A DNA stretch of 64,000 bases from Antedon mediterranea. Lineage: Eukaryota; Echinodermata; Crinoidea; Comatulida; Antedonidae. The position numbers and the translations under genes are program-made. Below, in pieces: positions 1 through 64,000 of this stretch (position 1 is its first letter; every line of letters starts with the position of its first letter). The notes beneath the pieces were generated by a model that was not told where the DNA came from, did no database searches, and saw nothing but the letters and a program-made list of their open reading frames with translations. The DNA lies in the NCBI RefSeq assembly GCF_964355755.1, contig NC_092670.1:34273795-34337794 (forward strand). Reading direction: 5' to 3'.

Positions 1-371
1 TTATATAAATAAGTTTAGAGTTGGACGGAAGCAAGTAACCCTGAATGAAATAAGTTAAAGCAAGAATGTGTTATTGCACATAATGATGTTATTGCATTTT
101 TTTGAGTTGTAAAGGTATATTACTATATAAAGTGGAGTTAAGTAATATGAAATACTGTACCACTGGTTTTATTTACAATGTTGAGAGTGAAAGGCATTTT
201 GGTTTACTAATGCTATAACTAATAAAACATGCTATATTTTTTTTCTAAAATAATATCTAAATCTACAGAATAAAATACAAATATCTAATATAATTATAAA
301 TGTGGTTTTTTACATTATTTACATGTTGCTGAGAAGGAAAGACAAGTTGTTTGGAAACAAAAACATGAAAT

Positions 372-2869
372 CTACAGAATAAAGTATTCAGGTGATTTGC
401 TGACAGTGTGATGTGGTGTACTAGTGTAATGTGGTGTACTAGTGGGAGCTGGTGTACTAGTGGGAGCTGGTGTACTAGTGTAATGTGGTGTACTAGTGCG
501 AGCTGGTGTACTAGTGGGAGCTGGTATACTAGTGTAATGTGGTGTACTAGTGCGAGCTGGTGTACTAGTGGGAGCTGGTATACTAGTGTAATGTGGTGTA
601 CTAGTGCGAGCTGGTGTACTAGTGGGAGCTGGTATACTAGTGTAATGTGGTGTACTAGTGCGAGCTGGTGTACTAGTGGGAGCTGGTATACTAGTGCGAG
701 CTGGTGTACTAGTGCGAGCTGGTGTACTAGTGCGAGCTGGTGTACTAGTGTAATGTGGTGTGCTAGTGGGAGCCGGTGTACTAGTGTAATGTGGTGTGCT
801 AGTGGGAGCTGGTGTACTAGTGTAATGTGGTGTACTAGTGCGAGCTGGTGTACTAGTGTAATGTGGTGTACTAGTGCGAGCTGGTGTACTAGTGGGAGCT
901 GGTATACTAGTGTAATGTGGTGTACTAGTGCGAGCTGGTGTACTAGTGGGAGCTGGTATACTAGTGTAATGTGGTGTACTAGTGCGAGCTGGTGTACTAG
1001 TGGGAGCTGGTATACTAGTGCGAGCTGGTGTACTAGTGGGAGCTGGTATACTAGTGCGAGCTGGTGTACTAGTGCGAGCTGGTGTACTAGTGTAATGTGG
1101 TGTGCTAGTGGGAGCCGGTGTACTAGTGTAATGTGGTGTGCTAGTGGGAGCTGGTGTACTAGTGTAATGTGGTGTACTAGTGCGAGCAGGTGTACTAGTG
1201 CGAGCTGGTGTACTAGTGTAATGTGGTGTACTAGTGCGAGCTGGTGTACTAGTGTAATGTGGTGTACTAGTGCGAGCTGGTATTCTACTATGATGAGCTT
1301 GACTTTCTGCCTGTTGTTGGTTTGTTGGGTAGTAGTTTTGATGTGTAGGTCTATGCATTGTGTGGTGGTGGTATTGTTGTGGTTGTGGCGGTGGTTGTTG
1401 TTGTTGTGGTGCAAATAACTGCATGATCTGCATCATCCTCTGATGGTCTCTCTGTCTGTCTTCTTGTCGGTTTCTTTCAGCCTCTCGCGCCATGAGTTGC
1501 ATCCAATCCCGGTGGTGTTGTGCTGATCTTTCAGAGTGCCGCATATATCTTTCTTCTGCCTCCCTGTCTTGCTTCGCCATCTCTTTTGAAAGCATTTCAA
1601 AAGATTCCTGCAATTTTGTTTTTTTTCGCTTTCGACGGGGCTGCTCATTTCCTAACAAATTATAGAAAATAATTGTAAAAAACAGAATAAATTCCAAAAT
1701 GAATGGGAAGCTGTATAGCAATGTTCCAATTTGTGTTGGAAATTATTAATTCTTCCTTATGTTGGGGTAGATTAACTTTATAACAAAAAGACAACTTTAG
1801 GAAAACTAATAAAAGGAAGTGGATTAATTTAACCACTATTTCGTTTTGTTTTACTTAAGTTAGGTTTAGATTAGTTATTTTACTAACCTTCATTCTCTCT
1901 AGCAAGCCTTTGTTGTTCTTGGTGAGGATTGGCCTGTCCAGGAATAGCATCGTCTTCAACATCCTGATCAGGTAGTCGTATATCATCAATGTCAGATTCC
2001 TCGTCATTTTGACTATCATCTGCAGTCACTGGTACAATTTTATAAAAAATGTTAATTTCAAAATTTTAAACTTCAGTAGAATATTATTATTAATTTTGTG
2101 AATGAACTACAACATATTGCTCTTTTTAAAAACCATGATGACCATTGTTGAACACAAATCTAGTACTACTGTGTATGTTAATCAGGTTGCATATTTATTT
2201 ATACCGTACTTCACTAAAAATTATTTTTAAATTAAACCTTGAAAAATAAGTAAATTCTTACCAACACTATCATTCTCTTCATCAACATCTTCGACATGTG
2301 GGCCGTCCTCATGCTGCTGTTCTTCCTCAGCTCCTATATTTATTAACACAATCCATGGAAAATAATATTGTTACTGTACATTTAGCATGATTCCTCTTTT
2401 TTAATTTATCCATGCCGAGGCTAGGCCTATAATAGGTAGGCTATAAATGCCTACTACTATAGAATAGCCTATTAGTAGGCTATATAGCTATAGGCCTAGT
2501 TATTTAATTATAAATTAAAATGTACATACCATCGGCAACTCCTACTGCCTGGTTCCTATCCATTAGATAGTGAGGGGCAGCTATGGCCCGATCTCCCAAA
2601 ATTCGGTCCAAAACCTCGTAATGAGGACAAGTAATTCTGTCCCTCCCAGACTTCGAGTTGTTGTCCTTTGCAATGTTGTATTGCTTTCGGAGGGTTTTAA
2701 GTTTCGTGTTCACTTGCTTCGGAGACAAATCTACATTGTATTCCTGTTTTATTTTGTTCGAAATTTCTTTATAAATAGTGCTGTCTCTTTTATTACCCAT
2801 TAGTTTTCCTGAAAGTTTCGCTTCCCACCACAAATTAATAGTAAAAACGGTAACTTCTTCGGTCCACAT
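372..2869 (-). CDS. Myb/SANT-like DNA-binding protein with long TSTPxx repeat tail (4 coding exons)
   Basis: Coding exons on the minus strand are 2869-2530, 2333-2262, 2028-1888 and 1651-372. All junctions are GT-AG and each intron is in phase 1, giving 610 residues. The start at 2869 opens a helix-rich domain (residues about 1-95, beginning MWTEEVTVFTINLWWEAKL, with K/R-rich helices and KQVNTKLKTLRKQY) of the kind seen in Myb/SANT-like or MADF-type proteins, so sequence-specific DNA binding in the nucleus is the likely role. Exons 2-3 are strongly acidic. Exon 4 starts with a basic NLS-like PRRKRKKTK, then a long Glu/Arg/Gln-rich coiled coil, a Gln/Pro run, and about 49 hexapeptides of the type TSTPAR, TSTPHY, TSTPAP or TSIPAP up to a short unique tail. 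Such proteins often derive from or accompany PIF/Harbinger transposons; no transposase is adjacent here. Exon structure is firm, family moderately firm, function inferred. Confidence 0.75.
408..1290. repeat. 18-bp coding minisatellite, about 49 copies
   Basis: Units of the form GGTGTACTAGTGNNNNNN run head to tail inside the last exon of the SANT-like gene. Three main unit types differ in the last six bases (TAATGT, GCGAGCT-like, GGGAGCT-like) and in GTA/ATA. The order of types repeats in blocks, so there is a higher-order structure. Length is a multiple of three, so copy-number change keeps the frame. Long open frames on the other strand and frames are by-products of the repeat. Confidence 0.95.
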
Positions 2870-2944
2870 TATCGCACGTGTGTTAAACAACTGTCGCAGC
2901 GACAAAAAAATCAAAACACAACACGATGTTGACCTCATGTCACA

Positions 2945-3177
2945 GGTCAAAAAATATACGGTATTTTTTATTGGCAGCAGAAAAGGGTACAGAAAATACG
3001 GTATAAATTTGTAAATACCGTATTTTATCCACAAATTTTGTGGGGAAAATACGGTATACAAAATACGGTATTTTTTTTATGAGCGCAGTTTCTGCTGCCA
3101 AAAAAATACCGTATATATACGGTATTCAAAATATACCGTATAATATACGGTATTTACTTGGCAGCAGAAACAGGGCC
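2945..3177. repeat. Hairpin MITE cluster rich in ATACCGTAT palindromes
   Basis: TACGGTATTTT and its complement recur many times. The part 3084-3177 has inverted ends of the form TTTCTGCTGCCAA...TTGGCAGCAGAAACAGGGCC, and another GGCAGCAGAAAAGGG end lies at 2972. A related element lies at 10348-10441. It sits directly upstream of the SANT-like gene start and may overlap its promoter. Confidence 0.7.
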
Positions 3178-4232
3178 TTTATCTCAAATGTTTGTAGACA
3201 TAACTTTGTATAACTTTGTCATAAGATTGACCTGTAGCTGTAGATGTGCAGGAAACTTTGTTATATGACGTTAGAGTCGCGTAGCGTAAGTTACGCGCGA
3301 CTTTATGAATTTCAATGATTGGTCATAGATTATAAACCAAAAGTCATTTTGTATTGACACTTGGTGAAAATTTAAGTCATATCAAGGGCAAACTTTCTAT
3401 GGATTAAAAATGGCATGTTTCACAAGAAGTTACGCGCGCACGCGCATTTAAAGTTTCAAAATGCGCAAAATTAATTTCTAATCAACTTTCTACGCTGATC
3501 ATGACATTTTGAGCATGTCAAAAATTCCCGCGCGCGCGAACAAATTTACGCGTATGGTGCGCACGGAGCATGAAAATCATGTTTTTTTCTCTTGAATTAT
3601 GATTTTCCAACCTTTCCTAGTCATTTTAAAAAAGATTGACATCATTTGAAATTAAAATGACGTCATACGAACACGTTGATTTATACCATTTGCGCGCGTT
3701 TTAGTTGAAAAAGTTATAAATATTGTCAAAATAATGCCAATTTTGAATCTATTATAGCTCCTCAGGATCATCCACGACCCCCAATTTTTTTAATTTTATA
3801 TGTAAGTAGATATGTTGTAGATATGAATTCATGCAGAATCTTTACCCCTAGGATGTTATAACGTCATCGTATGGCCACACGAATGTAAAATATAGGGTTT
3901 TTTACTCTTTCGTTATTGCTCATCACATTAAATAGAGCGCATCTCACTTTTACGTGCCCAAAATTCTTCAAATTTGTTTTAATGTAATTATTTAGATAAT
4001 TATCTTCTAAAATTGTTATCTTTATATGTCAATTTGATGACGTCATCGTGTTAATAATTGGATTTAAAAGATGGGTCTCGTAATTTTGTCTATGCTACAC
4101 TGTATATAACATACAGTTTATTCTGTAAAATACTGTAGTATGATATATGCTACATAATAGATACAATTCAGCACTGTAAACATATTTATTTCATGTCATA
4201 GGATGGCATAATAATTGTCGAGGTTCATATGG
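3178..4232. other. Intergenic stretch, no gene seen
   Basis: No open frame or splice-supported coding exon is visible. The stretch contains clustered CpG-rich words such as TTACGCGCG and several TGACGTCAT-like motifs in an AT-rich background, which look like old repeat sequence but have no clear termini in this window. Confidence 0.4.
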
Positions 4233-4866
4233 TTAAAGACCCCTTCCCTGCAATTTTGGACGTTTTTTGGAAAATAATACATATATATCACTTTAAAAAC
4301 ATTAAACCATGTCATTCCTTGTCTTAAATGTACGTTTTATGGTAAATTATGATAAAAAGTGAGAAACAATGCACTACCTAAGTAGCTCGCGGCGATCGAC
4401 CTCTCGTGGACGGTCTTAGGCCTAGCCTAGCTAGGCTTAGTTTTGTAGGCCTAGCTGGTAAACATCGGTAACGTACGAACATCGTACGCTACCTATATAC
4501 CTAGCCTGACGTTGTATAGTTGCTGCATTAATTGTCTTTCTATTTTTGCCAGACTCCGTTGATACAAATTGGGGAAAACCCGGTATTTTCGCTGAAAAGT
4601 TAGGAGTCTTCCATTTGTTTTGGCCTCACGATCGATCGAAAAGTGGGCGAATTACAGGTGAAAAACAAAAATATCAATCCGCGCGCAATGCATTTTGGGA
4701 TTTATAGCGGGCCGCTATAATTATTAGAATCGACTTATTTTTCACATTTTTAACCGTTTAAAGACGAAAAAAGTTATCGCAATAGGATCATATAGTATTA
4801 TTTTTACATTAAATATAGTTTGTGATCTCAAATTAGATCTAAAAAACGTAGGGAATGGGGCTTTAA
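4233..4866 (+). mobile_element. TTAA-type MITE, copy 1
   Basis: A 634-bp non-coding element starts TTAAAGACCCCTTCCCTG and ends with the near complement ...GGGAATGGGGCTTTAA. Five copies lie in this window (see 11553, 27222, 39780, 58244). Short imperfect terminal inverted repeats and TTAA at both edges suggest mobilisation by a piggyBac-like transposase; the enzyme is not present here. Confidence 0.85.
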
Positions 4867-5049
4867 GTATGTGCATGTTGCATTTGCGCGGATAACCCGA
4901 ACTCGTCAAAGTGACGAGTTCAAATCTAGTGTTAATAGTAGATTTACACTAACAGTAACAGGAAAAAAATATAATCAAAAAGAAAAAATGAAATACTGTA
5001 CATGAAATGGTGTATTCAGTGTCAGCAGAAGTAAAATAAATTGGATGGA

Positions 5050-5245
5050 AAGCGCGTTTTATTACAATTAAATATCATCATTGTATTACATCAATGAATT
5101 ATATCTTTCTGTTTTTGTTTCATTTCTTACTGTCTTTCATAGGTGACCTTCAAATTGAAAATTAGAGTAAGAAATGAAACAAAAACAGAAAGATATAATC
5201 TATTGAAATGTAATACAATGACGATATTTAATTGTAATAAATCGT
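5050..5245. mobile_element. Hairpin MITE with ~85-bp arms
   Basis: The left arm (5058-5137) and the right arm (5165-5245) are near-perfect complements around a core at about 5140-5165. Both contain the word CTTTCTGTTTTTGTTTCATT or its complement. No coding capacity. Confidence 0.8.
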
Positions 5246-5339
5246 GAGTGAATACAAAAATGTTAATTTTAAATAATCACAAATACAAACATATACACAA
5301 GATGCTCTACACAAACAAAGTCTTATTATATTAAGTCTT

Positions 5340-5460
5340 GTAGTGGAGTCTTCCTGTCATGGCATCTGACAAGATTTGAACCCACGACACATCGGTAGCC
5401 TGGGATCGGTAGCCGAGCATCTAAACCGCCATTCCACAACCTGCGACCCAAACATTGGTC
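5340..5460 (-). mobile_element. tRNA-headed SINE fragment
   Basis: On the minus strand an A-box-like TGGCGGTTTAGATGC is followed about 45 bases later by a B-box-like GGGTTCAAATC, in the arrangement of a tRNA-derived pol III promoter. The fold is too degraded for a functional tRNA, so a SINE head is the better call. Confidence 0.6.
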
Positions 5461-5521
5461 CCATAAATGGGGTCGCGAAATTGTTTCCGATTCTGAAACT
5501 TTTTATCAATTATACACTTAT

Positions 5522-6130
5522 CTACTGTAGATGTGAAATGTTTTCAGTTTTGTAGAATCTACAACACTGATTACATTTTAAATCTACAGTTTTTCCCCTA
5601 CTGTATATTGAGGCACAATTGGCAATCAACGACGTGGCAATGGACGCTTTTGAAGAATATTCGTTGTTAATATTCAAATGGGGAATGCCCCACTGAACAC
5701 ACCATATTCTCATTACCTATTCTGATGATGTAATGCAAAGGCAACAATTTCCACCTTACATATTTTCTTGATAGGAAATTCCTTGCCCATTTTATTTTAA
5801 GTGTCTTTACTTGTAGCGAGAATTCAGGCATGCCAATGCCTCCTTCTCCTTCTAACGGTTTACCAATTAATGTTTTTCTTTTTATTTTTTCTTTTGTTCT
5901 ATTCCATAAGAAATCATATGACAATTTATTCACTTTTGCGATAACAATCATGGTCAGGTACCTCTATAACTGAAGCATTGTATATCAATTTTGACAATTC
6001 AAGACTTTTTAAAATTGTCCCCTTACCATAATATGTTAGATCTCTCATTTTCTAAGTATTCAGTAGTTTTTCAAAGTTTATCATGTTAGTATCCCAGTTT
6101 AACTCTTTACATAATCTGGTATTATATTCA
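5522..6130 (-). pseudogene. Decayed LINE reverse-transcriptase fragment
   Basis: The minus strand encodes, in more than one frame, the C-terminal flank of a non-LTR retrotransposon reverse transcriptase. An upstream part reads MRDLTYYGKGTILKSLELSK (about 6050-5990). After a frameshift near 5950 comes VNKLSYDFLWNRTKEKIKR and then a GGIGMPEFSLQVKTLKIKWA block ending near 5700. The pattern L-x-GK-x-x-x-xKSL followed by FLWN...KR and GG(I/L)xMPD/EF...KALKIKW is typical of LINE ORF2 after the YADD core. Stops and the frameshift show it is dead. Confidence 0.75.
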
Positions 6131-6625
6131 ATATAATTCCTAATATCCTAATTGGTTTATCTACCCAATTCAGCCTACCTGGCTTTTCGGTTCTATTTTT
6201 CCTATGAGTATCCTGTTTGTGCATTCAGCCATTAATAAAACATTATTAGTTGAAAACTAACAATTTGCGACTTAGGTTTTCGCCATTATTGCGAACAATG
6301 CAAATTTATGTTTTATTGTTTCAGACATAAAAGTAAATATAGTGTTATATTGTAGGTATAATAAGTGACAAAAATGTGATCATGTAACTCACATTCTTAA
6401 AGAACTTATAAATAAAAAACATAAATAACATTAGCCTATACATTAAAAAAAACGGAATTGTTTAAAAATGAAACTAAAAGGTTAGAAAACTGTATAGTAT
6501 ATAGTAAGCAATGTTAAACAACATGATATATACAGTAGTAATAAATAGAATAACAGGATACATTCAACGAATAATCATTTTAATTTGAAAACATAAACAT
6601 AGAAATTCATAAAAACAAACAAACG

Positions 6626-6755
6626 GGAATCATGTACCGACAAAAGGAACGTCAAATCAAAATAATAACGGGAATCATGTACCGACAAAAGGAACGTCAA
6701 ATCAAAATAATAACGGGAATAATGTACCGACAAAAGGAATGTCAAATCAAAATAT
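6626..6755 (+). repeat. 45-46-bp tandem repeat, three copies
   Basis: A unit beginning ACGGGAATCATGTACCGACA is repeated three times, the third diverged. It creates a short open frame starting MYRQKERQIK, which is probably not a gene. Confidence 0.8.
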
Positions 6756-6839
6756 TACTAGGAAATAATGCAGAAATGGCGTCCAACACTCAACGTTTTA
6801 GCGCCAAAGGCAAATTGTCCCAGGCCATGTCCGAATAAC

Positions 6840-7380
6840 ATGCAGCCGTGACTTCATACACTTCTCTTTGGCGCTAAAACGAGTAGTATTCTTTTCCAGC
6901 TGCTTAGAAAAGGGTCGGTAGGCTTCCCATCATGCATGTCGAGTTTTCTATATTTTTCGATGACAGTGCCTTTCGTTTTTTTACACTAAAATCGTAAATT
7001 TTCGTTGTATGTTTCAGTTATAATGGTTTAATTTCATATTACAATGAGTAAAGGTTATTAAGTTAGAAATACTCAGGTTTAATAATTTTCAGTTTGTGTT
7101 TATTTGGGAATAAATAATATCAATATTTAATAACACGATTAGCTCGCCAGAAAAGTGCTGCAAAATTAAGTAAGGAGGATAAGTTAACAGTAATACAGTA
7201 CTGTAGTCTTAGTCACATGATTTATGATTTATTTAACAAATATTAAGTGTTGTTATTAATATTACATACGAGTATCCTGTTTGTGTATTACAGTAAGGGA
7301 AAGTAAAGTAAATCATTATTAGTCGGAAATGTTTATATCCTGCTTGGTAAAAGGTATATCAATATAACATTTTCAACAGT
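6840..7380. other. Intergenic, upstream of the Ig-like gene
   Basis: AT-rich, without recognisable coding exons. It presumably contains the promoter of the gene starting at 7427, but no specific element can be named with confidence. Confidence 0.3.
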
Positions 7381-7426
7381 TTCCTTCAGTTGTCACCACC
7401 TGAACGCTAGTTGAGGAAAACTTACA

Positions 7427-8596
7427 ATGAATTTTAAAACTTGTTATAGCATCATTGTAATCTACTTGCTGATGTTCATACATGGAGTTAAAGGAAAGAA
7501 TATTCTATTTGATAGATATTATTATTATCCATCAAACCAACCTGTGAACATTATACAATCAAGTCAAGAGTATACGATTGGTTTAACGGCAGAAGATTTT
7601 AAACTATACGATCGCAATTTCTATTACAATTTCTTAAACTCATATGTGGTAGAAAAGAAAATGAATGTAAACTGTCCACTTATCATATCATTCGGTCAAG
7701 GTAAAGGTATACGCACTTGTTATGATGATGATAACAAACAATATTTGTTTTCCAACGATCCAGGACTTAAATGGAAGCCACATAAAGGGCAAGAGGCTAC
7801 ATCTGTTGAATGTGAAGGTTGGAAAGATATCATTGAAGGTGATCAGTTTGTAATGCAATGTAAACCAACTAAAACAACTGACAATGACATCAAAGAAATC
7901 AAGAGCGGATGGATTCAAGGAAGCTTCAACATTACACATTCTTATTCTACAGACATTGGTAATTTTCATGATCAGCATTTCGAAGGGTTCTATTCTGGAG
8001 AAGGTATATTTTTCTACTGTGTTTCAATTTCAAGTAATGAAACTACTACTACAGAGTGCTACACAGTGATAATGGAGGTTCATCCTAAATTGATGGTGGA
8101 TGTCAAAGGGTTCTATGAAACCCCTCAAGTTCCTGAGATTCACAATTGCTTCAAGTGCTACGCAAAAGGTGCATTGATTAATTTAAAAAGATACATCTGG
8201 ACTTTCAACGGAGATAAACTAAACAATGATAAAGATGAAATATGCTTTGAAAAATTACCAGCTGGTAATTACACTGTTGAGTGTCTGGTGACTACGGATG
8301 TTCAGAAGAGTTCAGACGAGATGGAATTAACAATCAAAACAACGTCAGAGATCAGACCAGAGACACCTGATTGTCAACAAGATAACCAATCAACTGAGAA
8401 TTTCAATCAAAAAGGCAAAAACATAACAATAATCATACTAGCAGCAAGTACCAGTATACTGATTATCATTGTGTTTGTCTTACTTTATCTACTGAAGATA
8501 GAACGTACAAGCAAAGCGGAAAAAGTGTATTTTCAAAGAAATAACGACTTGGACACTTTGGACAATATGGACTCAAACAGAGTACATATAACATAA
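7427..8596 (+). CDS. Single-pass transmembrane protein with Ig-like ectodomain
   Basis: This is an intron-free 389-residue frame. Residues 1-23 (MNFKTCYSIIVIYLLMFIHG plus VKG) form a signal peptide. The ectodomain holds paired cysteines and Ig-like strands, such as GDQFVMQC...GIFFYCVS (first domain) and a second, shorter unit NCFKCYAKGALINLKRYIWT...GNYTVECLV. Sequons NIT, NET, NYT, NQS and NIT are candidate N-glycosylation sites. A 24-residue hydrophobic span at about 333-356 is followed by a 33-residue charged cytoplasmic tail without a recognisable ITIM or ITAM. A cell-surface receptor or adhesion role is inferred; I do not recognise the family, and it may be lineage-specific. It could be a retrocopy or the major exon of a gene with non-coding exons. 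Confidence 0.7.
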   Translation: MNFKTCYSIIVIYLLMFIHGVKGKNILFDRYYYYPSNQPVNIIQSSQEYTIGLTAEDFKLYDRNFYYNFLNSYVVEKKMNVNCPLIISFGQGKGIRTCYDDDNKQYLFSNDPGLKWKPHKGQEATSVECEGWKDIIEGDQFVMQCKPTKTTDNDIKEIKSGWIQGSFNITHSYSTDIGNFHDQHFEGFYSGEGIFFYCVSISSNETTTTECYTVIMEVHPKLMVDVKGFYETPQVPEIHNCFKCYAKGALINLKRYIWTFNGDKLNNDKDEICFEKLPAGNYTVECLVTTDVQKSSDEMELTIKTTSEIRPETPDCQQDNQSTENFNQKGKNITIIILAASTSILIIIVFVLLYLLKIERTSKAEKVYFQRNNDLDTLDNMDSNRVHIT

Positions 8597-8944
8597 TGCA
8601 ATTTTTACACAAACCTTCAAACAGATGAAGCAATTTATTATGACATCAAAAATAACAAAGTATTAACAAGCCAACAGACGACAGCAGAAACAACAAAAGA
8701 GGAGAAGGCAAGAAAAGATTCAAACTATTATTTTTCCAACGACACTTTTTACCAAATTAAAATTTAAGACTCTAAGATTTATCTACTCTAATTGTTATCA
8801 GTTACAGTTGTTAGGAGATACATATTATATCTTTATTATCACATTTACTATATTATTATATTACATAGCCTATGTAAATACTTGAACGTGATTGGTTGAA
8901 ACTGCATCACATGACTACCGCTGCGAGGATTGTAAATCGTATAC

Positions 8945-9160
8945 GGTATATCCTCGAGAACGATGATATTGACTGAGTAATTTTCGCGTAATTATCGTGT
9001 CCCTTTCATTAATCATATAAATTATCGAGTACGATGATATTGACTGTGTAATTTTCGTGTGCCAACACTCGCAAAAGTCATCTAGTGGGTCTTGAACTCC
9101 CGATGAAATTGTCACTCCATCACAAGACAACGCTTCATGCGCTGCGGCACGGAACTTGCT
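8945..9160. repeat. Local duplication and possible SINE head
   Basis: The phrase GATGATATTGACTG(A/T)GTAATTTTCG occurs at about 8961 and 9035, a roughly 73-bp tandem duplication. Immediately after it, on the minus strand, a B-box-like GGGAGTTCAAGACCC with an upstream A-box-like stretch suggests a tRNA-derived SINE. The second part is tentative. Confidence 0.4.
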
Positions 9161-9607
9161 TGAAGAAATTACTCAACTAAACTATTTAAACTATGCATAC
9201 ATAGCGCCCTCATTTATTATTAGTCCTCCCTAGATGTGATGAAACACCGTTTGTGATTGGTTAATACTCACAGTAGTAACCGGTACGCGCGCGACGCACT
9301 GAACATCCGGTGATTCGGCTCAAAGAGAGGACGAATTATTATTATTTATTCGGCCTACCTGCTGATAATATTATTATTATTAATGTAGGCTTATTGATGG
9401 AAATTCTTCTGTTATTATTTAAACGACCTAGGCTAGTGAATATTTTATTGCCAAGGAATCATTAATTAGTAATTATCTGTATATTATTCTTTTGCAAGGT
9501 AAGGTGTCTATATACTAGGCAGCTTGTTTACATACGATACAAATAGGAGGCCTAGCCTAGCCTAGCTTCACCCGACCCAGCAGACTTGTTCTTGGCTATG
9601 TAATATA

Positions 9608-9795
9608 ACAGATATCGCCTTTTATATCGGTAAAATATAAGATGTAACATCCCCTCGGAATGATATTATGTTCTCGGGGAATTATATATATCCCTCAGCT
9701 GCCGCTTCGGGATATATATATTCCCTCGAACATAATATCATTCCCTCGGGGATGTCAAATCTTATATTTCACCTCTAAGCAGGCAATATCTGTAT
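9608..9795. mobile_element. Palindromic MITE, ~188 bp
   Basis: Two arms mirror each other: ATATCGCC...AAATATAAGATGTAACATCC...CGGAATGATATTATG on the left and the complement on the right, around a core near 9700 (CAGCTGCCGCTTCGG). The hairpin is nearly perfect, with no coding capacity. Confidence 0.85.
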
Positions 9796-10254
9796 AATAC
9801 TATATTTATGTATACTGTATATTATATTGGTTGTAGACTAGACTAAAGTTCAGTAACCAGGTTTTTAGTAATTGTACCAAGGAGACTGCTCATAACTCAA
9901 GTTGTCAGAGACACTTGTTTGATATTCCATATAAGGAAATTGTTACAACAACTTCATACTAAAAATGATGATGTCATTTGAATTTCATCTTAAAACCAAT
10001 TTCATAATCTAGTTATTTGATGAGATCATTATGATAAGGCTATTGTCTGTTTGACTGTTTTGAACAACTTAAAGTAAAGCTTTATATTAGCCTTGGGCCC
10101 AGCTATATTTGTAAGTCTTGAATTGCTTTATGTATTTTGATTGTGTGTTACCACCATCTTATGCTTTGATAATTATTTTATATTAGTAATTCATCTTTAT
10201 CTTTATAATCATTTTAATTGATTTTGTTATCTTTTGCTTTTTTGTTTGAAGAAT

Positions 10255-10280
10255 AAAACGTAGATTAGATTAGATTATAA
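10255..10280 (+). repeat. GATTA tail, possible 3' end of a non-LTR element
   Basis: A short run TAGATTAGATTAGATT follows an AATAAAA-like word, as at the 3' end of some non-LTR retrotransposons. The upstream 150 bases are not recognisable. Confidence 0.3.
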
Positions 10281-10347
10281 CTTATCCTTTGTAATTGCCT
10301 ATCTTCTGTTTGTGCATGTGTAACACAGACTTAATGTAACATCAATG

Positions 10348-10441
10348 GCCCTGATTCTGCTGCCAAGTAAATACTGTATTTAATATGTTAATTTTAGAAT
10401 ACCTTTTAAATGGTATATTTTTGGCAGCGGAAACAGGGCTT
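10348..10441. mobile_element. Short hairpin MITE related to 3084-3177
   Basis: The inverted ends are GGCCCTGATTCTGCTGCCAA and the complement ...TTGGCAGCGGAAACAGGGCT, about 94 bp apart. The termini match those of the element at 3084-3177, so the two are one family. Confidence 0.7.
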
Positions 10442-11489
10442 ATAAAAAATATGCCGTATTTTCGCCACCAAATTTGTGGATAAAATACGGTATTTATAAA
10501 TTTATACTGTATTTTGGGTACCGTATATTTCGGTGTATAAGTCGCACCCACTAACTGAGAGTAAAATATCAGTATTTTTTATATCGTCGATGTATAAGAC
10601 GCACTTTATATTTCATCAAAACAATGTTTTTTTAAATTGTAATCAATATTATTGTAATAATATATGTTGTTATATCTACAACGGAGTCTTTATTTAGGTT
10701 TTTTCTTACCTAAGTAATAATTATTTTGTATGGAGCATGAAAATATAATTAAAGCATTGTTATAGTCTTAAATAAGCAGACAGTGACAACCATAGTATTA
10801 AGAGGTAAATTTGGTAGTGATATAATGTCGACAATACATCTACACTGTATAGAAATACCAGAATTGTTGAAGTAAGCCAACTTTGAAATGAGCTTGAAAG
10901 CAAACAAAAAATAATATATCTCCAATTTTTTTATATTATGTAAATATCATGTAGGAAATAATTTTCACAAAATTTCATCTAAAAAAAATTTATCCCACAA
11001 GGTCAATTCCTAGGTCAAATGGAATAGAATAAGTTATACATCTTTTAAATAGTTCTATCTCAAAAGTAAATAGAAGATTTGGATAGCTTTAACAATTAGC
11101 TTTCCAAAGATACCTGTCACAACAAAATCGGTCCACCCATTACGGAGATACGGTCATTTAAATATAGCCTGCTGCGTCGATTTTGCGCAAAATCGCGAAG
11201 AAACGACGGCACGTAGCGCGCAAACCGTTGGTCGTATGGCGCTCAAATTAAAAATTTCGGGTTTTTTGGCTAAAAATAACCCAAAAACCAAATTTGAGCA
11301 AATTTGAAGAAATTAGGGTTTAAAATGTCATTTTTTTTGGGTGATTTGATGGAATGACCCACAGGCTAGTTAGGCGTCAACCAGGAAATTAATTATAGTA
11401 GTGCACTGCTGCCGTGCCGTCCGTGATTTTTTACGACCGGTCATGATTTCAGAATGCTTCATTTATATGCCTAGGTCTAGCTAGCTAGC

Positions 11490-13005
11490 CTAGCCGGCGC
11501 TAGTTCTGTTTCGCACCTGTTTTTATTTCGACTTCCTTTTGACTCCAAATTGTTAAAGCCCCATTCCCTACGTTTTTTAGATCTAATTTAAGATCACAAA
11601 CTATATTTAATGTAAAAATAATACTATATGGTCCTATTGCGATAACTTTTTTCGTCTTTAAACGGTTAAAAATGTGAAAAATAAGTCGATTTTAATAATT
11701 ATAGCGGCCCGCTATAAATCCCAAAATGCATTGCACGCGGATTGATATTTTTGTTTTTCACCTGTAATTCGCCCACTTTTCGATCGATCGTGAGGCCAAA
11801 ACAAATGGAAGACTCCTAACTTTTCAGCGAAAATACCGGGTTTTCCCCAATTTGTATCAACGGAGTCTGGCAAAAATAGAAAGACAATTAATGCAGCAAC
11901 TATACAACGTCAGGCTAGGTATATAGCTAGCGTACGATGTTCGCACGTTACCGATGTTTACCAACTAGGCCTACAAAACTAAGCCTAGCCAGGCTAGGCC
12001 TAAGACCGTCCACGAGAGGTCGATCGCCGCGAGCTACTTAGGTAGTGCATTGTTTCTCACTTTTTATCATAATTTACCATAAAACGTACATTTAAGACAA
12101 GGAATGACATGGTTTAATGTTTTTAAAGTGATATATATGTATTATTTTCCAAAAAACGTCCAAAATTGCAGGGAAGGGGTCTTTAAGCAACTTATTGTGA
12201 ATACCACACCTTAAAATTGGGCCTCATAAGTACTTTTATGAAGAAGAATCACATAAAAAGTAACAAATAAACCATTAAATTGATGATTTTACAGACATGT
12301 TTCTCGCATACCGTTCGCGAATTTAGCATACGTGAAGTTCAATATTTTCGTTTCTATGGAGCGCCAAAAGAGCAACAACAATAGATGGTTAAAACCTCAG
12401 TGGAATGCGTCTTCTTTTAATGCATTTATTATTGAAATACACGTTTAATTTTAATATATTTTGTCAATAAAAATGCTGTAACATTTTACTACTAATAATT
12501 TGCTGTTTTCAAATAGCAACCAACCCTAGGCCCACGAGTAAAGACTAGGCCTAGGCTAGTACATGTAATATGATGATGAATTTGTCGATTTTCATTCCTA
12601 AAAGTTCCTGCAAAAACCATGTACAGTATCAGCAGTAATATTTTTGTTGCATTGACATTGACAAAATATGATAAAATTGAACGTAATTTTCACCAATAAA
12701 TGCATTAAATATACGCAATTTACTGAGTTTTTAGCCCTCTATTATGATTGCTCTTTTGGCGCTCCATAGAAACAACAACATTGAACATGGAGTACATGCG
12801 AAATTCACGAACCGATGTGCGAGAAACACGTCTCACGGTCTGTAAATTCATCAATTTAAAGGATTTATTTTTTACTTTTTGTGTGATCTCCTTCGTAAAA
12901 GTATTTTGAGGCCTAATTCTAAGGTGTGGTACTCACGATAAAGTTACTTAACCAATGTTGAGTCGAAATAAACGACAGGTGCGAAACGGAACTAGCGCCG
13001 CCTAG
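11490..13005. mobile_element. Large foldback element, ~1.5 kb, with nested MITE
   Basis: The left arm (11495-11552 plus 12187 to about 12480) is an inverted copy of the right arm (about 12650-13000). Matching landmarks are GGCGCTAGTT, TTTCGCACCTGT, ACCACACCTTA, GGAGCGCCAAAAGAGCAA and the TGCATTTATT/TTTTGTCAAT region. The left arm is interrupted by the TTAA-type MITE at 11553-12186. Arms of roughly 350 bp are about 85-90 percent identical by eye. No coding capacity. Confidence 0.85.
11553..12186 (-). mobile_element. TTAA-type MITE, copy 2 (nested)
   Basis: Reverse-orientation 634-bp copy, very similar to copy 1. It is inserted in the left arm of the foldback. The uninterrupted arm shows a single TTAA at 12948-12951, whereas here TTAA occurs on both sides, which is direct evidence of a 4-bp target duplication. 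Confidence 0.9.
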
Positions 13006-13439
13006 CCTACTAGGCCTAGCCTAAGGTAGGCCTAGCCTAGGCTAGCCTAGGTAGCGACTAGCAAAACCGCTAGAGGGCAGCAGACATCTTTAGGGAATAG
13101 ACAAGTGTGACCCTTAACCTGTTAAAAAGGGGTCAACTTGCGCATGAATTTACGAACTCTGATTGGCTATTCAGAAAAAACGAATGACTGTACGATCTTT
13201 TCCGGAAAATTCCGATGAAAAATTTGAAATTCCTTTGCCCACATGTCTTCGCGATGACATTTTATTTTGGGCTCGAAATGTTAGTAAAATCAGAAAAAAT
13301 CGAAAACATGCCTAATATTTTGGGATTTTGCTTATATATTTTAGATATATTTATATTTTAACAGTGTACGCCTTTGGTTTTACATAAATATCACCTATAT
13401 TGGATCACAAAAGGTTTTTAATCACCTGATGCTAGGTGA

Positions 13440-13560
13440 GTAAGCAATTCTAGGCCGCGAAGTGCCTGATGACGTCATCACACAGCCTGGCTGAGGTGGG
13501 GGTATTCCTCCGGGATATTCGCGCAGTCCGGGGAGAGGGTAAACATAAAATAAGTACTTT
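13440..13560. promoter_or_regulatory. GC-rich block with CRE-like palindrome
   Basis: A locally GC-rich island in an AT-rich region contains TGATGACGTCATCA, a perfect CRE/ATF-type palindrome near 13468-13481. It lies about 1.1 kb upstream of DNALI1. I could not match it to a known small RNA. A distal promoter or enhancer is possible. Confidence 0.35.
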
Positions 13561-13919
13561 CTATCTTATTTTTGTGATTTTGACACAATTTCCAAACAAA
13601 ATGTGGTACTATTACTATGCAAATATATATTTGTCACCATCAACTTTCTAATTAAAAATATGTTCATAAAATGTATTTATATGTGTTTTAGTAGTATTTT
13701 CACCCAGTGACTATTTGTGTACAAGGTCACAAACGCGGGGTGGGGATTCCTATGTAAACAAAGGATAGTGATGGTGCCAAATTTTTACACCTTATTTTAT
13801 TCATAACTTTCGAAATACTCAATCAATTTTGTTGATTTAAAGTTTAAAATGCTTACGATTATATACTCTTTCAAACTGAACACTATTCAAATGCAGAAAG
13901 ATAAATTGAAAAATACATG

Positions 13920-13968
13920 CCAGTCCCTAGCCTAGGCCTAGGCCTATAGGCCTAGCCTAGGCCTACTC
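13920..13968. repeat. GGCCTAGGCCTA-type palindromic cluster
   Basis: Self-complementary words built from TAGGCC and CCTAGG follow each other. The same vocabulary is scattered through the window (for example 13004-13050 and 57798-57830). Confidence 0.6.
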
Positions 13969-14110
13969 AATTTCTACAAAAAGTAATAAACCTATTTTTA
14001 TTTTTGCTAATAAAAGTTTACACAAAAAATTAAAACAATGAAGGCTTTCCGTTTGAACTGATCAATTCTTCGAATGCTGTGTTAAAACTGTTTAATAAAC
14101 CATAACTTAC

Positions 14111-14135
14111 CAATCCAATTCATAGAAGTCGCCAT
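14111..14135 (-). other. Candidate divergent first exon, upstream copy
   Basis: On the minus strand AAGATGGCGACTTCTATG reads MATSMNWI followed by a splice donor G|GTAAGT at 14110. A good translation start plus consensus donor within a likely bidirectional promoter suggests a first exon of a divergent transcript. No downstream exon was recognised between 9 and 14 kb, so this may be a non-coding upstream transcript. Confidence 0.35.
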
Positions 14136-14389
14136 CTTTATATTCGCTGAGACTGATGGGAATGAGGTCATCGGGTCACATATACACCTTACACCACCAC
14201 CAATTCACACTTACTACGCATGCTCAGTTGTCATGTTTCTATGGTTATCAAAAAATCAGTACAAAAAGTAATAAACCTATTTTTGCTAATAAAAGTTTAC
14301 ACAAAAAATTAAAACAATGAAGGCTTTCCGTTTGAACTGATCAATTCTTCGAATGCTGTGTTAAAACTGTTTAATAAACCATAACTTAC

Positions 14390-14414
14390 CAATCCAATTC
14401 ATAGAAGTCGCCAT
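14390..14414 (-). other. Candidate divergent first exon, promoter-proximal copy
   Basis: Identical in start, reading frame and donor to the candidate at 14111-14135, 279 bp away, because the whole block is duplicated. If used, the divergent gene would have two equivalent transcription starts. Confidence 0.35.
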
Positions 14415-14623
14415 CTTTATATTCGCTGAGACTGATGGGAATGAGGTCATCGGGTCACATATACACACCTTACACCACCACCAATTCACACTTACTACGC
14501 ATGCTCAGTTGTCATGTTTCTATGGTTATCAAAAAATAAGTAGGGGTTTTGTGCAGTAGAAGTAAGTGTAGTAATCGAAAACAAGTGTAATTTTTCACAT
14601 TTGTAGAGATTTTCTGACTTAAA

Positions 14624-17600
14624 ATGATTCCACCAAATACATCCCTTGTTAAATATGATAACCCGGTGCTGGTAAGCCGTAATCCAGAAAAGAAAACACC
14701 AAGGGTAAGTTCCGGCATTGCCATTTGAAATTTTGATGATGATGATGATGAGTGAATGAGCTGTGTGTGTGTGACAGTGAGCCTGCCCTGGCGCTGACTG
14801 ATCACTGACTGTACTCTGAGAGAGTCCAAACAGACAGTAGGCTAGGCTGGGTCCAATAAGATTAAGTATTAGGTAGGCCTACACCTGAGTTGGATAGCCC
14901 AGGGAAAAATTTTATTTCGAAATTCTGGGCGCTACTGCAGTTTCGCACCACACTGTTAATCTTCGATTTCTCACCTACTTTTTTCTCACAGTCACACTCA
15001 CATCATACAATTTTGGGCCATTATGTAACATAGGCCTATGTTTTACTTTATGTTTTTATTTTTAAACTGCAGTGTGGTTTTATAAAGAATTTTCTTTGAT
15101 AGGCCCTATTTATTAATATGAATATGAATAATAATAATAGTAATGAAATATTAATTTAACCTCTATTACGCCAGCTGAAAACATTTCTATTTCAAAAGTA
15201 AATACATGAATATTATGTTGTGAGTGTGAAAAAGGAAAGTTTAGTTGAGAAATCGAAGATATAACGGTTTGTTGCGAAACTGCACATGAGGAAACTTTCC
15301 CTCTTACCAAATTTCCAACTTTTGAACCAGGTTTTGCCTGACCTTGATAGTGACAGCCTTAATGACTTTACTCAGCATGTGACCCCATTAAATGCTAAAT
15401 GGATTAAAGCATGTAAGCTATCTAGGTATTTCCTGTGAACTTTTTTACTGAACATTAAAAAAAAGGCAGCAACCAAAACACTCAACAAAATAGAACTGAA
15501 ACGAATATAAAGTAACAAAATCCAAATATTTATTCATTTATATAACAACATATTTATAATATATATATATAGGACGAAACGACTTCTCACGATCGGTATA
15601 GGCTTGGCCGGGCTTATTGCTAGGCTAAGGTCGATTGTAATTAAGTACTCAATCCATCATATCGTAGCCTACGAAAATCTAACGAAGATACATGGCAGTC
15701 CATACGTGGAACTCCTAGGCTAAATATCGGATTAACTGTAACAAAATGTGTTAAATAAGGTTTTATTTACATACTCGAGCGAGTGACTTCCATGACATAA
15801 TACCACTACTAGGCCTAGGCCCGGCCTAAAATATTCATTTTTTTTATATGAATGCTTCGCCTCATCTTGGCTTTCTTCGGCATTATTTTCAAAATACTGT
15901 ACACATGTTTGATGGAAAGCCCACATCACACGTGTTTTGTCGCGACAATTGTTTTGTTTTTGTACGAACATAATACCTACGCTACAATAAAGTAGTTATG
16001 TATATACTGTAAACAAAATTAATTGTTCGATTTTATATTTTAATACATCTTAAATAAAGGCAAAGGTATTAAAAACTACATACAGTATTGTTTTTAAAGA
16101 CATTTTATTATTAATATTAATACATGATAATTCAAAAACAAATCACTGTACCACGCTTGTAAAATATTCATACGCCAAGACCTCGTGTGTCGTCTCTCTG
16201 GCCGGCTCGATTTTCTCCACAGCCTGGAAATTGTGATTTTTCAACGAATTCTAACTTCGCGTAGAATTAATCAATTTTTACGATTTGAAATTGCTGATAT
16301 ATCACTTTTTCTTTTTATTCATGGTTAAACAAATGATATTACTATTATTTTATAGAAAAACACATTTTCAAACATTCAGTCACTTCATTTGACCATGAGA
16401 GAGTAATTTGATCGGACACATTTCCCAGTGATTTATTGACACTTCGTAAGGTCGCGCGGCCTAGTCTTTTGATGTGTAATGCGATTAGATCGATTAGACT
16501 CAGGCAAAACCTGGTTTCAGTACCCGTCTAAAGCATCATTTGACGGGTAGAGTGGTAAGAGGGAAAGTTTCGGCATGAGTAGCGCCAAAATGGGTAGCAA
16601 AAAGGTTGTTTTGTATAGCTTTTTGCTATGGTACACTGGCGAAATTATTCCCCGAGTGGTTAGGACACTTGACTGTCATACAGATAGACCCGGGTTCAAT
16701 TCCCGACAACTCCCAGTCCACTCAGCTGTAAATGAGTACCTGGTTGAAAATACTACTAGGCCTAGTACTACTAGGCTTAGTAGTACGTAGTACTAGGGAG
16801 AAAAAAGGCGGCGTGGAAAGGAACTGGCCACCCTACCACATAATGCCGAGGCTTAGTACAATGAGCTCCTAACAGCTCATTCCCCTACGTTCAGAATGAA
16901 TACGGGACTCGCCTTTACCCTTTAAACCTGAGTGAGGGGAGGCCTAGGCCTAGTAGGCTGGTAGGTAGAATATGCTAAAATTAAATAGGCAAAAGGAATC
17001 TTGAAAATAAAGAAAAAGAAGGCCTACAACTGTAATGTGAATTTTAGAGGACGTCAATCTGATGGACCTTCATCATCATGCAAAACAAATACACTCATTG
17101 TTCATTCAGTGTTTAAATTAATGAAATCTATTTTACACCTTTAGTTACCATAGCCTATATCATAGTCTAACCATATATTTCCAGGCAAGAGCTCTGAAGA
17201 CCAGCTCTCCACCACCTAATACTAGCAATGGTGGTCCTGTACCAAGTCCACCTCCAAAAGGCGGAAGTAAACTGCCTCCAATGGATGCCCAGAAGGCACA
17301 ACAAACGGACGAAATACTTAATTCCATCCTACCGCCTAGGTAAATATGAAAACAATAGTTAAATTGAAAACTTCTTACGTCATGTTTGTTTAATTTGTTG
17401 ACTTGTATTATATTTTGTAAAATGTATCTTTTGCCTGAATAAATAATAATAATAACTGCTAAAATTCTGTTTTTTCTTGTTTAATGTCCTACAAATACCT
17501 AACTTCATTCTTCATAATTTTTAGAGAGTGGACAGAAAATGGTCAACTGTGGGTTCAACAGGTGTCCAGTACACCAGCCACCCGACTTGATGTGGTCAAT

Positions 17601-19307
17601 CTTCAAGAACAGCTTGATATGAGGTTACAACAACGACAAGCAAGGGAAACAGGCATTTGTCCCGTCAGGAGAGAACTTTACTCACAATGTTTTGGTAAAT
17701 ACTATCAAAGAATTATATAACATAAATATGCACAAAATAGACTATTGATTGTGCTATTTTATAATAATTTAAAGATGTATTGTCCCCCTGAAAAAATAAT
17801 TTGTGAATATTTCATTTTAATGTAACACAATAGTTATCCACCCTGACCAAAAATTGGATCGAAAAAAATTTTATTTACCTGAAAAAAATGTAATTTAAAG
17901 CAAAAAATGGTCAAATTGGCTTCCAGCCAATGGATTTTTGGTTGAATTTAACCATTTATTTTGTCATTTTACAAGTGAAAACATTTTTTTTTTTCGTTTT
18001 TTTTTTCTATTCAGGTCTAGAAATTGTTTCCAATGTTAAAATTCAATTTATTAATTTTGATAATGATTTATAGGTAATTCAATCTTGGATGTTTTTTTTT
18101 CTTGATGTTTTTTTTAGATGAATTGATTAGACAGGTGACAATTAATTGTGCAGAACGAGGTCTTCTTTTGCTGCGGGTAAGAGATGAAATCCGCATGACA
18201 ATTGCCGCTTATCAGACATTGTATGAAAGCAGTGTAGCATTTGGTATGAGAAAAGCTCTGCAGGCTGAACAAGGCAAGGCAGACATGGAGAAAAAGGTAC
18301 AGGAAAACCAGAATAAAAAGAAGTCTTAATTGGTTGTCTTCTAACACTAACCTTCATCCCGTGTGATAGTATAATAATAAGAGATTATTTAAGGGGTTAG
18401 GTTAAGTAATATTTAGAGTTTGATGTGATAGTATGGGCTTCGATAAATTTAGCCGATAGACTGCAAGTTGAAAGTTAAGCATGTAAATTAATCATCTCAT
18501 ATTGTAGGGTACCCCTTTTCTCATTTATTATGTATTATTTTAGCAATTTACTTTTGTTTTTATTTGAGAAATAACATTTATAATGATTAATGATTGATCA
18601 CAGGACGTAGACTTATCGTTAAACGACAATTCTTTCTTTTCAATAAAATCTTATAATAATATGAATCGTTTTTTATATTTTTTTACTAGATACAAGAACT
18701 AGAACAAGACAAACGAGATCTTGAACGTGGCGTTAACGAATTGAAGGCTAAATGCGATGCTATTGAAAAAAGAGAAGCCGAACGAAGACAGGTTGAAGAA
18801 AAGAAACACTCGGAAGAGATTCAATTCCTTAAAAGGACAAACCAACAATTAAAGGTACACTCACATTTAACTATTTTTATATTTCCATATTTTGTCAGGT
18901 TTTTTTTTTAAAATGACAGCAGTGCACTAAAAAAAAAAACTCTTCCAAATCCAGAAACCGATACATTGACCCAGAATGTACTGAAAAGTCAGTGGTCATA
19001 TTCACCAATCACACTTAAATTAAACATTTCCCTTAAATAGCATTAATAAGGATTAAGTAGTATTCATTTATAGAATTTGCAGAATTGTTTTATTATAACT
19101 GTGTTTTCCTTAGGATCATTGTAAATAAGGAATTTTGAATAGTATAAACACATTTTGTGGCATTCCAGTTTTTAGAAGAGTTAACTATATATTTTTTAAT
19201 TTATTGTTTAATTATTTTGTGACTACAGTAATATATATTTTATTTTACATTATACTTTTATTTAACAGACCCAATTGGAAGGAATCATTGCACCCAGTAA
19301 GAAATAG
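14624..19307 (+). CDS. DNALI1: Axonemal dynein light intermediate chain p28 (six coding exons)
   Basis: Exons are 14624-14704, 17185-17339, 17525-17694, 18118-18296, 18690-18854 and 19269-19307. Junctions are GT-AG with continuous phase, giving 262 residues, close to the usual 258. The N-terminus MIPPNTSLVKYDNPVLVS, the REWTENGQLWVQQVSSTP segment, RQARETGICPVRRELYSQCF, ELIRQVTINCAERGLLLLRV and RDEIRMTIAAYQTLYESSV are diagnostic for the inner-arm dynein light chain p28/DNALI1. The C-terminal half (about 190-250) is a coiled coil ending LEGIIAPSKK. The protein binds single-headed inner-arm dynein heavy chains together with actin in motile cilia and sperm flagella. Intron 1 (2.5 kb) carries a MITE and a SINE. 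No lesions are seen. Confidence 0.97.
14939..15288. mobile_element. Terminal-inverted-repeat MITE in DNALI1 intron 1
   Basis: Left end CAGTTTCGCACCACACTGTT...TCTTCGATTTCTCA and right end TGAGAAATCGAAGATATAAC...GTTGCGAAACTGCAC are inverted copies of about 80 bp; the centre is unique AT-rich sequence. Confidence 0.8.
16638..16930 (+). mobile_element. tRNA-derived SINE (Asp-like head)
   Basis: A tRNA-like head has A-box-like GAGTGGTTAGGACA, an anticodon-loop-like CTGTCAT and B-box GGGTTCAATTCCC (16646-16708). It is followed by a unique body with CCACTCAGCTGTAAATGAGT and a TGGCCACCCTACCACATAAT segment to about 16930. It lies in DNALI1 intron 1, in the gene's orientation, and is interrupted by an inserted TACTAGGCCTAGTA palindromic run. 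Confidence 0.75.
17770..17990 (+). repeat. GTCCCCCTG-family dispersed repeat, copy 1
   Basis: About 220 bp starting AAGATGTATTGTCCCCCTG and including ACATAATAGTTATCCACC-like and AATTTAACCATTTATTTTGT-like words. Six copies were found in the window. It lies in DNALI1 intron 3. Confidence 0.7.
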
Positions 19308-19361
19308 AATCCACTGCCTCCAGACTTACAACGAAAAACGAATGTACAGCATTTCTTTGTA

Positions 19362-19367
19362 AATAAA
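19362..19367 (+). promoter_or_regulatory. Poly(A) signal candidate for DNALI1
   Basis: AATAAA lies 55 bases after the stop codon. It is the first canonical signal downstream. Confidence 0.6.
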
Positions 19368-19873
19368 AGATCAGAGCAGACGTCCATTATTACTACATTC
19401 CAGTTTCATATCCAGTTGGATCAGACAAGATAATAGGATCCAAATATGGTTATAATTTAACCAAAATCAAATGGTATTCTGAACTTTTGAAAACCAAAAT
19501 GATTGTAATTTTTGGAATCAATTAATTGATAAACTTGTATAAAATATCTTTAATTAGTATAATTGCCTTATAGTTCATACATATTAAATTAATTGGTAAA
19601 TACCATAGAAGTATATAAATATGTATGTGAAAACTATATATTTTATTTATTCAGTGTTTTATTCTCTTGTGGAGAAACATTTTTCGGTCCATTAATAATG
19701 ATTGAATTTCTACACCTTGCACTGTTTGCAAATATTGATGTACAGTAACTATTTTGGTGAATAATCTATGTTTTGATCTTAATAAAACCAATTGAAAGAA
19801 TAATATTTGTTTATAAAGTTGTGTTCCTTCCACATAAAGTACGCACTGACTTGAGTATAATCCCACCTGTATA

Positions 19874-20037
19874 AAGCTCTGTCTACACTATCAAACTAGT
19901 TTGAAAAAAAGTGTGATGTGCCCAAATAATATGGTAGTGATATGCTCAAATACGGTAGTGATATGACATCATCATGTTCATATAAGGGCACATCACATAT
20001 TTTTGTCGCATAAAGTTTGATAGTGTAGACAGAGCTT
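19874..20037. mobile_element. CTCTGTCTAC-family MITE, copy 1
   Basis: Near-complete palindromic element with ends CTCTGTCTACACTATCAAAC and the complement, internal words CCCAAATA, TGGTAGTGATATG, ATGACATCATCATG and GGGCACATCACA. About ten copies or fragments occur in the window. Confidence 0.9.
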
Positions 20038-20224
20038 TCTTTCCTCCATGATATGCTCAGCACATTGTGGTGCTTAACCGTGAAGAAGGCATGTATGCAA
20101 ATTCATGTATCTGATTGGAGTGGCCAAGTTCCATGCACCCTCTCATAGTGAATCAATTGTTGAACAATTATCAAGACAAGTTTCTTTGGTTCGAGTCCTT
20201 TTAATAAAAATATTCTGAAAACCT

Positions 20225-20351
20225 GACTGACACTATCAAATTTTATGCGACAAAAAAATGTGATGTACCCATATTATATAGACACAGTGAATATATTTGG
20301 GCACATCACACATTTTTGTCAAACTAGTTTGATAACTGTAGACAGAGCTTT
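20225..20351. mobile_element. CTCTGTCTAC-family MITE, copy 2
   Basis: Shorter copy with degraded left end (CTGACACTATCAAATTTTAT) and intact right end TAGACAGAGCTTTG; central part deleted. Confidence 0.8.
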
Positions 20352-20789
20352 GGCAACAAATACACAAACAACACAAATAAAAACTGAATCAGTCAATTTA
20401 TTGTTCATTAACTTAAGTCATCAATAAATTTCATTTAATTATATTTTATTCAGTATCTACAATTCAAAAATATAGTTGAATATATAGTAGTTTAACATCA
20501 TATCTTAAAACTGTTCACTGTTAACTGAAAAGAAAAAAAAACTGATAAAAATTAAAAACGAAAAAAAAAAGATAACAGATAAAACGCCAACACTAGCAAA
20601 AGAGTTTAAACATGCCTGGTCGCAAACCAGTGTGTATAAACTTGGTGATATGATAGGTGCATGTTGAGCTTAGAAGCTTCTCTTCTCGCACATATAACGT
20701 TTTGTAACGCTTTGTGAGTGAAATGAGGTACATGAACACAATTACAGATTAGAACTTGATAACAAAAAAACATAAATAATATCTATAAT

Positions 20790-20928
20790 TTTAATTTAAA
20801 AAAAGAATGTTTTCACTTATAAAAATACAAAATAAATGGTTAAATTCAACTGCCAGTCAATAATGTTTTTGATTACATTTTTTGTCAAAATAAAAAAATA
20901 TTTTTTCAGGGGGACAATATATCTTTAA
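20790..20928 (-). repeat. GTCCCCCTG-family repeat, copy 2
   Basis: Reverse copy ending CAGGGGGACAATATATCTTT. Shorter than copy 1. Confidence 0.65.
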
Positions 20929-22050
20929 TAGTTTACTTAGTTTTTGTTAAAAACCTCACTAGTGGTTCGAAAATTTCAAATGGGTATAAAACTGAAAACT
21001 TGTATAAATAATAGTAGTTATAAACAAAAAGACAAACTACTGTGTGTGTGTATGTTTCAAATAAAATAAGCAAAAAGTTAAATCATTTAAAACGGACAGA
21101 AAGTTCTACTCCACTTAAATACAGAATAAAATGTTGTTCAATCAAGACTGATTTGTTTGGAAAAATGTATTCAATGATAAATATTACATAAAAATTGGAC
21201 TCTTTATATTATGATCAACTAACCTAAAATATAACAGCATTTTGTGCTATCTGCAGCAAAAAATAAATAATGGAGTCATTCTGGATTACTACAATTCACA
21301 TTTATCCTCATTATGAATAATTAAAATATTAATTACAATTCATATCAATACAATTTATTACAGCATCAACAAGTTGTGGATGGCGCCACGGAGTGACATT
21401 AGCATGACTACACCCATTACACATCTGAACTGGATTCTGTGTTTTCACGAAGATACACTAATGATTACCTTTAACATACAAAACAATTGCTCTAACATCT
21501 TGAATAAATATTAATGTTTATGACTCTTTTGATTCTCATCAGTAATTTTAGCAATTACGAAATCACTAACCCAAATTATAAATTTGCCCAACAGAATGTT
21601 CTATTTATGCAATGGAACGAATATTTTCATTAGTTGAATATGAAGTTTTTCATCCAACTCATAAAAATATATTCTTATAAATGCATGTATGATTGACCAA
21701 TTGCAAGCATAAACGTGATGCGTAATTACTTACTGAAGTAAGTAAGTGATCCGTAATTAACCAATCAAATGGCAAGAATACAATCAAATGTGTTATAGAA
21801 ACCCAGTTTCAATTAACCAATCACACGAAAGTCGTCAGTCATTTCCCTTTAATAAGTACCTTTATTAATTATTATTAACCCTAATTGCAACTTTAGTAGC
21901 AACTCGATACGAACCGACTCTACTGGCCTTAATTAACATAGCATATAACTGTACCACCAACATAACTAAAGTATCTAAGCAAGAATACATGCTGTAAACA
22001 TTTTTATTACAATTTGAATAACCAGATCCCTATGGGGCTAAGGTTCATAT

Positions 22051-22642
22051 TCAGTCTACACAATCAAACTTTATGTGACAAACAAATTTGATGTGCCCAT
22101 ATTATATATGGACATGATGATGTCATATCACTACCGTTCCATATTTAAGTACAGTCAGTATATCACAACCATATTTGAGGGCCCTAAATGATCAGTTCTA
22201 TTCGAGGGCCCTAAACAGTTCTATTTGAAACTGGATAGGCTACCCTCAGTAAAGATGATAAAAAATAAATAAATTTGGGCACATCATACTTTTGATCATC
22301 AAACTTGTTTGATAGTGTATTTGTTTGTTTTATCTTTATACTGGGTGACCTCTTCAGTCAAAGACTGATCTCCCAGAGGGCCCAGTTGGTGATCAGTGGC
22401 TGTGATGTACTACTACACCGGGGTAACCCCCTACTCGTCTTGAAAGATGTACTAGGTTCTTTAAAGTGCACACGAGCAAGTTGTGTACACTGGACCAACG
22501 GTTTATAGTCCTTATCCGAGAAGACTCGTTCTACCACCAGAACCATAGAGTGAGTGAGCCTCGAACCCATGCCGATGTTATGGCTACGTGATTACGGTTC
22601 CACTGTCTTAACCGCTCGGCCACTCACTGTAGACAGAGCTTT
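22051..22642. mobile_element. CTCTGTCTAC-family MITE, copy 3, split by a SINE
   Basis: The left end GTCTACACAATCAAACTTTA is at 22054. The right end runs TTGTTTGATAGTGTA at about 22319, is interrupted by the SINE at 22322-22628, and resumes TGTAGACAGAGCTTT at 22628-22642. Confidence 0.8.
22322..22628 (-). mobile_element. tRNA-derived SINE (Leu/Ser-like head) nested in a MITE
   Basis: On the minus strand the head has A-box GTGGCCGAGCGGTTAAGACA and B-box GGGTTCGAGGCTC (22625-22555), as in a class II tRNA. The body includes GTGGTAGAACGAGTCTTCTC, GATAAGGACTATAAACCGT and AAAGAACCTAGTACATCTTT, and ends in an A/C-rich tail near 22322. A short TGTA repeat at the borders is a possible target duplication. 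Confidence 0.8.
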
Positions 22643-23149
22643 AGACAATGTTTCATATTAGAAAACAATAACAAATTTACTGATTAAATTAATTATTAAG
22701 GTCAAGGTTCACCACTTGAATAAAAAAACATACAATAATAAAGCTTCATACATTTTAAAATTTGCAAAACATAACATTGAGCAAAATTCTAGAATACAGC
22801 TATGATTTCAAAAAAAGAATCGGAGTCAGGGGGAAAATGGCAAAAGGCTTCCAACTTTTTATCAGATAATCTGTATTGTTTGACAACTCTTGTAACATGA
22901 CCATTTTCACCCTAACTTTTATTATTTCATTCTCTGTCCATGGAGAATAAGGCCTAGATAAATGTTGAAGAACAACTATTCTCCTGGTTGATGGAATGCT
23001 TGTAACATACAAAATAATATTTGTTTTGAATTATGTTATATTTTCTTAAAATCATAGCCATACAACTACTACAAGAACAGATTGGAGCATCCCTTGCCAA
23101 GTGTTATTTATTTATTTTTTACCCAAGCCTTATTACACCTAGGGAGTGA

Positions 23150-23245
23150 TTTTGTCTTAAGCATGGTTCCCACTCATGAAACAATGCAATGTAGCTACGT
23201 ATCGATGCAAAGTACTGTATTGCGTAATCATAAGTGGGAACCGAT
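23150..23245. mobile_element. GGTTCCCAC-family MITE fragment
   Basis: Left end AAGCATGGTTCCCACTCATG and right end ATAAGTGGGAACCGATG face each other about 90 bp apart; related to the full element at 29052-29232. Confidence 0.6.
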
Positions 23246-24125
23246 GACGCAACAGTGCTGCAAACATCGCAGGTTGGTTTCACACAGGCGGGGGCAAACA
23301 ATTAATGGAAGGGTATTTTTATACATTTTAATTACACTTTGAACCAATTAAAACTCCTGGGTAGAGAGGCAACAACAAAATGCTTGCAATATACAACCCT
23401 GTCTCTAGTGTTGCTTAATTTAACAAATACAATTTTCTTCTTCAGTTTTGCAAATGACTGTCTGAATTATTTTTAAAGTATAGAATAGAAACCAATTAAA
23501 TACCACACACAACATTTGCATGAAAGCTAAAATATACATATATAATTTATTTTTACATAAGTTAAGATTCCTAGTGTATACTCTATCAACACATACAAGA
23601 GAATGTAACAAAACTAAACACATATTTCATGCATTTAATAAAATTGTAAAATCTGTGTATTAAGTCTTATACTTAATACAGGCTGTACAAAAAGTGCTTT
23701 CACACGACGTAACATTCATCTCAGTGTAACATATATCATATCTTGTATGTGTGAATAGGTATTACACTTAGCATAACATTAAAACTCAGTTTTTGAGAGA
23801 ATCTTGCATTTATTTTTGCACTACCTAGAGGCTAAGCCTAAAGAAATTATGTTGCCTAGGCCCAACGACCTGAAATTTCGTAAAATCTAGGTACAGTAAT
23901 TAAGCATTAAGCTTTCTTTAATACCATCATTATACCTCCATGATACCATGCATTATTTAAATTTCTATAGCGCCCTCTATAATGTTACTTTCAAATTTGC
24001 CCTAGTTTTTTAGCAAGACTGCATAATTATTTTTGTCATCAATATAATCACCAAAAAAAAATAATCTGACCTACTGACCATGTTTTTAAAGTGATGCTGT
24101 GCTTTGGTAACAAAATTTATTTAGG

Positions 24126-24248
24126 CAGTGGCGTAAGGCGGGGGGAAAAGGCCCTGGTTTAGCACTCATAAAGGCTGGATACTTGCATCAGGCTGCTCAT
24201 GCTCAGAGGGCCCTTAAACTCTAAGGCCTCATCGCTGTTACGCCACTG
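24126..24248. mobile_element. hAT-like MITE, 123 bp
   Basis: It begins CAGTGGCGTAA and ends TTACGCCACTG, the classical hAT-type terminal inverted repeat. Flanks TATTTAGG and CTTTTAGG agree at 6 of 8 positions, fitting an aged 8-bp target duplication. It lies just beyond the poly(A) signal of the 26-kb minus-strand gene. Confidence 0.8.
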
Positions 24249-24258
24249 CTTTTAGGCT

Positions 24259-24264
24259 TTTATT
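24259..24264 (-). promoter_or_regulatory. Poly(A) signal candidate for the BFR1-like gene
   Basis: AATAAA on the minus strand, 35 bases after the stop codon at 24299-24301. Confidence 0.65.
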
Positions 24265-24298
24265 AGTAATTAACATACATTTGACACATAAATTGTCA

Positions 24299-27092
24299 TC
24301 AAAACTCTGTTCCAACTTTAAGCACATTGTCTTCTGGCAGTAATTTCTCAGCCTCGAATTCAGACGCGAATCTATCCTCAGTAGGAGTAACATCTTGGCT
24401 AGTTAAGGCATCGGTAGCTTCTAATGTACACTGGTCTTGAAATTGCTTTGGCAGTGAAACTTCGGACTCGAAATGATTGGTTGAGATTTTTAACTTTAAC
24501 TGAGGTCGCTCGTCGTTAATCTTAAAACTTGGTATAATTGACACCCCTTTTTGATATGTGTCATCATCTTCGTCAACAGCGCACACAATGTTGTCGGTGT
24601 TGTCGTCAAACACACTATCAATATCATCCTCTTCATTGTTCGTTGGATCGGTACCGTCATTTAATTCAGATTTTTGTATAGAACCATATTTCTTATAATC
24701 AGGTACCATTTCAGCTGTACTTGGGGAGTAACATTCAGAGCTGGATGCCGTACCAGAATCAATTCCTGTGTTTCCAGCGTCGGATGTTTTCTTACGTGAA
24801 CATTGTTCATACTGATCCTGTGAATATAAATAAATATATATAACAAAAAAATTGTGATATTTATTAAGGTTTTTGCATTAAATACCATTCAAGAAATAGC
24901 TTGAAAAAATTATATATAAACCTATTATAGTTTGAATAGGATATACACTTGCCAAAGCAAAAGAATGCCATTATGGCTGCCATCTTGGATCCAAGATGGT
25001 GGACAATTTTTCTCATTTATTTTATTCATTTGACTTTATTTCACGAGGGTATCTCTAACAGCTGCACTACAAATGTACAGCTGACTTGAAAGGCCCTCTA
25101 CAAAAACATAATATATAAACATCATATAAGAATAAGTCTGATTAAAATTAAATTCATGATCTGTATAAAAAATAAAATATTAAATTAAGATATGGTAACA
25201 TTAATCAAAATTTTAAATCCATTATATAAATACATGGCACCTTCCCAGGACCATTCTGGTCATTTTGATATCCCAATGAAGCAAACATATAAATGCCTCT
25301 CTTATAATATAGATATACTCTAGACCACATATTTATTTTGAATTTGAGATGAGAGACGACATTTTCTCCATAATGCATTCTACAGACACTCTGCAGATAC
25401 TGTATAACATTTCCCTTTACCTTGACTTTCTGTAGTTGAGCAAGTACATCAGCTACATCCCCAACTGATGAGGGCGCTGTCAGACCTACTTCAGAAAACA
25501 ATGGAAAAATGTCTGGTGGATGACTGATGCTCTTAATCTGAAAGTAAAAAATAAAACTGCTTAGACTTTTCTTTCATTGAGATACTATACTAAGCATACA
25601 ATTTAATCAATTATTTTCAAAACTGACAAACAAAAACAAAAGTTTCAGTATGAAATCTGGTGAGATGAAAGTCTCAATATTATACAAATAATAAAATAAA
25701 TGTTTATGAATGCAATGGTACAAATAATTTCATGAGGTGAAAAAAGAACATTTCGTCTTTTACCAAATGAAATTATTTGTTCCATTGCACACATATAAAG
25801 CATTCATTTATTATCCAATCAAATGACCAGAATCTACTCAGGTGTGTTATAATTAATGTATGATATGTGATGATATATATCCTGCATTATTGGGAAATAT
25901 ATATATATATATATATCTTTTTAAGCATACCCTCCATGACGGTTTTCGGTTGCGCATCTTAGCTTGTTTTTTCCTCATCCTGGTCACGTTACCAGCAAAC
26001 ATCCATTCATCTTCCTCGTTCTTCTTGCGTATAATGACACGAACAACATCTTCATTAAAAGAGGACGATGTTGAAAGTGAGGTATCTATTAAAAGAGGTT
26101 ATAATAAACTTAGTAGGGAAAACTGTATGTTTTTTCCAGCAGTGTAAAAAAAAACTTTACCACAACAATAAAATCCTTTTTAAATTCTTATATGATATGA
26201 AGTTTATGAGCACTAGTGTATTTAAGATATAACAAAAGCATAATGTAAGAAAATCTCATAGATCACTATTGATTGCGTACCATCATTCTATTTTAGTCTT
26301 CAGTGTACTAAAGCTCTGTCTACACTATCAAACTTTATGTGACAAAAAGTAGTGATATGCCCAAATATGGTAGTGATATGACATCAGTATGTCCATATAT
26401 GGGCACATCACATTCTTTTTCACATAAAGTTTGATAGTGTAGACAAAGCATTAGGTCTTCTTCTTAGGTATATTTTTCAACAATTGCATATAAAAACATA
26501 AATGGCAGCACAAGGCTGATACACAAATTCACATGTAATTAGTCTACAAAGACAAGAAAAAAACAAAAAAACAGAAACCACTTAAAGATACCTAAACCAG
26601 TTAAGGAATGACTCATTACAGTTTGTTTAGCATAGCAGTTTGGTAATAAAGGAGACAAGGTGTCAAGTCATGATGATGTCATATCACTACCATATTTGGG
26701 AACATCACATTTTTTTTTTCAAACTTATTTGATAGTGTAGACAGAGCTTAAGACTAGTCACAACTTGTTTTGGCATAATCTTGCAGACAGACAGACAGCC
26801 AAGTACATAATCAATATCTTATTTTTAAATCCAAATTGTTTATTGTTTCTATAAATAATATACTACTAGAAAGTTCCTGACTGTTCTTTCATTGGTTTTA
26901 CATTGTTTCCTATTTCTATAAATAACAATTTTTTATTTCTAGAATGTTGAATATGTTTCTGTAGGTTTACATAGAAGGGCATATTCATACAGTGGATTTT
27001 TGTTTTCTGATGAGGATATTTGTATCATGGCAAGGACAACATCCCACCACGTCTCCCTCTGGTGAGGACATCTTTAAGGAACAGTAATTAAT

Positions 27093-27139
<47 letters not shown>

Positions 27140-30100
27140 CACTTGGTGGGTAAATATAGGTGTTTTTTTTACTAATCTCAGGATCCCGATCGCATTCCTG
27201 ATCACCCTCTAAATAAATTCTTTAAAGACACCTTCCCTACAATTTGTGACGTTTTGTAAAAATAATACATATATATTACTTTAAAAACATTAAACCAGAT
27301 CATTCCTTGTCTTAAATGTACGTTTTATGGTAAATTATGATAAAAAGTGACAAACTATGCACTACCTACAGTAAGTAGCTCGCGGCGACTGACCTCTCGT
27401 GGGCGGTCTTAGGCCTAGCCTAGCTAGGCTTAGTTTTGTAGGCCTAGCTGGTAAACATCGGTAACGTACGAACATCGTACGCTAGCTATATACCTAGCCT
27501 GACGTTGTTTAGTTGCTGCATTAATTGTCTTTCTATTTTTGCCAGAGTCCGTTGATACAAATTGGGGAAAACCCGGTATTTTCGCTGAAAAGTTAGGAGT
27601 CTTCCATTTGTTTTGGCCTCACAATCGATCGAAAAGTGGGTGAATTACAGAAGAAAAACAAAAATATCAATCCGCACGCAATGCATTTTGGGATTTATAG
27701 CGGGCCGCTATAATTATTAGAATCGACTTATTTTACACATTTTTAACCATTTAAAGACGAAAAAAGTTATCGCAATAGGACCATATAGTATTATTTTTAC
27801 ATTAAATATAGTTTGTGATCTTAAATTAGATCTAAAAAACGTAGGGAAGGTGTCTTTAAGCTTAGCCAAACTGGTAGAATGATCACTCTGAATCAAAACA
27901 CTAAACATTGCTGACAATCATTTGTTTATAATTCTATTCTTGTATTTAATAGCAAGTTTATAAGATCTCTTTAGATTCATTGATCACATGGTTTTTTTTT
28001 GTATTCATTGTATAATTGTATGTAAATCAAATTGTAAACAAACCAATTTCATTTGTACCTCGTTGTTGATAATACTGTACATATGGTTATCGTATCGTAT
28101 GTTAAATAAAATCAAAATCTAGGAAAAGATGGCCGCCATAATTCGCTAAAATCACTGTAGATCACAGAAAGCATTGATTCTGGCCCTGGTGTTGAACCAT
28201 GGGCCTATAAAATGTGATAGAGAAATGCACTACAATACTTACTGGTTGGAAAATGACTAGAGCTAGCAGCAGCATCTTGAATGGGAGGTACGAAGAGAGA
28301 GTTCCTATCTGTTAAAGTATGGTTTTGCCCTGAATCAGTGCTATCACTTCTGCATCTTACGAGGTAGATGTTTAATATGTTGCAAACTTTTAACTTGTAG
28401 GAGAACGGCTCGGAAACTTGTTCCTTAATTTTCTGTTTTCTACAAATTTAAGAAAAAAAAATGTTTTCATAAATAATTTTTTTTTTTATTTCAACAACAT
28501 TTAATGAGGATGGTTCATTCGGCCAAAGCTGATCATCAGTACAATACAATTTGACAAAACAATAACATGAAAATATAACAGTTGACAACAATTAAAAATA
28601 AAACAAAAATGATTAGAAATTTATTTTAATAATAATAATAAAGCAAAGAATAAATGGTAATTCAATTAATCACATGGACATTAACAGGATATGCCTTATT
28701 TGGGCATTATTCATGTATTTCCAAATATGGTTATCATTTACTTTCCAAATATGGTTATCCTTTACTTTCCAAATATGGTTATCCTTTACTTTCCAAATAT
28801 GGTTATCCTTTACTTTCCAAATATGGTTATCCTTTACTTTCCAAATATGGTTATCCTTTACTTTCGAAATATGGTTATCCTTTACTTTCCAAATATGGTT
28901 ATCCTTTACTTTCCAAATATGGTTATCCTTTACTTTCCAAATATGGTTATCCTTTACTTTCCAAATATGGTTATCCTTTACTTTCCAAATATGATTATTT
29001 TTTACTTTCCAAATATGGTTATCCTTTACTTTTCAAATATGGTTATCCTTTAAGCTTGGTTCCCACTAGAACGTAATGCAAGGACGTAAACGCAACGCAA
29101 GCGTTTTAACCAATGACAAGCGAAGTTATAAACAGTTAGCAATCACAAGCGAATAAGCCATCGCTTGTGATTGGTCAATTCACTTGCGTTGCGTTACGTC
29201 CTTGCGTTGCGTCACTAGTGGGAACCACGCTTGACTTTCCAAATATGGTTATCCTTTACTTTCCAAATATGGTTATCCCTTTACTTTTCAAACCCTTATT
29301 ATGACATCCCCTATATTCATTGCTGGTATTATTTCCAATTCTTTATTTTTGGATGCCAACGGTATTTGTTTTATTTTATCCTATCACTTTTGTTTTCAAA
29401 CTTACAATTCTCTGTGTTTCGCTTCGCGTTGTAGTGTCTTCTGTCGTTCGTTTTGCTCACGTAGCATTGCACGTTGTTCGTGGAACTGCTTTAGCTCAAC
29501 TTGATAGTTTGCTTGAATTTTTCGTTTTTGGCTGTACAGTTCATCAATTTCTACAAGAAGCATTAAGAAACTATTAACATTATTTATTGATGGTGCAGAA
29601 ATATACTGACAATATCATGGAATTCGAAATATATATATAGAATGTGTCAAAGGTCAAGAGAGAATGACTCCGCCCAAGTTTTTTTTACATTTAGAGAAAT
29701 ACAGCTATAAGTATAAAATAATAATAAATAAATTCTGCTATACTCGTAATTCTCTGTCTATACTATCAAACTAGTTTGATGAAAAAAGTGTGATGTGCCC
29801 AAATATGGTAGTGATATGCCAAAATATGGTAGTGATATGACATCATCATGTGCACATAGGGGACACATCACAGTTTTTTAGACAAATGCATGTATTGGAC
29901 AAAGCATGTATAAACTTAACCAAGGACATTAGGAAGCATGTTATAGCATCTCTTTTCTAGCCCTCATTTATTACCTTTCTTTAGGCTAGTGCATTCTACA
30001 GTAGCCTGGCTTCGCACTTCTTTCAGCTGTTTCTTGACTTTATGCTCTTCTTCACTCACCCTACTAATCTCTTTGAAAAGTTTCTGTTTCAAAACAAAAT

Positions 30101-33100
30101 CATAGTTAATTATAATGCCAAAACTCTGTTTACACTATCAAACTAGTTTGACAAGAAAGGTGTCTGTGCCCAAATATGGTAGTGATATGCCCAAATATGG
30201 TAGTGAAATGACATCACCATGTCCATAATGTGCACATCACATTTTTTTGTCACATAAAGTTTGATAGTGTAGAAAGAGCTTAATTAATAGTATAAGGGGT
30301 GATGTCCGTGATCCTTGATGTGAAGCTTGTGTCAATAGGCTTAGGGCCTGTTCGTAGGGGTTGAAAATACCAGCTTATTCCCGATTTCCGTTCGCGTGAT
30401 CCAATTAACTTTTGCCTCAGGCTACAAAAAATTCGAGGTAAAATGTTCACCAAATTTGCAGGTTATTTCAGCGATAATCCAATTATACTCGGCCTTCGAG
30501 GATAATAAATCTCCGATAGAGGCAATGTGTCAAATTTTGACAAACGTTCGCTGCCTAGGCCCGTCATTTCTCCTACGAAGCTCTTCCATACACGCTTCGA
30601 GAGCGATCGTCAGCTGGTGCTGTCCTTGTTGGTGTAGACCGCTTAGTAGGCCTAGCTGGTCGGGGAGCCGCTGGTCGGGGAGCCGCTGGTCGGTGGTGTT
30701 TCCGTCGTGTAACATTGGGCTCAAATTCTTCGTCAATGAGTAAAATAATGGTCGTCAGGAGAAGGCATATTTCGGCAGGATTATCGGCGTTAAGAGGCAT
30801 AAGGTTTGTCGCAAGGATAAGCAGTGTAAAAGGTAGCAAGTAATTGTTATTGTAAAGAAAGATCGCGAGTAAAAAATATACAACACGAAACTAGCGTGCG
30901 AAAATGGGGTTGTAGGTTGTAAAGACAACTGACCTTAAAACGTAATTTCCGGTTTGTGATTCGTCGATTAAGCATTTAAGCGGTTAAATATTTCAAGTAC
31001 GAACAACGCTCAATTTATAACCCGAGGCATGGGTGAAATTAAGCGCTTATTTTAACCACCGTACGAACACGACCTTAGACTAGAGTAGGTAATCACAATA
31101 TACTAAACAATATCTGCTACCCATTGTGCCAAAAGCCACAAACCACTAACCACATTATGGTGGAGTCTGTCTGGCCTTGGCCTATTATGAAATTGTCAGT
31201 CCACAATAAAAGAGCAATTCCTGGTCTGTCTATCCCAACTCATTTTTTTTTATTTACACGGATGAACGAACAAGGGTAGTGTTGTTTAATTAAATTTTAC
31301 TGTATTGAGCAACATCATAATAATGATGATACCATGCTTAAAACAAATTATTTTTCTAAAAATTTAACTAACTTACTTCCCTCTCTGCTCTTAATCTATT
31401 CTTCTTTGCTATTTCCACATCGAGTTCTTCTTTTTCACCTATATACTCCCTGAATAAACAGAAATAATAGTATATACAAAATATTTTAAGTATGTATTTA
31501 ATTGAGAATTACAGTAATTCATAGATAGATATTGTGAATACTTTACAACAAGGGTATAAGAATTGATCTATGAACAATGTAAACAGGATATGCCTTATTC
31601 GGTCATCATGGCTTTAATTCCAAATATGGTATTGCAGTAAAACTTTGAATAGACAGATATGGAAATGAAAAAATAGCAAGAATTCTGAAAATGGCAGCTT
31701 TGAAAGACCATGAGTGCATTTAGTCGAAAGTTCACATAGAATCATAATATTATGGTAAACAAAGTGAAAGGGTTACAATTAAGACAAGACTGCATTTTCA
31801 GAAGGTAGTTATACTGGAAGGCCAAATTCTACCCCTTTCACACCAAACTCTGCAGTGATCTCCAGAGACACCCCAGAGTTTGTGACCATTCAAAACGTTG
31901 ATAACTCCCGGAGAGACCCTATTCACATTAAAATTGTAAATACCGCCCTCTATTTTGTTTGTTTACATAGCAACAAAGCAATGATTGATCATGTATGGAT
32001 GACCTTTTGACCTAAAAATTCTGGTGTAAAAGGTGTATTACAGTAGATAGACAGTAGACCAGACAATTCTCAATTTATATCAGCTACCGTATTCAATATT
32101 AACATTTTTTTTATTGTAGCAAAGTTGTTTAGTAAAATATTTTTTGTTTACTACTAACCTAAGAGTTTTCTTGGATCTTTTGAGACGGTCTATTTCATGT
32201 ACGATCCTCGTTTCTTCTCGTACGGTAAAGTGATTCTTTTCCAGCTGGTACTCTAGTCTCTTTATCATAGACTCTAACTTGTCAATGGACCTTGCAGGCT
32301 GCCGTGCCTGTTTTTTGGACAATTCATCACTCTGGAAAATACATTAATAATTGTTAACGTCTGAACAAAAGTTTACTTACTTCGAATTAAGTTGTGAATC
32401 CAAGTTTTCTGAAGTCTTTCCATGACTGTGTTTGATTTGCATTCTATTCTCTCAAATTGGTCAGATAGTACTGTACATTTGAAGACACCACCAAAAAAGT
32501 GTCCCCCCTTAATTTGGGTGTCCGTAGTATTAAAATATATTCATCAACAAGTGTCCACTGAACAAGGGTGTCCCAAAGGAGGGGTTTACTGTAGAAATAA
32601 ATAAATTTCTTAGAAACTGAGCAAAAATGCATAGAGCAAGCAGCAGGGGGTGCCCTATCCAATATTTTGGCATAGGTTTCTTTGCCAACCCATGACATGC
32701 AATTAAATAAAGACAAAATAATTTTTTTTCTAAATACCTTTCTATTAATGGCACTACTCATAACTTTAAGCCGTTCATCAATTTCTTTCCTCTTTTTCAT
32801 CTTATTTTCTTTGTCTTCTTTTAATGTGTTTAATATATGCGTTTTCCTTTCTTGTGAACTTGACGGGCTGACATTTTCAGCTGAGTGTGCCTTCATAAAT
32901 TTCTATGTTTACAATGTTAAGAACAATTTATCAGTATCATTTGTTACATGTATCCAGAAACACAATCAGATTTGTGTGTACCATGGGTATATTCTGAATT
33001 TTGGGGTGTGGAGTGGTCCTCACCACTGAGGGAGATGAAAGAGGATGTCCTCACTTGGGGGAGGGAGAGATAGAAGGGGAGGTGTTCTCACTGGGATGCC

Positions 33101-36100
33101 CTTGAAATTAGAAAACAAAATCCTTCTGCATCAATGCCTTTTTTGTACAATTCAAGAAGAGAATTGTACCAAGTAATACACTAAAACCTTCATTGTAAAG
33201 GATACAAGTTTTTGCTCCAGACGTTGTATCCTTAGGACGAGGGCTTCAATTTGCTGATCACATGCTTTTTTGCTAGGTGGGTGAATCTTTCTTCTTGCAT
33301 CTGAAAGAAAATAAAATTTAATGTTTTAAAGTTATCTAAACAGCATTTCAAACCACCAGCTGTATGAATTCATTCATCATCGTAATCCAATTCATTGATT
33401 ATTTCTTATTTAAATTTTGTCATATCTATCCCAATCCTCAAAAAGCTTAATTCCCACAAGAGACTCAACACAACGACGTAACGCAATGTAAGGGATTTAA
33501 CTAATCACAAAGGATGGATTTTTCGAACTGTCACTTGTCATTGATCAATTCCCTTGTGTTGCATCTACATCCTCACAACCAAGCTTTAGTAACCAGCCTA
33601 AACCAAGATAAAAACCATCCACTAAGCTTTAGTAACCAGCCTAAACCAAGATAAAAACCATCAACTAAGCTTTAGTAACCAGCCTAAACCAAGATAAAAA
33701 CCATCAACCAAGCTTTAGTAACCAGCCTAAACCAAGATAAAAACCATCAACCAAGCTTTAGTAACCAGCCTAAACCAAGATAAAAACCATCAACCAAGCT
33801 TTAGTAACCAGCCTAAACCAAGATAAAAACCATCAACCAAGCTTTAGTAACCAGCCTAAACCAAGATAAAAACCATCAACTAAGCTTTAGTAACCAGCCT
33901 AAACCAAGATAAAAACCATCAACCAAGCTTTAGTAACCAGCCTAAACCAAGATAAAAACCATCAACCAAGCTTTAGTAACCAGCCTAAACCAAGATAAAA
34001 ACCATCAACCAAGCTTTAGTAACCAGCCTAAACCAAGATAAAAACCATCAACCAAGCTTTAGTAACCAGCCTAAACCAAGATAAAAACCATCAACCAAGC
34101 TTTAGTAACCAGCCTAAACCAAGATAAAAACCATCAACCAAGCTTTAGTAACCAGCCTAAACCAAGATAAAAACCATCAACCAAGCTTTAGTAACCAGCC
34201 TAAACCAAGATAAAAACCATCAACCAAGCTTTAGTAACCAGCCTAAACCAAGATAAAAACCATCAACCAAGCTTTAGTAACCAGCCTAAACCAAGATAAA
34301 AACCATCAACCAAGCTTTAGTAACCAGCCTAAACCAAGATAAAAACCATCAACCAAGCTTTAGTAACCAGCCTAAACCAAGATAAAAACCATCAACCAAG
34401 CTTTAGTAACCAGCCTAAACCAAGATAAAAACCATCAACCAAGCTTTAGTAACCAGCCTAAACCAAGATAAAAACCATCAACCAAGCTTTAGTAACCAGC
34501 CTAAACCAAGATAAAAACCATCAACCAAGCTTTAGTAACCAGCCTAAACCAAGATAAAAACCATCAACCAAGCTTTAGTAACCAGCCTAAACCAAGATAA
34601 AAACCATCAACCAAGCTTTAGTAACCAGCCTAAACCAAGATAAAAACCATCAACTTTTGCAAAATACAATAACATAAAACGCTAACGCAAGCGAATTGAC
34701 ATGGCGAAGAGGCATTCCGATAATCCATTGCTTAATGTGATTGTTTTTGCTTTGCATTCTTTCTAGTGAGACCATGCTTTAGTATAAAAATTCTTTAAAT
34801 CAGACATTGACACTCCAAATTTTGGAGAATTAGGACAGACAATTAAATAATTTAACAGACAGAATAATACAATAGTAGATGGTACAAAAAAATTTACTGT
34901 ACACAGTACATATTCTAACCATTGCACACAAAACCAAGCTTGATTACATTTTGTATTCTTAAAATCTATCAAAAATTCACCTATGCATATATTACACATA
35001 ATATACCATAAAGGTAATTAATTAGGTATCTACTACTATTATTCAAGCCATCAATGTCACTGACACTATAATAATACACCTGGATACTAAATTGTGCAAC
35101 AATTGCATTATGATGACATCAGCAGTTCAATTTATTGACATATGCACCATGCATTGACTGTTATGCTGTAGTAGCCTACCACTAGAAAATGAATCATCAC
35201 GCTTTACAGTTTCTAATTGGATGATTACCTCCTTAAGGCTAATTCTAGGCATGTCAAAAAGGTTTCTACTTTCATGGTACATTAACAATGGTTAGAAACG
35301 GTAACACCCTATTAAAGTACTGTAGCGTATTGTAAATACAGTAGACGTCTATTAATATCAATTTAACTACAGAGTGTACCAATAAGAAAAAAATACATTT
35401 TGCTCAGATTAAATGAGAGGTTCCTACTGTACACTTTTGTTTTTGCGATAAGGGGAAAATTCATCACAATAGTAAAGTTGTTAAGCACATTTACCATTAC
35501 TTCCGCTGAAAAAGTAGTGGTGTAAAGGGTCGTTCACACCTGTTCCGGCACGGTTGCGGTCCGGCGAATCGAACATCAATGTTTTGTTTTCACGCGGCTA
35601 TGCGCCAATCGATATGTGCGTAGCCGCGTGAAAACGAAACATTGACGTTCGATTGGATTTTCCGGCGCCGGACCGGAACCGTGCCGGAACAGGTGTGAAA
35701 GACCCTTAATGTAGTGGAGCTGTAGCTTAGTGGTTAACGTGCTTGCCTTCCAATCCCAAGGTCCAGGGTTCGATCCTGACCTGGGCCAGGGTTCAATCCT
35801 GACCTAGTGCCAGGGTTGTAACTCACAACTCTTTCAACTCCACTCTATAAGCCTCAAACTTAGTTTAATAAAGCACGATAAATTACAAAATAGTTTGTCC
35901 ATCCTGTAAATGGCAAGTTACTCGCTGTTGGATGAATAAGAAAAATGGGGTTTTTTTTTAAAAGGAGGGACCCTCATACACAGATTTTCACAATTATACT
36001 GGCACAATCATTAATAACAAATTTACAAATGCTACACTCTACACACTAATTGTACTACTACTATGTATATTATTACAAAATCTTTACTATTATAGCTTTT

Positions 36101-39100
36101 TGGTTGAAAATACAATTCACTTTGTGTGTTATTTTATATATGGATATTGTACAGTACCTACAGTACCAGCACCATCCACAATGCTGTTATAATGGCTACT
36201 CAATTCAACAAAACATTACATAATGCTTAATAGTTAACACATTGTATTAAATATTTTCCCAATAAATACTGTACAACCATGTATTAAAACAAGGATCCTA
36301 TGAATTTATTATACACATGTTTTTAGAGCCAAGTCTTCCAGAACTGGACAGCCATATGTGCGGACACAAAATGTCCTTGTTCAAAAACATTTTAATATTT
36401 CAGAAAACAAATTTTGGTTGGTTATTGAGCAGTGCATCAGTCATGCTTCAACTTATACTTCACTTGATAACCAGGCCCTCAGCCTAACCTAAGGGGTGTG
36501 GCTTTTGGTACAAAATGCACCCCACCTTATACACAATGCCGCCCTGACCGATGACCGTTATGTTCCATTCCCTTGGAATTTCCCTCCCTCCAAGTCGCAG
36601 ATTTACAGTGCGGGCTAAAACGGCTTTAGTTTCCTTCCCACCAAAAAAAATAGAATACGGACTACGCATTGAAAGCAAAACAAAACACTATCAAACCTCA
36701 CAGAACACACATTTTAAGAAATTTAAAAATAGTTACGTCTAGACGTCACTGTGTTTACTGGCAAAGAAGTATGTTCAATTTGCTGATTGCTGCAGGCAAT
36801 ACATACAGGGCCAACTCAACTAGTGGGAGGTGCCATTTTATCATGAATTTTCAGGGAATAATTTTGCCAGTGTAGCATAGCAAAAAGCTATACAAATCAA
36901 ATTTAATGCTACACATTTATAAATTGTGTAGCAAAAAATACAATACAAAACTATGTTTCTCGACTCAAAAATCAGTTTGATTAGCAATATTGCTAAACAA
37001 AAATTTTAAAATGAAATTTACCATAATCTAGGGTTTTTATTTACCTAAATTCACTTCATTCAACTATAATTTGACTAAATAAAAGTAATTATTTAAAGTA
37101 AAGGAACACACACAGAGTGCCTACTGTTTTATTTAACAGGATTTACCAGGGTTTTTATTATGTATTAAGTTTCTTTTCAATCTCTATCTATCTATCTACA
37201 ATAGGTTGGGTTTTTGTTCTGCCTACAGTACTTTCAACTTCAAACAAGGGATGACATTTAAAATACAATTCTTGAATCAAAGTGAAATTGTTAGAACTCA
37301 ACAACAACCAAAAGACAAGACAACACAACTGAAGGGAAATGTTAAAGTTTCAACCTATTGTAAAAATTATACAATTGTTTATGCTTAGATTTCTACCTGT
37401 CAATAGTTTTTATTGTTTGTACTTGTTCTCAGCAACATGATTAAACTCATAATATAGAAGTAGGTCAGCCCTTTCAATAAGCTACAGATGAGTAACACTT
37501 TAACAAAACAGTAAACACAATAGGTAATAAAAGAAATACTAAAGTTCAAGCGGAATGTGAAAATTGTTTTTTTTAACTTGAAATATTTTTATAAAAATAT
37601 ATTTTTTTTTATATATTTTTACTTACTAGCTAAAATATTAAGTTTTACTTTATCATTTATCCACAAACAAGTTTTAAGCCTACAAATTATAACTACTATA
37701 ATACTCAAATGTTTTTACTGCATTTTTTATTAGTTATTATTACTGTAGTTATTATTATTACAGAATGTCTGGATAAACTTCATTTCTTTTTTTTTTTAAA
37801 GGGGAAGAGAAGAACAGGCCTTTTGAATCCACCTATGTTTAAGTATAACTACATCTGAGGTATGATCAATTAAAAAGTGTTTTTTATTTATTCACCTACG
37901 CTGTACGTTTACAGTTACATATTTTGTTAGCACCAATGTACAATGTAGTTTTGATCATGGTACAATTTCAAGGGCAACATACTTATTTATTTCCGCTACT
38001 AAACCAAAACAGGAAACCACTTACAAAAAACGGGCATATAACACACGACAATCAGCTGAGACAATAAACCTTTGGGTTCGTCTCATTTCAATTATTTTTT
38101 CCTAGTTAAATAAATAACTACAGTAAGTAATTGCAGTTGAAGATTTAAATTGAGATACTTTTTTTTTATTTCCTTTTTGGAGAGTTTCAGATCAAAAAAC
38201 CATGTTCTCACAAAATTAATTATGTATTCATCTGAATGGGTCATTTATTGATTTCCTTGAATAAACGCCACGCCACATTCATGTACACAATACTACTGTA
38301 AATCTATTTGTAGTATGTACAATATATTTACAGCATTTGATACAATTTGTATTGTGTTTTATTTGAGTAGGGCTATATGTTGTCAATTTACACTTGGTCA
38401 TGTTCGTTTTTATACGGTTTAAGCTTTAAATATATAAAAACAAAATCATGCTTTCTTAAGCTTTGTCTACACTGTCAAACTTTATGTGACAAAAAATGTG
38501 ATGTGCCCATATATGGACATGATGATGTCATATCTCTACCATATATCACTTCCACTTTTGGGTACATCATATTTTTTTTGTCACATAAAGTTTGATAGTG
38601 TAGACAGAGCCTTAGAAAAGATTGAATTACAAAAGTGTTTTGGTGCAAGTATGTATGTTGTCAGGATGAGCTCAAGCAAAGATTGACCTTCGTCAGTGAT
38701 ACGAGTTTGCAGATGGCACTGTTTGAGAAACGAAAAAGATCCTTTAAATGCCACTCTCAAAGAAATGCCTTCCTATTGAATCTCTTCCGTCACAGAACCA
38801 CCTCTGTCCCTTCAACCAAAATATATATATATTTCCAATATATTCAAATCCAATCTTCTAATAACTATTTATTAACAGTTGAAGTCATGTCTCAGGTCCA
38901 TTCTATAGTTACTGTACTGTAGTAGTCTTCTTCATAAGTACTTTAGTGAATTAAATGGGTGGCTAGTTTGTGACAAGAACGCTAGTGTCGATCATACCCA
39001 GTACCATTTACTATCATTCAGGAAAACACCCCACACTGCCTTACAATGTGTACCACTGCACTGTATCACTGTCAGTACAGTATATGAACCTTGAACTTAG

Positions 39101-42100
39101 ATAAACTATTAGAAAGAAGGAAATAGATGCTTGATCCTGTCATAGTATATAATACAGTCAGTAAACAATAATTCCACCCACACTATAATTGATTTTAACA
39201 AACATTTTCAATAATTTACAATAAAACTGAAAGTTCTTAACCTCAGGCTACAGTATGGACATTCCTTTATTTGTTTTTCTTAAGAATTCTATTTCATTCA
39301 ATATTTTTATTATTTAGTACAATTGTACATCCTAAAAACAACCATTCACACATTTTTCGGTTTTTGTTTTCATACCTGTTCTTATAAATTAAAATAATCC
39401 AATCTCTATTCTGTCAAAGATTAACATAATTTTGTATTATTTAGTTTAAGGTTCATTCACACTTTTTTCGGTTTTTGTTTTAATACCTGTTCTCATAAAA
39501 TAATCTAATCTCTATTCTGTCAAACATTAACATAATTTTGTATTATTTAGTAAACTATTGTACATCCGTTTAAGATCCATTCACACATCTTCCCCTTTTT
39601 GTTTTCATTCAATCTCAAATAATCTAAAATATCCGATCTGTATTCTTCCAAAGATTAGGATTAACATTTTTATCGTTTAGTATGATAATTGTCCTTTTAT
39701 TAAAAAACCATTTACAATTTCACTTTTTCTTTTAAATTGTCATAGAATAATCCGATCTCAATTCTGTCAAAGATTAGGATTAAAGATCTACAGTTTGTGA
39801 CGTTTTGTAAAAATAATATATTACTTTAAAAACATTAAACTAGGGATTCCTTGTCCTAAATGTATGTTTTATGATTCATTATGATAAAAAGTGAGAAACA
39901 ATGGACTACCTAAGTAGCTCGCAGCGAATGACCTCTCCTGGACGGTCTTTAGGCCTAGCCTAGCTAGGCTTAGTTTTGTAGGCCTAGCTGGTAAATATCG
40001 GTAACGTACAAACATCGTACGCTAGCTATATACCTAGCCTGACGTTGTATAGTTGCTGCATTAATTGTCTTTCTATTTTTTCCAGACTCCGTTGATACAA
40101 ATGAGGGAAAACCTAGTATTTTCGCTGAAAAGTTAGGAGTCTTCCATTTGTTTTGGCCTCATGATCGATCGCAAAGTGGGTGAATTACAGAAGAAAAACA
40201 AAAATATCATTCCGCGCGCAATGCATTTTGGGATTTATAGCGGGACGCTATAATTATTAGAATTGACTAATTTTGTTTACATTTTTAACTGTTTAAAGAT
40301 GAAAAAGTTATCGCAATAGGACCATATAGTAGGCCTATTATTTTTACATTAAATATAGTTTGTGATCTTAAATTAGATCTAAAAAAACGTAGGTAAGGGG
40401 TCTTTAACATTCATATTTTGACATCTATAATTTTGTTTTGTTAGCAGAGCAGAGTAACCAACCACCCTCAATTATTGTATTATTAACTATGCTTTTATAC
40501 TTTTCCAAGAAAAGGGAAAGAGAAACTTGCTGAATACAAATTGTTCTGAATAAGGATGTCATTTTGATCCCTAAATTTTTAGCCCTGATGAAGTACAATG
40601 TTTGCTATTTTTCTCCATTGTTCCAATTCTTCTTTTGTTCAAATTGAAACAACTACTTTTTATACAGTAATTTAAAGCCAAACAAAGAAAAGGTTTCGTA
40701 TCCATTTTGAAAAGAGTCTTTACTGATTTTTTTTTTTCACTATATTCGAGTCAGTGTAACTTTATTTTTAAAGTTTATATGAGACAATGCTAAAAGATGT
40801 AACACCCACTTTGTAAATTTATAAATAAACTTTTCAAATTATTGTTTGTTTATTTATTTTATCTACATTTACAACAATTACCTTTTCCAATACAGTTTCA
40901 ATACCTGATACACTTAAATATTGGTTCTAATACTAATCTTATTTATTTAGTTTCCTTCAGTTTTTTTCATTTGTAATGTAATTTTTGTAACTGTGTTTAT
41001 GTATAAGTAATAGAATGCATCAAGTGCGTGCCGCTAACTCTAAAGCAATGTTCGAAAAAAGTTTAAGTTTGAAGCTACAAAATTTGATGATAAGGATGAA
41101 AGGAAGGACTGTGAAACTAACACTATTTTATGTGGCCTTATTAACGACATGAGGTTAAATATAAATATACAACGACCTTCTAGAATTATTGCATCAAATT
41201 TTTCCACAATAATATTAATGATGACTCACTGACGCACTACCCCTTTACAATTTGCTATGGACTTTCGGAATATTTTCCCTTTTTATCTGGTGTAAAACCT
41301 AGTACGATTTGATACCACCTTGCAAGTCCACAAAGCGGGCATTTACTGATTGGAACATTTATAATGTACCCAAATGGAAAAAAGAAATGGAACCCACCAG
41401 GGCACATAACATATTGTATGTGTTACTGTACATGCCTTCTATTCTCTTTGTATATGTTTTAAATAGTTTAATTTTATTGTTTTTCTTCTGCTGCTGTAGT
41501 GTTAGTACGTTTTTATTATATAATACCAAAATAAAAAAACATTCATTTTTGGGGTTGTTTAGTACTATTTGTTAATGTGTCATGTGGATGAACAACACAA
41601 TTTTTTACATGAAAATTTATCAAGAGTAGGGATATACCCGAGTTTTAAGGTGATTCATAGAGATATTATACTTCACTATCTCTATTAGTTGGGTAATATT
41701 GAGGTATAGCACAAATCATTCAGTTTATTTTTATTTTTAAATGTTTAAAAATGTTTGTGACAGTAATACTGTATGTTAACCATATACTACTATTTGCATG
41801 ATATTCAATTTGAAAAAAAAATCTAAAATAAAACTTTCGACTTTATACTTAACGGTAAAGAAAACATTTGTTTTGGTTTATTGTTTTTTATTTTATTTAT
41901 TTTTATTTTATTTATTCAACTTCTCCCTAACAGTAACACTGTTAGTGAAGGATCGGGGCCAACGGGTGGTAAACACCTTTAAAAACGATCCAGTCCCAAT
42001 TAAAAAAAAATAACTCTCAGTGTGTAATTGCAAAACAAAATAAAAATATAGTTAGTTTGGGGAATTCTAAAAATATTGATGGAAAAAACCATATTAGTGT

Positions 42101-45100
42101 ATACAGTACTGCAACCACGGAAATCTGTGGTTTCATTGAAGCCTCATCCATTGGCTCATATCCAATGTTACTGGCATAATGTTATGCCATAAACACAACG
42201 ATTTCTCAATTAAAAACCGGAAACAAAAAAGAACCTAGTGTTTTTCATCTTTAAGTTTAACAGTATGATTAAGCATAATTTATTATGATTACACAACATG
42301 TTTGAACTTAAACTGGGATGATTAAATTATATAGAGGAAAGACATTGTACTATTAATAAAATGATCAAGATTTTAGTTGTAACAAGGAATTTAAATTTCA
42401 AAATTTGTTGAGTTGATCCCTAAAGCTTTCGTTGTTGACACACAGTAAGTCTACTACAACAGTTCAGTTTGATCAGACTACTGTAAAAATCGGTAAATAT
42501 TTTCACGCTGCTGCTCTAGCCCGCTACGTCCCATTAGGACTACTCAATCAGAAGCTAAAGCAAGCAGCAGTTATAGTTCTAAGGACGACAATTTTGCGAA
42601 AATGGAAACTCCACTATAATTTATTGATTCCAGCTGCTACAGTAGACCCAAAAAAGTCTGGGGAAAGAGTTTATAAGGACATGTCATGCTAAAATTACAA
42701 ATCCCAAAGCATTTTTGGTATATTCACTGTCAGATATTCATTGAATTATTATCAAAACAGTCCATTAAAGTTTGTGTTTGTAATATGATACTTCACACTT
42801 GAAATATATCTAGGGTGATGAAGTGACCCCCAGACTTGACCTTAGCAATAAAATTAACTAAAGTGACAGAAATTGAGTATTCACTTCTGTAACAAAAAAA
42901 TAATATTTATTCACATAAAAAGAGAAAAGAAACCCAAAAAACATTGTCTGACAAGTGACAGACAATTTAAGTATTTGTTGCTTTAAATTACATTTTTTCA
43001 GGTAAAATAACTATTATGTGACAATAAAATGACACATTCAAAAACATTTGAAATAAAAAATATTTTTCAATAAGCGAGCAGCGTTTTTTGTAAGAAATAT
43101 TTCTTGCTTAATTTGAAATTATGTTTTTCATAGAATATATAGTACTGTTTGCTCTTATTAAATAGTCTATGGCATTTATTTATATCCTTATTTATTATTA
43201 TTATAAAATGCCTAGCTAGACTAAATTTTTCTGTCAGTTTAGATTTTTGAGAGACAGGTTTTCAAGTTTTTTAATGACCAATAAATTTGAATGGTGGCCA
43301 TGTATTAAAATGGTTTTTTATTATCAATATCAGTTTAAACTTAGTTTAGTGATATCATTGGAGAACAAAAAATTTGTTAATAATTGACTTTCGATAACTT
43401 TTAACGTTTGAAATACTCTGTTAACTGTAATTAAATACCTAAATGAAAAACCAACGTTAAAAATTAAGTTAAAATCCCAATCGAACATGCCAACTGTCTA
43501 CCTTAAAACCAGTTAAAGCAATTGAGGGCATTCCAAAATTTGCAATTTGCCAAATTATGTATTCCACATCGAATAATATACTACTGATTATAATAATACA
43601 TTGTCATAAGTCAAATAGAAGCATATCAGCAATCAGTATTTAAAAATAAAACAACACTGAAGACGTAAAAAACTTTTGAGAATATGAGTTAAACCATTTT
43701 TAACATGCCTCAAAAGAGCATTTAGACAATGCACTTTGAGTGCAGTTTATCCTTTCAAATGACAAACTACTGCATTATAGGGGAAGTCCCTTTAAATATT
43801 TCACTTCATATGTTTTTGTGACCTCGTTGACATACATACCTATTATACTATGTATGTATTATAGAATTTATACTTATTGTACTATGCAATGAACATATGA
43901 CTATGGACAGAATGCTCTTTTAAAATATTATAATTAATTTAAACAATTAGAAGGACTGAACAATCTAAAATATTATTTACAAATGAAACTTTTAGTTTTA
44001 CATAAAAAAATATTTGAACATGAGTTTAGTAGTAGTTTATAGTATACAAATAATGAATGTTATTAGTGCATTAATATGGTACAAATAATGGCATGAGGTG
44101 GATGATGAAAGGTTATATTTCAATCTAAATAGATTCCTGTCACTTGAATCAAATTGAATAAAACTTAAAGGTATGACTACATTTGATTCACAATTGAAAC
44201 AATAACATGTTTTTTAATAATAGGCCTATATTAAATATTATATTTATTTAGATTATATAAATACTCCTACTGTAGTGTTAATTATGTCAACAACCGACCA
44301 AACAATCCTAGGCCTGGCAAATTGTATTAGATTGTTATGATTTCAGTTATCATATTTTATGAATACAATAATCAAGAAAACCTGATTTTTCTAGTGTACT
44401 ACTGCATTGTCAATGTAATTTTATAGTTAATTAATAACAATAACATGCCTATGAATACAGGCCCCTGGGACTATAGTTGGTCATACAGTACAAAAGAATA
44501 AAAAAAGAATATACTAACTTAGTATTAGTAGAATTGTACATTTTCTTCCACATGACATTTTAAAATATTTATTAAAAGTACTATTAACTACTAATACTTA
44601 GCAATAAACCTAGAGTAGAAGCATACAGTTATCTAGAATAAATTAAATAAATACATTTGTTCAGTATGAAAGTCTTTAGGGCACAAATTGTCTGTAAGTA
44701 AGCCATGCACTATAGTATGAAAAGTGTGCTATAGAAGTGAATCACACTGAACACCCACAAAGGTCAACACTTGTGATTTCATTGGGGAAATAAAGTTTAA
44801 CCTAAATTTAGCACATTGGGTTTTCCTAACAAAATATAAGCTGTTAGAAAATTGCTCAACTTTTAGTATTGTAGGACTTTTAATTTACTGTGTGCCTTTC
44901 CAATATCTCAAATAAAATCAAATTTTTTACTGAAGGTTAGAAAATTTAGCAGCATTTTGCAAGGGTACTATTGAAATAATACTCATGAAATATCTTATTT
45001 ATTTATATTTTTTTAAATTTTATTTTATGCAATCGAAACCAACAGCGATAATAGTATGAATATGAAATTCAGATCTCTATAATTTTTAAGGGACAATACT

Positions 45101-48100
45101 GTAGGTGAATAATTTGATAAATCTCTATGAATTCTCTTTCTAAGTCAATACAATTTAAAGGAAAAAAATTGTTATTGAGTTAACTTAATAATATTTAAGG
45201 GAAATTTTTCAATTAAGTGCGATTGGTGAATACGGCCACATGGCTCAAAATTCACAGAGCAAACTGGCAAACATTTTCTACTACTCGAAAATGTTGAAAT
45301 TTTAGGTAAAGTTTTTGTTTTTTAAATTAGTTACTTTTCAGTCCTAGCAAAGTTACTTTAGGCTTGATCTGACAATGTCTGTCAATTCAACTGTGTATAT
45401 TTAATCTAAATATCCAAAGGCAAATTACTTTAAAAATGACAATCTCAATGGAGATAAAAAAAAAAGCGAAAAGCTAAATCAAAACGATAAAGTAAAACCG
45501 CCAGAAAAAAAGTTAACAGTGCTTTCGGGCAACACTCCTGTAGCCCTAAATATTAGACTCTAGTTACAGTAGTAGGTTGTTTTAGATTTTGGTTTGCTAT
45601 CATTTGGATAAAAAAAGTAAATTTCTAGACATGAAAATTAAATAAATAATATAAATAAATGCCATAGACTATTTAATAAGAGGAAACAGTATTATAGATA
45701 TTCTATGAAAAAGTTAACATAATTTCAAACTAAAAAATGTAAACAAGTTTCTTCACAGAAAATACAGCTATGTCGCTGCTCACCAACGAACCAAAATAAT
45801 TACTTTAATAATTTTCTAAAAAACAAGCAAAAAATTCATTTACCTGAATAGAATTCAACTTAAAATTTCAAACTCACCTTCTTGCAAACTTGGAAGAACT
45901 GAATAAAATTGCCTTCTACGAAAAGACATGGTTTCCTCAAATGCAAAATCTCAACAATCCATTAGTACCAATTGTCTAACACTTATAATGACAACAATTT
46001 ACTGTCGAATGAAAAGCTACAGTAAGTCAGCATTGCATTATTGCATCACAGCAAATGAACACACCGTTTGGTCTGTTTACCATGGAACTTTACTTTATAT
46101 AAGCTGTTTAGAAAAATAACTGAACATAGAGGGCAGCATGGATCCTTCCATTAACTAGCTAAACCATATATAATCAATATTTTCTTCTGATTTCTATTCT
46201 AATTGAAAGTACTAATAAATATTACTATTGGTAAAGTATTGTTTGTTGTTAAATTATTATTAACAATAATCAATTATCAACACTTTAGAGAAATGTATGG
46301 AAATAAATATCAGTATAATAGGAATAAACCTTCAAAATAATGGAATAATCCATCCAATGTACACATCACTGTAATTTTGCTTACGCAAAAGCAAATTCAA
46401 CTTTTAACAAAACAAAATACTTTTGGTTAGGTAAGCATGGATCCTTCCATTTTTTTAATCATTTAATATTATTTAACTAGCTAAACAATATAATCATTAT
46501 TTTCTTCTGATTTCTATTCTAACAAAAAACAAAATACTTTTGGTTAGGGCAGCATGGATCCTTCCATTTTTTTAATCATTTAATATTAACTAGCTAAACA
46601 ATATAATCAATATTTTCTTCTGATTTCTATTCTAATTGAAAGTACTAATAAATATTACTATTAGTAAAGTATTGTTTGTTTGTTAAATTATTATTAACAA
46701 TAATCAATTATCAACACTTTAGAGAAATTTATGGAAATAAATATCAGTATAATAGGAATGAACCCTTCAAAATAATGGAATAATCCATCCAATGTACACA
46801 TTGCTGTAATTTTGCTTACGAAAGCAAATTCAACTTTTAACAAAATAAAACACTTTTGGTTAGGTAAAAATACTAAAATAATAACTGGGTGTTAACCTTT
46901 GGCAGATTTTGATATTATGAATGTGTAGAATAGATAATATCAAGTACCAGGCCTTTTATTTTGAGGTGAGCGAATGCGATCACTCACCTAACACACTCCT
47001 AAACTGCCCTTGATTTACAACACACTTAAATTTGGTAAACTTCTAAGTTCTAAACACAAAAATACAAACGACACACCTACAGCACCCATGAATGTATTGA
47101 GGAGAGAAATTTGTAGCACACAAACAGACAAGGCCTGTAAATAACTAACAAAAAATACTAAAACAAAATTTTGTAGAATTAAAAAAAAAATCTTATTTTA
47201 TTCAATTTCAAGATACCTCAATAAACTAGTGATAATATAATGATTTAATTAATCAATTTAAAATCATAATTAATTCTGAAAACCAGACTTATGCACCAGA
47301 AAATAATACTCCAAAAGTGTTCTGTTTCGGACATAAAGTTGAAGGTGTACTGTAAATGTAAATACTGTCCCATGTGACTAAAGAAACAAGAGGGTAAATG
47401 TGTAGGGTCTATTATTATAGAGGGGGGGGCAGGCTTGGGGGACAGGGGGTTGGTTCATAATTTGGAAATCTCAAACTACCTCAAACCTGACATGTATTAT
47501 ACATGTCATTTACTGTTTGTTTGCAAAAAAATCATTTTACGTTATCCTAGGTTTACAATAGAAAAAATGAATCCTACCATATAAACCATGTACACAAAAG
47601 AAAGCTAGTTAGTAATACTGTAGTAGTATTCCTTAGCCAAGTAATAGTGGGGCCTTGGGCTTCTATTTTCCTTGAACCTAGTATCAGGACACTGAAAGCT
47701 ACTGTATAGTAGTATAGGAAAGACTTATAGCAATTATTATTAAACTTGTCTAGACTTGAAGAAAGTTATAAAGCATAATGTTTGTTTACTAAATTATGAA
47801 ATTATACTGAATTATTATTGATTTATAGTAAATTAATAAATATCTTTGAAGCACAATTGTACCGTGGCTGATTTCCGCCAAAGAAAAAAATTATTTTATA
47901 ATAATACAGCCGTATATACAATCTGTTCACACGTACAGTACATGCGCATGCGTAGTACATCAACAAACCTCTTGGCGCATTCACAGATTTTAGAAAGTCA
48001 TGTGGTACATTACTGGCCATCTTTGTGTCCAACTATGCCTATGTAGTGTATGGAGTCGAGTCATGTGCTTAAAAAATGTATAACATTCACAGGGTTTTAA

Positions 48101-50551
48101 TCTAATTTAATATCAAAACAATCAATTTGTTTAAAGGCTTTTGTTAAGATAACGCAATCATAAAGTTACTGCGAAGATGATTTTAAACAACAAAATGTAA
48201 AAACAATGCATTACTATACAGAATCGCTGTACAAAATAAACGCGAACGCGTAGAGCACAGCCAGAGTCGTTAATTTAAATGGGTTAAAGCTATTTTTTTT
48301 TGTTTAACGCCGTATTATTATAAAATTATTATTTTCTTTGGCGGAAATCAGCCACCGTACAATTGTAGTAATGTTTGACATTAAAATAGATTTCTTAATA
48401 ATATTACAATTTACATACTACTGTACTGTATTTAATTTTTTTTAAATATTTTGTATTTATTTTTTTTGTATTAATAATATTTGTCCTCAGTGAGGAAATT
48501 CGGATTAGGCCCTCCACGGACCCACGGCAGCCAGCAGTGCAGCGCCTACCAGATTAGGCAATGAGAGTAAAGCATCTTGCCTAAGGATGCAATTAGTATG
48601 GTACAGATAACCTCGAACCCATGCCTATCAGATGCTAGTCCGATATTACCATTACACCATCACTCTCCAGTATATACAGCACCCGCCACGATTTCTAGAC
48701 GGATTCCCATCCAGAACGCAACCGGGCCCAACGTTGCTTAACTTCGGTGATCTGACGAGAACCGGTGTTTCAACGCAGTATGGCCGTATAGCAACATTTG
48801 AGCCGACTGTCCATACTGGTACCATCACATAATGGTCAGCAAGGTTATAGAAACAAAAAGTAGTATAAATTGGAAACTTATTCATTATTTATTTTACATG
48901 TTCCTAATTATGAATGAACAGTAATATAGTATGCTATAAATACATCCACAATCAAGGGTACTGTATGTCCCACAAAAACATGAAAAATGAAGATTAATTA
49001 AATCAAACTTTGAATACTGGTTATTTTGTAGTTTTTAATAAATTTAATCCCTTCGGTAAAAAAAAAAAGAATGTTTTCTCATATAAAATGACAAAATAAA
49101 TGGTCAATTTCAACCAAAACCCCATTGACTGGCAGCTAATTTGACTATTTTTTGCTTTAAATTACAGTTTTTCAAGTAATACATTTTTTTTCAATTCAAT
49201 TTTTGTTCGAAGTGGATAACTATTATTTTTATGTCACATTAAAATGACATGTATTCAACAAAAAAATGTTAAAAATTATTTTTTCAGGGGGAAAATATGT
49301 CTTGAAACATAAAAATAGTGTATGTCTGGCTCTACATTGCACACCAATTGCAACAACTCGCTAGCATAATAATATGAGCAAAAAAATAATTTAAGATACT
49401 TTTAATATTGATTCCATCTTAAAGCAGGTATTGCCTTTTTTATCATACTATACATTACTTAACCATAATTTATCACATTGAAAACAAAATAAATCACAAC
49501 AAATGATTTGACATTATTAGACATATTCAAAAATAAATTTAAAGTTTAAACTAGATTTAATTTGAAAACATAACACCACATCGATCCCTGGCCATAAGAA
49601 TATACTCTGAAAAATTGAATTAGCTAGATGAAACTGATATCAAGATAATTGATGGAAAAGAAAGGAAAGAATAAATAAATATTTGAATTCTCATTCAAAG
49701 CAAGTTCATAAAATAAATTAAAAGCAACATCACTCCTTTTATATTGGAAAATGTGTGTCGGTGTGCTGTACTAGCTTTGATTTATCAAAACATGGTAGTA
49801 TTAGGATGTTTATGAATTGATATAGAGTGTGGAAGGTTGTGATGATGCAATGATGATGGTTGCTAGAGTACCTGGGCTAGGCTAGTGGTAGTAAACTTGT
49901 AGTGGTGCAGCATGTGTTGGTATGGAGTTTTGTAAATTCAGTAGGAGGGAGAGGAGGATGACAAGTAATAATAATATTAATACTGTACTACTGCTACTAG
50001 TCTATATAATTTATATAGGTCCTAGGCTATAATAAAATTAATCGGTATAGGCATAGGTCTTAATTATTAGAGTGTAGGCCCTCCTAGACGGCCTGGCATA
50101 ATGGATGGCTAGTCTACCGACTTAGCTGCTAAGTAGGCTAGTTAGGCCTAGTCTAGAGACCCACCAGACCCCTGCTTCCTACTACTACTAGCCTACACAC
50201 AGTTATTTATTTATTATAATTTATTGTATTGCTTTTACCATTGAATAGAAACTATAAATGTTGAATTATTAACTATTTTATTAATCAATTTAAAATATTA
50301 TTATTTAATAAACTGATAATTCATAATTGTTTGTTTAGGCCTAATAAAGTAGTATTAAAGTAGTCACATCAGATAATATTATTCCCAGAAACCTAGTCCT
50401 AGGCTAGCTTAACTGTCCTAGCTAGGATAGCATGCTAGGCTAGCTGCTGCAGGCAATGAATGATGCTTCACGTTCGCAGTAAATACACCCACCGAATCAG
50501 CAACTTACCTTCTTCGTTTCTATCATCCTTATGTGTGACACTTTCAGCCAT
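24299..50551 (-). CDS. BFR1-like coiled-coil protein with two alternative first exons (11 coding exons per form)
   Basis: Two candidate first exons, 50551-50509 (MAESVTHKDDRNEE) and 45929-45878 (MSFRRRQFYSVLPSLQE), both end in phase 1 and join 33300-33188. Further exons are 32890-32738, 32331-32159, 31449-31377, 30083-29975, 29550-29406, 28439-28243, 26085-25931, 25537-25421 and 24817-24299. All splice sites are GT-AG in phase, giving 598 or 601 residues; the donor after 33188 is weak. Exons 3-7 form charged coiled coils with SIDKLESMIKRLEYQLEK and EIDELYSQKRKIQANYQVEL. Then come EPFSYKLKVCNILNIYLVR and ISHPPDIFPLFSEVGLTAPS, which resemble the conserved middle of BFR1/proton-pump-interactor-like proteins (an RNA-associated, ER/polysome family in yeast). 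The tail is acidic and Ser/Thr-rich. Gene structure is firm; the family link is from motif memory only. Confidence 0.8.
25690..25830. mobile_element. Hairpin MITE
   Basis: AATGAATGC-like ends with inverted GCAATGG(T/A)ACAAATAATTTCAT arms meet around 25755. Part of the arm (ATGGTACAAATAATGGCATG) recurs at about 44078, and a different hairpin at 21680-21790 has the same CCAATCAAATG flank. Confidence 0.6.
26310..26450. mobile_element. CTCTGTCTAC-family MITE, copy 4
   Basis: Nearly intact palindrome with AAGCTCTGTCTACACTATCA and TTTGATAGTGTAGACAAAGC ends, flanked by TA-rich sequence. Confidence 0.9.
26668..26750. mobile_element. CTCTGTCTAC-family MITE, copy 5, left-truncated
   Basis: Only the right half remains, from ATGATGATGTCATATCACTA to TAGACAGAGCTTA. 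Confidence 0.8.
27095..27135. repeat. (TA)n microsatellite
   Basis: About 20 uninterrupted TA dinucleotides in an intron of the BFR1-like gene. Confidence 0.95.
27222..27859 (+). mobile_element. TTAA-type MITE, copy 3
   Basis: This copy has matching ends TTAAAGACACCTTCCCTAC and GTAGGGAAGGTGTCTTTAA, a perfect 19-bp inverted repeat that includes the TTAA. The interior matches copies 1 and 2. Confidence 0.9.
28718..29290. repeat. 24-bp intronic minisatellite split by a MITE
   Basis: About 14 copies of a unit containing CTTTCCAAATATGGTTATCC run to 29049. Then a 181-bp MITE intervenes and about two more units follow at 29233-29290. Open frames across it (such as YGYPLLSK repeats) are repeat artefacts inside an intron of the minus-strand gene. 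Confidence 0.95.
29052..29232. mobile_element. GGTTCCCAC-family MITE inside the minisatellite
   Basis: Ends AAGCTTGGTTCCCACTAG and CTAGTGGGAACCACGCTT frame inverted arms with GTAACGCAA/TTGCGTTACG and AGCGAA/TTCGCT words. Flanks are TTTA and GACTTTCC, reconstructing the uninterrupted 24-bp unit. Confidence 0.9.
29751..29885. mobile_element. CTCTGTCTAC-family MITE, copy 6
   Basis: Good left end (TCTCTGTCTATACTATCAAA) and interior, with a degraded right end after ACATCACAGTTTTTT. Confidence 0.75.
30121..30281. mobile_element. CTCTGTCTAC-family MITE, copy 7
   Basis: Complete copy with ends AAACTCTGTTTACACTATCA and TTTGATAGTGTAGAAAGAGC. Confidence 0.85.
30341..31078. mobile_element. Possible non-autonomous Harbinger-like element with relic exon
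   Basis: Ends TTAGGGCCTGTTCGTAGGGG and the near-complement CGTACGAACACGACCTTA are about 735 bp apart and flanked by TTA, a target-site size typical of PIF/Harbinger. The minus strand between has an 88-residue frame (30839-30573; MPLNADNPAEI..., Pro/Arg-rich with a repeated PAAPR) that might be a relic of a transposon gene. Tentative. Confidence 0.45.
31820..32045. mobile_element. TIR-flanked MITE
   Basis: CCCTTTCACACCAAACTCTG at the left and CTGGTGTAAAAGGTGTATT at the right are diverged inverted copies; the inner part is unique. It lies in an intron. Confidence 0.45.
33443..33588. mobile_element. Diverged GGTTCCCAC-family MITE abutting the 43-bp array
   Basis: Left end AAGCTTAATTCCCACAAGAG and right end CTCACAACCAAGCTTT enclose arms with CGACGTAACGCAATG-type words. 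The right terminal CCAAGCTTTAG is also the start of the tandem unit that follows. Confidence 0.65.
33581..34654. repeat. 43-bp minisatellite, 25 copies
   Basis: The unit starts AAGCTTTAGTAACCAGCCTA and ends AAAACCATCAACC. The 1,074 bp equal 25 units, nearly identical except for occasional CAACT or CCACT at the junction. It lies in the large first intron of the BFR1-like gene. Confidence 0.97.
34670..34785. mobile_element. Half of a GGTTCCCAC-family MITE after the array
   Basis: GCTAACGCAAGCGAATTGAC and CTAGTGAGACCATGCTTTAG resemble the right-hand arm of the element at 29052-29232. Together with 33443-33588 the array is bracketed by copies or halves of this family. Confidence 0.5.
35524..35709. 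mobile_element. GC-rich perfect-hairpin MITE
   Basis: Ends AAGGGTCGTTCACACCTGTT and AACAGGTGTGAAAGACCCTT. The arms (CCGGCACGG, TTTCACGCGGCTA) mirror each other around 35612. Its GC content is far above that of the flanks. TAA/TTA at the borders may be the target duplication. Confidence 0.85.
35712..35875 (+). mobile_element. tRNA-derived SINE with duplicated B box
   Basis: A-box GTAGCTTAGTGGTTAACGTG is followed by B-box GGTTCGATCCTGACC, then a second tandem copy (CCAGGGTTCAATCCTGACC). The tail CTCCACTCTATAAGCCTC follows. It sits immediately after the hairpin MITE. Confidence 0.75.
35900..38455. other. Large intron segment, nothing recognised
   Basis: AT-rich intronic DNA of the minus-strand gene. 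A GC-richer patch at about 36480-36640 on the minus strand has a short open frame without recognisable similarity. Confidence 0.4.
38458..38612. mobile_element. CTCTGTCTAC-family MITE, copy 8
   Basis: Complete copy, AAGCTTTGTCTACACTGTCA to TTTGATAGTGTAGACAGAGC, flanked by TTA on the left (CTTA before AGC) and TTA on the right. Confidence 0.9.
39345..39780. repeat. ~110-bp imperfect tandem repeat, about four units
   Basis: Each unit contains CCATTCACAC, a TTTTTGTTTT run, AATCTCTATTCTGTCAAAGA and TTGTATTATTTAGT-like words. Units diverge towards the right end, where the TTAA MITE starts at 39780. Confidence 0.75.
39780..40407 (+). mobile_element. TTAA-type MITE, copy 4
   Basis: Left end TTAAAGATCTACAGTTTGTG is diverged, right end GTAGGTAAGGGGTCTTTAA intact; interior colinear with copy 3. 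It has an extra GTAGGCCTATT insertion near the right side. Confidence 0.85.
40410..45877. other. Large intron segment
   Basis: Mostly unique AT-rich DNA. Only the dispersed GTCCCCCTG-family fragment at 42950-43065 and short reading frames without similarity were seen. Confidence 0.4.
42950..43065 (-). repeat. GTCCCCCTG-family repeat, copy 3 (partial)
   Basis: Contains TTGCTTTAAATTACATTTTT and CTATTATGTGACA words shared with the other copies; the terminal GTCCCC part is missing. Confidence 0.6.
45878..45929 (-). CDS. Alternative first exon of the BFR1-like gene (internal promoter)
   Basis: ATG at 45927-45929 reads MSFRRRQFYSVLPSLQE and then G|GTGAGT, phase 1, matching the phase required by the exon at 33300. 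The 50.5-kb exon ends in the same phase with the same GAAG|GT context. A transcript from here would swap 14 acidic for 17 basic/aromatic N-terminal residues. Confidence 0.65.
46130..46870. repeat. Tandem duplication, three units, middle one deleted
   Basis: A unit starting GCATGGATCCTTCCAT occurs at 46136, 46436 and 46552. The first and third are about 300 bp and nearly identical. The second stops after TTTCTATTCTA and jumps to ACAAAATACTTTTGGTTAGG. Confidence 0.85.
47857..48367. mobile_element. Foldback element with ~60-bp inverted ends
   Basis: Left end ACAATTGTACCGTGGCTGAT...CCGCCAAAGAAAAAAATTAT and right end complement ...GGCGGAAATCAGCCACCGTA plus CAATTGT are 510 bp apart. The interior is unique and has no long frame. 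Confidence 0.8.
48486..48792 (-). mobile_element. Composite SINE: 5S rRNA-like head + tRNA-like block + body
   Basis: Reading on the minus strand, 48792-48672 aligns end to end with 5S rRNA. It has ACGGCCATACTGCGTTGAAA, GATCACCGAAGTTAAGCA (box A region), GGATGGGAATCCGTC (box C region) and GGGTGCTGTATA at the 3' end. Then 48668-48605 is tRNA-like (TGATGGTGTAATGGTAA and GGGTTCGAGGTTA). The body 48604-48486 contains CTTAGGCAAGATGCTTTAC and GGCTGCCGTGGGTCCGTGG, and leads into an A/T-rich tail. A chimeric 5S-tRNA head is known from AmnSINE1 and related Deu-SINEs of deuterostomes; assignment to that superfamily is inferred. It lies in an intron of the BFR1-like gene in the gene's orientation. Confidence 0.85.
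49070..49305 (-). repeat. GTCCCCCTG-family repeat, copy 4
   Basis: Reverse copy ending TTTTTTCAGGGGGAAAATAT; contains GGATAACTATTATTTTTATG and CCATTGACTGGCAGCTAATT. Confidence 0.7.
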
Positions 50552-50770
50552 TTTAACGTAAATTTACCATTTACGCTAAAGGCTAAACACAAATTAAACA
50601 ATGCGAGAATTTTGCATTTAATTCCAAAAACCAAACAGTTTCTACTTCCTTCTGCGGCCAGTCAGGCCGTCGTTGTGTCGTCGTCGTAGTCGGTGGATGA
50701 TGTGTCACGGAAAGCGGCGATATCAGAAGAATCGTCTATCAATCACGTGTCGGGCCGCCTTTAAAGTTGC
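50552..50770 (-). promoter_or_regulatory. Distal promoter of the BFR1-like gene
   Basis: A locally CpG-rich block directly upstream of the ATG at 50551 contains an E-box CACGTG at 50744-50749 and GTCGTCGTCG-type words. Positions of transcription starts cannot be read from sequence. Confidence 0.45.
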
Positions 50771-50989
50771 TTAGTGAAGCGAATCAACCAAACTAAATAC
50801 AGTAGTACATACGTATAAATACGCAGGTAATATTGGTGCAACTAAATAAATAACGCACAGAATCAAATTCAATATTGGTGCAACTAAATGTTGATTAATG
50901 ATTGAATTAATTTCACATTACTACATGATTAACTTGTCTTGATTCATGTTACTTAAAATTATATAATTATTAATTAATATATTATATAT

Positions 50990-51210
50990 TCGAATAAACG
51001 CCCGGGGCGTTTATTGTTCAGTAGGTTTTTTAGAGGGTCGTTTATTCGATGGAGGCGTTTATTCGGGGGAGGTGTTTATTTTTTCGGTGCAATATGGTAA
51101 CATGGTATGGCCAAATAAGTACCCCTATGATAAAATACAGTAATAAAAAGCGTTTATTCGAGGGAGGCGTTTATTCAATGCGGCGTTTATTTGAATAAAT
51201 TACGATATTT
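50990..51210. repeat. GCGTTTATTCGAGGGAG repeat cluster
   Basis: The motif GGCGTTTATTCG occurs about seven times on the plus strand, and AATAAACGCCC is inverted at the left end, so the block is a palindrome-bounded cluster of 15-17-bp words. It may be part of a dispersed repeat family. Confidence 0.7.
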
Positions 51211-51399
51211 ATTATACCGTATATTTATATATTTTTATTTATTTTATTATTTTGTGACCGTATTATATGTGTACAGTACATAGGCCTACAACTAAACAAC
51301 CCACGGTACCCAAGATAAAAATAAACTTGACATCGATATCGCCGCTACTCCGAATCCAACTCAACAAATGGGCTACCACCCCGCAGGCCGCCTACTTGT

Positions 51400-52870
51400 A
51401 AAGAAACGGGGGAGAAGATATTATGTTGAGAAGGAGTTTCCAGAGGAATAGCCTATCATACGTTACCAAAGAACGTAAAGGAGAGGATCAGCTCTGGGTG
51501 AGTGAATAAAACACGATACCAAATATAGTATAGTCTGACACACGCCGGCGGTATAAGTATACTTTAATTCACACCCATCCTAGATTAGGAACTACAGTGC
51601 AAGGGAGGGGGGGGGGGAGAATGATAATATTAACGTTTTATTGGGACACAGGCATATACAGATTTTCAGGGTCCAATAAATAATAAATAAATTCGTATCC
51701 ATACATTAATTGCGTATATTTAAATACGACTTTGGACAGTCCGAGTTTTATTGATTGAACGTCTTGATGCGCTCGATGATGGATGATGTCATTCAAATGC
51801 GCACGGACGTGCGTGGTGGTGCACAAGGAAGTAGGGCGTACCTCCGGCCATACTCTAACTGTAATCCAAACCATTTCAATTAACAATAGTGGGATTTTGT
51901 ATCAATGAATAGAGTGATAAATAGTGTTATGCTTCACAAGTTTTTCGTAAGCCAAAATGAAAATGGATTTTAAAAATATACAATTCTGCATGATTCGGCA
52001 ATTCAGGAGACAATGTTTTTGACATGAACACATAGGATGTATTGTACTATTAACGAGTAAGATCCAATATAATATGCAAAAGATTCATTAAACTCTGGAA
52101 GTCTGATAGGCCTATACCAATGTGTTACCTGAAATTGTAAGTATCCACGGAGGTTGGCACAGGCCCTAAAGTTAGTCGAATTATTTCTGTCTTCACCTGT
52201 AGGAGTCGCGTTCAGGTCAAAACAAAAAGATCAGAATGGCTTAGGTGTTATAGAAAGTCTGCTAGACCTACTGTTGGATTTGTTTTCATCAATGAAACAC
52301 GAATGATTGGGTACGTATGTATTTGAATTAGACCTATGCTTGGTTCTATTAGACGCAAACGAAGTCATTTTTACGAAGCATCACACAAAGTAAAGTTCGA
52401 TAATCATTATCTTTGCGTTGGAAATTCGAACCAAGCTTTTTACAATCACGGAAATGGTGGAAGGAACTGTTCCCTCCCCACACTAGTGTATCCCAAAAGG
52501 GACACCCCTGAGTTCATTCCATTTCACCTATTCCCTATCACCGCGCCTAAGTTATTGTTTGCTTGCGCAAAGGCTTAATGGAGGCCTTTTAGTCTCTATA
52601 GAAAACTTTAGGAAACATTAATTGTGTTTACAAACTTTGAGTTGGTCGTGTCAACCAAAGTTTGCTAGTGCAGAGCCTAGTCAGAGGAGCTTTAGCAAAC
52701 TTCTTTTGATTGAAAGTTGGTAGTGATGCGACTTCTGCAAACTTGTTTTCTGCGGTTCGTTCCCAAAGTTTGTCAACTATTTAGTAAACTTTGGAAAACA
52801 TTTCTTGTCAAACTTACCGTCACCAAAAATTTGCCAAGTACAATGAAAAAACTTTTCTTTTTTTTTTTAC
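51400..52870. other. Intergenic, upstream of the PPxY gene
   Basis: No coding exon is recognised. AGCTCTGG|GTGAGTG at about 51499 is a good donor and could close a non-coding 5' exon that splices to 52875. An 80-codon frame at 52336-52578 has no recognisable similarity. A weak inverted repeat (CAAACTTTG/CAAAGTTTG) spans about 52630-52800. Confidence 0.35.
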
Positions 52871-52876
52871 ATAGAG

Positions 52877-53521
52877 ATGTCTGAACTTGTTGTGGTCTTG
52901 GTGGTAGTTGGTAGCGCATCTGTGATTGCTACTATATTAGTCATTTTGTTCTTTAACAAATGTTGGTGGCCGTTTGTGAGGCAACGCCGCTGTGCAAGAC
53001 CAGAACCACGTCAGGTTGGTAGAAATGTGTCTGTGCAGGACGACATAGTACTTGTACAAGATGTAAGGCTACACTCAGGTCATGGGATTTGGATAATGAC
53101 ATTGGATAATATATGTGATAGTAACGTAGTTGACTTACCATCTTTATCAGCCGAACAATCATTACATACAAATTCTAATTATATACAACACAATGGAGGC
53201 GTTGAATTCGATAGACAAGACATTGCTGGACCACCCAGTTACTCACCCTCAGTACCAGCCGAACAATCATTAGACCTATATACAAATCATAGTCAAAGCA
53301 GTGAAGAATTTGGGAGCCAAGATATTGCTGAACCCCCCAGTTTTACCGGTGATTCGTATGTTGAAAACTTACAGAGTGAAGATTCACCGTATGAAGGACC
53401 ACCCCCTCCGTACACCCCACGTAATGTGCTTGCGCCGCCCCAAGATACATGGAGCATTTCGGTACCTACTTATGAAGAGTCGTTGCATCACACCATTCCA
53501 TACAATAACGATTTTGTTTGA
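52877..53521 (+). CDS. Small membrane protein with PPxY-type adaptor motifs
   Basis: A 214-residue frame. A splice acceptor (T-rich tract then ACATAG) ends at 52874, two bases before the ATG, so a non-coding 5' exon is likely. Residues 4-26 (ELVVVLVVVGSASVIATILV...) are hydrophobic without a cleavable signal, followed by a Cys/Trp/Arg-rich juxtamembrane segment (NKCWWPFVRQRRC), fitting a type III single-pass protein with a cytoplasmic tail. The tail has two diverged repeats, each AEQSL...QDIA(G/E)PPS(Y/F), then GPPPPYTPRN and VPTYEESLHH. PPSY and PPPY are WW-domain ligands, as used by NEDD4-family adaptors (NDFIP- or WBP1-like proteins). Recruitment of a ubiquitin ligase is an inference; no orthologue is recognised. 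Confidence 0.65.
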   Translation: MSELVVVLVVVGSASVIATILVILFFNKCWWPFVRQRRCARPEPRQVGRNVSVQDDIVLVQDVRLHSGHGIWIMTLDNICDSNVVDLPSLSAEQSLHTNSNYIQHNGGVEFDRQDIAGPPSYSPSVPAEQSLDLYTNHSQSSEEFGSQDIAEPPSFTGDSYVENLQSEDSPYEGPPPPYTPRNVLAPPQDTWSISVPTYEESLHHTIPYNNDFV

Positions 53522-53682
53522 AACTTTTAAATATTCTATCACCATGGATTGTTTATGAATATATAATATATTAAGGAAAGTTGTAATTAAGTTGGCAGCC
53601 CAACAAATTCATAGGAACTTGTTTCTGACCCGAAGCAAGATTGCATTAGTCAAAAACAAAAGTTGTAATTTCTATATAAGGA

Positions 53683-53688
53683 AATAAA
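53683..53688 (+). promoter_or_regulatory. Poly(A) signal candidate
   Basis: AATAAA about 160 bases after the stop of the PPxY gene. Confidence 0.55.
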
Positions 53689-54194
53689 ACAGTATATATA
53701 GTCTTGATTCAATTCCCGTCGATATAGGAGGCCTACCAGTGGTATCATGAGCGACTAAAAATGAAGTTATCGCGTCTAACAGCAAAGTTAATGTACTGTA
53801 GATAAAGCTTTTCTTCAAAAGCATTATGTCAACGCTTTACTACCGTACTATTCATCAAACTTTTCGGCCTGCACCACCAAAGTCCATACATTTTTTTTTA
53901 ACGGAGAAAAATCACTGTTTTAACCAAAAAACTCCAAAATGTAGAGTTGTCTACAGTTGAATTATGGGAAGGGCTAATAAAATAATCAAGTTCAGCCCCT
54001 AAATGTGTACCAACAATTCGAGATAAATTATCTACCTGTGTAGTTTAGACCAAGTAACGCAAAAAAATGCCAACAAATTACCTGTAGTGTCAGACAATGG
54101 GTTTTAAATTTGAAGCCGTGAAATTGCTTATTCAAAGTCCGATTTTATTAACCTTTATTTCCATGTCTTTGAGGGATTGTAATTAAACATTACA

Positions 54195-54405
54195 TCTTTA
54201 AAGATATTTTATCTCCTTAACAAAATGCCATTTTAATGTCACATAATAGTTATTTACCAAAACTGGATCGAAAAAAAAAATATTTACCTTGAAAAAAATG
54301 TAACTTTAAAGCAAAAAAATACTTAAATTGACAGACAATGGTTTTTGGTTAAAATTAAACGTTTATTTTGTCTTTTTATAGGCCTAAGTAAAATTTTCTT
54401 TTGTG
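54195..54405 (+). repeat. GTCCCCCTG-family repeat, copy 5
   Basis: Starts TTTAAAGATATTTTATCTCC and keeps ATTTTAATGTCACATAATAG and GTTTATTTTGTCTTTTTATA words. Confidence 0.65.
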
Positions 54406-54654
54406 TTTTTTGTTTACAGAAGTGACTCACTTTATTAAAACTGCAAAATGGCCAATTTAAAGTCTGATTTGATTAATCTACATTGAGCTCATTATATATG
54501 TGTTAACCACCAATAAATGGTGTACTTATATTATTATAGTTGTTGTCTGGCCGTTTATTACTCGTTCATGCTGTAGTCTGCACCCGTAACACCCGTTTTG
54601 CCGATTAATATGAGGTTGTCATATTACACATTCTATTCTACAGCTCACTATGTT

Positions 54655-54692
54655 GGTCAGTCGGTCGGTTGGTCGGTCGGTTGGTCGGTAAA
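54655..54692 (+). repeat. (GGTCGGTC/GGTTGGTC)n short tandem repeat
   Basis: Four to five units of GTCGGTTG/GTCGGTCG in a row. Confidence 0.85.
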
Positions 54693-55082
54693 CACTAACT
54701 TTAGCGACTGCAGCCATGTATATGGCCTTGTTCCACATCAGCTTGACTGTAGTTTTTATTCTGTTAAATTAAAAATGTACAATTAGATTTTTTTTAACGG
54801 AAAGACAGGAAAACTTGAAGTAGAGTTACTAAGAATGTATTTTTAAAAAAACAATATTTGATATCAGTATACTCCGTTTTAATGAATTATTAAGTATTTT
54901 AAAAAAGGCTGTGGTACGAAATTGTTACATTATTATATAGGGCTATAACAATGGAATGAAAATTATAGCGTATTATTTCACTGAATCAAACACTTTCAAA
55001 ATGTTGAGGAGGTCGATGATTAACGATTGCGAAATGTAGCCTCTATAGTCGGAGATAATTTTCGCAATTACAGTAGCTCATC

Positions 55083-55155
55083 ATGAGAGAGAAGCCCAGA
55101 AATAAGTGCGCTTGTTGTCTTACCAGACACGCTTATTTCTTGGCTTCTCTCCAAT
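55083..55155. repeat. Short hairpin
   Basis: GAGAGAAGCCCAGAAATAAG and its near complement CTTATTTCTTGGCTTCTCTC are separated by about 33 bases. Confidence 0.65.
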
Positions 55156-55846
55156 TTCGAGTTATAACCATTTTGACTTACCCTCTGGATGCGCAGTAGT
55201 TTGTTAAAAAATGTAACTTTTGACAAATTAATTGTGATGTACGGCTGCAATGTGTCTTTTACAGTTTTTACTACACATTGCCTTTAGCTTCTGGATTTGT
55301 GTTTATTTGGTAATTTCCACAGGAATAATATAGGCCCTAATTATACATCGATATATTAAAAGGCAACCTTGAAATAGGAAAGATGTTTTGTGGCATCTGT
55401 GATGCAATGCATGTCTTAAATCGACAGACTAGGAAAAGGCAGTCTAATTTTCCTTTAAGCATGAAAAAACACCTGGTTTCGGGTATAACGGTACATCATG
55501 ACATAATGTCACACAAAAAAAAGTGAAATATGAATATTATTTCGACCGGTAGGGCCTATACCGTAAAATCATCGATGATAGAATAGCCAGACTTTTTTTT
55601 TTCACGATATGCTATATTTTTTTAACCATTTATTGAAAGTAGGCCTCTAGCCTAGTCAGCGCTTGATTTCTAAATCACGCGACGTTCCCGAAAAACACTC
55701 TTGGAATAGGGCCTAGGATACTTTCATTTAACCATAAACAATGCATGCGCTTTTTAAATCATTTATTGAAAGTATAGTTCCCGAAAACGCTCTTTTTTTT
55801 TGGCTTTTGTCCATTATTTACTTTATTTCACCTTAGAGAGTATATG

Positions 55847-56068
55847 TTCAGACTCACGGCGTTAAGGTGGCGTTATGTAAGCGGCGTGCAAGTAGTAAGT
55901 AGTAAGAACAAATCAGTATATTTTGACTAGTTAACATTGTTAATAAAAATAGCAAAAAAACAACTTTAAGTAATGCGTTTGTCATGAATGTATGCATATA
56001 GTTCTATCTGCACTGTACGCCTTGCGTTGTAGATAACAAACCTAACGCCGTGAGTCTGAACATAGGCG
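55847..56068. mobile_element. MITE with TIR GTTCAGACTCACGGCGTTA
   Basis: The 20-bp ends TGTTCAGACTCACGGCGTTA and TAACGCCGTGAGTCTGAACA are perfect inverted repeats about 220 bp apart. A second element with ACGTACGGCGT ends lies just downstream (56098-56190). Confidence 0.85.
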
Positions 56069-56883
56069 CACCCTTAAACAAGTCATGCGCTTAAGTACGT
56101 TCACACGTACGGCGTAAGAGTGGTGTGGCTTACGCAAGCGGTAAGGTAATCCACGGATTAATGATCATGTTTTCACACGTACGGCGTTCGTTATATTAAT
56201 GATTGGCGTTAAACAAAGAAGTTCAAGTACAACATTTACCTTTTTAAAAGTTAAACCCTTGTTTTTTTTTAAATAGATTTTACACTGTCTTGATGACAAT
56301 CTTTTGTTTTTTTAAAAAAAAACCATTTCAGCACTTGATTTCTAAATCAATTCTTAGTCCCGAAAAACACACTGCTTTTGGCCATTTTTACTTTTATCCC
56401 TAAAAAGCATGCGCGTTAGATCGAAGAGTAGAGAGCAGCTAAATAGTTTGTTTTTATATTAGCAATACATTTACAGTAAAAAACAAGCATTAATTGGTAA
56501 ATAGCTTGTTTTTATATCAGCAATAATGTACAGTAAATAACAAAATAACAAGCATTTTTGGTAAACTCGGCGATCGGGACGTGTTCACGTGAGTCCCGAC
56601 CAATAAAAACCGATCAGGCCCGTGACAAAATTACTCTGATGTTCAATTATTTATCTGTAAGGTAAGGGTTTTTGGACATAAAATGAGAGGCGAGTGTAAA
56701 AAACCATAGAGTTTAGAGATAGGCCATGGTAAAACTAAAACGGCCGGAAAATCAAAATGGTCCGTTTAGTAGCCTACATAAATAGACTATGGTAGATAGT
56801 TTAGCTATCTACACTTTTGTGACTGTAGACCTGTATTTTTATTTAGTTTTAATTAACGAACAAATACAATTTTTATATTTTAC

Positions 56884-56919
56884 CAGGGAAGAGTGAAATT
56901 AAATTTCACTCTTCCCTGA
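56884..56919. repeat. Perfect 36-bp palindrome
   Basis: CAGGGAAGAGTGAAATT is immediately followed by AAATTTCACTCTTCCCTG, giving almost no loop. Confidence 0.85.
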
Positions 56920-57359
56920 TTTTACTGACAGGAATCAATATTGCCATTTATAAAAAAAAAGTAAATTATCTTATTAAAATGACGTATTAATTATATATTA
57001 TTGTACTTCGTCCAGTGGCCTACATACTGTTGAATAAATGAATTAATTATTATTAATAATATTATAATTTATTGAGAAAGATAGTGGATATTATACCATT
57101 TAGTACTAATAGCATAGAGTTTCTCTTTCCTTTTAGTTTTGCTTTTCATCACATTATAAAAAAGAATGTCGCGGAAGAATATTTGATAAGTATTCAACTT
57201 ATTCTTAAACGTTATACACTGATTGTAAAGGCTATTTATAACAAACACGTGACACATAGATTGTCTTATTTATTAATAGAGAATTTTAAATGTTTAGTTT
57301 TGATTAAATCCAACATATTTTCTTAAAATAGATCTACTTTTTCACTGCGTAATTGAGTG

Positions 57360-57550
57360 ATTCACCTTATTTTGAAAGAGGGCAAATTGGGCGGGAAGTG
57401 AAAGGACGCCATCTTCTAGCGTCCAGAGAGCCTACGAAGCGAGATAAGTAGTTTCGTGAACGTACGGAATCTGTAAATTTGCACTTATTTTTACATGTAT
57501 TTTGTGCATAGTTTGTACCAAACAAAATAGTATCGATAAAGGTTTGTGTT
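57360..57550 (+). promoter_or_regulatory. Candidate RAD21 promoter / 5' exon
   Basis: A GC-richer block has TTGGGCGGGAAGTG (E2F-like GGGCGGGAA overlapping an ETS-like GGAAGT) and GACGCCATCTT (YY1-like, inverted). E2F control fits a cell-cycle gene. The coding exon at 60407 starts at a splice acceptor, so an upstream non-coding exon must exist; this is the best-looking location, 3 kb upstream. Inference only. Confidence 0.4.
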
Positions 57551-58243
57551 TTAGTTTTAATTTAGTAAATAATTACGTACAAAATGTGCTTTAAAAATCT
57601 GGTATTTGATTTGTTACGTAGGCTAACCAGGCTAGTCTCAACCTTCTGTCTGTGCTTTCTTTTTACTTCAAATGATGCGGTGATCACACTGTGCTAAAGG
57701 GGGCACTGTTCTTCCACTGTGAAAAGTGGATGGCGCTGGTCAAAATTGATTGTAATTAATTATTTATAATGTTCATATAAATATTTTATTTTTATGTAGG
57801 GCCTAGGCCTACCCTACCTAGGCCTAGGCCTATATATAAACCATGATTATTTACAATTAATGTAGGCCTAGACTATTAACAACTTAAAACAAGAAGTAGG
57901 CTAGGCTAAGAAAGCCAGTCATTTTTAACTGAGTGATCTGCTGTGTGTGTGGGTTGGGAAAAAGACCCAGCTTTGGCTACTTATACTAAAAAGTAATATA
58001 TTATAGTATTTAGGCCCTAAGTACAAACATTCTGTTTCTTGTTATTGTAATATGTTCATTTTTAATGTAAAAAAACTGTCAAAATACCGATTAGGCCTAG
58101 GTTTATTCCGACACTTAAATGAAGACTTCTCAGTCTCTCCAACAAAACAGCAAATGAGTAAATTCGTGGACCCACTGTGTGAAAACTTGTTTCTGGAAAG
58201 AAACATATTTATTAAGTTAAATTTACCACTAGACTTGAGCATG

Positions 58244-58846
58244 TTAAAGACACCTTCCCTACAATTTGTGACGTTTTGTAAAAATAATATATATATATAT
58301 TACTTTAAAAACATTAAACCAGGTCATTCCTTGTCATAAAGTTACGTTTTATGGTAAATTATGATAAAAAGTGAGAAACAGTGCACTACAGTATCTCACG
58401 GTGAATGACCTCTCGTGGAAGGTCTTTAGGCCTAGCTAGGCTGGCTGGTAAACATCGGTAACGTACGAACATTGTACGCTAGCTATATACCCAGCCGGAC
58501 GTTGACATTGACATTAATTGTCTTTCTATTTTTGCTAGACTCCGGTAATACAAATTGGGGAAAACATGGTATTTTAGCTGAAAAGTTAGGAGTCTTTCAT
58601 TTGTTTTGACCTCACGATTGATCGAAAAGTGGGTGAATTACAGAAGAAAAACAAAAATATCAATCTGCGCGCAATGCATTTTGGGATTTATAGCGGGCCA
58701 CTATAATTATTAGAATCGACTTATTTTTAACCATTTAAAGACGGAAAAACTTATCGCAATAGGACCATATTATAGTATTAATTTTACATTAAATATAGTT
58801 TGTGAGCATAAATTAGATCTAAAAAATGTAGGGAAGGTGTCTTTAA
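58244..58846 (+). mobile_element. TTAA-type MITE, copy 5
   Basis: Ends TTAAAGACACCTTCCCTAC and GTAGGGAAGGTGTCTTTAA as in copy 3. About 30 bp shorter, with several internal deletions. Confidence 0.88.
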
Positions 58847-58929
58847 ATATCATTTTATATCATAAAACCCTAATAACGAGTGTAGATTAGTATGACCGCT
58901 AGCTAGTAGTCGCTACTACTAACCTACCC

Positions 58930-60078
58930 AGGGATGTCACCAGCTTTTTGGAGTGCCGGTCGGCAAATTTCCCGGGGGGTTTGTCGTTATTTCAGCGAAA
59001 CATAAAGAATTATGAAAATAAATAACAACAAATTGCGTCAGGTTTAGGCCTAACCTTGTACCACCGGGGAGTCGCCGTTATTATTCGCGAAAACAAAAAA
59101 ACGCTCACGAAATGAATAGCAATAGATCGCGTCAGGCTTAGGCCTAGCCTTGTAGACACTACGACCACTAGGCCTAGCCAAGGCTTATAGATAGATGCCC
59201 CAAAACCTGAATTCCACAAAAACGGGCGCTTCTTTATTTAGGCCTAATCCCTAATCAAATAATGTAGATAAATTATTAGCCTAGACCTTACTACTTGTTG
59301 CTCGATATAATGTTCGTGTTCTTTTGCGCGAGAGTTTTTTAGCGTATTCGCGAATTCCGGATTTTTTGTTTCGCAACTGTGCGGCAAGCATGTAGTGCAT
59401 GGCCGGCAAGAACAGAGACACGTGTTTATGGGTTAACTGAAGTTCAGCAACCTGAAGTTATCCCAGGGACGTGTAATTATTGTACCATGCTCGGCGATCA
59501 TAAACGAACGAACTTGCCCGGTCTCACTGAACCATGCGCATGTTTTTTTATTTTTTTTAATAGTTCGTAGAGTACAAAAATGTAAAACTAGTAACATAAT
59601 ATAATTAAAGCAGGGTGACAAAACATTCAGCAATTAAAAATGATTTTGTTTGGGTCTATGTAGTTATACATTTTTAATTACTGCGTACTTGTTTGTATTT
59701 TTAATCTGTGCAAAATAAAACGCTTGAATGGTCGCTATGTGAACTTTAAACTTGTACACTATGTGCTGTGTAGCACGTTGTTCGCCATGACTCACAAGCT
59801 GTAACAATGAATACCAGGGCAGGGTAGGCCTGGTAAAGTAACGTACGTAACCACGGAAACATTTGCTGTAGTCTTTTGTCTTATCTATATGAGGCTAGCT
59901 TGTCTGTTATTAACGATGTGCTAGGTAAAATGTTTTAGTACGAATTTTAGTTAGGCCTAGGCCTAATATAAATATCGTAATAATTAATAAATAATAGTGG
60001 TGGTCGGCAGCCTGTAAATCCTGGTCGGAAATGTTGAGTGCTGGTCGGGGCCGACCAGCGTGGTGACATCCCTGCCTA
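58930..60078. mobile_element. hAT-like element, ~1.15 kb, non-autonomous
   Basis: Ends CAGGGATGTCACCA and TGGTGACATCCCTG are perfect 14-bp inverted repeats. The flanks contain CCTACC on both sides, consistent with an imperfect 8-bp duplication. The interior has no transposase frame that I recognise; the 63-codon frame at 59379-59570 is unassigned. Confidence 0.65.
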
Positions 60079-60433
60079 CCCTACAGTAGTCCTACTCAAA
60101 TCTTCTATGGCTAGCCAAATCATAAAGGGCCTAATTTTTGTATCTACCTTTCGTGTAATGACATTAAACAACTTTTATTTTAAATAATAAAATGTAATAA
60201 GGTATGCAAAAAACTTGTGACTGTTGATATTTCTAATTAGCCTCATTGTGCTACAGGAGCTAAAAATGGTATTTTAATGAATAAAAATAAACAAACTTGG
60301 TTCCATTCTTACATAGTGAGTACTATATAGTGTTATAATTACATATACAGTACAGTATGCTCTCCTCAATTTCCTATGCAATAATGAGACAATCAATTTT
60401 TTGCAGAGGGGAAACCTATAACCATCGACAACT

Positions 60434-63400
60434 ATGTTTTATGCCCATTTTGTGTTGAGTAAGAAGGGGCCTTTGGCCCGTATCTGGTTGGCAGCTCATT
60501 GGGACAAGAAGCTGAGCAAGGCTCATGTCTTTGAAACTGATGTTGAAGACTGCTGTGATAGCATTATTCACCCGAAGGTATGATTTTTAATATAATTGTA
60601 TTTTAACAGAAGTATAGTACTAATTTGCCATGTAGAATGATTATAAAGATATTATAGATTTTAAGCTATTCAGACTTAGTCATGTTTAGTTTTTTTATGT
60701 AAATTGTAAAAAAAAGTATTTGACTTTTAGGGGTGAAAAATGGATAGTTCAGTGCACCTGTTCCTAGTCTAGTAAAGAATTTATATGTTTTATCATCTTA
60801 TTGTGTATACAAGCTAATCTTCAAATTGATAATGTTACTGTGTAGGTGAAAATGGCACTACGAACAACAGGCCATTTGCTTTTGGGTGTGGTACGAATTC
60901 ATAGCAGAAAGGCCAAGTATTTGCTAGCTGATTGTAATGAAGCGTTTGTTAAGATCAAGATGGCGTTCAGGCCTGGTGTGGTTGATCTACCGGAAGAAAA
61001 CAGAGAAGCGGCATTTGCTGCTATCACACTCCCAGAAGTCTTTCATGACTTTGATTCAGCAATGCCTGAAATAAAGTAAGTTATTTTTCCTTTGTAAACC
61101 TGGCCATCATAGAATACAATGTATTTCTTTTATTCTATAGTGATGTGATGTTTATTTAAAAGTTTGAAACATCAAGAAACACTCTTGTTAGTAGATAACA
61201 ACCAAATCGTTTCTGGATCGACTGGACGTTTTAGTTTTAGAAGTTGGCCTAAGCCTATACTACTAATAATAGTTCATTGTGGTTCACCGTGTGATGACAT
61301 CATCTACCGTGGCAAATTTCTATTTATTTATATATTTGCCGTCGATTAAATAAAATACACCATGAAGAAAACGATTATGATTAATAATATTTATTAATAA
61401 ATGCTTCCGGGTAATTTACAACTTGGTCCTCCATCAGTCAAAATTGACTCATTAACTTTGCACACACATCACAAAAAACATTGTTATGCATTTTGTCTGA
61501 CCTTATTATAAAATGCGTGGGTTTGGTGGAGTAGTCTGGTGACATCTGTTTGGGGACATCACACTTTCTTTTTGTCAAACTAGTTTGATAGTGTAGACAG
61601 AGCTTTACTGACAAGTTTAATTGTGCAGGTAAAGTAATTGTTCATATCTTTTGTTTTTAGTGATGCCGAAGTTCAGAAACAGTTTACATTGAACCAGAGT
61701 CGTGTTGAAGAAATTACAATGAAGGAAGACCTGGGTAATATAACGTTAGGTCATGACGATGGCTTTGGCATGGGTATGTATCTGATATGGGACGTACTTT
61801 GGTTAAAGCTACAAACTAGATATCAACTAGAACTATCAACTAAAAGTTTAATATGCCCAAATATGGTAGTGATACGTCATCATGTACGTATATGGGCACA
61901 TCACATTTTTTATCACACAACTTAGTCCTCCATCAGTCAAAATTGACTCATTAATGCGTGGGTTTGGTGGAGTAGCCTGGTGACATCCCTGTTTGAGGAC
62001 ATCACATTTTTTGTCACATAAAGTTTGATATTGTAGACAGAGCTTAAGGATAGATTAGTGTGTTACACTTTCAATTAAAGATATATTGTCCCCTGAAAAA
62101 ATAATTGAGGAAAATATGTTGAAGAGACAATTTTAATGCTAACATAATAAATAAAGTAGATAACAGTTTTTAAAGATAAAAAAGTCAACAAGAAGCTCAT
62201 TTAGTTTCTGGTTAAATTTAACTTTTATTTTGTCCCTTTTATAAGCTAAATCATTATTTTTTATTCATCTTTATTTTTTGGGAGACAATGCACTTTAGCT
62301 AACTCAATTTTGCATACATACAGTAAATAATATATAGAAGAACTATAATCTTTTAAATACTTCAATGCCAAATGGTATTTAAAATAATAATTGTTATTTT
62401 AAAAAAAACATTTCTACTACTGAATTAAAAAAATAGAAAATGTTATTATGTAGGGGATCTTGGTTTTGATCATTCTGTTATGCGTGATGCTGGAAGCGGA
62501 GAAGACAGCCTGTACAAACATGGTCACGATAGCACATTGCTGGACGTCAGCAAGAAGGGCAGTGTTATTGACACATCCCTCGAAAAACAAATGGACATAG
62601 ATCTTGATCAACCAATCAGATATGACGGATTTGGCGGACAAATTGGCACTGGGGATCCTCTCTTAGGTGAGAAACTTTCTATTGATTTGTTATATAAAGG
62701 TAAGATATTTCAACATGAGTGTTTTTTTATGTATTTATTTTTTTCTTTGTTTCCTTTAGCCAATACATAAGTATTAATTGTTCCATTTAATTTATTTCAT
62801 TATTTGTTTTAAATCAATAGCGTTAATGAAATGATCATTGATTGCTATCTTTCATAAACCTAATACAAGCTTTCCTAATAATAAATTCATTCCATTGGAA
62901 TTTTCCTAAACAATATCGTTATATAACAAGAGCAATCCGAGAGTTGTAACCTCCACCATAAGTTAAAGATCTGTCCTGTAGTTTTTATGTATGGCCTAAA
63001 ATTACTATAATGAAAGTTGTCCAGAATTGAGATCGTTGTTCGGATTGTCTCCAATGGTCCTCCTGGTCGAAATTAAATTGAGAACCCACACCAATTTTGC
63101 ATAATATTGAAAAGAATATTTATGTGGTTTTTCCTTTTTAAATTCACAGGAGATGGGTTCATGACAGGAGCCAGTGACCTTTTTGATGAGCAGCCTGAAA
63201 TTCCTGCTCAAGAAATTTCACTTCGACCTGACGATGCGATGTCGACAACAAGCTCTGTTGGAAAAAGAGATGATGAACAAAAAGACAGAGAAGCAACCAT
63301 TGCAGAAAGTATGTATCTTTCTATAATATCTATTTGTGATGATACTGTTCATAGGCTTTCACTCAATGCCAGACTTTCTGAAAACCATTTCCAAAAGGTC

Positions 63401-63889
63401 CCAAATTCTTTTTTACAATTAAAAACACTTACCAAATACCAGACATATTTGGCTAGCCCAAAGCTGTTTGGTATTGTAAGAGTTTTGTATTATATATGTT
63501 TTTATAAATCAATTTAATTTAATTTTTTAATTTTATTCAACGATTAAGTTGATGGAATATTGTGAAATATAAATCATCTACAATGATCTTGCACTAATAA
63601 TAATATTTCTTTAGACTTCAAATTCTTTGCTGCTATTTTAAAATAAATATTGAAAATATTTTTGGACCAGTTAAAGGAACTGAGAGATTTTTCCTGTATA
63701 TATTTTTGCTTTCTACTAATTATGATGAGGTATTTTTTACTTTAATAGTTGATAGTCAGGAGTCATCTGCAAACAAAGCTACTAGTGAAGAAACGGCTGA
63801 ACAACATCAGCCAAATGCACCTGTAGATCAGACCACACTTGTTGCCAATGAGGAAGAAGCATTTGCGCTGGAACCTCTTGATGTTACAG
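60434..63889 (+). CDS. RAD21: Cohesin kleisin subunit RAD21, 5' half (six coding exons, runs off the window)
   Basis: Coding exons are 60434-60577, 60846-61075, 61661-61773, 62454-62666, 63150-63308 and 63749-63889, all GT-AG and in phase, for 333 residues. The N-terminus [20 protein letters not shown], the [20 protein letters not shown] motif and [20 protein letters not shown] are the Rad21/Rec8 N-terminal domain (about 1-100) that binds the SMC3 neck. The following region includes [31 protein letters not shown] and [12 protein letters not shown], as in animal RAD21. The central acidic, disordered part normally carries separase sites. The SA-binding and C-terminal SMC1-binding domains lie beyond the window. 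The first coding exon begins at an acceptor (TTTTTTGCAG, 60406). MITE pieces occupy intron 2 (61075-61661) and intron 3. Confidence 0.97.
61415..62046. repeat. Duplicated GTCCTCCATCAGTC repeat and MITE copies 9-10
   Basis: TCCTCCATCAGTCAAAATTG and GTGGGTTTGGTGGAGTAG occur at 61421-61545 and again at 61924-61980. Each is followed by a CTCTGTCTAC-family right end (61551-61606 and 61985-62046). A left half of the same MITE lies at 61848-61922. RAD21 exon 61661-61773 sits between the two copies. Confidence 0.75.
62078..62265 (+). repeat. GTCCCCCTG-family repeat, copy 6
   Basis: Starts TTAAAGATATATTGTCCCCTG and runs to AACTTTTATTTTGTCCCTTT in a RAD21 intron. Confidence 0.65.
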
Positions 63890-64000
63890 GTATGTATAGT
63901 TAAATACATTGTTCAGCATTCTTCCTAAACATGTTAAAGAAATGCCATAGGGTTTGGCAACATCGCCACTCTTGATGTAATTTGTTAACCTGCCCTGTCA

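Follow-up and report, generated by a model that had tools for sequence, protein, structure and literature searches.

Does the 5S rRNA-like sequence that adjoins a tRNA-like block in this Antedon mediterranea DNA belong to a single mobile element, or has a 5S pseudogene come to lie beside a tRNA SINE at one place only? If the two blocks are parts of one SINE, which of them supplies the start of the RNA that is copied into new sites? We examined these questions for the copy near position 48600 of the window, meaning the whole 64,000-nucleotide stretch that was analyzed.

The SINE in the window is read on the minus strand with the 5S sequence leading. The 5S_rRNA model of Rfam (RF00001) matches the minus strand at 48671–48791 along its entire length (positions 1–120 of 120; 67.3 bits, E 5.1e-12). 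The 5S head is adjoined by an A box and a B box in the correct order, the body, and an A/T-rich tail. This layout confirms the succession of 5S-like block, tRNA-like block with both boxes, and body that was described in an initial annotation of the locus. The limits of the whole copy are based on the alignment of copies, which extends from the 5S start as far as ...GAGGACAAATATTAATAC. The 3′ end had been placed at 48486 and needs correction, as the true end lies at least 18 bp further, with a tail that reaches at least 48468. The features are as follows.

48468–48791, minus strand: whole SINE copy of the short subfamily; 5′ end near 48791, tail to 48468 or slightly further
48671–48791, minus strand: full-length 5S rRNA-derived head (RF00001 and alignment to genomic 5S genes)
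48731–48745, minus strand: segment GAAGTTAAGCAACGT as located in the window copy, which we take to be the 5S A box
48705–48712, minus strand: core GGATGGGA as located in the window copy, presumably that of the 5S C box
48655–48683, minus strand: 29-mer across the 5S–tRNA junction, used for the genome pattern search
48600–48669, minus strand: tRNA-like block, which carries both boxes and has no Rfam tRNA match
48649–48659, minus strand: A box TGGTGTAATGG of the tRNA-like block, from a box search
48609–48619, minus strand: B box GGTTCGAGGTT of the tRNA-like block, from a box search
48496–48599, minus strand: body, in which 108 bp of the long parent are missing at about 48556/48557
48485–48495, minus strand: 3′ stem CCTCACTGAGG, a remnant of CCTCAGTTTCCAGTTAAGCTTGAGG in the long parent
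22360–22622, minus strand: another, older SINE that has a tRNA-like head and part of the body domain in common; outer limits approximate

When aligned with genomic 5S genes, the segment GAAGTTAAGCAACGT has the same letters in the dispersed 5S gene L021. The family consensus at the C box, GGATGGGAGACCG, is the same as in four aligned genomic 5S genes, and the window copy departs from it after the core (GA to AT). An RNA hairpin formed by the 3′ stem is not clearly more stable than those of shuffled sequences (z −0.8 and −1.0).

The assignment of the second block to tRNA is weak. The boxes that had been ascribed to it are present, with a score of 14/16, but the block of the window copy has no match to the Rfam tRNA model even at E 10, and the same blocks of three related copies likewise lack an Rfam tRNA match. 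Compared with the composite head of AmnSINE1, the element has the 5S part, and its tRNA part is recognized by the A and B boxes and by position only. We consider it unlikely that the block is not derived from tRNA and carries its boxes by chance. Such an origin would agree with the missing Rfam match and with the shuffling of the long consensus, in which 17 of 1000 sequences reach the box score. However, the block occupies the same position as the tRNA-like head of the related SINE at 22360–22622, which has a box score of 15/16 but also no Rfam match. Moreover, GGCATGGGTTCGAGG is common to both tRNA-like blocks, and an older copy (L094) has GGTTCGAGCC. The body domains of the two SINEs are also partly common (score 38, versus at most 17 in 500 shuffles).

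Copies, age, and long and short forms

A genome search with the 29-base junction pattern returned 267 places at three or fewer mismatches, whereas the reversed-pattern control returned 0. Many copies with the same junction, for which the initial annotation had recommended a search, are thus present; its alternative of a chance 5S pseudogene, should no other copy of the junction exist, is excluded by these 267 matches. The element has several of the properties expected of a SINE: many dispersed copies of one short noncoding unit (the 267 junction matches), a head from an RNA polymerase III-transcribed RNA (RF00001 over its full length), which is of the 5S-derived type found in SINE3 or 5S SINEs (Repbase type), and a common 3′ end with a simple-repeat tail and variable 5′ truncation.

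The 5S-like sequences themselves are common, with 6995 rough first-look candidates, although many of these may be 5S–tRNA SINE copies. Despite this abundance, we reject the explanation that a 5S pseudogene adjoins the SINE by chance, which is scarcely credible given 267 shared junctions and a control of 0. The same head is also found in 40/40 of the best copies, which were selected for the head by a whole-element query, and long copies retrieved by body sequence alone carry the 5S head as well.

The best 40 copies are 98%–100% identical to the window copy. Their mean identity to the consensus, with the window copy included, is 99.6% (minimum 99.0%), a value biased toward young, complete copies by the use of the whole element as query. 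This mean identity indicates that the subfamily is recent. The window element is a real multicopy SINE rather than a chance neighbor, and its family has very probably been active recently.

The long consensus is 460 bp, and the short form is about 330 bp. Positions 2–236 and 343–409 of the long consensus align to 48790–48556 and 48557–48491, and the net length difference between the two consensuses is 108. The parent is a longer SINE of 5S–tRNA–body structure, and the window copy belongs to a short derivative from which these 108 bp are missing. As a member of a young, internally deleted subfamily, this copy does not look ancestral, which the initial annotation had named as one option for the fusion, and the first interpretation of the locus is as a whole partly supported. 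At E 1e-8, no common match was found among the 5′ flanks of the copies, and two weak common matches were found among the 3′ flanks. A search of the assembly for COX1 returned no match.

The start of the copied RNA

To locate the starts of copies, 40 long copies were picked by body sequence only, and six repeats of one C3 segmental duplication were dropped to leave 34. The start lies at nt 1–15 of the 5S in 21 of these 34 independent copies. The remaining 13 are truncated, with starts at nt 42, 43, 48, 52, 108, 120, 132, 138, 169, 170, 186, 222, and 224. Since intact copies have their start in the 5S, with very few starts at the tRNA-like block, the RNA that is copied into new sites very likely starts at the 5S, judging from these endpoints. 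In 6/40 short copies, nine bases of the 5S start recur within the 60 nt immediately upstream (downstream control, 0/40), a pattern suggestive of the enzyme copying the 5′ end of the RNA a second time.

Alternatively, transcription could be driven by the tRNA block, with the 5S carried along passively. The consensus does have A and B boxes, and two loci, L098 and L108, begin at nt 120, where the tRNA promoter would start. With a type 2 promoter at nt 133, transcripts would begin near nt 120–126 and a single round would remove the 5S, contrary to the 21 of 34 long copies that keep it from nt 1–15. We therefore hold this arrangement to be quite improbable. The tRNA-like block may instead be a relic or a helper.

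The reading that we prefer, with a probability of roughly 0.8, is that of a recently active composite-headed SINE whose RNA comes from the 5S and whose tRNA-like block, the head of an older SINE, survives as a relic or an auxiliary site. The 5S, the tRNA-like block, the body, and the common 3′ end occur together at hundreds of places, in long and short forms and with scattered 5′ truncations. RNA polymerase III would transcribe the element from the 5S head, and the transcript would be read through to the 3′ end; TTTT is absent from both consensuses, long and short, and is present in one of seven long copies checked. A LINE reverse transcriptase could then recognize the 3′ end and insert copies at new sites through target-primed reverse transcription. 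Template switching is the probable means by which the 5S came to stand ahead of an older tRNA-type SINE; the former head of that SINE may now serve as an auxiliary factor-binding site or persist as a relic.

Relation to known SINEs

AmnSINE1 is ancient and inactive in mammals, and the copies of the window family are far younger than we presume AmnSINE1 to be. The initial annotation had cited it as the known example of a double head. AmnSINE1 is described with the same order of parts: a promoter of 5S origin, next a tRNA-derived region, then a domain, and last a 3′ tail (PMC3234267; PMC8143547). For AmnSINE1, a consensus of 570 bp that includes a Deu domain is given (PMC3234267); in the window family, the long form has 460 bp and the short form about 330 bp.

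Descent from the Deu-SINE superfamily (AmnSINE1 and kin), with the ancestral 5S–tRNA head kept, would account for this common order. We nevertheless regard such descent as quite unlikely. Part of the body recurs in a window SINE with another type of head, which fits module shuffling, and HaSE3 of the moth Helicoverpa armigera is described as having a 5S head joined to a tRNA SINE body (PMC3272025), an arrangement akin to that of the window family. Template switching is proposed by the authors for the origin of HaSE3 (PMC3272025). In HaSE3, however, the 5S replaces the tRNA head, whereas here the 5S and the tRNA-like block stand in series. SINE3 of zebrafish and others shares the 5S-derived head, but its descriptions, in the portions consulted, do not mention a tRNA block in series (PMC7245038; PMC3747384), which the window family has. 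Hagfish SINE families are described in part of one of these papers as exchanging heads, body domains, and tails as modules (PMC7245038), as seen here, although their heads are tRNA or 7SL rather than 5S plus tRNA. Literature searches with strings of the body sequence returned unrelated titles only. We base nothing on the candidate names V, CORE, Meta, and Nin for the body domain.

We tentatively propose, at somewhat less than even odds, that the family is an independent, recently mobile 5S–tRNA double head on a non-Deu body, in which a captured 5S took over the start and may pass as 5S (with TFIIIA or ribosomal protein L5). If the origin is independent, the family offers a living system for testing two RNA polymerase III promoters in series. 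Since AmnSINE1 is inactive in mammals, the logic of its promoter cannot be observed in action. The genome examined here holds hundreds of fusion places, including some near-identical copies and both a long parent and a short derivative. In such a genome, one can test which of the two promoters operates, what preserves both, and by what route fusions arise.

Target sites and tail-bearing loci

Target-site duplications are not clear. Among long copies, a score of at least 9 is reached by 1/34, versus 0.75 (maximum 2) by mispairing. Among 39 short copies, a count that leaves out L014, which lies in a microsatellite, scores of at least 10 are reached by four (versus 0.47, maximum 2) and of at least 8 by five (versus 2.3, maximum 5). 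Of the four high-scoring copies, L039 is the only one outside simple or repeated sequence; the others are L008, L045, and L050. An exact-word test that includes L014 gives a mean of 3.2 versus 1.3 (maximum 2.2).

A partner LINE with the 3′ end ...TCAGTTTCCAGTTAAGCTTGAGGAC was not found by tail-pattern searches or among the 3′ ends of 20 LINE candidates. These 20, drawn from different score groups of 150 listed endonuclease-domain matches, gave no convincing match, and the 3′ end of the long form found nothing above control among them. One weak match to the body query, at L060, is reached by 2/200 shuffles under one scoring and by 97/200 under another, and was not counted as a partner.

The tail-pattern searches returned SINE copies. 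The exceptions to the tail pattern that were fetched (14 loci, plus one two-base slip) comprise the SINE copies L150 and L151, the duplicated places L031/L032 and L144/L145, and short insertions of the tail only. The tail-only insertions lie at about five distinct places. A 101-aa LINE-like frame lies ∼3.5 kb from the tail at L144, and a reverse transcriptase frame lies ∼1.8 kb from the tail at L147.

Structure and abundance of the 5S-headed SINE

The SINE copy in the window comprises five parts, given here in 5' to 3' order.

Parts of the window element
48791-48671, minus strand: 5S-like head, matching Rfam RF00001
about 48669-48600, minus strand: tRNA-like block with A box and B box
48599-48496, minus strand: SINE body
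48495-48485, minus strand: short inverted repeat CCTCACTGAGG
3' of the inverted repeat, to at least 48468, minus strand: A/T-rich tail

The initial annotation described a 5S-like block joined to a tRNA-like block carrying its own boxes. The 5S assignment is borne out by a score of 67.3 bits against RF00001, with the model covered full length; the heads of two copies of the longer parent form score 74.8 and 49.4 bits. The A and B boxes are also present, 40 bases apart from start to start. They match 14 of 16 informative letters, a score equalled by 17 of 1000 shuffled long consensuses. The Rfam tRNA model gave no match to this block at E 10, and derivation from a tRNA is therefore likely, but not proven.

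The check for a shared junction, proposed at the outset, gave a positive result. A 29-base pattern across the 5S-tRNA junction, with up to 3 mismatches, occurs at 267 genomic places (148 + 119), whereas the same pattern read backwards occurs at 0. When the whole element was used as the query, the best 40 places of 1348 rough candidates, window copy included, proved 98-100% identical. These 40 short copies (window plus 39 fetched) have a mean identity to their consensus of 99.6% and a minimum of 99.0%; they are the top of the ranking, and so represent the young, complete end of the family. The eleven contigs bearing the fetched places total 353.5 Mb of an assembly of 354.4 Mb in 18 contigs. Compared mutually, the 5' flanks gave no match at E 1e-8 (last 5 bases omitted, low complexity masked), and the 3' flanks, taken from 60 bases past the body, gave two weak repeat-like matches of 73-76%.

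Long and short forms

Copies with additional body sequence were found by pattern searches and by inspection of 28 fetched loci. For a sample of this long form, the extra body part alone served as the query; the best 40 of 704 rough candidates were all fetched and their heads inspected. Seven copies spread over about 5 Mb of contig C3 (19-24 Mb; L121-L123, L125, L137-L139) have common flanks and represent one duplicated insertion, leaving 34 copies counted as independent. Their spread reflects segmental duplication or a satellite-like process. On contig C5 (12.3-14.1 Mb), L096, L097 and L101 likewise appear by eye to have common flanks, as one locally duplicated insertion, and L102 probably belongs with them. 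L096 and L097 each have only one 5S, followed by head-to-tail repeats of the tRNA-plus-body part with a unit of 171 bp.

Relative to the long form, the short form is missing 108 bp from the body and 14 bp from the 3' loop. The best aligned pieces of long copies average 96.8% identity to the long consensus. This lower value, together with the 108 bp missing from the short copies, indicates that the window copy belongs to a younger, short subfamily derived from the long parent. This short subfamily has a TACAAA-type tail. Tails of the 34 long copies are of the ACCTTT type in 27, the ACATTT type (by a simple word test) in five, TACAAA in one (L128), and none of these in one.

Probable RNA start and proposed retroposition

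If a tRNA-type pol III promoter were in use, its A box (nt 133) would place the RNA start near nt 120-126, and daughter copies would lose the 5S. The 5S start is retained (nt 1-15) in 21 of the 34 independent long copies, with scattered inner starts in the other 13. Starts at nt 120 are rare, being seen in L108, one of these 34, and in L098, found separately. Moreover, 6 of the 40 short copies (L002, L017, L018, L046, L051 and L054) are preceded, in the 60 nt upstream, by a second occurrence of 9 bases from the 5S start, compared with 0 of 40 in the downstream control. These pieces perhaps arose from re-copying of the RNA's 5' end, which would again place that end at the 5S. From these patterns, it is very likely that the copied RNA starts at the 5S. 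The pol III stop TTTT is absent from both the long and short consensus and present in one of seven long copies checked.

Near-identical copies are dispersed and have a common 3' end, with scattered 5' truncation that extends down to tail-only insertions. As for other SINEs, we infer target-primed reverse transcription by a LINE. Target-site duplications are poor. Among short copies, 4 of 39 score at least 10 (0.47 by mispairing), and three of these (L008, L045, L050) lie within simple or repeated sequence, leaving L039; among long copies, 1 of 34 scores at least 9 (0.75 by mispairing). Comparisons of 20 LINE 3' ends and tail-pattern searches of the assembly found no partner LINE. At G000 C2:17690115, two tail-only SINE ends stand face to face in a near-perfect palindrome, perhaps a twin insertion.

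Relation to genomic 5S genes and to other SINEs

The SINE consensus matches a dispersed 5S gene on C3 at 98 of 124 alignment columns. With the C6 array gene that was compared, it agrees at fewer, 92 of 124. Segments GAAGTTAAGCAACGT and GGATGGGAGACCG of the SINE head are identical to those in the C3 gene. Among 47 scored 5S matches, this C3 gene (L021, G000 C3:4487846) is the only one outside C6 and has the top score, 117.4 bits. The tandem array (G000 C6 8.755-8.823 Mb; L022-L030, L062) has a spacing of about 237 bp. A LINE whose open frame runs to 1002 aa lies within it at C6:8765453, and this LINE might thus be directed to 5S arrays.

A second, older SINE in the window (about 22622-22360, minus strand) has a tRNA-like head with 15 of 16 box letters. 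An Rfam search of this head gave no match; by eye it resembles tRNA-Ser/Leu. The same SINE holds part of the window element's body domain (score 38, versus at most 17 in 500 shuffles). An older relative, L094, can be aligned, with gaps, to the body, the 3' end and the 3' half of the tRNA block. The simplest story would be that a 5S was added ahead of a tRNA SINE, perhaps via template switching. The HaSE3 report (PMC3272025) includes a proposal of template switching for the 5S head of that SINE, and module swapping is among the findings documented for hagfish SINEs (PMC7245038). However, the 5S of HaSE3 is described as replacing the tRNA (PMC3272025), whereas here the 5S and tRNA-like block stand in series. 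AmnSINE1 is described with the same order, a 5S-derived promoter and then a tRNA-derived region (PMC3234267, PMC8143547). No further 5S-tRNA head in series was met in the portion of the SINE literature surveyed.

Most of L076-L091 belong to another widespread tRNA-headed SINE family, with a GTGTGGCGCAGTG... head and a CCTTAGGCAAGACACTTTACTT...CCACCCAGGTGTATAAATGGGTACC body. Elsewhere in the window, a repetitive TSTPARTSTPHY-type open frame occupies 372-1742 (minus strand), and a nearby frame at 2507-3076 (minus strand) encodes a DNA-binding domain of Myb/SANT-like type (Pfam PF13837, E 7e-15).
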